DNA from: Lautropia sp.
Lineage (GTDB): Bacteria > Pseudomonadota > Gammaproteobacteria > Burkholderiales > Burkholderiaceae_E
Reading direction: 5' to 3'
Assembly: GCA_030532425.1 (NCBI GenBank)
Contig: JAUNLD010000018.1
Location: 1-45,045 of the forward strand
DNA: 45,045 nucleotides
In this document: positions 1-45,045 of the stretch, in pieces
How the letters are laid out: the number at the start of each line of letters is the position of its first letter
Numbering within the stretch: the first letter of the stretch is position 1
Translations under genes and position numbers: made by a program
Notes under the pieces: generated by a model
What the model was told of the DNA's origin: nothing
The model's input: only the letters and a program-made list of their open reading frames with translations
Database searches by the model: none

Positions 1-3000
1 ATCTGGCCGGCCACGCAGGCTTCTTCCGAGAAGATGCCGCCATGCACCTTCACCTTCCAGCGCGACTCGTTCGAGCAGCTGCGGGTGCCGGCGCCGTTGG
101 GCGTCAGGCATTCGACATGGGCACGGTTGATGCCATCGCCTTCCTGCGAGCCGACGCCGATACGCAGGCGGTAGCTGATGCTGACCTCATTGTTGCTGTC
201 GGCACCGATCTGGTCCAGGGTGATGCGCAGCAGACGGCCTTGCTGGTTGAAGGCGGTCTGACGGGCACCCTGAACACGGATCGACCCCGGCTCCAGCTGG
301 AAACCGGCCGGCAGGCGGTCGACGACGACCGGGGACATCGCTGGCCCGGAGCCGTTGTTGCGGATGCGCAGGCGATAGTCCATCAGGTCGCCCACCTCGG
401 CACGCTGGGTGCTGCCGCGCTTCTCGATCGACAGGCTGGCGCGGCTGACCGGCACCGGTGTGTCGACACAGGCACGCGCGGTCAGCGGTGTGGCACCGGC
501 GCCCTCGCCCTGGTTGAGCAGGCTGAGCTGGTTGAACAGACCCTTGCCCTCGCTGCCGGTGCCGGTGGTGCAGCGATTGTTGTCGGTGTTGCTGCCATAG
601 GGGATGCGGATGCGGAACTGCATCTGGTAGACATCCTCGGCCCCTATCGCCAGCGATTGCTGGGCGGCCAGCGGCCAGCTGCCATCGGCGGTGGCCTGGA
701 TGTTCAGCGGACGGCCATTGCGCTGGGCCTGCACGCTCACCACCTGTACGTCCCGGTCGAACGCGGGCAAGTCGGTCAGGGCATAGAGGCCACTGGCCCC
801 GCCCTGGTGCCTGACCGTGATGCGGTAGCTCACCATGTAGTCGGTATCGCTATTGGTCACCGGTTGCACGCTGCCTTCCACCGCCTTGCTCACCGCCAGC
901 GTGGCCGGGATGTCTTTCAGCTCGATGCGGCAGCTGACGTTCATCGCATCGCCCAGTGTCAGGCGGTTGCCCACCAGCGTGCCGCCCGAGCAGATCCATT
1001 TGCCGGTGCGATAACCGGGCAGCACCGGATCGGAGAGCAGATAGACACCGGGGCTGACCGGAGCCACCGTCACCGACTTGCTGCCACTGACGCCACTGAT
1101 GGAGGCCGGGCCATTGGCCGACACCGGGGCATCGTCAGAGGTGGCCGTGCCGCCGTGCTCGTTGATGACGTCCAGCACCAGCGTCAGGCTGACAGGCTGA
1201 TCCGTGTTGTTGATGGTGCAGGTGGCATGCTGACCATTGCCCAGCGTCAGCGCGTTGCCCGTCAGGGTGCCGGCATCGCACTGCCAGGCGCCGGCCACAT
1301 AGCCGCTGAGCGAATCCTCGCGCAGCGTGTAGGTGCCGGGCAGCACCTCCACGTCCGTGACTTCGGCACTGCCGGTCAGGCCCGACAGCGGTGTGGGGCC
1401 GTCGGCATGCAGGCGGAAGTCCTCGGGTCTGGCGGTACGGCCATTGCTGTTGGTCACGGTCTTGACCAGACTCAGGCGTGCCGGAAGATCGTGCAGCGCC
1501 ACGGTGCAGACAGCGACATCACCGTAACCGAGGTTGAGCGCGTAGGGCAGGGTGGGGTCGTTGCGGGTTGCCCGTGGCTGGCCATTGACGACGCATTGCC
1601 AGGCCTCGACCCGATAGCCGTCGGGCGTTCCCACCAGGAGCTGATGCTCGCCGGCAGGTACATTGACACGGGTGATGCTGCTGCTGCCGCTGGTCCCCGT
1701 GATGCCGTTGCTCTGGCCCACCGGGGTGGCCGTCAACGGGACATCGGCCGGTGTGGCGCTGCCGCCATGGGTGTTGGTGACGGTACTGATGAGCGTCAGC
1801 TGCGGAGGCACGGGGCGCTCGGTGAAGTTGTAGTCGCTGCCCGTGTCACCGCTGGCCAGCGTGATGTCGGCAATCTGCTGCTGGTCGGCATGAACGGTGC
1901 CGCCGCTGCTGCCGGCGTGGATGGCACCGGGCAAGGCGGTGACATCACCCAGGCGGCTCAGCTGATAGTTGCCCCCCAGCAGGCCTGCAAAATGGGGGAG
2001 GGCGCTGCCGCTGCAATCGGCCGAATCAAAAACGCGCTGCTTCTGGCCCGGCGTGAAGGCATAGCGGCCCTCCTGATCGGTACGCATCGACAGCAGGATC
2101 TGCTGCCCCTTGCTGTTGGTGCCGCGCAGCTGCACGCACTGGTTGGCCAGCCCCGTGTCCTGCGGGTCGAAGACGTTGTCCTGGGCGATATCGGTGAAGA
2201 CCCGTCCAGCCAGCCCTCCTGTGGCCAGCGACACGCGTACATGCAGATCGGCTTGCGATTCGACGTAATGCAGCTTGCTGCTGGCATCAGGTGATTTGGC
2301 GCCTACATGGTTGGCAAAGATGTTGCCGTCATAGGAACGCAGGGGATCGGTGCTCAGCGACAGCTTCACGTTGTACGGAATGTTGGCCTGGAGCAGGCGG
2401 ATGCTGGGACTGATGCGCACGGCCGTGCTGTCGCCGATGGTGGCGGGGCAGCCATGCGATCCCAGCTCGGTGGCCAGACACCAGCGCGTACTGCCGCCGT
2501 TGAGGGCGTTGCTGGCATCACTCGGATCGTTGTTGATCTCCAGGGGGTTGCGGCTGGTGTAGTAGATGCGCGCGGTCTTGTCGCGATCGGGCGGCGTGAC
2601 CGACACCAGTCGATAGGCGCCCGGATCGAAACTGGAGGCCGGGGAACGGGCATTGAACTTGTGGGCAGGACGTGCCTCACCGTCACCGACGAAGGGCAGC
2701 ACATCGATCATGTCCGGCATGTCCGGCACGCTGATCTGCTGGCCCATCGAGATGAAGACGATGCTGTAATCGAAATCATCACCAGGTTCGATGCGTGTGC
2801 GTGAGGTCTGCTTTTCAAGGCGCACACCGGGGGGCGTCTCCACCCGCACATCGGCTTGCGCGCCCTTGGCGCAGACCACTTCGGCATTGTCGGTGTGACG
2901 TGTCATCACCCAGGTCTGATTGGCCGCCTTGTAGCGGCAATCGCCCTCATAGTCGTTGGCACCGCCACTGATCGACACCAGGTTGCGCACCAGCGTGCCG

Positions 3001-5384
3001 TTGGTCAGATGATTGCTCAGGCGCACCCGGAAGCTGATCGGCGCCATCTGCGCCCCTGCGTCAGCCTCGTTGCCAAAATGTGGCGTCGTGTCGGGAAAAC
3101 GCCAGGTCAGCGTGGTCATGCCGGCCGAGGGCGTGTCTTCCTGCACCTGGGGTTCGTGGGCCTGTCCGCCGACCGTGCTGGAATCCTCCACGTAGTAGAC
3201 CCCTTTGGGCAGGATGTCGGTGATCGTCACCGTATCGGCCAGCTGCGGAAACAGTGTGCTGTAGCTGGGCTGAATGCGATAGGTGAGGAAACTGCCTGCG
3301 GGCACTGGCGAGGTGGCGGCTGAGGCCGGTTCGGTAATGACCTTCGTCACGCGTGAGGTGGTGCGGGTCGGCACCACCAGCAGGTGGTCGCGCTGCTTGG
3401 TCACGTCCATCGGAAAGGATTCCGAAGTGATCTCGGCGCGATTGCGCAGGATGGTGCCCGATTCGATCGGCTGACCCGCCTGACGCACGGCAGCCTGCGG
3501 ACCCTGCACCGTGACGGTACTGGCCCAGGTGCTGCGCAGCATCAGTCCCTTGATGTTGAAAATCGCTGCCGACGACGGGCGGATGCGGCTAAGCTCGGCA
3601 CGCACGTACACCAGGCCGCCGGCGGCTTCGGCCTGCTGCCAGGTGTCGAACCAGCGGATGTTGGTGTCGTTGCAGCTGGCCCGGGAGTAATCCGAACTGC
3701 CGTGCGACGAATACTTGCCGATCAGCTCGTAAGGCGAGGGGGCACTGTCGACACTGGCGAAATACGGCGACTGCCCGGCTGGCGGGGCGCCATAGCTGTA
3801 CCTGATGGTGGCGTTGGCATCTTTCAGGTGCTCGGGGGCGATGCTGGCCGAAAAGTGCGGGGCGATGTCAAAGGCACTGCGATCCAGGATGTCGCACAGG
3901 CTGGCGTTGGTGTGGGTCGTACTGCCCTGGTTGCCGAAACGCAGCACCGAACTCACCGACTGCGTGGGGGCCATGTAGTTGACGATCGAGTCACTGGTGA
4001 TGGCCGGGTCTTTCATGGTGGCACGCGGTGGTGCCAGCGTCAGATCGGGGGTGAAGGCCTTCTGCGCATCACCCTTGCCCTGCGAGGTGATCTCGTGGTT
4101 GTCGGCGTGATAATCCGGGTTGGCCGGTGGTTGTGGAATGTTCTGCCCACTGATCGACTGCCCCTGGATGCGGCTGAATCGCAGTGTATGGTTGACCAGC
4201 ACGTTGTTGGGGTAGTCCTGCTGATCGGTCCAGAGCACCAGTGCCTTGTTGGCCACCCAGAACTCGTCCCTGGGTATGGGGGCGTTGGTCCGCGAATAGG
4301 CGGTGGGGTATTTCTCCAGCAGGGTATTGACGCCCGTCAGCGACAGGCTGACGGTGTTGCGTGTGGTGCCAGGCAGCACGTTGCAGGTACCGCCGTTGGC
4401 AACCGTCCATGCGTCGGTGCCTGCGACCGGGCCGGTATCCGTGACTTTGCCGAAGGTGTTGACGCGTTCGCCGGCCTTTGCACCCGGTATCTGGTTCCAG
4501 CCAGGCACTGCGCTGCCGCAGCCATGACGATAGCTGCCGGTGGCATCCGTCATCCAGTCGATGAGACGAACCGAATTCGGGTAGCCGCTCAGGTCAAGGT
4601 CGATCTGGATCGGCGAGGCCGGGTTCAGTTGTTCCACCCCTTTCTTGCCGCCGCCATCGGGGTTGCGGGCAAAAACACCCACCATCGGCCGGTGGAACAT
4701 GCCGTCGCGCTTGTCGGGCAGGGGGCCGCTTTCGGCCGAGGCGCCGAAGGCGGGCGGCGAGCCGTTGGCGCTCATCTGCACCCGGACATCATAGAAGGGG
4801 GCGGCTGTCACCGTCACCGGCTGGGGCATCGTTGGTGGCACCACCCCGCCGGGGGCCTTGGTCGAGGTCACCTCGATGGCAGGGGTTTGCAGTACCGTGC
4901 CGTTGCGCACGCTGCCCAGAACCCGTGCCTCGAAAGGAATGGTTTGCGTGGCGGAAGAGGTCAGATCGGCCAGACGGCAGATGATGATCTGCCCATCGGC
5001 CGACAGGCTGGAGCCGACATCCAGACACTGCGTGGGCTTCTCCCAGCGTGCAATCGGCTGGCCATCGGCACTCTTGGGCAACGTCAGCCTGATGGTGGGG
5101 GCCTGATCCGCCCCGTTGGAGCTGATCGTGACGTTGTAGCCCACCGAATCATGGGTCCGGACGATGCCGTTCCTGTTGTTGGCATCAAAGCCCGGTCCGG
5201 TCATGGTCAGGTTGAAGTCTTCGGTGCCGTCATAGGCGACTTCATACGTGACCTGATTCACGGACGCCACGGCAGGCAGTGCACTCAACGTGAGCACCCC
5301 GGCCAGCGCCAGTGCACCAGTCAGCGGGCGCAAGCGGATGACGTGGGCGGTGGAAGAAAGCGGGGACATCCCTGATGTGTTCAT
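1..5384 (-). CDS. Giant secreted modular surface protein (SdrD_B/DUF11 type), paralogue A, 3' end outside window
   Basis: The reading frame is open from an ATG at 5384 to the left edge, giving at least 1,794 residues; by comparison with the paralogue at 5745-11060 roughly 145 more are missing. A signal peptide is visible at about residues 18-41 (hydrophobic run, then ALPAVAS). Order of modules: an N-terminal beta-rich region of about 900 residues with DUF11-like pieces (TITDILPKG type), an SdrD_B/Cna-B-like module (LAGRVFTD, DQEGRYAF), three prealbumin-like repeats of about 95-100 residues, then a classical DUF11 domain (VVVDRLPAGFQLEPGSI). It ends at the second SdrD_B-like module. Role inferred: exported cell-surface or fibre protein, since such domains occur in adhesins and long surface stalks. 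No LPXTG or autotransporter domain is seen. No good Shine-Dalgarno sequence precedes the ATG. It is the last visible gene of a minus-strand cluster with its paralogue and a beta-barrel protein. Confidence 0.85.
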   Translation of the reverse strand, partial: MNTSGMSPLSSTAHVIRLRPLTGALALAGVLTLSALPAVASVNQVTYEVAYDGTEDFNLTMTGPGFDANNRNGIVRTHDSVGYNVTISSNGADQAPTIRLTLPKSADGQPIARWEKPTQCLDVGSSLSADGQIIICRLADLTSSATQTIPFEARVLGSVRNGTVLQTPAIEVTSTKAPGGVVPPTMPQPVTVTAAPFYDVRVQMSANGSPPAFGASAESGPLPDKRDGMFHRPMVGVFARNPDGGGKKGVEQLNPASPIQIDLDLSGYPNSVRLIDWMTDATGSYRHGCGSAVPGWNQIPGAKAGERVNTFGKVTDTGPVAGTDAWTVANGGTCNVLPGTTRNTVSLSLTGVNTLLEKYPTAYSRTNAPIPRDEFWVANKALVLWTDQQDYPNNVLVNHTLRFSRIQGQSISGQNIPQPPANPDYHADNHEITSQGKGDAQKAFTPDLTLAPPRATMKDPAITSDSIVNYMAPTQSVSSVLRFGNQGSTTHTNASLCDILDRSAFDIAPHFSASIAPEHLKDANATIRYSYGAPPAGQSPYFASVDSAPSPYELIGKYSSHGSSDYSRASCNDTNIRWFDTWQQAEAAGGLVYVRAELSRIRPSSAAIFNIKGLMLRSTWASTVTVQGPQAAVRQAGQPIESGTILRNRAEITSESFPMDVTKQRDHLLVVPTRTTSRVTKVITEPASAATSPVPAGSFLTYRIQPSYSTLFPQLADTVTITDILPKGVYYVEDSSTVGGQAHEPQVQEDTPSAGMTTLTWRFPDTTPHFGNEADAGAQMAPISFRVRLSNHLTNGTLVRNLVSISGGANDYEGDCRYKAANQTWVMTRHTDNAEVVCAKGAQADVRVETPPGVRLEKQTSRTRIEPGDDFDYSIVFISMGQQISVPDMPDMIDVLPFVGDGEARPAHKFNARSPASSFDPGAYRLVSVTPPDRDKTARIYYTSRNPLEINNDPSDASNALNGGSTRWCLATELGSHGCPATIGDSTAVRISPSIRLLQANIPYNVKLSLSTDPLRSYDGNIFANHVGAKSPDASSKLHYVESQADLHVRVSLATGGLAGRVFTDIAQDNVFDPQDTGLANQCVQLRGTNSKGQQILLSMRTDQEGRYAFTPGQKQRVFDSADCSGSALPHFAGLLGGNYQLSRLGDVTALPGAIHAGSSGGTVHADQQQIADITLASGDTGSDYNFTERPVPPQLTLISTVTNTHGGSATPADVPLTATPVGQSNGITGTSGSSSITRVNVPAGEHQLLVGTPDGYRVEAWQCVVNGQPRATRNDPTLPYALNLGYGDVAVCTVALHDLPARLSLVKTVTNSNGRTARPEDFRLHADGPTPLSGLTGSAEVTDVEVLPGTYTLREDSLSGYVAGAWQCDAGTLTGNALTLGNGQHATCTINNTDQPVSLTLVLDVINEHGGTATSDDAPVSANGPASISGVSGSKSVTVAPVSPGVYLLSDPVLPGYRTGKWICSGGTLVGNRLTLGDAMNVSCRIELKDIPATLAVSKAVEGSVQPVTNSDTDYMVSYRITVRHQGGASGLYALTDLPAFDRDVQVVSVQAQRNGRPLNIQATADGSWPLAAQQSLAIGAEDVYQMQFRIRIPYGSNTDNNRCTTGTGSEGKGLFNQLSLLNQGEGAGATPLTARACVDTPVPVSRASLSIEKRGSTQRAEVGDLMDYRLRIRNNGSGPAMSPVVVDRLPAGFQLEPGSIRVQGARQTAFNQQGRLLRITLDQIGADSNNEVSISYRLRIGVGSQEGDGINRAHVECLTPNGAGTRSCSNESRWKVKVHGGIFSEEACVAGQ
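907..1805 (-). repeat. Three tandem prealbumin-like modules inside paralogue A
   Basis: Three consecutive modules of about 95-100 residues share a frame of conserved positions: LTL..V.N.HGG at the start, a central GP..ISG.SG..V, then PG.Y.L, GYR.G.W.C.GG, a short basic turn and a closing C.I...D.PA. The third copy is the best preserved and is very close, at DNA level too, to the third copy in paralogue B. Boundaries are approximate. Confidence 0.7.
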
Positions 5385-5456
5385 GGCGGACGATGGCGGG
5401 AAAGGTGTTGATTGAAACGCCCGCAACCAGTCACGGTGATGCCTGCTTTCGGTACT

Positions 5457-5488
5457 GCTGCCGGCAACGCGAGGGCGTTGCCGGCAGC
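5457..5488 (-). other. Perfect stem-loop in the leader of paralogue A
   Basis: A 14-bp perfect inverted repeat (arm GCTGCCGGCAACGC) closes a 4-base loop. It lies about 75 bases upstream of the ATG of paralogue A and inside the 360-bp gap behind paralogue B. No T-run follows on either strand, so it is not a standard intrinsic terminator. It could be an mRNA-processing or stabilising hairpin that sets the ratio of the two paralogues, or a dispersed palindrome. The rest of the 5385-5744 gap shows no gene. Confidence 0.55.
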
Positions 5489-5744
5489 GCACGGAAAAGG
5501 CGATGGACCAGTGCGTGTTTCGTGCCTGGTAATGTTTTACTGCGCTTTGGGAAAGGGGGGCAGGGGGTGGCACCGGCCTGTCGATAAGTGGTGCGTGGGT
5601 GATGACGGGAGGGGGGGCAGTGTCTGATCGCCGCGAAAGGCGTGCGGGGCCACAGGCCCAGCCCGCACGGGCACAAGCCCCGCAGCCGGGGGCCCCATCG
5701 GTGCGTCGGACACCGGGGCGGCGGCAGGGGGCTTCCCCCTCACG

Positions 5745-8700
5745 TCAGCGGCCTTGCCGCGTTGTCCTGCTTCGGAAGTAGATCGGCTGCTGTGCGGGGG
5801 ATGGCATGGGGGTGATGCCGGCATTGGCCTGGGCGCTTGCTGCCCCGACCTGTACCTGGCGTGTCCGGACCTGTTGCAGGACACTGGCGCTGCAGCTGCC
5901 CTCGATGAAGTCGGCCCGGTGCAGCATGCCCTTGCGGGCGTCGATGAAGAGGCTGTGGGCATCGCCGGAGTTCTGGGCGCTGCTGGTCACCAGGCGGCTG
6001 CGGCGGGGCAGGGTGCGGCTGTCCACCTTCAGCACGTGGGTGCGCGGGCGCAGGCCGCAGTGGCTGTACTTGCCGTGTGCATCACTCTGCAGCCAGGTGC
6101 CGTTCTGGAAGTACAGCCGCACGCCCGGGATGCCCAGCTCTTCCGCATCCTTGACCGAGTTGCCGTTGCAGTCCACAAAGATCTGGCCGGTCAGACAGGC
6201 TTCTTCCGAGAAGATGCCGGGCAGCACTTTCACCTTCCAGCGTGCCTCGTTGGAGCAGCGCGTGGTGCTGCGGCCGTCGGGCATCAGGCACTCGACATGA
6301 GCACGGTTGATGCCATCGCCTTCCTGCGAGCCCACGGTGGCGCGCAGACGGTAGCGGATGACGACCTCGTTGTCAGGGCGAGCATCGTTTCTGCTGGTAT
6401 GGCGCGGGGCTCCTACCTGATCGAGGGTGATGCGCAGCAGGCGGCCCTGCTGGCTGAGGGCTGTCTGATGGGCCCCCTGGATGCGGATTGAACCGGGCTC
6501 CAGCCGGAAGCCGGCGGGCAGATGGTCGACCACGACGGGGGTGATGGCTGCACCGGAGCCGCTGTTGCGGATGCGCAGCTGGTAATCCAGCGTGTCGCCC
6601 ACCTCGATGCTGCGGCGGGGGCTGCGCTTGTCGATGCTGAGGCGGGCACGCAGGGTCGGCACGGGGGTGTCCAGGCATGCCTGCGCCAGCTGGGGGGCGC
6701 TGCCTTCGGCATCACTCGCCAGATTGTCGAGGCGCACCTGGTTGAACAGGCCGTGGCCGGTGCTGCCGCCCGGAGTGCAACGGTTGTTGGCCACAGGGCT
6801 GCCGTAGGGCACGCGGATGCGGAACTGCACCTGATAGAGGTCTTCGGCACCGATGGCCAGTGCCTGTCCTTCGGCCAGGCGCCAGCCGCCGTGGCCGGCC
6901 GGGCTGGGCGGCCGCGCCAACGCCCGGCCGTTGCGGCTGGCCTGCACGGCCAGCACCTGTACGTCGGGGTCGAAGCCGGGCAGCTCGGTCAGGGTGTAGC
7001 GGCCGTCGGCGCCCGAGCCATGCTGCACGCGGATGCGGTAGCTCAGCAGGTGCTCGTCATCCGTGCCGGCCACGGGCGTCAGTGCGCCGTCCACGGTCTT
7101 GCTCACGTTCAGGGTGGCCGGAATGTCCTTCAGTTCGATACGGCAGGTGATGTTCATGGCATCGCCCAGCGTCAGCCGGTTGCCCACCAGTGTGCCGCCC
7201 GAGCACACCCATTTGCCAATGCGGTAGCCGGGCAGGGCAGGGGTGGCCAGTTCGTACACACCAGGGCTGACCGGGGCCACGGTGACGGCCCGGGTGCCAC
7301 TGATGCCACTGATCGAGGCGGGCCCCTGCGCTGTCACCGGCACATCGGCCAGGGTGGCGGTGCCGCCATGATCGTTGCGCATGTCCACCACCAGTGTCAG
7401 GCTGACGGGCTGGTCGGTGTGGCTGAGGCTGCAATGCACCTGCTGCCCGTTGGCGACCGTGACACGATCGTCCACGAGTGTGCCGCCTTCGCATTGCCAG
7501 GCGCCCGACACATAGTTGGGCAAGGTGTCGGATTGCAGGGTGTAGGTGCCGGCGGGCACGCTGACTGCCGTGATGGCCGGACTGCCACGGGTGCCGGAGA
7601 GGTGCACGGGGCCATCGGCATGCAGCACGAAGTCTTCCGGGCGGGCATGGCGCCCGTGGCTGTTGATGACGGCGGTGTCGAGCGTCAGCTGGCCCGGAAG
7701 GTCCTGATAGCCGAGCGTGCATAGCGCCGTGTCGCCGTAGCCCAGGTCAAGCGTGGGGGCGTTGGCAGGCAGGGCATGTGTCTGGCCATTGAGTACGCAT
7801 TGCCATGGCTCCTGACGATAACCGGGGAGCAGGTTGCCGGCCAGGCGATAGCGGCCCGGGGGCAGGGCCGCGTGGCGCAGGGCGGGTGAATCGGCCGGGC
7901 CATGCAGTGGGGCATGGGCGTCCTGCACGTGACGCGCGCCCAGGCGGATGTCGCTGGCGCTGGCCTGGCCACCGTGGGTATTGTGCAGTATGGCGTTCAG
8001 GCTCAGTCGGGCAGGGTGAGCGATGGCGCTGAATACATAGTTGTCGGCCCATGCGCGCGGCGTCAGCCGGATGTCGTCGATGCGCTGGGCCGTCACTGTA
8101 CCGCCGCCACGCCCGGCCATGCTCCTGCCGGGCGTCATCCCTTTGGGCAGGGCCGGGGCATGCAGCTGATAGGTGCCGGCATTGATGCCCGGGAAGTCCG
8201 TCAGCACCTGGCCCTCGCAGTGCCTGCCCGCATAAAGGCGGCTCTTGCCCTGATGACTGAAATCGAACACGCCCTCCGCATTGGTCAGGGTGGCGTAATG
8301 CACCGGGTGCCCGCGTGTGGTGGTGCCCGACAGCTGCACGCACAACCCGGGCAGTGGCCAGTCGTCAGGATCCTGCTGCCCGTTCTGATTCTGGTCCACC
8401 AGCATGCGCCCCTGCACGCCGGCAGGATCGATCACCCACCCGGGCGGCGTCTGCACCCGCAGGTGCGCCTCGGCGCCTTTGGCGCATGCGGCCAGGCTCT
8501 GGCTGGCGGCATCGTACTGGCAGTCGGGGCTGTCGTCGCCCGCGCCTGCGCTGATGTGGGCAAGATTGCGCAGCACCTGGTTCTCGGTGGTGTGGGTCAG
8601 CACGCGGGTGTGGTAGTGCAGCGGGGGCAGGGCAGGGGCCTGATCCACGGGGCCGGCAAAGGGGGACACGTTGGGCAGCGTCCAGCGTACCGTCGTCATG

Positions 8701-11060
8701 CCGGTGGCCGGCGTGTCGGGCTGCACATCGGTGGCTTCCAGCGGCTGTTCGTTCCATGTTGCCGGCCCCGTCAGCGCCAGACCCGAAGGCAGGATGTCGG
8801 TGATGGTCAGTGTGCCGGGGTGCAGAACCGATTCGGTGGCAAAACGGGGCGTGAGCGTCCAGCGCACGATCTGCCCGGCGGCTGCGGTCCCGGGGGCGGC
8901 ACCGGCCGGGGTGTGCATGGACTTGTTCAGGCGGCTGGCGACCGTGGGGGGAACCACTTCCAGATGGTCGTGCAGGCCGCTGAAATGATGATCGGGCAGG
9001 TTGGTGGTCCGCACCACGGCGCGGTTGCGGATGATGCTGCCGGGTGTGACCGGGGTGTTGCCCGCGCGCATCTGCGGCACGGGCGACAGCACCTCGATGT
9101 CGTGTGCCCATGTCTTGCGCAGCATCAGCCCATGTACGGTCATCGTGATGTGCCCCTGGCTGGGCAGGGTGTCGACCTCGGCCTGCACGTAACGCAGTCC
9201 CCCGGCCGCTTCGGCAGCCTGCGGGGTATCGAACCAGCGGACCTGGTCGGCGGGGCAGCGGTCCTGGCCATGAGCGGAGTGGCCGTCGGTGCCGGCCGGC
9301 AAGTTGCCATCGGTGGCGTTATGGGCGCTATCGGTACTGCTGAAATACAACCCGGCTGCCGGCGGGGGCGCGCCGTAACGCACACGGGGCGTGTGGCCGC
9401 CGGCACCATCCTGTATCTGCACCTGTGTGCGCAGGCCGGGGGCCGGATCAAAGGCCGTGCGGTCGATGATCTGGCAAAGACGCACGTTGTCATGCGGGAT
9501 GCTGGCCTGGTTGTGGTAGTGCAGTTGCAGGGCCGTCTGCTGGCCAGGCACCATCCGGTTCACCGTGGGCTGAGCCGGGATGGCGGCATCGGCTGGCGCC
9601 TGCACGGGTGCTGAGGCGTCCGTGTCGGGCACATGACGCAGCCGGGCCTGTGCGGTGTTGCGAATGCCGAAGTCGTGGCTGGCGGCATTGTTGCTGACAA
9701 GGTCGCCGCTGATGGGCTGACCGGTGATCGAGATGCCGTTGACCCCGACAAGCCGCAACGCATGCGACACGGCCTGCCCCGAGGCGGGATAGTCGCCGGC
9801 ACTGCTCCAGAGCAGCAATGTCTTGTGGGCCACCCAGACGCTGTCGTCCGGCAGGGAGCTGCCGTCGGCGGCCTGCGTGGGTTGATGCTGCTGCCGGGTA
9901 TCGAGACCGCGCAGTCGCAGGATCAGTCGATGGTTGACGGTGTCGTGCTGGACTACCTCGCATTCCCCGCCGTTGGCGACGGTATGGCGTTGTGTCGAGG
10001 ACTGGGGGCCGGTGTCGAGAACCTGGTCCCGTGTGGGCAGCGGGCCGCCAAAGAGGGCGGAGGGATGTCCGCTTCCCATGCTGCCGCAGCCCCGGATGAA
10101 ACCGCCACTGGACTGCAGGTGTGCGGGCAGCGGCCAGTTGGGCACCACGGTCGAGGGGGGATAGCCGCTGGTATCCAGTTCGAGGGTGAGCGGTTGCCGG
10201 GGGTCGAGCTGTTCGACGCCCCTGATGCCGGCGCCATTGACCTGACGCGCCCGCAGCCCGATCCGCACGCGGTGATAGACACCCGGTGTTCCATCGGGTC
10301 CATTGTCGGGGCGATACCCATGAGAAGGCATGGTGCTGTCGCCCGCCTCGTCGATACTGACGTCGTAGAAGGGGGCCGCGCTGATCCTGACGGACCGGGG
10401 ACTGCCACTTTGTCTGGGTCTGGGCGTCAGGCGGGAGCTGCCGGAAAAACTGGGCTTGGGGATGTAGCCGCCATTGGGGGCGGTGCCCAGCGCCCGCACC
10501 GTGAAGATCACTTCGGTACGGGCCTTGCCTCCCGTGTAATCCCCATACCGGCAGTCGATGGTCTGGCCGTCGGCACTGATGGAGGAACCGGGTTGTTGGC
10601 ATGCGGCCGGAATCTCGTGCCAGACGGCGCCGATGGTGCCTGCGCCAGGCTTGCCCGCTTCCAGACGGGCAAGGGTCAGCCGGACATGAACATCCTGATC
10701 CGCTCCGTTGAAGTCGAAGCGGATCCGGTACTGGTAGGTGTCGTTGGTGCGTACCAGGTGCTCGAACTTGCTGGCGCTGACCGCTGGCACATGAAACCCT
10801 GCGCCACGGGCCGGATCAAAGGGGGCTGTGCCAGTGCTGTAGAGATCGTTGAGAACCCGTACGAGCTGTGCCTGGGCAGGGGATACCACGCCGCAACACA
10901 GGCCCAGGCCCAGCGAGAGCAGGGCAGTCAGGCGGCGAAGCGGAAAGCCTGCCCGTGGCGTGGCGGGAGAAGACGCGACGATGGACACCGCCCGGGATGC
11001 AGCGGTGGACGGGCTGGCAGGACTGGATGGCGGAGAAAGGGCACGCATGGGCCGTTGCAT
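5745..11060 (-). CDS. Giant secreted modular surface protein (SdrD_B/DUF11 type), paralogue B
   Basis: This complete gene codes for about 1,771 residues from the ATG at 11060; two in-frame GTG codons at 11063 and 11066 and an ATG at 11048 are alternatives, and none has a strong Shine-Dalgarno sequence. A signal peptide with a hydrophobic core (LLSLGLGLCCG) and an AQA cleavage site ends near residue 65. Module order matches paralogue A: beta-rich N-terminal half with DUF11-like segments, an SdrD_B-like module (QGRMLVDQNQNGQQDPDDW), three prealbumin-like repeats, a DUF11 domain (VVVDHLPAGFRLEPGSI), and a second SdrD_B-like module (GQIFVDCNGNSVKDAEELG). The last 80 residues have no recognised anchor. 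It probably acts at or beyond the cell surface; export by the neighbouring barrel protein is an inference from gene order. It lies about 250 bp downstream of the barrel gene on the same strand. Confidence 0.88.
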   Translation of the reverse strand: MQRPMRALSPPSSPASPSTAASRAVSIVASSPATPRAGFPLRRLTALLSLGLGLCCGVVSPAQAQLVRVLNDLYSTGTAPFDPARGAGFHVPAVSASKFEHLVRTNDTYQYRIRFDFNGADQDVHVRLTLARLEAGKPGAGTIGAVWHEIPAACQQPGSSISADGQTIDCRYGDYTGGKARTEVIFTVRALGTAPNGGYIPKPSFSGSSRLTPRPRQSGSPRSVRISAAPFYDVSIDEAGDSTMPSHGYRPDNGPDGTPGVYHRVRIGLRARQVNGAGIRGVEQLDPRQPLTLELDTSGYPPSTVVPNWPLPAHLQSSGGFIRGCGSMGSGHPSALFGGPLPTRDQVLDTGPQSSTQRHTVANGGECEVVQHDTVNHRLILRLRGLDTRQQHQPTQAADGSSLPDDSVWVAHKTLLLWSSAGDYPASGQAVSHALRLVGVNGISITGQPISGDLVSNNAASHDFGIRNTAQARLRHVPDTDASAPVQAPADAAIPAQPTVNRMVPGQQTALQLHYHNQASIPHDNVRLCQIIDRTAFDPAPGLRTQVQIQDGAGGHTPRVRYGAPPPAAGLYFSSTDSAHNATDGNLPAGTDGHSAHGQDRCPADQVRWFDTPQAAEAAGGLRYVQAEVDTLPSQGHITMTVHGLMLRKTWAHDIEVLSPVPQMRAGNTPVTPGSIIRNRAVVRTTNLPDHHFSGLHDHLEVVPPTVASRLNKSMHTPAGAAPGTAAAGQIVRWTLTPRFATESVLHPGTLTITDILPSGLALTGPATWNEQPLEATDVQPDTPATGMTTVRWTLPNVSPFAGPVDQAPALPPLHYHTRVLTHTTENQVLRNLAHISAGAGDDSPDCQYDAASQSLAACAKGAEAHLRVQTPPGWVIDPAGVQGRMLVDQNQNGQQDPDDWPLPGLCVQLSGTTTRGHPVHYATLTNAEGVFDFSHQGKSRLYAGRHCEGQVLTDFPGINAGTYQLHAPALPKGMTPGRSMAGRGGGTVTAQRIDDIRLTPRAWADNYVFSAIAHPARLSLNAILHNTHGGQASASDIRLGARHVQDAHAPLHGPADSPALRHAALPPGRYRLAGNLLPGYRQEPWQCVLNGQTHALPANAPTLDLGYGDTALCTLGYQDLPGQLTLDTAVINSHGRHARPEDFVLHADGPVHLSGTRGSPAITAVSVPAGTYTLQSDTLPNYVSGAWQCEGGTLVDDRVTVANGQQVHCSLSHTDQPVSLTLVVDMRNDHGGTATLADVPVTAQGPASISGISGTRAVTVAPVSPGVYELATPALPGYRIGKWVCSGGTLVGNRLTLGDAMNITCRIELKDIPATLNVSKTVDGALTPVAGTDDEHLLSYRIRVQHGSGADGRYTLTELPGFDPDVQVLAVQASRNGRALARPPSPAGHGGWRLAEGQALAIGAEDLYQVQFRIRVPYGSPVANNRCTPGGSTGHGLFNQVRLDNLASDAEGSAPQLAQACLDTPVPTLRARLSIDKRSPRRSIEVGDTLDYQLRIRNSGSGAAITPVVVDHLPAGFRLEPGSIRIQGAHQTALSQQGRLLRITLDQVGAPRHTSRNDARPDNEVVIRYRLRATVGSQEGDGINRAHVECLMPDGRSTTRCSNEARWKVKVLPGIFSEEACLTGQIFVDCNGNSVKDAEELGIPGVRLYFQNGTWLQSDAHGKYSHCGLRPRTHVLKVDSRTLPRRSRLVTSSAQNSGDAHSLFIDARKGMLHRADFIEGSCSASVLQQVRTRQVQVGAASAQANAGITPMPSPAQQPIYFRSRTTRQGR
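7118..8016 (-). repeat. Three tandem prealbumin-like modules inside paralogue B
   Basis: The same three-module block as in paralogue A sits at the equivalent place. The first copy is the most divergent, with a longer insert between the HGG and PGRY positions. The third copy carries the CSGGTLVGNRLTLGDAMN segment shared almost word for word with paralogue A. Boundaries are approximate. Confidence 0.7.
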
Positions 11061-11250
11061 CACCACCGGCGGTCGGCCGGCGCGTTCTTACCGGGATGAG
11101 CTGATTGTGCAAGGGCGGGGCGACGGGATGCCCCGGCACACGATGGGCGGGAAGCGCTGCGTGATGAAAGGACTGCGTGTGTGGAAGGGGATCGACGCCC
11201 TGATGCCGGGGGCTCCCGGGGGCCCCGTGGTTTGTCTTGATGGAAAGGCA

Positions 11251-11275
11251 GGTGGGGCAAAGAAGATGCCCCGCC
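11251..11275 (-). terminator. Possible weak terminator hairpin after the beta-barrel gene
   Basis: An 8-bp stem with one G-T wobble (arms GGTGGGGC and GCCCCGCC) encloses a 9-base loop about 45 bases beyond the stop of the barrel gene. On the minus strand it is followed only by a short, interrupted pyrimidine run. It may attenuate rather than end transcription into paralogue B. Confidence 0.35.
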
Positions 11276-11317
11276 GCCCGGCCCCGCAGGGGAGGTGGGC
11301 AACGGGGCCAGGGAGGA

Positions 11318-14300
11318 TCAGCGATCGAGCGTGCGGTTGACGTTGGGGTCATTGCCACCAAACAGGCGCTCGTCAAACTTGAAGCGCAGACGCAGGTAGG
11401 CGCCCTGGCTGGTGTATTCGCTGCCGCTCAGGTCGGGGTCGCGGAAGCCCGCCCAGTTGTAGCCGCCCGACAGCCACAGGTTGGCCGTGACCAGATAGCC
11501 CAGCTCGGCACCAGCGGCGTTCTGGCTACTGCTGCCCGGCGTCCACATCCGGTGGAACATGCCGCTCACGTCCCAGCGCTCGGTCAGGCTGTAGGTGAGG
11601 CGGCCACCGGCCAGCCAGGCGCGGAAGCTGCTGTCGGCACTGCTGAGGAAATCTGTCTGACGCTTGCCCGCAAGGCGGCCGGTCAGCCACCAGTTGCGGT
11701 TGGGGTGCCAGTCGCTGACGATGCTGCCCACATGCTTGACATAACCATTGGCGCGTTCTTCGGCACCCGCGGTCTGCATGACCGGATCGCGTCGCCGCCA
11801 GTATTCGTAGCGGAACAGCGTGTTGACGCGGTTGGTGTCGGTGTCGCGGTAGGCCAGACCCAGCTGGAAGCGGTTTTCGTAGCGCTTGGGGGTCTGGCTG
11901 CCAAAGTCGTTGAGCAGGTAGTAGTTGCGTACCAGGGCCGTCCAGTCGCGGGTAAGGCGACGCGACAGGCTGATGGTGGACAGCCAGCTGTCATAGCCCG
12001 ACAGGTACGGATCGGCCTGCGCGGAGGGGGTATCGCCGGGGGTGACCACACGCTGCCCACCGGTATGACGCCACTCCAGACGGTTGGCCAGCAGCCAGCG
12101 GTCGGTGGGGCGCCATTGCAGGCCGGTGGTGATGGCGGTGGCGCTGCGGTCCGTGCCGTCAAGGATGTGCAGGTATTCGGCTCCTGTCTGCAGGCTGAGG
12201 GTGGGGGAGAGACGCCAGGTGTTGCGCACGCCGTTGGCCCACTGCGCCTGCCGTGCGCTGATGGCATCGTACATGCGGTATTCGCTGTAGATGTTGCCAT
12301 CTTCCATGTATTCGGTGTCGATGCCCAGCACCAGGGCGTCACTGCGATAGGGGCTGGCCACCTGCGCACCGGTACGCGGATCGGTGATGGTCTGGCTGGT
12401 TGCCACGGTCGAGAGGCCGGTGTTCCATTCATAACGGGCAAAGAGGCCTGCTTTTTCCTGGAACTGCCAGCGGGTACCCACGGCGGCGCGGCGGTGCGCG
12501 CTGTGCTGGATGTCCTGTTCGACTTCGGCGCCGATGCGCCAGCTGCGGGTGGGCAGGTAGCTCAGGCCCAGTTGCACGGCGGTGTATTCCACCGGCACGC
12601 CGGCCAGGCCCGTTCCCACCTGGCTACCGTAGCTGGTGCTCCAGCCGGTGCCGGTGTTGTAGAGGGTTTCACCGCGAATCGGATCGAGTGCGCTGTTGCT
12701 GCTGCCGTAGAGGCCGCCACCAAAGCCCTGATTGACCAGGCCGATGCCATAGGGGGCGCTGAGATTGCTGCCCGTGACCAGGCCGCTACCGCTGGCGTTG
12801 CCGGCCTGCTCGTTGACGTGGTTGGCGCCCAGCTCGACACGAACCCTGGGGCTGAGGTCCAGCTGCACGCCGGCCTGCACCTGCGTGCGCTCTGCCTCGG
12901 TGCGGCGATCTTCCACAAAATGTCCACGTGTGAAGAGGGCCACGCCGACACGGTTTTCGCCACCTTCGCTGCTGCCATCGGCATGCGCTTCGGTGCTTTC
13001 GGCCGTGGGGGCCTGTGCGTCGCGCAGCACGCGGCGCGCCTCGGCACCGCCCTGGCGCTGTCCACCGGCAAAACTCGATGCCGGGTTGTTGAAGCCGGCA
13101 TCGCTTTCGCCATACCAGATGCCGGCGGCACCACGCTCACTTTCATAGCCGGCTTCGGCCCGCCAGGCATTGCCGGCGACCTCGCCGGTACGGTTGGCCG
13201 GGTCGAGGCTGTAATGGTGACCGCCGGCAGAATCGGCTGCCGAGCGGGTCCGGGCAATCTCTGCGCGCATCCAGCCGTTGTCGCCGATCAGCGTGCCGAC
13301 GTTGGCACTGGCCATCTCGAAGGGCGCCAGCGGGTTGCGGTCCTTCACCCACGATCCGCCCACGTCCACACTTTCGGTGGGCTGGTACTGGCCATTGACG
13401 CCGTAGACCCAGTACTTGTCACCCCCCTGGTCCACTTCATAGGTGATGCGTACCGACACCGGATTGAGGTTCTCGTCCAGCGAGGGTACGGGCCGGTTCA
13501 TCAGGATGCGGCCCGAGAACGGTTCGAAGCTGTAGTCGATGAAGCGGGTGAGGGGGCGGGTGTCGAGAATGCGTTGTGGGGCATGGCGGTCGCGGGTGAT
13601 GATGACGACCTGCTCGGTACCCAGCACGGCGTGGGCGGCATTGGTGACGGCATAGGGGCCAGAGATGCCGCGGCCCGGAAATTCCTCGACGACCTGACGC
13701 AGGCTGTCGTGCGCGGCAAAGCTGTCGAAGAAGCCTTTCTTGCCTTCAAGGTGTCCGCGCACGCCGGTGAGCGAACGTTCGTACTGGCCGAGGTTGCGTG
13801 CCTGGATGCGGGCCACCCGCCCCTGGCCGACGCGCTCGCTGGCGCCGCTGCCGGTGACGATGTCGCCATACAGCAGGTAGTTGCGGTTCTTGTCCAGGCG
13901 CACGTACAGGCGACTGTTGCTCTGTGCATCGAAACCCGTGACCGAGCTGTCACCATAGACCGGGTACCAGCGCTCGGGGTCAAGGTCGCGGAAGAGCCGG
14001 TCGTTGCCGGGGTGCTCGCTGTCGTAGGCCATGGTCAGCAGCATGTCGCCGCGGACCTTGCCTTTCAGAAAGAAGGCGCTCTGGGCACTGGTTGTGTACT
14101 TGCCATTGCCACTGTGGCGCACCCAGTTGCGGATCTGGTCCTCGAAACCGTCATCGGGGCGGGTGTTTTCCAGTGTGAGGGTGCGGTCACGACGCAGCGA
14201 GATCACGCCTTCGACGAAACCGGCAGCGATCATCTCTCGCATCTCGGGCACGAAGTCGATCTCGCCGATGACCTCGACGGAGCCGGATGAGACACGCAGC

Positions 14301-14815
14301 TCGACCACCTGCGGTGCGGACGGTGCCAGCAGCAGCACCTCGGCACGACCGTTCTTCAGGTCGACGCGCATGCCAGGCTCCAGCGGATTCAGGTCGGCAG
14401 GGAACAGGCCTTTTTCATCACTCTGTGCACCCGGCAGTTGCAGGCGGCCACCTGAGGCCTGAATGTTGATGCTTGCCTCGCCCTGTACGGTCTGGTTGTC
14501 GTCGTCAAAGGCACGGATCTGCAGACGGACCGGGCTCTGGCCGTCGGCCGGCACGTTGTTGCGATCCACTTCGACGATGATGCGCCGGATCTTGCTGGCC
14601 TGCACGGATGCAGGCGCTGCGATGACATGATCGCTGACGGCAGGCATGGCTGCCCGTTGCAAATCGATCTGGCTGGAGTCCAGCGACGTGGCCAGCGCCA
14701 GACCGGGATTCAGGGCATACATGCCCAGCAAGGGGGCGGTCCAGTGCAAATGGCGTTTCTTCAGCCGACCGGGATGTTGCTGCTGACGCTTGACCGTGGT
14801 GTGATCGCCGCTCAT
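11318..14815 (-). CDS. Outer-membrane beta-barrel protein with N-terminal Ig-like domain
   Basis: The protein has about 1,165 residues. The ATG at 14815 is preferred over the in-frame ATG at 14863 because AGAGG precedes it by five bases. A basic, hydrophobic N-terminus ending GLALA looks like a signal peptide. An invasin-type (Big_1-like) Ig domain follows, with VEVDRNNVPADGQSPVRLQI near residue 80. Then comes a long series of alternating, aromatic-rich strands typical of an outer-membrane barrel: YPVYGDSSVTGFD, RLYVRLDKNRNYLLYGD, WRIGAEVEQDIQ, and the closing AYLRLRFKFDERL. No TonB box or plug domain is evident. Barrel proteins of this kind are often found beside DUF11-repeat proteins, so an anchoring or secretion role for the two giant proteins downstream is likely but unproven. 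It is the first gene of the minus-strand cluster. Confidence 0.75.
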   Translation of the reverse strand: MSGDHTTVKRQQQHPGRLKKRHLHWTAPLLGMYALNPGLALATSLDSSQIDLQRAAMPAVSDHVIAAPASVQASKIRRIIVEVDRNNVPADGQSPVRLQIRAFDDDNQTVQGEASINIQASGGRLQLPGAQSDEKGLFPADLNPLEPGMRVDLKNGRAEVLLLAPSAPQVVELRVSSGSVEVIGEIDFVPEMREMIAAGFVEGVISLRRDRTLTLENTRPDDGFEDQIRNWVRHSGNGKYTTSAQSAFFLKGKVRGDMLLTMAYDSEHPGNDRLFRDLDPERWYPVYGDSSVTGFDAQSNSRLYVRLDKNRNYLLYGDIVTGSGASERVGQGRVARIQARNLGQYERSLTGVRGHLEGKKGFFDSFAAHDSLRQVVEEFPGRGISGPYAVTNAAHAVLGTEQVVIITRDRHAPQRILDTRPLTRFIDYSFEPFSGRILMNRPVPSLDENLNPVSVRITYEVDQGGDKYWVYGVNGQYQPTESVDVGGSWVKDRNPLAPFEMASANVGTLIGDNGWMRAEIARTRSAADSAGGHHYSLDPANRTGEVAGNAWRAEAGYESERGAAGIWYGESDAGFNNPASSFAGGQRQGGAEARRVLRDAQAPTAESTEAHADGSSEGGENRVGVALFTRGHFVEDRRTEAERTQVQAGVQLDLSPRVRVELGANHVNEQAGNASGSGLVTGSNLSAPYGIGLVNQGFGGGLYGSSNSALDPIRGETLYNTGTGWSTSYGSQVGTGLAGVPVEYTAVQLGLSYLPTRSWRIGAEVEQDIQHSAHRRAAVGTRWQFQEKAGLFARYEWNTGLSTVATSQTITDPRTGAQVASPYRSDALVLGIDTEYMEDGNIYSEYRMYDAISARQAQWANGVRNTWRLSPTLSLQTGAEYLHILDGTDRSATAITTGLQWRPTDRWLLANRLEWRHTGGQRVVTPGDTPSAQADPYLSGYDSWLSTISLSRRLTRDWTALVRNYYLLNDFGSQTPKRYENRFQLGLAYRDTDTNRVNTLFRYEYWRRRDPVMQTAGAEERANGYVKHVGSIVSDWHPNRNWWLTGRLAGKRQTDFLSSADSSFRAWLAGGRLTYSLTERWDVSGMFHRMWTPGSSSQNAAGAELGYLVTANLWLSGGYNWAGFRDPDLSGSEYTSQGAYLRLRFKFDERLFGGNDPNVNRTLDR

Positions 14816-15410
14816 TCGGGCCTCTGTGTGCAATGGATGTCGTTGCGAACTGGCTTGGGTCACGCAAGGAAAAGTCAGGCTCCCGTCACCTCACGAGCAT
14901 GGCCGGCAAGGGAAGGGGGGCTGCTTTCCGGTTCGCGCGCCTGCTCGATCCGGTGTCATGAGCGTGTTGCATGTGCCATGACCGATTCGCTTCATTGTGG
15001 GACTTTTTCCTTTTGCTTCCGAATTTTCAGGTGCGTTTTTTGGCTTGAACAAGACGGTTTTTTGGTGCCTGTTGACCGAAGGAAAACAGCGGCTGATGGA
15101 AGGTCTGCTGGCGGTGTGTGCGTACTGGCCGGGATGCAGGGGAGCGCCGTCCTGTCAGGGGCGTGCTGTGAAAGAAAATGGTGAGTGCACGAACAAGTGA
15201 TGCCCTGCCGGAAGGCATCCGGGAGGCGATGAACGGTCGAAGGGGGAGCGTGGCCAGGCGGGAGCCCGTGCCGTGGCCGGAGGCTGTTACCAGTGTGCTG
15301 GTGGGCACCGGGAGGCCGATGGGTGCCGGGGATTGCCGGGACCCGGGAAGCTGATGGGCTCCGGGCGGCTGCCCGGGCCGATGGAATGGAGGAGGAAGGG
15401 GGGGGTGGGC
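14816..15410. other. Intergenic region, no gene seen
   Basis: About 600 bp separate the barrel gene from the sodA terminator. The part at 15000-15065 is clearly richer in A and T runs than its surroundings and is the likely promoter zone of the surface cluster, but I could not pick a convincing -35/-10 pair. The part at 15280-15400 is G-rich and carries loose, imperfect repeats of the type GATGGG-GCCGGG. Short open frames here lack protein-like composition. Confidence 0.5.
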
Positions 15411-15437
15411 AAAAAAAACGCCCCCGGCAGGGGGCGC
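15411..15437 (-). terminator. Rho-independent terminator of sodA
   Basis: Read on the minus strand, a perfect 7-bp GC stem (arms CGCCCCC and GGGGGCG, loop of four) is followed at once by eight T residues. It starts about 27 bases past the sodA stop codon, a textbook intrinsic terminator. Confidence 0.92.
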
Positions 15438-15463
15438 TGGTGTGTGCTCAGGGCATCAGCGGG

Positions 15464-16093
<630 letters not shown>

Positions 16094-16254
16094 GAGGGTC
16101 TCCTGTCTGGCGGTGGTGGGAACAAGGGGAAATCTGTGCGCGTGGTGGGGGCACCGGTTGTGTGCTCCCCGGAGGCCAGGCCGTCGTCTGGCGCGGGGCG
16201 CGGCAGGAGGGTGCTGCAGCCCCTGGCGCGCCGGCCTGGCCGGCTGGCAAGGCA

Positions 16255-16260
16255 AGTATA
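16255..16260 (-). promoter_or_regulatory. Candidate -10 element of sodA
   Basis: TATACT on the minus strand about 160 bases upstream of the sodA ATG is the best -10-like hexamer in this 318-bp gap. The hexamer at the expected -35 distance is poor, so an activator may help or the call may be wrong. I see no gene in the gap. Confidence 0.35.
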
Positions 16261-16411
16261 GCCGATGGTTTTGCTTGGGTATTGGGCGCAGCCTGCCCGG
16301 CAGACGCTGCTGCTGCCGGCCGGAGACGGCGTCGATGCTCCGCTGGCCTGACGGGGGGAGGGGATCGACGGTACCGCCATCGGCCGCCATCGGCTGCCCG
16401 TGTGGCCGGTG

Positions 16412-17629
16412 TCAGACCCGGCTGAAGATCAGTGTGGCGTTGGTGCCGCCGAAGCCGAAGCTGTTGGACATGACCACGTCCAGGGGCATCGTGCGGTTTT
16501 CGCGCAGAATCGGCATGTCGGCAGCAGCCGGGTCGATCGTCTCGATGTGGGCGCTGCCACAGGCAAAGCCTTCCTGCATCATCAGGATCGAGTAGATGGC
16601 TTCGTTGGAGCCGGCAGCGCCCAGCGCATGGCCCGACAGCGATTTGGTGGAGCTGATGAAGGGCACAGTCTGGCCCGCAAAGGCGGCGCGGACGGCTTCA
16701 AGCTCCTTGGTGTCACCGACGGGGGTGGAGGTACCGTGGGCATTGATGTAGTTGACGGCGCCACGGTCGCCGTGTTGGGCCAGGGCCATCTGCATGCAGC
16801 GGACGGCTCCTTCGCCCGAGGGCTGGACCATGTCGTAGCCGTCCGAGGTGGCGCCGTAGCCGGTCAGTTCACAGAGGATGTTGGCGCCGCGTGCCTTGGC
16901 GTGCTCGTATTCTTCCAGCACCAGGATCGACCCTCCGCCGGAGATGACGAAACCATCGCGGTGGGCATCGTAGGCGCGGCTGGCCTTTTCGGGGGTGTCG
17001 TTGTAGCCGGACGAGAGGGCTCCCATTGCGTCGAACAGCATCGTCATCTGCCACGACACTTCTTCGCCTCCGCCGGCAAAGACGATGTCCTGCTTGCCCA
17101 GCTGGATCAGTTCGGCGGCATTGCCGATACAGTGGGCACTGGTCGAGCAGGCCGAGCTGATCGAGTAGTTGACGCCCTTGATCTGGAAGGGGGTGGACAG
17201 ACAGGCGGCCACGGTCGAGCCCATCGTCTTGGTGACGGCATAGGCACCGATGCGCTTGACGCCCTTTTCACGCAGGATGTCGGCGGCTTCGACCTGAGCC
17301 GCGGGTGATGCCCCACCGCTTCCGGTGACGATGCCGGTGCGCGGGTTGGAAATCTGTTCGGGGGTGAGCCCGGCGCTGGCGATGGCCTCCTTCATGGCGA
17401 TGTAGGCAAAGGCGGCTGCATCGCCCATGAAGCGGATGACCTTGCGGTCGATGTGTTCCTTGGTGTCGATGCGGATGTTGCCTGCCACCTGCGAACGCAG
17501 TCCCTTCTCCTGGTAGACCGGATCGAAGCGGATGCCCGATGTCAGACCGCGGAGGGATTGCAGCACTTCTTGGCAGTTATTGCCCAGGCTCGACACGATG
17601 CCGATACCGGTTACGACAACTCGTTTCAT
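16412..17629 (-). CDS. fabB: Beta-ketoacyl-ACP synthase I
   Basis: The 405-residue condensing enzyme elongates acyl chains by joining malonyl-ACP to acyl-ACP, and is needed for elongation of unsaturated intermediates. The catalytic triad is intact: Cys161 (in [12 protein letters not shown]), His298 (in [11 protein letters not shown]) and His334 (in [12 protein letters not shown]). The C-terminal [14 protein letters not shown] is typical of KAS I/II, and the close link to fabA points to FabB rather than FabF. It lies 64 bp downstream of fabA on the same strand, the classic fabAB arrangement for anaerobic unsaturated fatty-acid synthesis. Confidence 0.95.
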
Positions 17630-17693
17630 CTATGCCTCCAGGATACTTGGCGATAGGCGGTGGGGATCGGGAAAGGGCGCTGGCCAGACGGGA

Positions 17694-18218
17694 TCAGAAA
17701 TCGTCCGTGCTGGTGAACAGGCCGACCCGCAGGCCGTTGCCTTCGTAGATCTTGCGACCGTCCACGCTCATTTCGGCATCGGCGATGCCCAGCACCAGCT
17801 TGCTGTTCATCACGCGCTTCATGTGGATGTGATAGGTGATCTTCTTGTGTCTGGGCAGCACCTGGCCACTGAACTTGACCTCGCCACAGCCCAGCGCACG
17901 GCCACGGCCGGGTGCGCCCGTCCAGCCCAGGAAGAAACCCACCAGTTGCCACATGGCATCCAGGCCCAGGCAGCCAGGCATGACCGGGTCGCTTTCAAAG
18001 TGGCAGCCAAAGAACCAGAGGTCGGGGGTGATGTCGAGTTCGGCGATGATCTCGCCGCGGCCGTACTTGCCGCCATCACGGGTGATGCTGACGATGCGGT
18101 CGATCATCAGCATGTCGGGCAGGGGCAGGCGGGCATTGCCGGGGCCAAAAAGCTGCCCCTTGCCGCAGGCGATCAGTTCTTCTTTGGTGTAGCTGTTTTG
18201 AGGAGCGAACTCGGTCAT
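17694..18218 (-). CDS. fabA: 3-hydroxydecanoyl-ACP dehydratase/isomerase
   Basis: The 174-residue cytosolic enzyme dehydrates 3-hydroxydecanoyl-ACP and isomerises the trans-2 product to cis-3, the branch point to unsaturated fatty acids. The hot-dog fold active site is present: His73 in [15 protein letters not shown] and Asp87 in GLDAMWQL. Length matches the family. The ATG at 18218 has AAAGGA upstream. It is the first gene of the fabA-fabB unit. The roughly 295-bp region upstream should hold its promoter, but I found no clear FabR-like palindrome. Confidence 0.96.
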
Positions 18219-18513
18219 GTCAGTCCTTTGGGCGTCTCGGGTCTACAGGCTGGCGAATCGATGACCCGGGACCGCATCGAGGCCGTGTCTTGCCACAAGG
18301 CCCGGCGGTCAATCCACAATGGTATGCGCAAAATGCGGATGCCGCAGGAGTACGCCAAGGCCGGGCGTCTTGCCAGCCCGGGGCTGGTCTGGCCGGGGCG
18401 CCGGAGGCGGCGACACGCGAACCGGGCGGGCTGACGTGTGGCCTGGGCGCCTGACGGCCGAAGGATGCACGGATACCGCAGCGACTGTCAATCGGCCTCC
18501 GGCGTTTTGTGGA

Positions 18514-19281
18514 TTATGTCTGAGAACGCTGACAATTGCTTGGCGGGGCCACCCCGGCGCCATTGATGCCGTGGCGTTGCAGGGCGGCCGCCACCTCGCC
18601 GCTGGCCTTGGCGTGTTCGACGAAACTGCGCAACAGGGCCTCGGCGGCGGCGCTGCGCCCCCTGGGCAGGCCCATGGCCTGCTCGATCACCATGAAACGG
18701 CCGGGCAGCAGGCGCAGGCCGGACACTCTGGCGGCATCGGCCTCCAGCTGCTGGCGCACGCCCGCGGCCACCGTATGGCCTTCGGCGATGAACGTGTCGA
18801 CCACGGCCTGGGACGAGGCTGCGCGCACCAGGCTGGCGTGGCGAAGGTGGCGGCTGAGGTAGAGATCGTAGGCGCTGCCCTTGCCGACGACGATCTGAGT
18901 GCCTTCGGCATCGACCTCGGCGTTGTCCCTGAGCGGAGAATCCTGCCGGACCAGATAGGCCCCCTCGATCAGTACGTAAGGGGCGGTGAAGCTGATGCCG
19001 GCACCGCGTTGCGGGTCGATGGCGAAGAAGCCGATGTCGGCGCGCTCCTCGGTGACGGCGGCCACGGCCCTGGCGGCGACGTCGACGGGCTGAAGTTCGA
19101 GTGGAACGCCCAGCAGGCGGGCCAGACTGTGGGCGAGATCGACCGAGACACCGGATGGTGCGGCATCGCCGGGCGCCTGGTGGGCCAGCAGCGGGTTGCC
19201 CAGGTTGATGACGGCCCGCAGCCGGCCGGTGGGAGCCAGGCCGGCCAGCAGAGCCGGGTCGTCGATGCGGGGGTGGGGCAT
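18514..19281 (-). CDS. Solute-binding-protein-like (SBP_bac_3) protein without signal peptide
   Basis: The 255-residue protein has the bilobed fold pattern of amino-acid ABC transporter binding proteins: GRLRAVINLGNPLL, GVSVDLAHSLARLLG, ADIGFFAIDPQR, ISFTAPYVLIEGAYLV and GKGSAYDLYLSR. The ATG at 19281 is chosen because CAGGAGA lies at correct spacing before it; an upstream ATG at 19302 in the same frame also gives no hydrophobic leader. A cytoplasmic location is therefore inferred. No permease or ATPase gene is adjacent. It may be a free-standing sensor or ligand-binding protein, or a domain with an enzymatic role. It is divergent from the Hfq-like gene. Confidence 0.8.
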   Translation of the reverse strand: MPHPRIDDPALLAGLAPTGRLRAVINLGNPLLAHQAPGDAAPSGVSVDLAHSLARLLGVPLELQPVDVAARAVAAVTEERADIGFFAIDPQRGAGISFTAPYVLIEGAYLVRQDSPLRDNAEVDAEGTQIVVGKGSAYDLYLSRHLRHASLVRAASSQAVVDTFIAEGHTVAAGVRQQLEADAARVSGLRLLPGRFMVIEQAMGLPRGRSAAAEALLRSFVEHAKASGEVAAALQRHGINGAGVAPPSNCQRSQT

Positions 19282-19540
19282 GGTGGGAGTCTCCTGCGTC
19301 ATCTGGTCATCTAATCGGATAGCGGCTGCCGGCGGAAGTGGTTTGCCATGATCCACGCGGCGGGCAGGCAACAGCATAGCAAGGGCTGGCGATGGCCCAT
19401 CTTCCGGAGCAGTGCTGGCTGTCGGGGAATATGCCCGGGCCGGAGGGGGGGCGTTGGCCAGGTGTCGGGGCGTGTGCTGGCCCATGCCGTGTTGCAGACG
19501 CGGAAAAGGCAAGGCGTGCCGTGCTGGGCCGGGGAGACGT

Positions 19541-19570
19541 TTGCCCTCCGGGCGCCATCAGGCCGATAAT
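19541..19570 (+). promoter_or_regulatory. Candidate sigma-70 promoter for the Hfq-like gene
   Basis: TTGCCC and GATAAT are separated by 18 bases, about 70 bases upstream of the GTG start. The 358-bp divergent gap (19282-19639) otherwise shows no gene. Confidence 0.45.
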
Positions 19571-19639
19571 CGGGGCTGAAGCGAATGAGGCCTGAGGATG
19601 ACTGCGGGCTAGTGTGTCGACCATCAAGGGAGGAAGTCC

Positions 19640-20236
19640 GTGAGCGTGAGTGAGCCGGTCGTGCCTGGGCAGGGCGTGTCTGCGCCGGCGGGCGCAGCTG
19701 AAGATGCTGCGCCGGAGGCGCCGGCCCCTTCGTCTGCCGTCCTCAATCAGCAGTTTTCAACGCTGAACAGCCTGCGCCGTGCTCGTACCTGGGTTGATGT
19801 CTATCTGGTGACGGGGACCTGCCTGCACGGGCAGATTCGTTCCTTCGATTCCAACATGCTGCTGCTCCAGACGCGCAGTGGCGATGTGGCGCTCTATCAC
19901 CACGCGATCAGCAGCGTGATGCGGGCCCAGAAGCGCGCCGGGGGCGCCAAGGGGGCGGGGGGGCGCAAGCCGGCCCTGTCACGTGGGGCGCCAGCAGGCC
20001 GGCCGGGCATGGCACGGGGTGACGATGCGCCGGCGCCCGCGCGGATCTGGCGTGATCCTGGCGAGCCGGCCCGCGAGCGTGGCCGTGATGCGGAGGGAAT
20101 CCGCAACGAGGGTGGCCGCCTGACGGCCGGTGGTCGCCTGTCGGCCCCGCGCCGCAGCGTGACCCCGCCGGCCGGCGTGGTGGTGGTGCGTCACAAGCGG
20201 GTACGCACCATCGTCAAGCCGGAGGACGAGGGCTGA
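19640..20236 (+). CDS. hfq: Hfq-like Sm RNA chaperone with N-terminal arm and long basic C-terminal tail
   Basis: The 198-residue protein contains an Hfq Sm core at about residues 36-95: LRRAR, Sm1 (VYLVTGTCLHGQIRSFD) and an Sm2 box YHHAIS. Hfq hexamers pair small RNAs with mRNAs in the cytoplasm. Two features differ from the canonical protein: Sm2 reads YHHAIS instead of YKHAIS, and the residues after SFD are Ser-Asn rather than Gln-Phe, both affecting the uridine-binding proximal face. The rim arginine pair (Arg46-Arg47) is kept. About 35 Ala/Pro-rich residues precede the core and about 100 Gly/Arg/Pro-rich, probably disordered residues follow. The GTG start has a strong AAGGGAGGAAG ribosome site. 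Genes usually beside hfq (hflX, hflK) are absent, so this may be a second, divergent copy as known in Burkholderia. Confidence 0.85.
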   Translation: MSVSEPVVPGQGVSAPAGAAEDAAPEAPAPSSAVLNQQFSTLNSLRRARTWVDVYLVTGTCLHGQIRSFDSNMLLLQTRSGDVALYHHAISSVMRAQKRAGGAKGAGGRKPALSRGAPAGRPGMARGDDAPAPARIWRDPGEPARERGRDAEGIRNEGGRLTAGGRLSAPRRSVTPPAGVVVVRHKRVRTIVKPEDEG

Positions 20237-20248
20237 TCCCGGGGCTTG

Positions 20249-20280
20249 GCCCAGCAGGCCGTCAGCCCAGCAGGCCGTCG
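20249..20280. repeat. Two-copy 16-bp tandem duplication across the exporter stop codon
   Basis: Two adjacent copies of a 16-bp unit (GCCCAGCAGGCCGTC plus one base) differ only at the last base. They span the stop codon of the minus-strand GDT1-family gene, so the extra copy lies in the 25-bp gap before the convergent Hfq-like gene. This looks like recent replication slippage. Confidence 0.75.
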
Positions 20281-20840
20281 GCCACGCCGCTGAGCGAGCT
20301 GATCCCCAGCACCAGAAACAGCACGGCGGCGCAGCGCTGCACCAGCCTGATCGGCAGCCGGCGCGCCAGCCGCTCGCCCGCCAGCACCACGGGTACGTTG
20401 GCCAGCATCATGCCCAGGGTGGTGCCCACCACCACGGCCAGCATGCTCTGAAAGCGGATGGCCAGCGCCACGGTGGTCACTTGCGTCTTGTCGCCCATCT
20501 CCGCCAGAAAGAAGGCCACCAGGCTGGCGCTGAAGACGCCGAGGCGGCTGTAGCGGCTGGCTTCTTCGTCGGGGCTGCCGTCGGGCACCAGCGTCCAGCC
20601 TGCCATCAGCAGGAATGACACGCCCAGCACCCACTTGAGGGTTTGAGGGGTCAGCCAGCTGCTGACCAGTGCACCCAGGGCGCCGGCCAGTGCGTGATTG
20701 ACCAGGGTGGCCACCAGGATGCCGGTGATGATCGGGATCGGCTGGCGGAAGCGGGCAGCCAGCAGCAGGGCCAGCAGCTGGGTTTTGTCACCGATTTCGG
20801 CAAGGGTGACAATACCCGTTGAAATGAGAAAAGCTTCCAT
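20262..20840 (-). CDS. GDT1/TMEM165 (UPF0016) family cation exporter, probably Mn2+
   Basis: The 192-residue inner-membrane protein is predicted to have six helices in two homologous halves, each carrying the family signature E-x-G-D-K-T (residues 15-20 EIGDKT and 114-119 EMGDKT) that forms the cation site. Characterised bacterial members such as MneA of Vibrio export manganese; by inference this one lowers cytosolic Mn2+. It is convergent with the Hfq-like gene, 25 bp apart, and divergent from rlmJ. I looked for a manganese riboswitch (yybP-ykoY) upstream and could not recognise one. Confidence 0.9.
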   Translation of the reverse strand: MEAFLISTGIVTLAEIGDKTQLLALLLAARFRQPIPIITGILVATLVNHALAGALGALVSSWLTPQTLKWVLGVSFLLMAGWTLVPDGSPDEEASRYSRLGVFSASLVAFFLAEMGDKTQVTTVALAIRFQSMLAVVVGTTLGMMLANVPVVLAGERLARRLPIRLVQRCAAVLFLVLGISSLSGVADGLLG

Positions 20841-21076
20841 CGATGCGCGGGATGCTGGCCGATGTCGACGCGGGGGCAGCTGGGACAGCTGGATGAAGCT
20901 GGCAATGGTAGCAGCCCCGGATGATGGAGGCGATGGTCATCGTACCGCCATCAGGGTTATGCTTTGCTGCCTTCTTCTGTGCCCCGGGCTGCGGCCTCCC
21001 AGCCGTGGAACCTGTTCGGTGCAGATCGTGCAGGTGCGGATGCCGTGCCAATTTTCTTCTTTTCTGGCCTTTCATC

Positions 21077-22204
21077 ATGTTCAGTTATCGCCACGCCTTT
21101 CATGCCGGCAACCACGCCGATGTGCTCAAGCACGCCATCCTGGTGGCCATCCTGCGCCATCTGGCGCTGAAGGACAAGGCGTTCTGGGTCTTCGACACCC
21201 ATGCCGGAGCCGGGCGTTACCGGCTGGATGCGGCCGCCAGCAGCAAGAATGGCGAGCATGAGGGCGGGGTGATGGCGCTGTGGACTGAAAGGCGCCTGCC
21301 GGCCCTGCTGGCCGACTACCGGGACGAGGTGGCCCGTTTCGATCGTGTCTGGCGCAAGCATCCGGGGGCGGAGGCAGGTCGGGCGGGACCGGCCCGCCGG
21401 GCCGGTGTGCCGCAGGACGATCTGCCGGCCGTGCCGGGCTGGACGGCGGATGCGCCGCTGCCGCGTGCTTATCCGGGCTCGCCGTGGCTGGCGCTGCAGC
21501 AGATGCGTCCGCAGGACCGGTTGCGCTGCTTCGAGGCGCATCCGACGGAGGTGCGGGTGTTGCAGCAGGCGCTGGCTCCAGCCGGGCGCCAGGTGCAGAT
21601 CTTTGGCGAAGATGGTTTCGAGGGGCTGAAGGCATTGTTGCCGCCCGTGTCCCGGCGCGGGCTGGTGGTGATCGACCCGTCGTATGAGGACAAGCGCGAT
21701 TACGCGCGCGCGCGGCGCACGCTGATCGAGGCACTTGAGCGCTTTGCCACCGGCACGATGCTGCTCTGGTACCCGCTGGTGCGGCGGCGCGAGGCGATGT
21801 TGCTGATGGAGCATCTGGGCAGGCTGCCCGGTGCGCGCGACTGGCTGGATGTGCGCCTGCAGGTGTGCCGTCCGCCCGATGATGGGTACGGCCTCTATGG
21901 CAGTGGGGTCTACGTCATCAATCCGCCCTATACGCTGGCGCCGGCGCTGCACGAGGCCATGCCGGTGCTGCACCAGCTGCTGGGCCTGGACGAGACGGCC
22001 GGCTGGTGGATGCAGGCCTCGGATGAGGGCACACCGCCTGCCCGGGCAGCGGAGGGCGGTGGCGGGGCAGGCAGGGCGCGCACGCCGGGGCGGCCACATG
22101 GGCCGGGGCGGCCGGGCACCTCACCCGGGGCAGGTCGAGCCGCACGAACGATGCCGGCGTCCTCGCCGGCCCGTGCGCCTCGTGCCCCCCGACGGCAGGG
22201 GTAA
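21077..22204 (+). CDS. rlmJ: 23S rRNA (adenine2030-N6)-methyltransferase
   Basis: RlmJ methylates A2030 of 23S rRNA using S-adenosylmethionine. The N-terminus MFSYRHAFHAGNHADVLKH and SAM motif DTHAGAGRY (residues 40-48) are diagnostic. The catalytic tetrad reads DPSY (200-203) instead of the usual DPPY. The protein is 375 residues, about 95 longer than the E. coli enzyme. Extra length comes from an insert near residues 97-130 and a Gly/Arg/Pro-rich tail after about residue 315 that looks disordered. The frame is open upstream of 21077 but that part has no similarity to the family, so the ATG at 21077 is chosen. Confidence 0.9.
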   Translation: MFSYRHAFHAGNHADVLKHAILVAILRHLALKDKAFWVFDTHAGAGRYRLDAAASSKNGEHEGGVMALWTERRLPALLADYRDEVARFDRVWRKHPGAEAGRAGPARRAGVPQDDLPAVPGWTADAPLPRAYPGSPWLALQQMRPQDRLRCFEAHPTEVRVLQQALAPAGRQVQIFGEDGFEGLKALLPPVSRRGLVVIDPSYEDKRDYARARRTLIEALERFATGTMLLWYPLVRRREAMLLMEHLGRLPGARDWLDVRLQVCRPPDDGYGLYGSGVYVINPPYTLAPALHEAMPVLHQLLGLDETAGWWMQASDEGTPPARAAEGGGGAGRARTPGRPHGPGRPGTSPGAGRAARTMPASSPARAPRAPRRQG

Positions 22205-22273
22205 CCGCCCTCATGTAGTGGCCGTCGTGCTTCCTGCCGGCAGCGGGCAGGGGAGGGCCGCGGTGCCCGCGCT

Positions 22274-22667
22274 CAGTCCTGTTCCGGCTGGGGGCTTTTG
22301 TGACGTGTCGTCTGCCTGTGCAGGGCGCGGGCGCCTTCCAGTACCAGCATCAGCACGGCCAGCCAGATGGCGATGTAGGTGGGCCACTGGGCGGGCGGGA
22401 TGCGCTCGCCCAGCAGCCACGAAGCCACCACCAGCAGTACCGGTTCGACATAGATCAGCAGGCCAAAGAGACTCAGGTTCAGACGGGGTGCCGACAGGGC
22501 CTGGCAGCCGAGGGCTGCGGCGCTGATCCATCCAGGGGCGCCAGCAGATGGGTGTAGGCGTACAGCACGGCAAACAGGGCCGAGGCAGCCACGTTGAGCA
22601 GCACGCCGTCGAGGTGGTTGCTCGTGACGGAAAGGCGGGTGAAGGCGTCAGGGCGTGTAGCAGGCAT
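22274..22667 (-). pseudogene. rarD: Decayed RarD/EamA-family permease with internal deletion and frameshift
   Basis: Two pieces of one family survive in different frames. From the ATG at 22667 the N-terminus reads GVLLNVAASALFAVLYAYTH then LLAPLDG, as in the first RarD helix. Almost immediately, in another frame, the family C-terminus follows: NLSLFGLLIYVEPVLLVVAS, LLGERIPPAQWPTYIAIWLA and EGARAL, ending at a stop at 22274. Roughly 170 middle residues (about six helices) are missing. The intact family are ten-helix inner-membrane drug/metabolite exporters of about 300 residues. The remnant cannot make a working transporter. Confidence 0.8.
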
Positions 22668-22715
22668 GACGAGGCGGGCAGGGAACAGCGTGCCGGCAGG
22701 GGCCGTCCGGGTAGC

Positions 22716-23165
22716 TTACCTGACCTGTTGCAGCAATCTGTCGGCACGCTTGCCGTTGGACATCATCCGGGCCTTGTTCTGCTGGATGGCCTTGGTGACG
22801 GCGTCGCGGTTGACCGGCTTGCCTGCCTGGATCATGCCGATCATCGCCATCATCAGGTGCGGTGGGCAGTCGTAGAAGTAGAGCCCTTCCTTGTCGAGGG
22901 TGACGGTGAATTTCTCGTCGAGCGCGCTCTTCCAGGGGGTGGCGCCGTCCGGCACGGCCAGTGAACGTACCTGGTGACCGGAGTTGGTCGGTTCGAAGGT
23001 CACGGTGTCACCGACGGCCACTTCGAGGAAGGCCGGTTCGAACACCATGCTGCCGTCGGTGCCGTTGTTGAGCATCTTGACCGTGTGTTCGGCCGCCTGG
23101 AGCGGCGCGGTGCCCAGGATGGTGAAAGCCAGGCCGATGAGCAGGGAAGAGGTTTTCTGTTTCAT
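22716..23165 (-). CDS. Pseudoazurin (blue copper protein), internal start within the ATPase frame
   Basis: From the ATG at 23165 the product is 149 residues with a clear Sec signal peptide (MKQKTSS, hydrophobic core LLIGLAFTILG, cleavage after LQA), so the mature form is periplasmic. Type-1 copper ligands are all there: His64, Cys100, His103 and Met108 in the pattern C-x2-H-x4-M. The C-terminal two-helix tail is typical of pseudoazurin. Known members carry electrons to nitrite reductase or similar enzymes, none of which is seen nearby; here it sits at the end of an iron-uptake operon. No Shine-Dalgarno sequence precedes this ATG; the upstream 20 bases are pyrimidine-rich. Its production therefore probably depends on translation of the ATPase. 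Confidence 0.85.
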   Translation of the reverse strand: MKQKTSSLLIGLAFTILGTAPLQAAEHTVKMLNNGTDGSMVFEPAFLEVAVGDTVTFEPTNSGHQVRSLAVPDGATPWKSALDEKFTVTLDKEGLYFYDCPPHLMMAMIGMIQAGKPVNRDAVTKAIQQNKARMMSNGKRADRLLQQVR

Positions 23166-24011
23166 GATGACGGGATGGGAGGGAAGATCAGGTCGAGTCA
23201 GGTCAGGGCGGGCAGCGCCGGATCCGGTGCTCCGGCCCTCATCGACCTGGTAGCGGATCGTGCGCACGTGCGGATGGCCGAAGCGGTCGATCTGCACGTC
23301 GACCGGGACGTCATAGAGCTTTTCGATCAGCCCGGCCGAAATGACCTCGGCCGGTGGGCCGAAGGCTTGCAGCTTGCCGTCGGCCAATACCACCAGCCGG
23401 TCGGCGTATTGCGCGGCCAGATTAAGGTCGTGCAGGATGGTGACGGTGATCCAGCGGTTGGCACGGGTCTGGCGATGCAGGTGGTCCATCAGCACCACCT
23501 GGTAGCGCATGTCCAGCGCGCTGACGGGTTCGTCCAGCATCATCACCTCGGGTGAACGCAGCAGCACCTGGGCAAACAGGGCCATCTGGCGTTGCCCGCC
23601 ACTGAGCGCGTGGATGGGGCGTTCGGCGATGTGTAGCAGGCCCACGGCCTCGAGTGCCTGCAGGGCCGCCAGCACGGTGTCGTCATCGACGCGCATGCCC
23701 AGCCGGTCCAGGCGCCCCAGCATCACCACTTCCAGGGTACTGAGGTCAAGATCCAGGCGGGTGTCTTGCGGCATGTAGCCAAAGCGCTGCCGCCACTGCG
23801 GCAGGCGCTGGCTGCGCTGGTCGTCGCCGTTCAGGCGGATGTGACCCGCGCTGGGGCTCAGTTCGCCAAAGAGCGCGCGCATCAGGCTGGTTTTGCCACA
23901 CCCGTTGGGGCCGATGATGGCCGTGACCTCGCCCGGCCGGAATCCCACCGAATAACCGCAGGCGACCGGATGGGTGCCCGCGTGCAGGTGCAGGTTGTCC
24001 ACTTCAAGCAT
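22716..24011 (-). CDS. Iron-type ABC transporter ATPase, reading frame continuous with pseudoazurin
   Basis: Residues 1-255 are a FecE/FhuC-type ATPase that powers import of iron-siderophore or haem complexes at the inner membrane. Visible motifs are Walker A GPNGCGKT (34-41), Q-loop Gln82, signature LSGGQRQM (136-143), Walker B VMMLDEP (Asp160, Glu161) and switch His194. No stop codon separates it from a type-1 copper protein: a Ser/Pro-rich linker (about 256-282) leads in frame to residue 283, the first Met of a full pseudoazurin with its signal peptide. The start overlaps the permease gene by eight bases, so they are translationally coupled. If read as one 431-residue chain, the internal signal peptide would have to insert in the membrane and be cleaved. 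Alternatively translation restarts at 23165. Confidence 0.85.
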   Translation of the reverse strand: MLEVDNLHLHAGTHPVACGYSVGFRPGEVTAIIGPNGCGKTSLMRALFGELSPSAGHIRLNGDDQRSQRLPQWRQRFGYMPQDTRLDLDLSTLEVVMLGRLDRLGMRVDDDTVLAALQALEAVGLLHIAERPIHALSGGQRQMALFAQVLLRSPEVMMLDEPVSALDMRYQVVLMDHLHRQTRANRWITVTILHDLNLAAQYADRLVVLADGKLQAFGPPAEVISAGLIEKLYDVPVDVQIDRFGHPHVRTIRYQVDEGRSTGSGAARPDLTRPDLPSHPVIMKQKTSSLLIGLAFTILGTAPLQAAEHTVKMLNNGTDGSMVFEPAFLEVAVGDTVTFEPTNSGHQVRSLAVPDGATPWKSALDEKFTVTLDKEGLYFYDCPPHLMMAMIGMIQAGKPVNRDAVTKAIQQNKARMMSNGKRADRLLQQVR

Positions 24012-25134
24012 GGGCGCGCCTCCAGCCCAGGATCAGCCAGAAGAAGAAAGGCACGCCGATGATGGCCGTGACCACGCCCACCGGAAAGAGTGCGCCGGGT
24101 ACCAGTGTCTTCGACAGCACCGAGGCGGCCGACAGCATGGCGGCACCGCAGAGCATCGACAGCGGGATGAAGAAACGCTGGTCCTCGCCAACCAGCATCC
24201 GGGCGATGTGTGGCGCCACCAGCCCGATGAAGCCGATCACGCCGACGAAACTGATGGCGGTGGAGGTGAGGAAGGCCACCAGCACCAGTGTCTTGAGTCG
24301 AAGGCGTGCCACGTCGACCCCCAGGCTGCGGGCCCGGGCCTCACCCAGCCGCAGGGCCGTCAGTTTCCAGGCGTCACCCATCAGGAGTACGGTGCAGACC
24401 ACCGTGACGGTGGTGGTGATGGCCAGGGAAGCCCACGAGCTGCGTTGCAGGCTGCCGAACAGCCAGAACATGATCTGCTGGTTCAGCTCGGGGGATGAGA
24501 CGAACTGCAGCATCGACATCAGCGACTGGAACAGGAACAGCAGGGCGATGCCGGCGAGGATCAGCGTCTGCGCGCTGACCTGCCTGAACATGGCGATGCC
24601 GAACAGGAAACAGGCCGCCAGCATGCACATCAGGAAGGCGCCGATCGGCACACTGTAGAGGGGTTCGATCCGCACGCCGATGAGATCGGCATGCAGGCCA
24701 AGGGCTGCGCCCAGCCCGGAGGCTGCGGCCAGACCCAGCGTGTAGGGGCTGGCCAGCGGGTTGTCGAGCAGGGTCTGCATCTCGGCACCGCCCAGGGCCA
24801 GGGCCGCGCCCACCACCAGCGCCATCAGCGCCACCGGCAGACGGAAATCCCAGACGATGGTGCGGGCCCCGATCGAGGCGGCGTCGGGATCAAGCAGGGT
24901 GTTGAGCACGTCCCTGAGCGGCATCAGCGAAGGGCCGGTGATGACATCGAGGACGGTGGTGCACAGGATGATGAGCAGCAGCACTGCCAGCCAGATGAAG
25001 CGACGGGTTTCGCGCCGACGTTGTTGCCGCAGTGCCTGCTGCAGGGCATCAGGGGCACCGGATGTCGGCGTCATGGCCGCGCTGTCCGTCGCGCTCACGC
25101 CGGTGGCGGGGAGAGGGGATTCAGAGGTGTTCAT
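24004..25134 (-). CDS. FecCD-family iron-complex ABC transporter permease
   Basis: The 376-residue inner-membrane protein has about nine or ten hydrophobic segments and the family signatures: RLPVALMALVVGAALALGGAEMQ, NPLASPYTLGLAAASGLGAA, and near the C-terminus FVGVIGFIGLVAPHIARMLVG, followed by LVPGALFPVGVVTAIIGVPFF. The VAPHIAR region contacts the ATPase. An N-terminal 45-residue hydrophilic extension precedes the first helix. It lies between the binding protein (72-bp gap) and the ATPase (8-bp overlap), so it forms the channel of the same importer, probably for a siderophore or haem-type ferric complex. Substrate cannot be read from sequence. Confidence 0.92.
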   Translation of the reverse strand: MNTSESPLPATGVSATDSAAMTPTSGAPDALQQALRQQRRRETRRFIWLAVLLLIILCTTVLDVITGPSLMPLRDVLNTLLDPDAASIGARTIVWDFRLPVALMALVVGAALALGGAEMQTLLDNPLASPYTLGLAAASGLGAALGLHADLIGVRIEPLYSVPIGAFLMCMLAACFLFGIAMFRQVSAQTLILAGIALLFLFQSLMSMLQFVSSPELNQQIMFWLFGSLQRSSWASLAITTTVTVVCTVLLMGDAWKLTALRLGEARARSLGVDVARLRLKTLVLVAFLTSTAISFVGVIGFIGLVAPHIARMLVGEDQRFFIPLSMLCGAAMLSAASVLSKTLVPGALFPVGVVTAIIGVPFFFWLILGWRRAHA

Positions 25135-25206
25135 GCTCGGTCAGCCCCTGTCCGGGGCGCGGTACAGCGTCACCCGGGCAGGCGCCTTCGTTCGTGGGTT
25201 ACCCGG

Positions 25207-26322
25207 TCACTTTGCGTCATCCAGACCGACGTAGAAAGTGCCGCTGGGCACGACCGGCAGGTAACGCTTGTAGAAATCGATGTAGTTGGCCTGTGGGTCG
25301 ATATCCTTGAACAGCTGCGGATAGGAAGCCTTCGCCACGTACTGGATCGACGGATAATCGGTGATGCTGCGCGATGCCCCCTGATAGACGCCGTAGACGC
25401 GCTTGTCTTTCACGGCCGGCAGGCTGTTCCAGCCTGCGCGCTGGGTGAAGGTCTTCAGGCGCTGGATGGCATCCGCCTTTTCGACCCCCTGGCCCATCAG
25501 CATGGCGGTGGGATTCTTCTTGGGTTCAGTGCCGGCGATCAGCACCACCTGCGGCTGCGAGGTGAGGATCTGTTCGGGGTTGAGCATGCCCCAGAATTCG
25601 ACGAAGGGCGCCGAAATGTTCTCGCCGCCAGCCAGGCCGATCACGCTGCCCCACATGTTCTTGCCGTAGGTGAAGCTGTATTCGGAGGGACCCTTGTCGC
25701 CAAACTCTGCATAGACACGCGGCTTGGGCAGGCCGGCCTTTTCGATGCGCGATGACACCTCGGTGATGGCGGCCTGGTATTCGTTGGCAATCTCCTTGGC
25801 ACGCTTCTGCTGACCGGTGATCTCGCCGAACAGCAGGGTGCTGGCCACATGGTTGTCGACGCTCTGGTCGTTGTAATCGACCACGACGACAGGAATGCCG
25901 GATTTCTCCAGGCGCTCGACGTCGGGCCCCAGGCCGATGTATTGCCATTTGGCCAGCACCACCACGTCGGGCTGCAGGGCCAATACCTTTTCAACCGAAA
26001 AGCTCTGCACTTCGACCTCGCCGACGTCAGGAATGTCCTTCAGCGAGGGACGGTGGGCCACATGCAGCTTCCAGTTGGCCGGACGCCAGCCCTCCCAGGC
26101 TTCACGCGAGATGCCCACCACCTTGTCGAAGGCCTTTTCGGTGCCGACGGCCATGTAGTCCTCGAAGTAAAAGCCGAGCAGGACGCGCTTGGCGGGAGAT
26201 TCGATGCGAACCTTGCGACCTTGAATGTCGGTCACTTCCTTGGTGGCAGCATGGGCAGCGCCCATCGACAGGGTGGTGGCGAGTGCAGCCAGCAGGGTGC
26301 GGGAGGAGATGCGGATTGGCAT
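25207..26322 (-). CDS. Periplasmic iron-complex binding protein (FecB/FhuD type)
   Basis: The 371-residue protein starts at the ATG at 26322, giving a signal peptide (RTLLAALATTLSMGAAHA) with cleavage before ATKEV. The frame is open upstream but without a leader-like sequence. The mature part has the two-lobe, helix-linked fold of TroA/FecB-type binding proteins: VTDIQGRKVRIESPAKRV, LALQPDVVVLAKW, GIPVVVVDYND, GGENISAPFVEFWGMLNPEQ and QPQVVLIAG. It delivers ligand to the permease encoded next. A Fur-box-like site lies about 210 bp upstream, so iron repression is likely. It is the first gene of the three-gene uptake operon. Confidence 0.9.
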   Translation of the reverse strand: MPIRISSRTLLAALATTLSMGAAHAATKEVTDIQGRKVRIESPAKRVLLGFYFEDYMAVGTEKAFDKVVGISREAWEGWRPANWKLHVAHRPSLKDIPDVGEVEVQSFSVEKVLALQPDVVVLAKWQYIGLGPDVERLEKSGIPVVVVDYNDQSVDNHVASTLLFGEITGQQKRAKEIANEYQAAITEVSSRIEKAGLPKPRVYAEFGDKGPSEYSFTYGKNMWGSVIGLAGGENISAPFVEFWGMLNPEQILTSQPQVVLIAGTEPKKNPTAMLMGQGVEKADAIQRLKTFTQRAGWNSLPAVKDKRVYGVYQGASRSITDYPSIQYVAKASYPQLFKDIDPQANYIDFYKRYLPVVPSGTFYVGLDDAK

Positions 26323-26532
26323 GATCTGACCGAAGACTGAAAAAAATGTGAAGGGAATGTGTTGTGGCGGTGCCGGCACGTGCCCGCGGCATGAAAGGCC
26401 AGGCATGTGCCAGTGTCAGCAACGACAAACAACGGCAATCGGGGACGGGGAATGCAGGTCGGTTTTCACCCCGATGGGGGAAGATCCGGGCCTGCCACGA
26501 CACCCGTATGCCGGACAGTGATTAAAACAAAG

Positions 26533-26553
26533 TAATGATCTTATCGATTATCA
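26533..26553 (-). promoter_or_regulatory. Fur-box-like site upstream of the iron ABC operon
   Basis: On the minus strand three GATAAT-type hexamers run head to tail (GATAAT, CGATAA, GATCAT) within a strikingly AT-rich patch. This matches the repeated-hexamer form of the Fur consensus imperfectly but clearly. It is placed to control the binding-protein operon on its left. Confidence 0.55.
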
Positions 26554-26568
26554 GTCACCTCTGTGGCC

Positions 26569-26591
26569 AAGCCCTTTCTGCGGAAGGGCTT
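26569..26591 (-). terminator. Hairpin after the GNAT gene
   Basis: A perfect 8-bp stem (AAGCCCTT and its complement) with a 7-base loop starts four bases past the stop codon of the acetyltransferase gene. No T-run follows, so termination may be Rho-assisted or the hairpin may only protect the mRNA end. Confidence 0.45.
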
Positions 26592-26594
26592 TCG

Positions 26595-27635
26595 TCAGCC
26601 GTGGGCCTGGGTGAGCAGTGCGTAGGCGGCGGTGGCAGGTTGTGCTGCAGGCGGTGTGGCGCCCGGGGCGCCCAGCCGGATCATGGCCGTCGTCTCGTCC
26701 ACCAGGCTCAGGCCCTGTGCCTGTAGCCAGGCATGCAGCAGCGGGGCGCCGGGCGTGTCGGGGGCTGGAGCAGACATGGCACGGGCGGGAGCGCCAAAAG
26801 CCGGCACGGGCGCGGCGAGGTCGATACGGATGAACTGGCCGTCCATGCCCCGGGTGAGCCAGCGCAGCAGCGACAGCAGCTGCGTGTCGTTGTCTGCCAG
26901 CACCGGCCCCAGCACCCAGCCTCGACCAAAGCGGCGCAGCAGCCCAAAGCCATGACGCTGGCCGGCATGGTCTTCGAGGACCGCTGCACGCACGGTGGAT
27001 GGCGGTGGGGGGGCACCGTGAGACTGGCGAACGGTGGCGTCATCAAGCGCCGTGCCCAGGAGCTGCCGCAGCAGCCAGCCCCGGGCCATGCCGCGCCGGG
27101 CCTCGTCCTGTGCCACCAGTGTGTCGATGTCGTCGGCGCGCAGGGCGCGTGTGTCCAGGCCGGTGGCCGGATCGGCGCTGGGGCCGGTATTCATGCCGGG
27201 CAGGGTAGCGGTGGGGGTAGGGTGCCAGATGCCCTGGTACTGCCGGCAGCGGCCGCTGGGCACGAAACCCAGTGAGGCATAGAGGGGCATGCCCGCCTCG
27301 GTGGCATGCAGCAGCACGTTGCGGCCGTCCAGATCGTGCAACAGTTGCCGGAGCAGGTGCCGGCCGATGCCGCGCCCTTGCCATTCGGGGGTGACGATCA
27401 CCATGCCGATGCTGGCCTGCTGCGAGCCCCAGTGCCAGACCAGCGCGGTGCCGATCAGCGTGTCGTCCTTGCATGCCGCGACTGCCTGGCCGTGTGCCTG
27501 CGCCTGGCGCAGATAATCGGCCCAGTCTTCCTGTCGGTGCGGCCAGCGCAGCGCCTGGCTCATCGCCCAGGCGGCCGCCAGGTCGTCGTCGCGCAGCGGG
27601 CGCAGGTGCAGGTGGGGTGGACATGAGGGGCTCAT
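26595..27635 (-). CDS. GNAT N-acetyltransferase with second C-terminal acetyltransferase-like domain
   Basis: The 346-residue product has an N-terminal GNAT domain (about residues 8-140) with the acetyl-CoA loop motif A at IVTPEWQGRGIGRHLLRQLL, followed by a strand/helix (NVLLHATEAGMPLYASLGF). The C-terminal half (about 160-345) begins TRALRADDIDTLVAQDEARR and resembles the Acetyltransf_18 domain that follows GNAT in YitH-like proteins. The start at 27635 is chosen because the frame upstream is antisense to exbD and has no similarity. The substrate is unknown. It lies between the iron-uptake operon and exbD on the same strand. Confidence 0.82.
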   Translation of the reverse strand: MSPSCPPHLHLRPLRDDDLAAAWAMSQALRWPHRQEDWADYLRQAQAHGQAVAACKDDTLIGTALVWHWGSQQASIGMVIVTPEWQGRGIGRHLLRQLLHDLDGRNVLLHATEAGMPLYASLGFVPSGRCRQYQGIWHPTPTATLPGMNTGPSADPATGLDTRALRADDIDTLVAQDEARRGMARGWLLRQLLGTALDDATVRQSHGAPPPPSTVRAAVLEDHAGQRHGFGLLRRFGRGWVLGPVLADNDTQLLSLLRWLTRGMDGQFIRIDLAAPVPAFGAPARAMSAPAPDTPGAPLLHAWLQAQGLSLVDETTAMIRLGAPGATPPAAQPATAAYALLTQAHG

Positions 27636-27720
27636 GCCGGGCCCCCGTGAAAAACGCGCAGGAGCCGCCCGGGTGTGGCACGCGCGCTGGCCAGGTGCGC
27701 GCTGCCGGCCGGCTCCGCCT

Positions 27721-28137
27721 TCATTCTTCGGGTTGCGAGATGAAACCCACCTTGGCCAGGCCGGCCTTCGAGGCATCGACGATGGTCTGGGCCACGTACT
27801 GATACGGCGTGGACTCATCGGCACGCAGGTGGACGGCGGGTTGCGGGTCTTGTGTGGCGGCTTCCTTGAAGCGGGCGGCGGCGTCTTCGCGGCTGACCGG
27901 ATCCTTGCCCCAGAAGCGGTTGCCCTCGGCATCGATCGAGAATTCGATGACGTTGGGCTTGTTGTCGGTGGGGTTGGTGGTGGCTTTGGGCAGGGCCAGT
28001 TGTACCGAATTGGTGAGCAGGGGGGCGGTGACGATGAAAATCACCAGCAGCACCAGCATCACGTCGATCAGCGGCACCATGTTGATCTCGCCCATCGGCG
28101 TGTTGCTGTGCTTGGAGTCGAAGCTGGCAAAGGCCAT
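27721..28137 (-). CDS. exbD: Biopolymer transport protein ExbD
   Basis: The 138-residue inner-membrane protein has one N-terminal helix (NMVPLIDVMLVLLVIFIVTA) containing the essential membrane Asp (PLIDVML), and a periplasmic domain. With ExbB it forms the proton channel that energises TonB. The ATG at 28137 is preceded by AGAAGGA at good spacing; an upstream in-frame ATG at 28194 would add residues without family similarity. It is third in the tonB-exbB-exbD operon, 53 bp after exbB. Confidence 0.95.
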   Translation of the reverse strand: MAFASFDSKHSNTPMGEINMVPLIDVMLVLLVIFIVTAPLLTNSVQLALPKATTNPTDNKPNVIEFSIDAEGNRFWGKDPVSREDAAARFKEAATQDPQPAVHLRADESTPYQYVAQTIVDASKAGLAKVGFISQPEE

Positions 28138-28190
28138 GAGAGGTGTCCTTCTGAGGCAGGGGACACGCCGGGTGACCCCTGCCGGGTTCA

Positions 28191-28922
28191 TCAACGATAG
28201 TCGGCGGGGGCAGTGCCGTCGCCACGCGACTGGCCGCGCAGGGTCTGGCCCGACGAGAGGAAGGCAAAAAGCTCGAAGGCAAAGGCATCCAGCTTGGCCG
28301 ACAGCACGCGGTTGCGGCGGGTGAGCCAGTTGTAGCCGACGACGGCCGGCAGGGCCACGGCCAGGCCCAGGCCGGTCATGATGAGTGCCTCGCCCACCGG
28401 GCCGGCCACCTTGTCGAGCGAGCCCGAGCCGCTGAGGCCAATACCGATCAGGGCATGATAGACGCCCCAGACCGTGCCGAACAGGCCGACGAAGGGCGCG
28501 GTCGAGCCTACGGTGGCCAGCACGGTCAGGCCGTCTTCCAGGCGCACGGTTTCTTCATCCAGCACCTTCTTGATGGTGCGGGTGAGAAAGTCCTGCTCGC
28601 TGCCGGCCTCGGCCAGGCGCGCGGTGCCATAGCGCTGGTAATGGGCGCTGGCGTGCATGGCGTTGGCCGTCAGGCGCGAGAACGGGTCCTGAATGCCCCG
28701 GGTGGCAATTTCCTGTTGCACGGCCTCCAGCGAGGAAGCTTCCCAGAACATTTTCAGGAAGCGCTCGGAGCGGCTGCCGCGGATCAGGTGGGTGACGCCC
28801 TTGATGACGATCAGCGCCCACGAGATGACCGACATGAACAGCAGGATGCCCAGCAGCGACTTGCTGACCAGATCGCCCTGCGCAATGAAATGGCCAAAGC
28901 CAAGGGTGGTGGGTTCGTTCAC
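28191..28922 (-). CDS. exbB: TonB-system proton channel protein ExbB
   Basis: The 243-residue MotA/TolQ/ExbB-family protein has three membrane helices: residues about 22-42 (LLGILLFMSVISWALIVIKG), then two after residue 120. The family region is clear at LTVLATVGSTAPFVGLFGTV and GLGLAVALPAVVGYNWLTR. ExbB pentamers surround ExbD and drive TonB with the proton gradient. It starts six bases after the tonB stop, so expression is tightly coupled. Confidence 0.96.
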   Translation of the reverse strand: MNEPTTLGFGHFIAQGDLVSKSLLGILLFMSVISWALIVIKGVTHLIRGSRSERFLKMFWEASSLEAVQQEIATRGIQDPFSRLTANAMHASAHYQRYGTARLAEAGSEQDFLTRTIKKVLDEETVRLEDGLTVLATVGSTAPFVGLFGTVWGVYHALIGIGLSGSGSLDKVAGPVGEALIMTGLGLAVALPAVVGYNWLTRRNRVLSAKLDAFAFELFAFLSSGQTLRGQSRGDGTAPADYR

Positions 28923-28928
28923 GAGTGG

Positions 28929-29837
28929 TTACTCCAGTTGAAAATCGACGGGCACATGGGCAAGGCTGCGGACGGCAACCCCCTCGCTGTTGAGCTGTGG
29001 CGTGAAGCGGGCGCCACGGACGGCGGTCACGGCGGCATCGTCCAGCCGGGGAGAGCCGGAAGACGTCAGGATGCTGATCTTCAGCGGTACACCCTGCTCG
29101 TCGATCAGCACTTCCAGCATTACCTTGCCGGTTTCGCCGGCCCGTTTGGAAAAGGCGGGGTACACGGGCCTGGGCTGGCGCAGGTAATTGACGGCGCGCC
29201 CCTGGCGTACCGGCAGGGCATCACTGGGGCCAGGACGGCCTGAACCGGGCGATGGCGGCGTGCCGGCCGGCGCGTTGGGCGTGCCCTCCACCGGCGGGGC
29301 CGGTGGGGCGGGCGGCGTGGGCGCCGGTGGGGTGGGCGCAGGCGGCGCCGGCGGTGGAGGCTCGGGTGGTGGCGGCGGCGGGGGGGGCGCCTTGGGTTTT
29401 GGCGTGGGTTTTTTGGGCTTGGGTTTGGGTTTCTTCACCTCATAAACCGGGGGAGGCGCAGGGGCCGGCGGCGGCTCGGCCACCACCGGCTCGGGCTCCG
29501 GCTCGGGTTCGGGAGGGGGCGGCGGCGGTGGAGGCGGGGGCGCAGCGGGTTCGGGGATCACCGGCGGTTGGGGAGGGGCCTCGATCAGGTCCACGTAGAC
29601 CGGCACATCGTCGCCCGCAGCGACGGTGAGCGTGTCGGCGCGACTCAGGCCGAACAGGATCAGGGCGTGCGCGGCCAGGACGCCGCCCAGCAGCGGCAGC
29701 TGGTGCCAGCGTGCCGTACCGCGATCGCGCCGGATGGCGGCAGCCAGCGAGGCGTCGAGCGCATCGGCCGATTCGGGCAGGGCAGCGGCAGACCGCACCG
29801 GGTCGGGCGCCTGTGGAGGGGCGGACGGTGTCTTCAC
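28929..29837 (-). CDS. tonB: Energy transducer TonB
   Basis: The 302-residue protein links the ExbBD motor to outer-membrane receptors. Residues 1-45 are cytoplasmic, a single helix lies at about 47-66 (LPLLGGVLAAHALILFGLS), and a long proline-rich spacer (about 85-195) includes runs of ten prolines, EP repeats and KPKPKPKK. The C-terminal TonB domain (about 215-302) reads YLRQPRPVYPAFSKRAGETG and VMLEVLIDEQGVPLKI. It is the first gene of tonB-exbB-exbD and has a strong Fur-box-like site 160 bp upstream. The spacer DNA is a GC repeat tract prone to slippage. No TonB-dependent receptor is in the window. Confidence 0.95.
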   Translation of the reverse strand: MKTPSAPPQAPDPVRSAAALPESADALDASLAAAIRRDRGTARWHQLPLLGGVLAAHALILFGLSRADTLTVAAGDDVPVYVDLIEAPPQPPVIPEPAAPPPPPPPPPPEPEPEPEPVVAEPPPAPAPPPVYEVKKPKPKPKKPTPKPKAPPPPPPPPEPPPPAPPAPTPPAPTPPAPPAPPVEGTPNAPAGTPPSPGSGRPGPSDALPVRQGRAVNYLRQPRPVYPAFSKRAGETGKVMLEVLIDEQGVPLKISILTSSGSPRLDDAAVTAVRGARFTPQLNSEGVAVRSLAHVPVDFQLE

Positions 29838-29995
29838 ACGAAAAAGGGGCTAGGGGTTACACGGGCCGGGCGCCATCACCTGCGCCATGCGGCCTGCACG
29901 TGTGCCGGGCAGGCAGGCAACGGGGCCGTGGCCTGCGTGCAGGTGCAGCGCTGGCCGCTGGCAGATATGGCCCATGCTCGATCATCAATGAGCTG

Positions 29996-30017
29996 GATAA
30001 TGGTAACGATTCGCATT
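29996..30017 (-). promoter_or_regulatory. Fur-box-like site upstream of tonB
   Basis: On the plus strand the site reads GATAAT, GGTAAC, GATTCG, CATT in succession, close to the 19-bp Fur consensus and of the AATGCGAATCGTTACC form common in Pseudomonas and Burkholderia Fur targets. It lies in the 342-bp divergent gap between tonB and ribA, where no gene is seen. Iron repression of the tonB operon is inferred. Confidence 0.65.
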
Positions 30018-30179
30018 GATTCCTGCAAACATGACAAGGGCCGTGCTGGCAAGCAGGATTTCAGGATGGCGGGGCGTTTTCGTGCGGGGGGCAACACCGG
30101 TCCGTCGTGCGGCCGCCGCTGCGCTCCGGGGGGCGGCCGGTGGCATGGCCGGGGGCAGTCTGTACCTTACAATGGCCGG

Positions 30180-31397
30180 ATGCGTGTTCATCCTCCTTCT
30201 TCTTCCGACCTGCCAGCGCGGCGTGCCCTGGTGCAGGTCGATCGGACGCTGACCGAGATGCGTCATGGCCGGCCTGTCATCATCCGGGCGGCCGACGGGC
30301 GCGACTGGCTGTATGCCGCTGTTGAAACCCTGTCGATGCCGTCCTGGCAGGCGTTGTCGTCGCTGGGTGGTGGCTGGAAGCTGTGTGTGTCGGTGCAGCG
30401 GGCGACGGTCATGGGGCTGTCGCTGGCGGCTGATGACGATCCGGCGGGCATCGACGTGCCGGGAACGGAGCAGCCCTTTGTCCGTGTGCTGTCCGGGGAG
30501 GTGCCGCTGGCCGCGCTGTGGCAGCAGGCGGGGCTGGATCTGTCGCAGTCGGCCGAGGCGGGCGGTGATGGTCTGGTGCCTGTGCAGGATGAGGCGGCCG
30601 AGGCGGCGCTGGCGTTGGCGCGTCACGGCCGGCTGGCCCCTGCGGTGGTGGGGCGGCCGCTGCCGCCTGTCGATACCCCGGGCGGGCGGGCACCTGCTGA
30701 TGGGGCCGACGAGATCGGTCTGGATGCGCTGCTGCGGGTGGAGGCTGCCGTGGTGATGGAGCATGCACGGGCACGGCCGGTACTGCTCGACAGGGTGGCC
30801 GAGGCGCCGGTGCCACTGGCGGATGATGCGGATAGCCGCTTCGTGGTGTTCCGCGAACCAGGCAGTGACTTCGAGCACGTGGCGGTCATCGTCGGCAAGC
30901 CGGAGCTGGATGGCGACGAGCCGGTGCCGGTGCGCCTGCATTCCTCCTGCCTGACGGGTGACCTGTTCGGCAGCCTGCGCTGTGATTGCGGCGACCAGCT
31001 GCGCGGCACGGTCGCCCGGCTGGCCCGGCGTGGTGGCGGCATCGTCCTTTATCTGTCGCAGGAAGGCCGGGGCATCGGTCTCATCAACAAGCTGCGGGCC
31101 TATGTGCGTCAGGATCAGGGGCTGGACACGCTCGATGCCAACCATTCGCTGGGCTTCCGGATGGACGAGCGCCATTTTGCGGTGGCGGCCGGCATGCTGC
31201 GTCAGCTGGGCTGTCGGCGCATCCTGCTGCTGACCAACAACCCGGCCAAGATCGCGGCGCTGGCACAGGCCGGGATCGAGGTGCTCGACCGTGAGGCGGT
31301 GCTGGGCAGCGTCAACCCGCACAACCAGCGCTATCTGGCCACCAAGCTGCGCCGCGGGGGCCATCTGTTCGACGAGGATGAGCTGGGCGCCTCCTGA
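30180..31397 (+). CDS. ribA: GTP cyclohydrolase II with degenerate RibB-like N-terminal half
   Basis: Residues about 205-405 are a full GTP cyclohydrolase II, which opens GTP to the first riboflavin intermediate. The zinc cysteines sit in SSCLTGDLFGSLRCDCGDQL (C-x10-C-x-C), and YLSQEGRGIGLINKLRAY holds the catalytic region. Residues 1-200 match the frame of 3,4-dihydroxybutanone-4-phosphate synthase (DRTLTEMRHGRPVII, AAVETLSM, LCVSVQRATVMGLSL). However, the acidic Mg-binding ENEGD-type motif is replaced by RAADGRD, so that half is probably inactive. The ATG at 30180 is chosen; the frame is open upstream but antisense to tonB. It is followed 98 bp on by folE. Confidence 0.9.
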   Translation: MRVHPPSSSDLPARRALVQVDRTLTEMRHGRPVIIRAADGRDWLYAAVETLSMPSWQALSSLGGGWKLCVSVQRATVMGLSLAADDDPAGIDVPGTEQPFVRVLSGEVPLAALWQQAGLDLSQSAEAGGDGLVPVQDEAAEAALALARHGRLAPAVVGRPLPPVDTPGGRAPADGADEIGLDALLRVEAAVVMEHARARPVLLDRVAEAPVPLADDADSRFVVFREPGSDFEHVAVIVGKPELDGDEPVPVRLHSSCLTGDLFGSLRCDCGDQLRGTVARLARRGGGIVLYLSQEGRGIGLINKLRAYVRQDQGLDTLDANHSLGFRMDERHFAVAAGMLRQLGCRRILLLTNNPAKIAALAQAGIEVLDREAVLGSVNPHNQRYLATKLRRGGHLFDEDELGAS

Positions 31398-31495
31398 ATG
31401 GACATGCTCGCCCCGGCAGGATGGTCGTCCACGCGGTGGGGGCGTGGCTCGGGTATGCTTCGGGACATCCCGCCTTCACAACACCGGAGAATCGC

Positions 31496-32233
31496 TTGAA
31501 CGCCTCTTCTGCTTCCCAGATCAGCGGCAACCTGCCGGCTGGCCAGTCTTCGCCTGCCGACGAGGAAGGCCGGCCGATGTCCGAGGTCATCCGCGCCCGC
31601 ATTCAGGCCAGCGGACAGCGCTTTCATGCCAATGACAACATCGCTGCCTTCATTCAGGACGATGCCGAGCGCGCGGCCCTGCAGGACGAGGTGGCGCAGA
31701 AGGTCGAGGCGCTGTTGCAGTCGCTGGTGATCGACACCGCCTCCGACCACAACACCCAGGATACGGCCCGGCGTGTGGCCAAGATGTATCTGAACGAGGT
31801 GTTTGCAGGGCGTTATCAGGCGGCGCCATCGATGACCGAGTTTCCCAACGTCGAGAAACTCAGCGAGCTGCTGGTGGTGGGGCCGATCACCGTGCGCTCG
31901 GCCTGCTCGCATCATTTCTGTCCGATCATGGGGCGGCTGTGGGTGGGTGTGCTGCCCAATGCCGATTCCAACCTGATCGGGCTGTCGAAGTATGCGCGCC
32001 TGAGCGAATGGATCATGAGCCGTCCGCAGATCCAGGAAGAGGCGGTGAAGACGCTGGCCGACGAGCTGGAAAAACGCCTCAAGCCCGATGGCCTGGCGGT
32101 GGTGATGAAGGCCGACCATTTCTGCATGCACTGGCGCGGGGTGCGTGACCAGAGCCAGATGACCTCGTCGGTGATGCGTGGGGCCTTCCTGCGCAATGCC
32201 AGCCTGCGGCGCGAGTTTCTCGGCCTGATCTGA
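31496..32233 (+). CDS. folE: GTP cyclohydrolase I
   Basis: The 245-residue enzyme forms dihydroneopterin triphosphate from GTP for folate and pterin synthesis. The zinc ligands are visible: Cys and His in RSACSHHFCPIMG and the distal Cys in DHFCMHWRG. DHNTQDTARRVAKM and GLSKYARLSEW are family hallmarks. The start is set at a TTG (31496) with GGAG six bases upstream because the resulting N-terminal arm and length match other betaproteobacterial FolE. An ATG at 31577 (MSEVIRARIQ) with GAGGAAGG before it gives a 218-residue form and is a real alternative. It lies just after ribA on the same strand. Confidence 0.93.
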   Translation: MNASSASQISGNLPAGQSSPADEEGRPMSEVIRARIQASGQRFHANDNIAAFIQDDAERAALQDEVAQKVEALLQSLVIDTASDHNTQDTARRVAKMYLNEVFAGRYQAAPSMTEFPNVEKLSELLVVGPITVRSACSHHFCPIMGRLWVGVLPNADSNLIGLSKYARLSEWIMSRPQIQEEAVKTLADELEKRLKPDGLAVVMKADHFCMHWRGVRDQSQMTSSVMRGAFLRNASLRREFLGLI

Positions 32234-32602
32234 ACGCGCGCCCGTGACCGGTGCTGCTGGGGGCCATCCCGCCTCCATCGGTGCCGGCAAGGGCGATCTG
32301 AAGTTGCCCGAGTGTGTTCGGCTTTCCGTGTCCAGTATCCCTCCTGCGGCATGCTTGGGATCCGGCTGGCCGGCCAGCCACGGGTTTTGCCAACCAGATC
32401 GTCCACCATCAGTGTCAGGTCGATGTCCTCGTCCGGGGAGCCGCTGCACTCGCGTGTCGACAGCACCAGCAGGTCGGTCAGCAGGTGCAGCATCGTCTCG
32501 CCTTGCCGGTGGGAGCAGGGGCAGGGGATGCTGACATGGGGCGGCAGAACGGGGGAAGGACTATCATGCTGCAGCAATGAGGTCCTGTGCAAAAATAAGC
32601 CT
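32234..32602. other. Intergenic region between folE and galE
   Basis: No complete gene is evident. On the minus strand a frame from an ATG at 32493 begins MLHLLTDLLVLSTREC and continues DEDIDLTLMVDDLVG, with protein-like codon use for about 40 codons and an AAGGCGAG upstream, then turns into non-coding-looking sequence toward folE. It may be a fragment of a lost gene. The galE promoter should lie near 32560-32600, but no clear -35/-10 pair was found. Confidence 0.35.
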
Positions 32603-32624
32603 GCTATGAAGATGCTATGAAGAA
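32603..32624 (+). repeat. 11-bp tandem duplication over the galE start, creating a four-codon upstream ORF
   Basis: GCTATGAAGAT is followed directly by GCTATGAAGAA. The first copy creates an ATG at 32606 whose frame is Met-Lys-Met-Leu-stop, the stop TGA overlapping the galE ATG. The mini-frame could couple or dampen galE translation, or be a chance product of slippage. Confidence 0.6.
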
Positions 32625-33633
32625 ACAGACACTTCTGGTGACCGGTGGTGCCGGTTACATCGGTTCGCACACGGTGGTCGAGCTGCTGGCAGCCGGCCAG
32701 GATGTCGTCATCCTCGACGACTTCAGCAACGCCACACCCGGCGTCATCGACCGGATCGCCGAGCTGGCCGGACGCCGGCCGGTGGTGGTCGAGGGCGATG
32801 TCGGCGACCGCGAGACGGTGCGCACGCTGCTCAGCCGTCACCCGATCGATGCCACCATCCATTTTGCCGGCTTCAAGGCCGTGGGTGAGTCGGTGGCCAG
32901 GCCGCTGGCCTACTACCACAACAACGTCAGCGGCATGATCGTGCTGTTGCAGTGCCTGGAAGAGGCCGGCGCGCGCCGGCTGGTGTTCAGTTCGTCGGCC
33001 ACGGTCTACGGCGACCCGGCCTCGGTGCCGATCCGCGAGGATTTCCCCACCGGCGCCACCAACCCGTATGGCCGCACCAAGTGGCACATCGAGCACATCC
33101 TTGCCGACCTGGCCCATGCAGAAACCGCCTGGTCGATCGGTGTCCTGCGCTATTTCAATCCGGTCGGGGCGCATCCCTCCGGCCGCATCGGCGAAGATCC
33201 GAAAGGCATTCCCAACAACCTGATGCCCTTCGTCACCCAGGTGGCCGTCGGCAAGCGGCCGCAGCTGTCGGTCTTCGGGGGAGACTACCCCACGCCCGAT
33301 GGCACCGGCGTGCGCGACTACATCCACGTCGTCGATCTGGCCCTGGGCCATCTGGCGGCGGTGCAGAAGGTGATGGCCGGTACCGGGGCCTGGACCGTCA
33401 ATCTGGGCACCGGGCGCGGCTATTCGGTGCTGGAGATCGTCAAGGCCTTCGAGCAGGCCAGCGGGCGGAAGATTCCCTACCAGATCGTCGACCGCCGGCC
33501 GGGCGACATTGCCCAGTGCTATGCCGACCCGACACTGGCCGAGCAGATGCTGGGCTGGCGGGCAGAGCGCGATCTGGCACAGATGTGCGCCGACAGCTGG
33601 CGCTGGCAGCAGCAGAATCCGGACGGATACTGA
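32617..33633 (+). CDS. galE: UDP-glucose 4-epimerase
   Basis: The 338-residue extended short-chain dehydrogenase interconverts UDP-glucose and UDP-galactose, supplying galactose for surface polysaccharides. The NAD-binding motif is TGGAGYIGSH (residues 9-18), the catalytic pair is Tyr-x3-Lys in NPYGRTKWHIEHIL, and SSSATVYGD holds the catalytic Ser region. Length matches the family. The start at 32617 has only a weak GAAG upstream and overlaps the stop of a four-codon mini-frame. It is convergent with folK. Confidence 0.95.
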   Translation: MKKQTLLVTGGAGYIGSHTVVELLAAGQDVVILDDFSNATPGVIDRIAELAGRRPVVVEGDVGDRETVRTLLSRHPIDATIHFAGFKAVGESVARPLAYYHNNVSGMIVLLQCLEEAGARRLVFSSSATVYGDPASVPIREDFPTGATNPYGRTKWHIEHILADLAHAETAWSIGVLRYFNPVGAHPSGRIGEDPKGIPNNLMPFVTQVAVGKRPQLSVFGGDYPTPDGTGVRDYIHVVDLALGHLAAVQKVMAGTGAWTVNLGTGRGYSVLEIVKAFEQASGRKIPYQIVDRRPGDIAQCYADPTLAEQMLGWRAERDLAQMCADSWRWQQQNPDGY

Positions 33634-33753
33634 GGCCAGAAACCTGCCTGTCGCACCGGGCCCGTCTTGCCGCTGCTGCCTACCCCATGGTCCGGCCACG
33701 GGGCGTTGGGGCGCTGGAGCGGAGGCGCCCGTGCCGGGTCAGGGTGTTTTTCC

Positions 33754-34377
33754 CTATCGGGATGCCTGCTGCCCTGGCCCTTCGGCCAGCCGTGTGCAGA
33801 CCTGAGCGGGGTCGGTCTGGCGCAACTGCGCCAGCAGCTGCCGGGCGCTGCCCCGCTGGCCCACCGGTACGTCGGGATCGATCTCGGCCAGTGGCATCAG
33901 TACGAACAGCCGTTGTGCCATCCGCGGGTGCGGCAGTGTCAGAAAGGCGCTGTCGGCGGAGTCGGTGCCGTAGAGCAGCAGATCCAGATCCAGTGTGCGC
34001 GGAGCATTGCGATAGGGGCGCTCGCGGCCGGCAGCGGTTTCGATCGCCAGCAGGGCTTGCAGGAGCTGTGCTGCCGTCAGCGTGGTGTGCACGCGCACGA
34101 CCTGGTTGAGAAAGTCTGGCCCCTGGGCCTCGAAGGGCGGGCTGCGATAGAGGCTGGAGCTGGCTTCCAGCCGGGTGCCGGGCAGCGCAGCGATGCGTTC
34201 ACCGGCTGCGGCCAGCGTCTGGGCCGAATCGCCCAGGCCACTGGGCAGGTTCGATCCCAGACCGATCCAGGCCCGCTGGGCCCGCGGAGCAGGGCTGTGC
34301 ATGGGGGCTCCGGCCGGTGCCGGGGCGTGTGGCGGTACGGCCGGGCCTGGCAGTGCCGCCGGGGCATTGTCCTTCAT
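33754..34377 (-). CDS. folK: 2-amino-4-hydroxy-6-hydroxymethyldihydropteridine pyrophosphokinase
   Basis: HPPK transfers pyrophosphate from ATP to hydroxymethyl-dihydropterin in folate synthesis. Diagnostic segments are AWIGLGSNL, SSLYRSPPFEAQGPDFLNQV, ETAAGRERPYRNAPRTLDLD and LPHPRMAQRLFVLMPLAEI. The ATG at 34377 overlaps the pcnB stop as ATGA, suggesting translational coupling; this gives 207 residues with a Pro/Ala-rich N-terminal arm of about 35. An internal ATG at 34302 would give a compact protein of usual size. It is last in the HAD-pcnB-folK operon. Confidence 0.93.
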   Translation of the reverse strand: MKDNAPAALPGPAVPPHAPAPAGAPMHSPAPRAQRAWIGLGSNLPSGLGDSAQTLAAAGERIAALPGTRLEASSSLYRSPPFEAQGPDFLNQVVRVHTTLTAAQLLQALLAIETAAGRERPYRNAPRTLDLDLLLYGTDSADSAFLTLPHPRMAQRLFVLMPLAEIDPDVPVGQRGSARQLLAQLRQTDPAQVCTRLAEGPGQQASR

Positions 34378-35825
34378 TCGGCCGGGCCTGCGTCGGGCGC
34401 CGGAGGGGAGGCGGCCTGACGGGAGGGCGAGGCGCTGTCGCTGGTGCCTCCTTCGGCGGCCTGACGCCGGGCGCCACGACGGCGGCGGCGCCGGCTTTTC
34501 TGGTCGGCACTCTTGCCCAGCCCCTGCACCATCTGCTCCCGTTCACCACGTTCGGCATCGATGAAGCGTGTCCACCAGTCGCCCAAGGCCGGGTCCAGTT
34601 CGCCAGCGGCGGCGCGCAGCAGCAGGAAATCGTAGCCGGCCCGAAAGCGCATGTGCGCCAGCAGCCCGAAGGCAGCACGACCGCGTTTTTCCAGCCGTGG
34701 CTGCATCACCCAGATCTCGCGCATGTCGGCCTGGTAGCGGCGTTGCAGCGAGAGCTTGTTGCCCTGTTCGTCGAGCACGCTGTCGATGGCGGCGTGCAGG
34801 GCGGGGTAGAGGTGTTCGCCACGGGCCACATGGGCTTGCCAGCGCACCCGTACCTGCGGCCACAGCAGCGCGGCAAACAGGAAGCTGGGGGAGACCGACT
34901 TGCCGGCGCGCACGCGTTCGTCCGTCCGGCTGAGTGCTTCGGTGATGAAGCGCTCGTCGGTCTCGAACAGCAGGTCGAGCAGCGGCAGCACGCAGTGGTG
35001 CAGCCCCTCCTGGCGCAGGCGCTGGATGCAGCCCAGGCCATGACCGCTTTCCAGCAGTTTCAGGATCTCGTCAAACAGCCGGGCCGGCGGCACGTTTTCG
35101 AGCAGGGGGGCCAGCTCGCGGATCGGCTTGAGGGTGGGGGGATCGACATCGAAACCCAGTTTGGAGGCAAAGCGCACGGTGCGCAGCATCCGCACCGGGT
35201 CTTCGCGGTAGCGGGTGGCCGGGTCGCCGATCATGCGCAGCACGCGGCGCTGGATGTCGTCGACACCGCCCAGCGGGTCGATCAGTGTCTCGGTGACGGG
35301 GTCGTAATAGAGCGCATTGACGGTGAAGTCGCGCCGGCTGGCATCTTCTTCGCGGGTGCCGAAGACATTGTCGTTCAGCATCCGGCCGTGCTCGTCGGTC
35401 TGGGCATTGGCCTGTGCCGCACGGAAGGTGGTGACCTCGATCGTCTCGCGGCCGAACATCACGTGGACGATGCGGAAACGCCGGCCGATCAGGCGCGCCC
35501 GCCGAAAGATGGACTGCACGGCCTCGGGCGAGGCATCGGTGGCGACGTCGAAGTCCTTGGGGGTGAGGCCCAGCAGCAGGTCGCGCACGCCGCCCCCGAC
35601 GATATACGCTTTGTAGCCGGCTTTCTGCAGCCCTTCGCAGGTGCGCATGGCTGCACTGGAGACGGCAGCGCGCGAAATGCCCAGGGCCTGTGCGGCATGG
35701 GTGCGAGGCTGCGGCAGGGGGGCAGGAGGCGCCTGACGCGCCTTGGAGCGGCCGGCCCGCGGGGCCGGTTGGGCTGTGCGGGCGCCACGGCGGCCCAGCA
35801 TCCAGTTGAGAAAACGGGGTAGCAC
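34374..35825 (-). CDS. pcnB: Poly(A) polymerase I
   Basis: The 483-residue protein adds 3' poly(A) tails that speed RNA decay. The nucleotidyltransferase core shows YIVGGGVRDLLLG, the catalytic aspartates in DFDVATD, and RRDFTVNAL. The segment LIGRRFRIVHVMFG is the signature that separates bacterial poly(A) polymerases from CCA-adding enzymes. The C-terminus has a very basic stretch (KSRRRRRRGARR) as in E. coli PcnB. The start is a GTG at 35825, five bases after the HAD gene stop with TAGG upstream. The frame is open far upstream, but that part only mirrors the HAD gene. Confidence 0.93.
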   Translation of the reverse strand: MLPRFLNWMLGRRGARTAQPAPRAGRSKARQAPPAPLPQPRTHAAQALGISRAAVSSAAMRTCEGLQKAGYKAYIVGGGVRDLLLGLTPKDFDVATDASPEAVQSIFRRARLIGRRFRIVHVMFGRETIEVTTFRAAQANAQTDEHGRMLNDNVFGTREEDASRRDFTVNALYYDPVTETLIDPLGGVDDIQRRVLRMIGDPATRYREDPVRMLRTVRFASKLGFDVDPPTLKPIRELAPLLENVPPARLFDEILKLLESGHGLGCIQRLRQEGLHHCVLPLLDLLFETDERFITEALSRTDERVRAGKSVSPSFLFAALLWPQVRVRWQAHVARGEHLYPALHAAIDSVLDEQGNKLSLQRRYQADMREIWVMQPRLEKRGRAAFGLLAHMRFRAGYDFLLLRAAAGELDPALGDWWTRFIDAERGEREQMVQGLGKSADQKSRRRRRRGARRQAAEGGTSDSASPSRQAASPPAPDAGPAE

Positions 35826-35830
35826 GTTGC

Positions 35831-36508
35831 CTAGCTTGGGTTGAACAGGTCGATGATGGGCCAGCCACGTTCGGTGGCCACCTGGCGCAGGACGGCATCG
35901 GGGTTGGTGGCCACCGGGTGGGTGGCCATCTCCAGCATCGGCAGGTCGTTGCGGGAATCGGAATAGGCCCAGACCTCGTCGAAGTCTGCGATGGCGTGGC
36001 CCAGTTCGGCCAGCCAGGCGTGGATGCGCTGCAGCTTGCCGGCCTGGAAGGTGATGATGCCCTGCGGCTCGCCGGTATAGACGCCATCCACCTGTTCGCC
36101 TTCGGCGCCCAGCAGGTGCGTCACGCCAAAGAGTGCGGCGATCGGCGTGGTGATGAAGCTGTTGGTGGCGGTGACGATGGCGCAGAGGTCGCCGGCCTGC
36201 AGGTGGCGGCGCACCAGGGCCAGTGCCGGCTCGTGAACGGCGGGCTTTACCACGGTATCGAGATAGGCCTGCCGCCAGCCCTCGATCTCGGCGGCCGGGC
36301 GCTGGGCAAAGCCCGACAGCACGAAGCGCAGGTGCTCCTCGGGGTCGAGCGTGCCGGCCTTGTACTGCGCATAGAACGCATCGACGCGGGCATTGTATGC
36401 GTCGGGATCGGCCAGTCGCCCCGTACGGCCCAGAAACCGGCCCCATTCGGTGTCGGAATCGATCGGCAGCAGCGTGTGGTCCAGATCGAACAGTGCAAGT
36501 CTTTTCAT
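35831..36508 (-). CDS. HAD-superfamily IB phosphatase (SerB-like)
   Basis: The 225-residue cytoplasmic hydrolase has HAD motif I FDLDHT (residues 7-12; nucleophile Asp8), motif II TATNS, and motif IV AYSDSRNDLPML. The cap between motifs I and II is helical, as in subfamily IB that includes phosphoserine phosphatase. It belongs to the group (HAD-IB-hyp1) usually placed just before pcnB in Burkholderiales. Substrate is unknown; a small phosphomonoester is likely. It is the first gene of the operon with pcnB and folK. Confidence 0.9.
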   Translation of the reverse strand: MKRLALFDLDHTLLPIDSDTEWGRFLGRTGRLADPDAYNARVDAFYAQYKAGTLDPEEHLRFVLSGFAQRPAAEIEGWRQAYLDTVVKPAVHEPALALVRRHLQAGDLCAIVTATNSFITTPIAALFGVTHLLGAEGEQVDGVYTGEPQGIITFQAGKLQRIHAWLAELGHAIADFDEVWAYSDSRNDLPMLEMATHPVATNPDAVLRQVATERGWPIIDLFNPS

Positions 36509-36780
36509 CCAGTGATTTTAAAGCGATCTGCGGCCGATGCGGCAACTGCGGCCCGGTCGTGCCTGCCCGGGCACGGGTTCGTGCCCGAGAGGGGCGTGGA
36601 GCGGAGGCGTGTCTCTGCGTGTGCTGCCGCGCGTGTACGTGCTGGCGTCACGGGGGGCGGGGAAGGCGGGCCCAGGGGGTGATGAGGCGATGGGCGGACA
36701 CCGGGCGGGGAGCCGAGCGGCACCCTATGGTTTTGCCGGATTGATAAAATGACGCCACGTGAACAATGGCCGAGGCCCCG

Positions 36781-38433
36781 ATGAGCGAAATCGCGATCAC
36801 CATCAGTCTGCTGTCACTGGTTGCCGTCATCGGCCTGTTCATCGGGCACGTCAGGTTTCGAGGCGTCAGCATCGGTATCGGTGGCGTGCTGTTCGGCGGC
36901 ATCCTGGTCTCGCACGTGATGGGGCGCTTTGGCGTCACGCTGGATGCCCACACGCTGCATTTCATCCAGGAATTCGGCCTGATCCTGTTCGTCTACACCA
37001 TCGGCATCCAGGTGGGGCCGGCCTTCTTTGCCTCGCTGCGGCAGTCGGGCCTCAGGCTCAACGGTTTTGCGGCGATGATCGTGGCACTGAGCGGCGTGCT
37101 GGTGGTGGCGCTGCACAAGGCCTTTGACGTGCCGCTGCCGGTCATCCTCGGCATCTTCTCCGGCGCCGTCACCAACACGCCCTCGCTGGGGGCTGGCCAG
37201 CAGGTGCTGGCCGAACTGGGCGGTGCCACCGACGTGATGGGCATGGGCTACGCCATCGCCTATCCCTTCGGCATCATCGGCATCCTGCTGTCGATGTGGC
37301 TGATCCGCCTGATCTTCCGCATCAGTGTCGACCGCGAGGCCGAAGCCTACGATGTCGAGCGCAGCCGTCAGCAGGCCGGGCTGGACACGATGAATGTCCG
37401 TCTCACCAACCCCAACCTCGATGGCTTGAGCATCAAGGACATCCTCGATTTTGAAGATCATGACGTGATCTACTCGCGCCTCAAGCGCGAGGGCGAGTTG
37501 ATCGTGCCCAAGGTCGAGACGGTGCTCAAGACCGGTGACGTGCTGCACCTGGTGGGCAAGAAGCCGGTGCTGCGCAAGATGCAGCTGATTCTGGGCGAAG
37601 AGGTGAGCGAATCGCTCTCCACCAAGGGCACGGTGTTCCGTTCGGTGCGGGCCGTCGTCACCAACGACAAGGTCTTTGGCAAGAAGCTGCGCCACCTCAA
37701 GCTGCAAACCTCGCACGATGTCGTGATTTCGCGCCTGAACCGTGCCGGTGTCGAGCTGGTGCCCAATGGCAGCATGACGCTGCAGTTTGGCGACGTCATC
37801 AACCTGGTCGGCCGTCAGGAAGACATCGACGTCGTCATGGCGATGATCGGCAATGCCGAACAGAAACTGCAACAGGTGCAGATGCTGCCGATCTTCATCG
37901 GCATCGGCCTGGGCGTGCTGCTGGGGTCGATTCCGCTGTATGTGCCGGGCTTTCCGGTGGCGCTGAAGCTCGGGCTGGCGGGAGGCCCGCTGGTGGTGGC
38001 ACTGGTGCTGGCCCGCATCGGCGGCATCGGCAAGCTCTACTGGTTCATGCCGCCCAGTGCCAACCTGGCGCTGCGCGAGATCGGCATCGTGCTCTTTCTG
38101 GCGGTGGTGGGCCTGAAGGCGGGGGGGCACTTCTTCGACACGCTGCTGAGCAAGCAGGGCGTGGAGTGGATCGGCTATGGTGCGCTGATTACCCTGGTGC
38201 CGCTGCTGATTACCGGTGTGGTGGCCCGCATTTACGGCAAGCTCAATTACCTGACGCTGTGCGGCCTGCTGGCTGGCTCGATGACCGATCCGCCGGCGCT
38301 GGCCTTTGCCAATGCCATCAAGGAAAACAACGGGGCGGCGGCACTTTCCTATGCCACCGTCTATCCGATGGTGATGTTTTTGCGCATCATCCTGCCGCAG
38401 CTGGTGGCCATCCTGCTGTGGGCCACGGATTGA
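36781..38433 (+). CDS. YidE-type AspT/AAE-family transporter with two TrkA-C domains
   Basis: The 550-residue inner-membrane protein aligns end to end with E. coli YidE: five or six helices at the N-terminus ([37 protein letters not shown]), two central RCK/TrkA-C domains (about 205-370), and a second membrane half ([34 protein letters not shown]). The family includes aspartate:alanine exchangers, but the substrate of YidE is unknown. The ATG at 36781 is chosen by alignment with YidE and the GAGG upstream; an ATG at 36766 adds five residues. It is transcribed alone between the HAD operon and hda. Confidence 0.9.
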
Positions 38434-38575
38434 GGGGACGGCCCGTGTCCCGTGGCCGGATGGGGTGAGGCCGGGCGTCGCGGTGGGCGCCTGCAAGGAG
38501 GCCGTGCCGGTGGCTGGCAAAAGCCCGGACGGCCGGGGTGCCCCTGTTTCAGGCGTCAGGCTCAGGTCTAAGGCG

Positions 38576-39277
38576 TCAGGCGTCGTGTGGCGTGACTGGC
38601 CGGTCCCGGTTTTGCAGATAGTCGCGCAACAGCGGTAGCGTCAGCGGCCGCTTGCTGGTCCAGACCAGCTGGTCCAGCCCGTCCAGAATGGCTTTCAGGC
38701 TGGCCATGTCGCGCCGGGTGTGGCGCAACAGGTAGGCGATCAGGTCGGCGCCCAGGGTCAGCCCGCGCTCGCGGGCCAGATGGGTGAGGGCCGCAGCCAG
38801 CGCCTCGTCATCCAGCGGTGTCAGGCCAAAGACCATGCCCCAGCCCAGCCGGCTCACCAGCTCCGGCATCAGCTTCAGCCGTATGGGCGGCTGGGCCCCA
38901 AACACCACCAGTGCATGATCGGTCGTGGCCGTCAGCTCGTTGAAACGGTGAAACAGTGTCTGCTGGCGCCCCTTGCTGTAGCCGTCCACATCGTCCACCA
39001 CCATCAGCCGCGGGCATTGCAGGCGCATCAGTGCCTGTGCCAGATGGCTCTTGCCGGTGCTCTCTGGCCCCCAGATGTAGAAAAAGCGTGGCTCGGGCGC
39101 TTCGCCCTGTTGCAGGCTGTCCACCAGCCGGCGCAGCGATGTCAGGCATTCCAGGTTTTCACCGGGCACGAAGTTGTCGAGCGAGGGCGGCGGCGGCGGC
39201 CCGAAGTCCAGCACCAGCTGGCCTTTGGGCTGGTCGGGGGCGTCGGCAGGTGGCAGGGACGAGGCGGGGCTGTGCAT
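38576..39277 (-). CDS. hda: DnaA regulatory inactivator Hda
   Basis: The 233-residue AAA+ protein resembles DnaA domain III. A clamp-binding motif QLVLDF lies at residues 20-25, followed by LDNFVPGENLECLTSL. The Walker A region is WGPESTGKSHL, Walker B is LMVVDDVDGY, and the C-terminal lid is RRDMASLKAILDGLDQLV. Hda with the loaded sliding clamp triggers hydrolysis of DnaA-bound ATP, preventing over-initiation of replication. In related genomes hda is next to purM; here a toxin-antitoxin pair lies between. Confidence 0.93.
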   Translation of the reverse strand: MHSPASSLPPADAPDQPKGQLVLDFGPPPPPSLDNFVPGENLECLTSLRRLVDSLQQGEAPEPRFFYIWGPESTGKSHLAQALMRLQCPRLMVVDDVDGYSKGRQQTLFHRFNELTATTDHALVVFGAQPPIRLKLMPELVSRLGWGMVFGLTPLDDEALAAALTHLARERGLTLGADLIAYLLRHTRRDMASLKAILDGLDQLVWTSKRPLTLPLLRDYLQNRDRPVTPHDA

Positions 39278-39461
39278 CGCCGGATTTTACCTGCTGGTGA
39301 TGCGCTGGCTGATGCCGAAGCGTGAATGTTGCCGCTGGCCGACCACGGCTGGCAGGAGGCCCATGCCTACTGGCGGCCAGGGTCTGGGCGAGCTATTCCC
39401 TGCGGCAGTGACCAACGAGGCAGGTGAACGCTTGTCGTGACCGGCACCTGCCAAGGCTGGC

Positions 39462-39902
39462 TCAGTCGAGCACGACCAGATGCCGGGGCCCGGCGCCGGG
39501 GACGGCTTCCGGTGTCAGCCGGCGGTCGAAGGTCACGAAGCGTCCACCGTGCCGGACGGCCAGAGCCAGCAGATAGGCGTCGGTCAGTTGTCGATGCCCC
39601 AGGATGTGCTGCCAGTTCAGCGTGCCCGGATCTGTCAGGCTGAGGTCATCAGGCCAGAAGGCATGCAGGGGGTCAGCGCAGGCTTCCGCCAGTCGGGCCG
39701 CAGTTTCGGCGGGGGGCAGTGGTCCTCCAGGGTAGGAGGGTTGCGACAGGATCCGGATGCATCCGTTTTGGGTGATGGGGCAGGAGGCCCACCCGCCGTT
39801 GTCGACTTCGCGCTCCATCCAGGCTGCCGCACGGGCATGATGGATGTGTTCGACATCCAGCAGGGCGATCAGCGTGTTCACGTCGAGCAATGCGCGCATC
39901 AC
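39462..39902 (-). CDS. vapC: VapC-family PIN-domain toxin
   Basis: The 146-residue endoribonuclease has the PIN acidic residues: Asp7 in ALLDVNTLIALLD, the conserved ITQNGCIRIL segment, Asp in QLTDAYLLALAV, and Asp in FVTFDRRL. PIN toxins cut tRNA or rRNA when their antitoxin is lost. The start is the GTG at 39902 or the ATG at 39899; the antitoxin stop overlaps both, a typical coupled pair. The pair lies between hda and purM. Confidence 0.9.
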   Translation of the reverse strand: MMRALLDVNTLIALLDVEHIHHARAAAWMEREVDNGGWASCPITQNGCIRILSQPSYPGGPLPPAETAARLAEACADPLHAFWPDDLSLTDPGTLNWQHILGHRQLTDAYLLALAVRHGGRFVTFDRRLTPEAVPGAGPRHLVVLD

Positions 39903-40144
39903 ACGCCCTCGATGTCCCGGAGGCGATTGATCTCGTCGTTGGTGACGGCAGCGCCACCGCGCCGGCCAAACGGACGGAAGCCTCCCCGGATGACGGTCGT
40001 GTCCGGGGCTGAGCCGTGGTGATGGCTGCTGAGCGCCTGGCGCACTAGTCGGGAGATCGTCTTGCCGGTCGACTCCTGTCCGGATCGGGCCAGCTCCTTG
40101 ACGGCCATGAGCACGTCTTCATCGATATCGAGCGTCGTTCGCAT
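39899..40144 (-). CDS. vapB: VapB-family ribbon-helix-helix antitoxin
   Basis: The 81-residue protein starts MRTTLDIDEDVLMAVKELAR, the ribbon strand and first helix of a RHH DNA-binding domain, and continues TGKTISRLVRQAL for the second helix. The tail (FRPFGRRGGAAVTNDEINRL) should wrap the toxin active site. The ATG at 40144 has AGAGG upstream. Such antitoxins repress their own operon. The frame is open upstream to 40510 and there contains a second, decayed copy of its helix. Confidence 0.88.
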   Translation of the reverse strand: MRTTLDIDEDVLMAVKELARSGQESTGKTISRLVRQALSSHHHGSAPDTTVIRGGFRPFGRRGGAAVTNDEINRLRDIEGV

Positions 40145-40335
40145 TGTCGGTACCTCTGTGCCTGAACGGAGGCCATCCACAGCATTGTTTCGGAGCATTT
40201 CTAGGGTAGCACAAGGTGATGAGATGATGAGTTGATGTTGTGATGTCATGATGGAATGGCAATGGGGCAAGGGGGCACGGGGGCACTGGGGAAATGGGGT
40301 GATGAGGGTGATGAGGGGGCGGGGCCTCCCGGTCG
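40145..40335. other. Intergenic low-complexity tract
   Basis: Between vapB and the antitoxin relic the sequence consists of loose ATGATG and GGGGCA-type repeats (clearest at 40215-40325). No gene is seen. The vapBC promoter should lie at its left end, near 40150-40210. Confidence 0.5.
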
Positions 40336-40380
40336 TTGGGCCGGTCAATGCCTGTCCGGATCGGGTCAGCGCCTTGACGC
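40336..40380 (-). pseudogene. Relic of a second VapB-like antitoxin
   Basis: On the minus strand this patch encodes [13 protein letters not shown], a near copy of VKELARSGQESTG at residues 15-27 of the intact antitoxin, and the DNA matches over about 45 bases. Neither the ribbon strand before it nor the rest of helix two is kept. It is best read as the remnant of a duplicated vapB immediately upstream of purM. Confidence 0.65.
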
Positions 40381-40490
40381 ACGCTAGAATCCTGTCTGAA
40401 GCCGGACCTGTCGTCCGGCCGCCGGGGTACAGGGGCAGGCAGCGGGCCTGCCGTGCCGGCACGGTACCGACTGGAGTGCGCGAGGACGCC

Positions 40491-41561
<1,071 letters not shown>

Positions 41562-41684
41562 GCCTGCTGTCCCCGGCCGTTTTTTGCATCTTCGTTACTT
41601 GTGGGCAACATGGGGCCGGCACAATGCCGGCCTGCTGGTGCGCCAGCCTGGCGTGCATCCCGAACAAGACAATGAGGAATCCGA

Positions 41685-43499
41685 ATGGCCGTTTCTTCTT
41701 CCGCCTCCGCTTTGCAGCACCGCCCCGGCATGGGGGCACTCCCTTACGACGGGGGCGTGTCCTTCCGCGTCTGGGCGCCTCATGCCGACCAGGTCTGGGT
41801 CATGGGGGATTTCAACCAGTGGTCGAAGACGGAACATCCGTTGACCCATGAAGGCAACGGCTACTGGTATGCCGATGTCAAGGGCGCGAAAGCCGGGCAG
41901 GAGTACAAGTTCGTGCTCCGCAACGGCGAGACCGTGCTGGCGCGGATCGACCCCTACGCGCGGCAGGTGACGAACTCGGTCGGGCATGGCGTCATCTACG
42001 ACCCGGATGCCTTCGACTGGCAGGGCGATGACTTTCACTTCACCTCGCACAACGAGCTGGTCATCTACGAGCTGCACATCGGCTCCTTCCACGCGACCGA
42101 AGCGGGCAAGCCGGGTGGTTTCGACACCGTCCTCCAGCGCCTCGATCATCTGGAGACGCTGGGCGTCAATGCCATCCAGATCATGCCGATTTCGGAGTTT
42201 GCCGGCGATTACTCGTGGGGCTACAACCCGGCACACGTGTTTGCCGTCGAGAGCGCCTATGGCGGTCCCGACGGATTCAAGTGTCTGGTCCGCGAGGCCC
42301 ACAAGCGCGGCATCGCCGTGATTCTGGACGTGGTCTACAACCATTTTGGCCCGAGCGACCTGGACCTGTGGCAGTTTGACGGCTGGCAGGAGAACGGCAA
42401 GGGCGGCATCTACTTCTACAACGACCACCGCTCGAAGACCCCCTGGGGCGATACCCGACCCGACTACGGACGTGGGGAGGTTCGCCAGTTCATCCATGAC
42501 AACGCGATGATGTGGCTGGAGGACTTCCACCTGGATGGCCTGCGCTGGGACATGACGCTCTACATCCACAGCGTGCATGGCGATGGCGGCGAGGCCATTC
42601 CCGAGGGTTGGAGCCTGATGCAGTACGTGAACCAGTCGGTGCGCGAGCGTTTCCCGGGCCGGATCATGATTGCCGAAGACCTGCACAGCAACGCGGCCAT
42701 CACGGCCGATGTCGCGCGGGGTGGTGCCGGTTTCCACTCGCAGTGGGATGCACAGTTCGTGCATCCGATCCGTGAGATGGTGATCCATTCCGATGATGCC
42801 GGCCGCTCGATGGAGGCGGTGCGCACCGCGATCACCTGGCGCTATGAGGAGGATGCCTGCAACCGGGTGATCTACAGCGAGTCGCACGATGAGGTGGCCA
42901 ACGGCAAGGCGCGGGTGCCCTACGAGATCAACCGTGGGGACCCCACCGGCTGGCATGCCCAGAAGCGCTCGACGCTGGCGGCGGCGCTGCTGTTCACCTC
43001 GCCGGGCATCCCGATGATCTTCCAGGGGCAGGAGTTCCTGCAGGGCGAGTGGTTCCGTGACGACGTGCCGCTCGACTGGAACCTGCACGAGGATTTTCAT
43101 GGGGTGGTGCGCCTGTACCGCGACCTGATCCGTCTTCGGCTGAACAGGGATGGGGTCAGCCGGGGGCTGTGTGGTCAGCATGTGGCGGTGACCCACGTCG
43201 ACGATGCCCGCAACCTGATCGCCTTCCAGCGCTGGGACGAGCATGGCGATGGTGATGACGTGATGGTGATCGCCAATTGCGGCCACGAGAGCCGAGAGCA
43301 GGTCCGCATCGGCATGCCGCAGGCCGGCCTCTGGCGGCTGCGCTTCAATTCCGATGCCGTGATCTACAGTGATGATTTCGGCAACGCCGGCAGTGGCGAC
43401 CTGAGCGCGTCCGGGGAGGGCCACGATGGGCTGCCGGCCAGCGCCGACATCAGCGTGGCGCCCTACAGCGTGCTGATCTACAGCCGGGATCCGTCCTGA
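41685..43499 (+). CDS. GH13 1,4-alpha-glucan branching-enzyme-like protein
   Basis: The 604-residue protein has an N-terminal CBM48-type beta-sandwich (about 20-105; FRVWAPHADQVWVMGDFNQW) and a GH13 barrel. Catalytic residues are the nucleophile Asp in DGLRWDMTLYI, the acid Glu in IMIAEDLHSN, and His-Asp in YSESHDEVANG; VVYNHFGP is the usual region I. A C-terminal beta domain follows. It resembles GlgB and malto-oligosyltrehalose hydrolases but is shorter than typical GlgB (about 730 residues), so the exact linkage made or cut is uncertain. No other glycogen or trehalose gene is in view. Confidence 0.82.
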   Translation: MAVSSSASALQHRPGMGALPYDGGVSFRVWAPHADQVWVMGDFNQWSKTEHPLTHEGNGYWYADVKGAKAGQEYKFVLRNGETVLARIDPYARQVTNSVGHGVIYDPDAFDWQGDDFHFTSHNELVIYELHIGSFHATEAGKPGGFDTVLQRLDHLETLGVNAIQIMPISEFAGDYSWGYNPAHVFAVESAYGGPDGFKCLVREAHKRGIAVILDVVYNHFGPSDLDLWQFDGWQENGKGGIYFYNDHRSKTPWGDTRPDYGRGEVRQFIHDNAMMWLEDFHLDGLRWDMTLYIHSVHGDGGEAIPEGWSLMQYVNQSVRERFPGRIMIAEDLHSNAAITADVARGGAGFHSQWDAQFVHPIREMVIHSDDAGRSMEAVRTAITWRYEEDACNRVIYSESHDEVANGKARVPYEINRGDPTGWHAQKRSTLAAALLFTSPGIPMIFQGQEFLQGEWFRDDVPLDWNLHEDFHGVVRLYRDLIRLRLNRDGVSRGLCGQHVAVTHVDDARNLIAFQRWDEHGDGDDVMVIANCGHESREQVRIGMPQAGLWRLRFNSDAVIYSDDFGNAGSGDLSASGEGHDGLPASADISVAPYSVLIYSRDPS

Positions 43500-43501
43500 G
43501 C

Positions 43502-43534
43502 GGCTGCCGGCGCGCGTTTCGGGCGCCGGCAGCC
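43502..43534 (+). terminator. Strong hairpin after the GH13 gene
   Basis: A perfect 12-bp GC-rich stem (arm GGCTGCCGGCGC) with a 9-base loop starts directly after the stop codon. No T-run follows, so it may work with Rho or protect the mRNA end. The remaining 43535-43788 sequence shows no gene. Confidence 0.55.
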
Positions 43535-43788
43535 CGCCCCCCGCCCTGACCGGGGTAGGCGGGCGCGACCATCCGTCAAGAGGCGCAGCCCCTCCAGCGG
43601 CAGACACGTGCCGCTCAGGCCCTTGCGCTGCCCGCATCCTCGGCGAACAAGGCCGTGATGGGTTTTTCGACATGCCTGAATGACAAGATCTCTCATTAAG
43701 AATTTGAGACTTTGAAAAACCGGGCAGGGGTGTGGTGTGGTTGTCTGAGGATAACCCCTACCGCCGGCCTGCTGGCAGCAACCGCGCT

Positions 43789-43817
43789 TTGGGTTTCGTG
43801 CGTAGGGACACTAGAAT
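43789..43817 (+). promoter_or_regulatory. Candidate sigma-70 promoter for the formate dehydrogenase gene
   Basis: TTGGGT and TAGAAT are separated by exactly 17 bases, about 125 bases upstream of the ATG. No nitrate- or oxygen-regulator site was recognised near it. Confidence 0.4.
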
Positions 43818-43940
43818 CGTGCTATAGATTGCAGAGATCGGCCTGCGTCGTCTGCGCTGTCCCGCCAGATCCCTGCTGGCGGGCAGGGCGGCCGGTGCAG
43901 GTTTTCGTGTTTTTATCCCTTACCCGAAAGGTATTGCCTT

Positions 43941-45045
43941 ATGGAGCAGATCTCCCGTCGGCAGTTTTTCAAGGTGACGGGCGCGACACTGGCTTCCTCC
44001 AGCATGGCACTGATGGGGTTCTCGCCCCGTGAGGTCATGGCCGAGGTCCGCCAGTTCAAGCTGGCCGCTACCATCGTCGCCCGCCAGACCTGTACGTATT
44101 GTTCGGTCGGCTGCGGCATCCTGATGTATTCGCTGGGTGATGGCACGCTCAATGCCAAGCGCTCGGTGATCCATGTCGAGGGTGACCCCGATCACCCCGT
44201 CAACCGCGGCACCCTCTGTCCGAAGGGGGCTGGCCTGCTGGATTTCATCAACAGCCCCAACCGTCTGCTTCATCCCGAGTATCGGGCGCCCGGCTCCGAC
44301 AAGTGGCAGCGCATCTCGTGGGATGAGGCGCTCGACCGCATCGCCCGCCTGCTCAAGGACGACCGCGACGCCCATTTCCAGACCCGCACGGCCGATGGCA
44401 AGCTGGTCAACCGATGGACGTCCACGGGCATGCTCTGTGCGTCGGCTGCCAGCAACGAGGCTGGCTACATGACGCACAAGGTGGCCCGCAGCTGGGGATT
44501 GCTCGCGCTCGACAACCAGGCACGTGTCTGACACGGCCCGACGGTGGCAGGTCTTGCCCCGACGTTTGGCCGTGGTGCGATGACGAATCACTGGGTCGAC
44601 ATCAAGAATGCCGACGTGATTCTCATCATGGGTGGCAATGCCGCCGAAGCGCACCCCTGTGGCTTCAAGTGGGTGACGGAAGCGAAGGCGCACAACAATG
44701 CGCACTTCATGGTCGTCGACCCGCGTTTCAACCGCTCGGCCTCGGTGGCGGATTTCTACGCGCCGATCCGTTCCGGTACTGACATCGTCTTCCTTGGCGG
44801 GATCATCAATTACCTGCTGAGCAACGATCGCATCCACCACGAGTACGTCCACAATTACACCGACTTCAGCTTCATCGTCCGCGATGATTACAGCTTCGTC
44901 GATGGCATTTTCTCGGGGTACAACGAAGAGAAGCGCACCTACGACAAGAAGAGCTGGGATTACGAGCTGGGGCCAGACGGCTTCGTCAGGACCGACCCGA
45001 CGCTGCAGCATCCGCGTTGCGTCTACCAGCTGATGAAGCGGCACT
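43941..45045 (+). CDS. fdnG: Selenocysteine-containing formate dehydrogenase, major (alpha) subunit, 3' end outside window
   Basis: The product is the catalytic subunit of a membrane-linked, periplasmic formate dehydrogenase that oxidises formate and passes electrons to the quinone pool through partner subunits expected downstream. A twin-arginine leader (SRRQFFKVTGATLASSSMAL) shows Tat export. Cysteines for a 4Fe-4S cluster lie in CTYCSVGC and GTLCPKG. The in-frame TGA at 44529-44531 falls exactly at the family selenocysteine site (NQARV-Sec-HGPTVAGLAP), and the frame continues with HWVDIKNADVILIMGGNAAE, closely like E. coli FdnG/FdoG. A SECIS hairpin follows the UGA. So this is not a pseudogene or truncated gene, though automatic tools would stop it at residue 196. 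FdnG versus FdoG cannot be told here. Confidence 0.93.
44529..44574 (+). promoter_or_regulatory. Bacterial SECIS element with UGA selenocysteine codon
   Basis: The RNA folds as an outer stem (CACGGCC with GGCCGTG, 7 bp, perfect), a bulged middle, and an apical stem GGCA/TGCC closing a GGTCT loop. Counting U of the UGA as 1, U17, G23 and U24 are all present at the positions SelB needs in E. coli fdhF. It recruits SelB with Sec-tRNA. Confidence 0.93.

Follow-up and report, generated by a model that had tools for sequence, protein, structure and literature searches.

Described ABC importers of the FecCD/BtuCD type, such as HmuTUV, FhuBCD and BtuCDF, consist of a Peripla_BP_2 binding protein, a FecCD permease and an ATPase, as does the operon analysed here; however, to our knowledge none of them includes a pseudoazurin. 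Discussion of pseudoazurins has centred mostly on their part in denitrification, to which they donate electrons. The ferrous iron transporter FtrABCD differs from the operon in its Ftr1-type permease and, as far as we know, in having no ABC ATPase. Its likeness lies in the cupredoxin FtrB, which works with periplasmic iron uptake according to the part of PMC11966278 considered. In Actinobacillus pleuropneumoniae, APPSER1_09785-09810 encode a binding protein, a permease, an ATPase and a pseudoazurin in the same order as here, although the pseudoazurin is a gene of its own and is followed by a second binding protein (PMC12507848, passages). These passages call it a putative iron transport-associated operon whose protein level is dramatically raised under iron starvation, and the accompanying table gives 2.38 for the pseudoazurin at protein level and −1.85 in another column, which is taken to be transcript and is negative for the genes of this operon. 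Pden_4222 is likewise a pseudoazurin, but it is clustered with nitrous oxide reductase genes (PMC9409073, passages), and settings other than an uptake operon are described in the parts considered of that paper and of PMC6180224, PMC2912261 and PMC8610252. In the literature searched, mostly titles and abstract starts with subscription papers largely outside, the partnership of importer and pseudoazurin was not found as a topic. The recurrent operon described below is real and little described in this literature; among the papers considered in passages, only PMC12507848 shows it.

The window, the whole stretch of 45,045 nt that was analysed, corresponds to contig C82 of a draft Lautropia genome, whose 125 contigs total 3.12 Mb at a completeness of 88.8%. 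An ORF of 431 codons at 22716-24011 on the minus strand runs from ATG to TAA without an internal stop; in it, the ATPase of an ABC importer is followed, after a linker of 27 codons, by a full-length pseudoazurin precursor. The features of this region are the following:

22716..23165, minus strand, pseudoazurin precursor of 149 aa with its ATG at 23165 (TIGR02375; aligned to 1bqk)
23166..23246, minus strand, linker of 27 codons (codon-position GC, out-of-frame TGA triplets, alignments)
23247..24011, minus strand, ABC ATPase domain of a FecCD/BtuCD-type importer, residues 1-255 (Pfam ABC_tran, 111.9 bits)
24004..25134, minus strand, FecCD-family permease (Pfam FecCD, 268 bits), overlapping the ATPase start by 8 nt
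25207..26406, minus strand, periplasmic substrate-binding protein (Pfam Peripla_BP_2, 85.3 bits)
27721..29837, minus strand, exbD (27721-28194), exbB (28191-28922) and tonB (28929-29837) (Pfam ExbD, MotA_ExbB and TonB_C)

The exbD, exbB and tonB genes are found farther upstream of the binding protein, whose true start may be the inner Met at 26322. The Pfam matches on the 431-residue ORF are ABC_tran, spanning residues 21-163, and Copper-bind, spanning residues 312-395. The absence of a stop between ATPase and pseudoazurin, with both halves complete, agrees with the preliminary description of this DNA, and so does the siderophore-type operon context, given by the FecCD permease and the periplasmic binding protein beside the ATPase. 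The presence of both domains in the ORF is above chance level; the open junction between them is not.

The neighbouring FecCD permease and Peripla_BP_2 binding protein give the ATPase the gene context of a FecCD/BtuCD-type ABC importer, and both genes are also found 5' of the ATPase at loci L023-L028. The best NCBIfam match of the ATPase part is the heme ABC ATPase PRK13548, with 208.2 bits under a cut-off of 261, among the 25 of 188 matches listed. No substrate-specific transporter model reached its cut-off among these 25. Relatives of solved structure are headed by a plant ABCB exporter, followed by HmuV (4g1u) in second and FhuC (7lb8) in seventh place. The only family above its cut-off among the 25 of 188 listed NCBIfam matches is the pseudoazurin family TIGR02375, with 115.6 bits against 109.85, scored within the 431-residue ORF. 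Residue-by-residue alignment to pseudoazurin 1bqk shows that His, Cys, His and Met, which we take to be its type 1 copper ligands, are all kept, and the pattern C..H....M is present in 103 of 104 matched pseudoazurin rows, the window among them. A candidate signal peptide was read by eye at the pseudoazurin N-terminus.

Orthologs of the pseudoazurin at E 1e-30 or better are carried by seven of the nine genomes of the genus, the own genome included, and were absent at this threshold from two of the eight others. All six other Lautropia with an ortholog show an ATPase gene immediately 5' of the pseudoazurin, with its own stop. In five of them the stop lies between the two genes, 78 (G041), 40 (G046), 107 (G017), 152 (G054) and 53 nt (G001) before the start; in the sixth, G026, ATPase stop and pseudoazurin ATG overlap as ATGA in different frames, which is equally no fusion. 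These arrangements speak against the single designed ATPase-pseudoazurin protein proposed in the preliminary description. The same join was then looked for among all pairs of pseudoazurin and ATPase matches lying on one strand within 600 nt, which number 30 across all loci with the window counted (L023-L027, on the same contigs as L010, L014, L012, L011 and L015, are counted once). None of the 29 other pairs is fused. The ATPase stop precedes the nearest pseudoazurin start codon in 21 of them. In the remaining eight, stop and start lie in different frames with an overlap of 4 or 7 nt: six overlaps are of the ATGA type (L012, L021, L092, L093, L115 and L028), one is of 4 nt at a GTG (L087) and one is of 7 nt (L094). 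For gaps and overlaps, the start codon is the one nearest to the aligned position of the window's Met and was not taken from an annotation. Both genes share one frame in 8 of the 29 pairs, close to the chance expectation of one third, and exactly one stop separates the in-frame genes in four (L010, L085, L086 and L091). Eight pairs (L028, L084-L089 and L091) stem from searches with the whole 431-residue ORF as the query, a choice that favours adjacent genes, and they show the existence of the pair and not its frequency; in one of these searches, which covered up to 5000 records, 8 of the 20 matches listed were inspected.

Three long frames were rejected as further joins: those of G026 and G391 differ from the ATPase frame, and near that of G075 (L114, 975 codons) an ATPase match was not found within a distance of 600 nt. 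At L090, from Aeromonas, a pseudoazurin match was not found.

Coding constraint was not found in the linker, which is neither codon-biased nor conserved. The GC content at the three codon positions is 0.78/0.63/0.63 in the linker, compared with 0.74/0.40/0.85 in the ATPase part and 0.58/0.41/0.86 in the pseudoazurin part, so that the pattern of the flanks is missing; at the third position, 17 of 27 linker codons carry G or C, whereas the flanks reach 0.85 (P 0.004 in a binomial test assuming independent codons). An alignment of six sequences, including five of the six other Lautropia, shows no conservation of the linker. Its other two frames contain one and three TGA triplets, and the ATPase stops of G046 and G041 fall on out-of-frame TGA triplets of the window in weak pairwise alignments of these two pairs. 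A stretch of 81 nt is free of stops in 53% of first-order simulations with the linker composition and in 59% with the window composition, and 67% of such stretches drawn at random from the real window are stop-free. Given the loss of the ATPase stop, a model that multiplies the stop-free share by one third for the phase puts the chance of an open junction in phase at about 0.2, roughly 1 in 5. A small length change in the freely drifting C-terminal tail of the ATPase would shift the stop out of frame; we infer such an indel as the cause of the stop loss, though softly, because the linker alignments are weak.

The pseudoazurin ATG lacks a Shine-Dalgarno sequence, as the preliminary description had stated: its duplex with the anti-Shine-Dalgarno sequence has an energy of +0.7 kcal/mol, whereas 2000 20-mers drawn at random from the window have a median of −3.3. 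This absence does not speak for read-through, since five of the six separately terminated Lautropia orthologs are equally weak (−3.5 to +0.1 kcal/mol, at most 0.2 better than the random median). Weak pseudoazurin starts are thus frequent in the genus. The sixth ortholog shows −5.8 kcal/mol and the Rhodoferax copy, with an ATGA overlap, −10.3 kcal/mol. ATPase starts show −9.3 kcal/mol in six of the eight sequences compared, and −4.6 and −4.2 in the other two. If the relatives couple translation of the pseudoazurin to the ATPase stop, loss of this stop could lower the amount of free pseudoazurin in the present strain; such coupling, together with a correct sequence, would favour the joined product as the main one.

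We consider it very probable that the ORF represents two distinct genes closing a recurrent operon, in which the in-frame stop of the ATPase was lost in one assembly and the frame ran on into the pseudoazurin by chance. The loss would be either a real recent mutation of the strain or a consensus error of the draft assembly, and the frame, once without its stop, would merely happen to reach the pseudoazurin. Should the sequence be correct, translation of the ATPase would continue into the pseudoazurin and yield a joined chain as a by-product without design. The error branch, in which the organism has an ordinary stop, takes a share of this probability that we put somewhat short of even. It is favoured by the draft state of the genome, with its 125 contigs and 88.8% completeness, and by the out-of-frame position of the TGA triplets that align with the stops of the relatives. 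However, a transporter-like remnant about 50 nt 3' of the pseudoazurin stop may mean real decay, although a sequence error in this remnant is equally possible. A functional fusion, by contrast, would hold the ATPase in the cytoplasm, pass an internal signal peptide across the membrane and have the pseudoazurin freed outside by signal peptidase. The open 431-codon frame, the two intact domains and the inner ATG without Shine-Dalgarno sequence are consistent with it; but the 29 unjoined pairs, a linker that is neither conserved nor codon-biased, and the equally weak starts of five of six separately terminated orthologs argue against it, and export following a cytoplasmic stretch of 282 residues would be unusual. 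We therefore regard a functional fusion as very improbable, and the fusion is not supported as biology. The join looks accidental, and the partnership of the ATPase and pseudoazurin genes is conserved. As an accident or error of one genome, the join is by itself of no importance; a lost stop in GC-rich DNA often yields a plausible-looking fusion.

The remnant downstream of the pseudoazurin is a broken transporter-like gene at 22273-22667 on the minus strand, with a 47-residue piece starting at 22667 and a piece in another frame ending at 22273. The only family match, for the piece ending at 22273, is a weak one to RarD (E 1.7e-4, 21 bits, cut-off 540), and the 47-residue piece was found in none of the eight other genus genomes at E 0.01, a weak test with so short a query.

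This gene order, from the binding protein through the permease and the ATPase to the pseudoazurin, recurs in alpha-, beta- and gammaproteobacteria. Annotated examples come from plasmids of Vibrio, two Paracoccus species, Ensifer and Phaeobacter, and the order was also read in Rhodoferax; in Aureimonas the last part of the operon is annotated as two hypothetical proteins. At order level, 29 of 399 genomes gave a pseudoazurin match at a threshold of E 1e-12, and among the 32 places listed an ATPase lies upstream in 17, none in 13, and the flank is short in two (L022 and L103). At class level, matches were found in 45 of 369 genomes, and none of the 29 places covered (L116-L144, out of 58 and all outside the own genome; L123 with a short flank) has an ATPase upstream. 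Within part of the family, linkage to the ATPase is thus frequent, and most of the broader sample at class level lacks it. In a quick pseudoazurin tree of 104 rows and few columns, the linked state requires 5 changes, compared with a mean of 26.2 after shuffling, a contrast inflated by near copies and joined-query rows. Linked rows are found mainly in two groups, one with 20 linked and 1 unlinked and the other with 10 linked, 3 unlinked and 1 undetermined, with supports of 90 and 93, under the starred level of the tool. Lautropia is represented in both. In five Lautropia genomes (L016 and L018-L021) a second pseudoazurin lies behind an ATPase that is itself preceded by permease sequence.

Uptake of a metal chelate, probably a ferric one, by the ABC importer is the most likely function of the operon. 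The best Fur-box-like site of the window, scanned with a 19-nt consensus, is located at 29996-30014, about 160 nt before tonB-exbB-exbD, with 5 mismatches in 19 positions (0.13 such sites expected from 60 simulated sequences), and a site with 6 mismatches (0.7 expected) overlaps the likely start codon of the binding protein. The pseudoazurin, presumably exported, would carry single electrons (or copper) in the periplasm next to the importer, a putative role that stands apart from the confidence given to the two-gene explanation. Pseudoazurin is the classical electron donor to the copper nitrite reductase NirK, which is above its family cut-off in eight of the nine genus genomes, the own genome included, and the protein could mainly serve this enzyme, its place in an ABC operon being incidental. 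We judge this somewhat unlikely, given that linkage to the importer ATPase recurs in 17 of the 32 order-level places, that linked rows cluster on the tree, and that one such operon is up at protein level in iron starvation (PMC12507848, passages). NosZ (TIGR04244) is above its cut-off in six of the nine genus genomes and was not found in the own draft genome. A more far-reaching proposal, which we hold to be unlikely, is that FecCD importers and a pseudoazurin devoted to them make up a widespread uptake module of its own kind, in which electrons would pass to the ferric chelate or the binding protein, the joined precursor being tolerated in the present strain. If true, it would mean periplasmic reduction coupled to uptake, with single electrons from a blue copper protein. 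The suggestion of the preliminary description that redox chemistry accompanies iron uptake stands only as a hypothesis on the conserved operon; if pseudoazurin acts in this way, siderophore-type uptake would include a step that depends on copper, and the supplies of copper and iron would be linked.

Further observations concern other pseudoazurin loci. The second pseudoazurin of the own genome (L022) lies in the first 400 nt of contig C53, at the contig edge; in five other Lautropia genomes, its relatives are preceded by an importer ATPase. At L086 and L088 (Paracoccus ferrooxidans and Ensifer) a methyltransferase gene lies directly 3' of the pseudoazurin. Finally, genome G739 has six pseudoazurin matches, two of them in tandem in one 500-codon frame of contig C76, and its contig C77 shows a 506-codon open frame around a pseudoazurin match.
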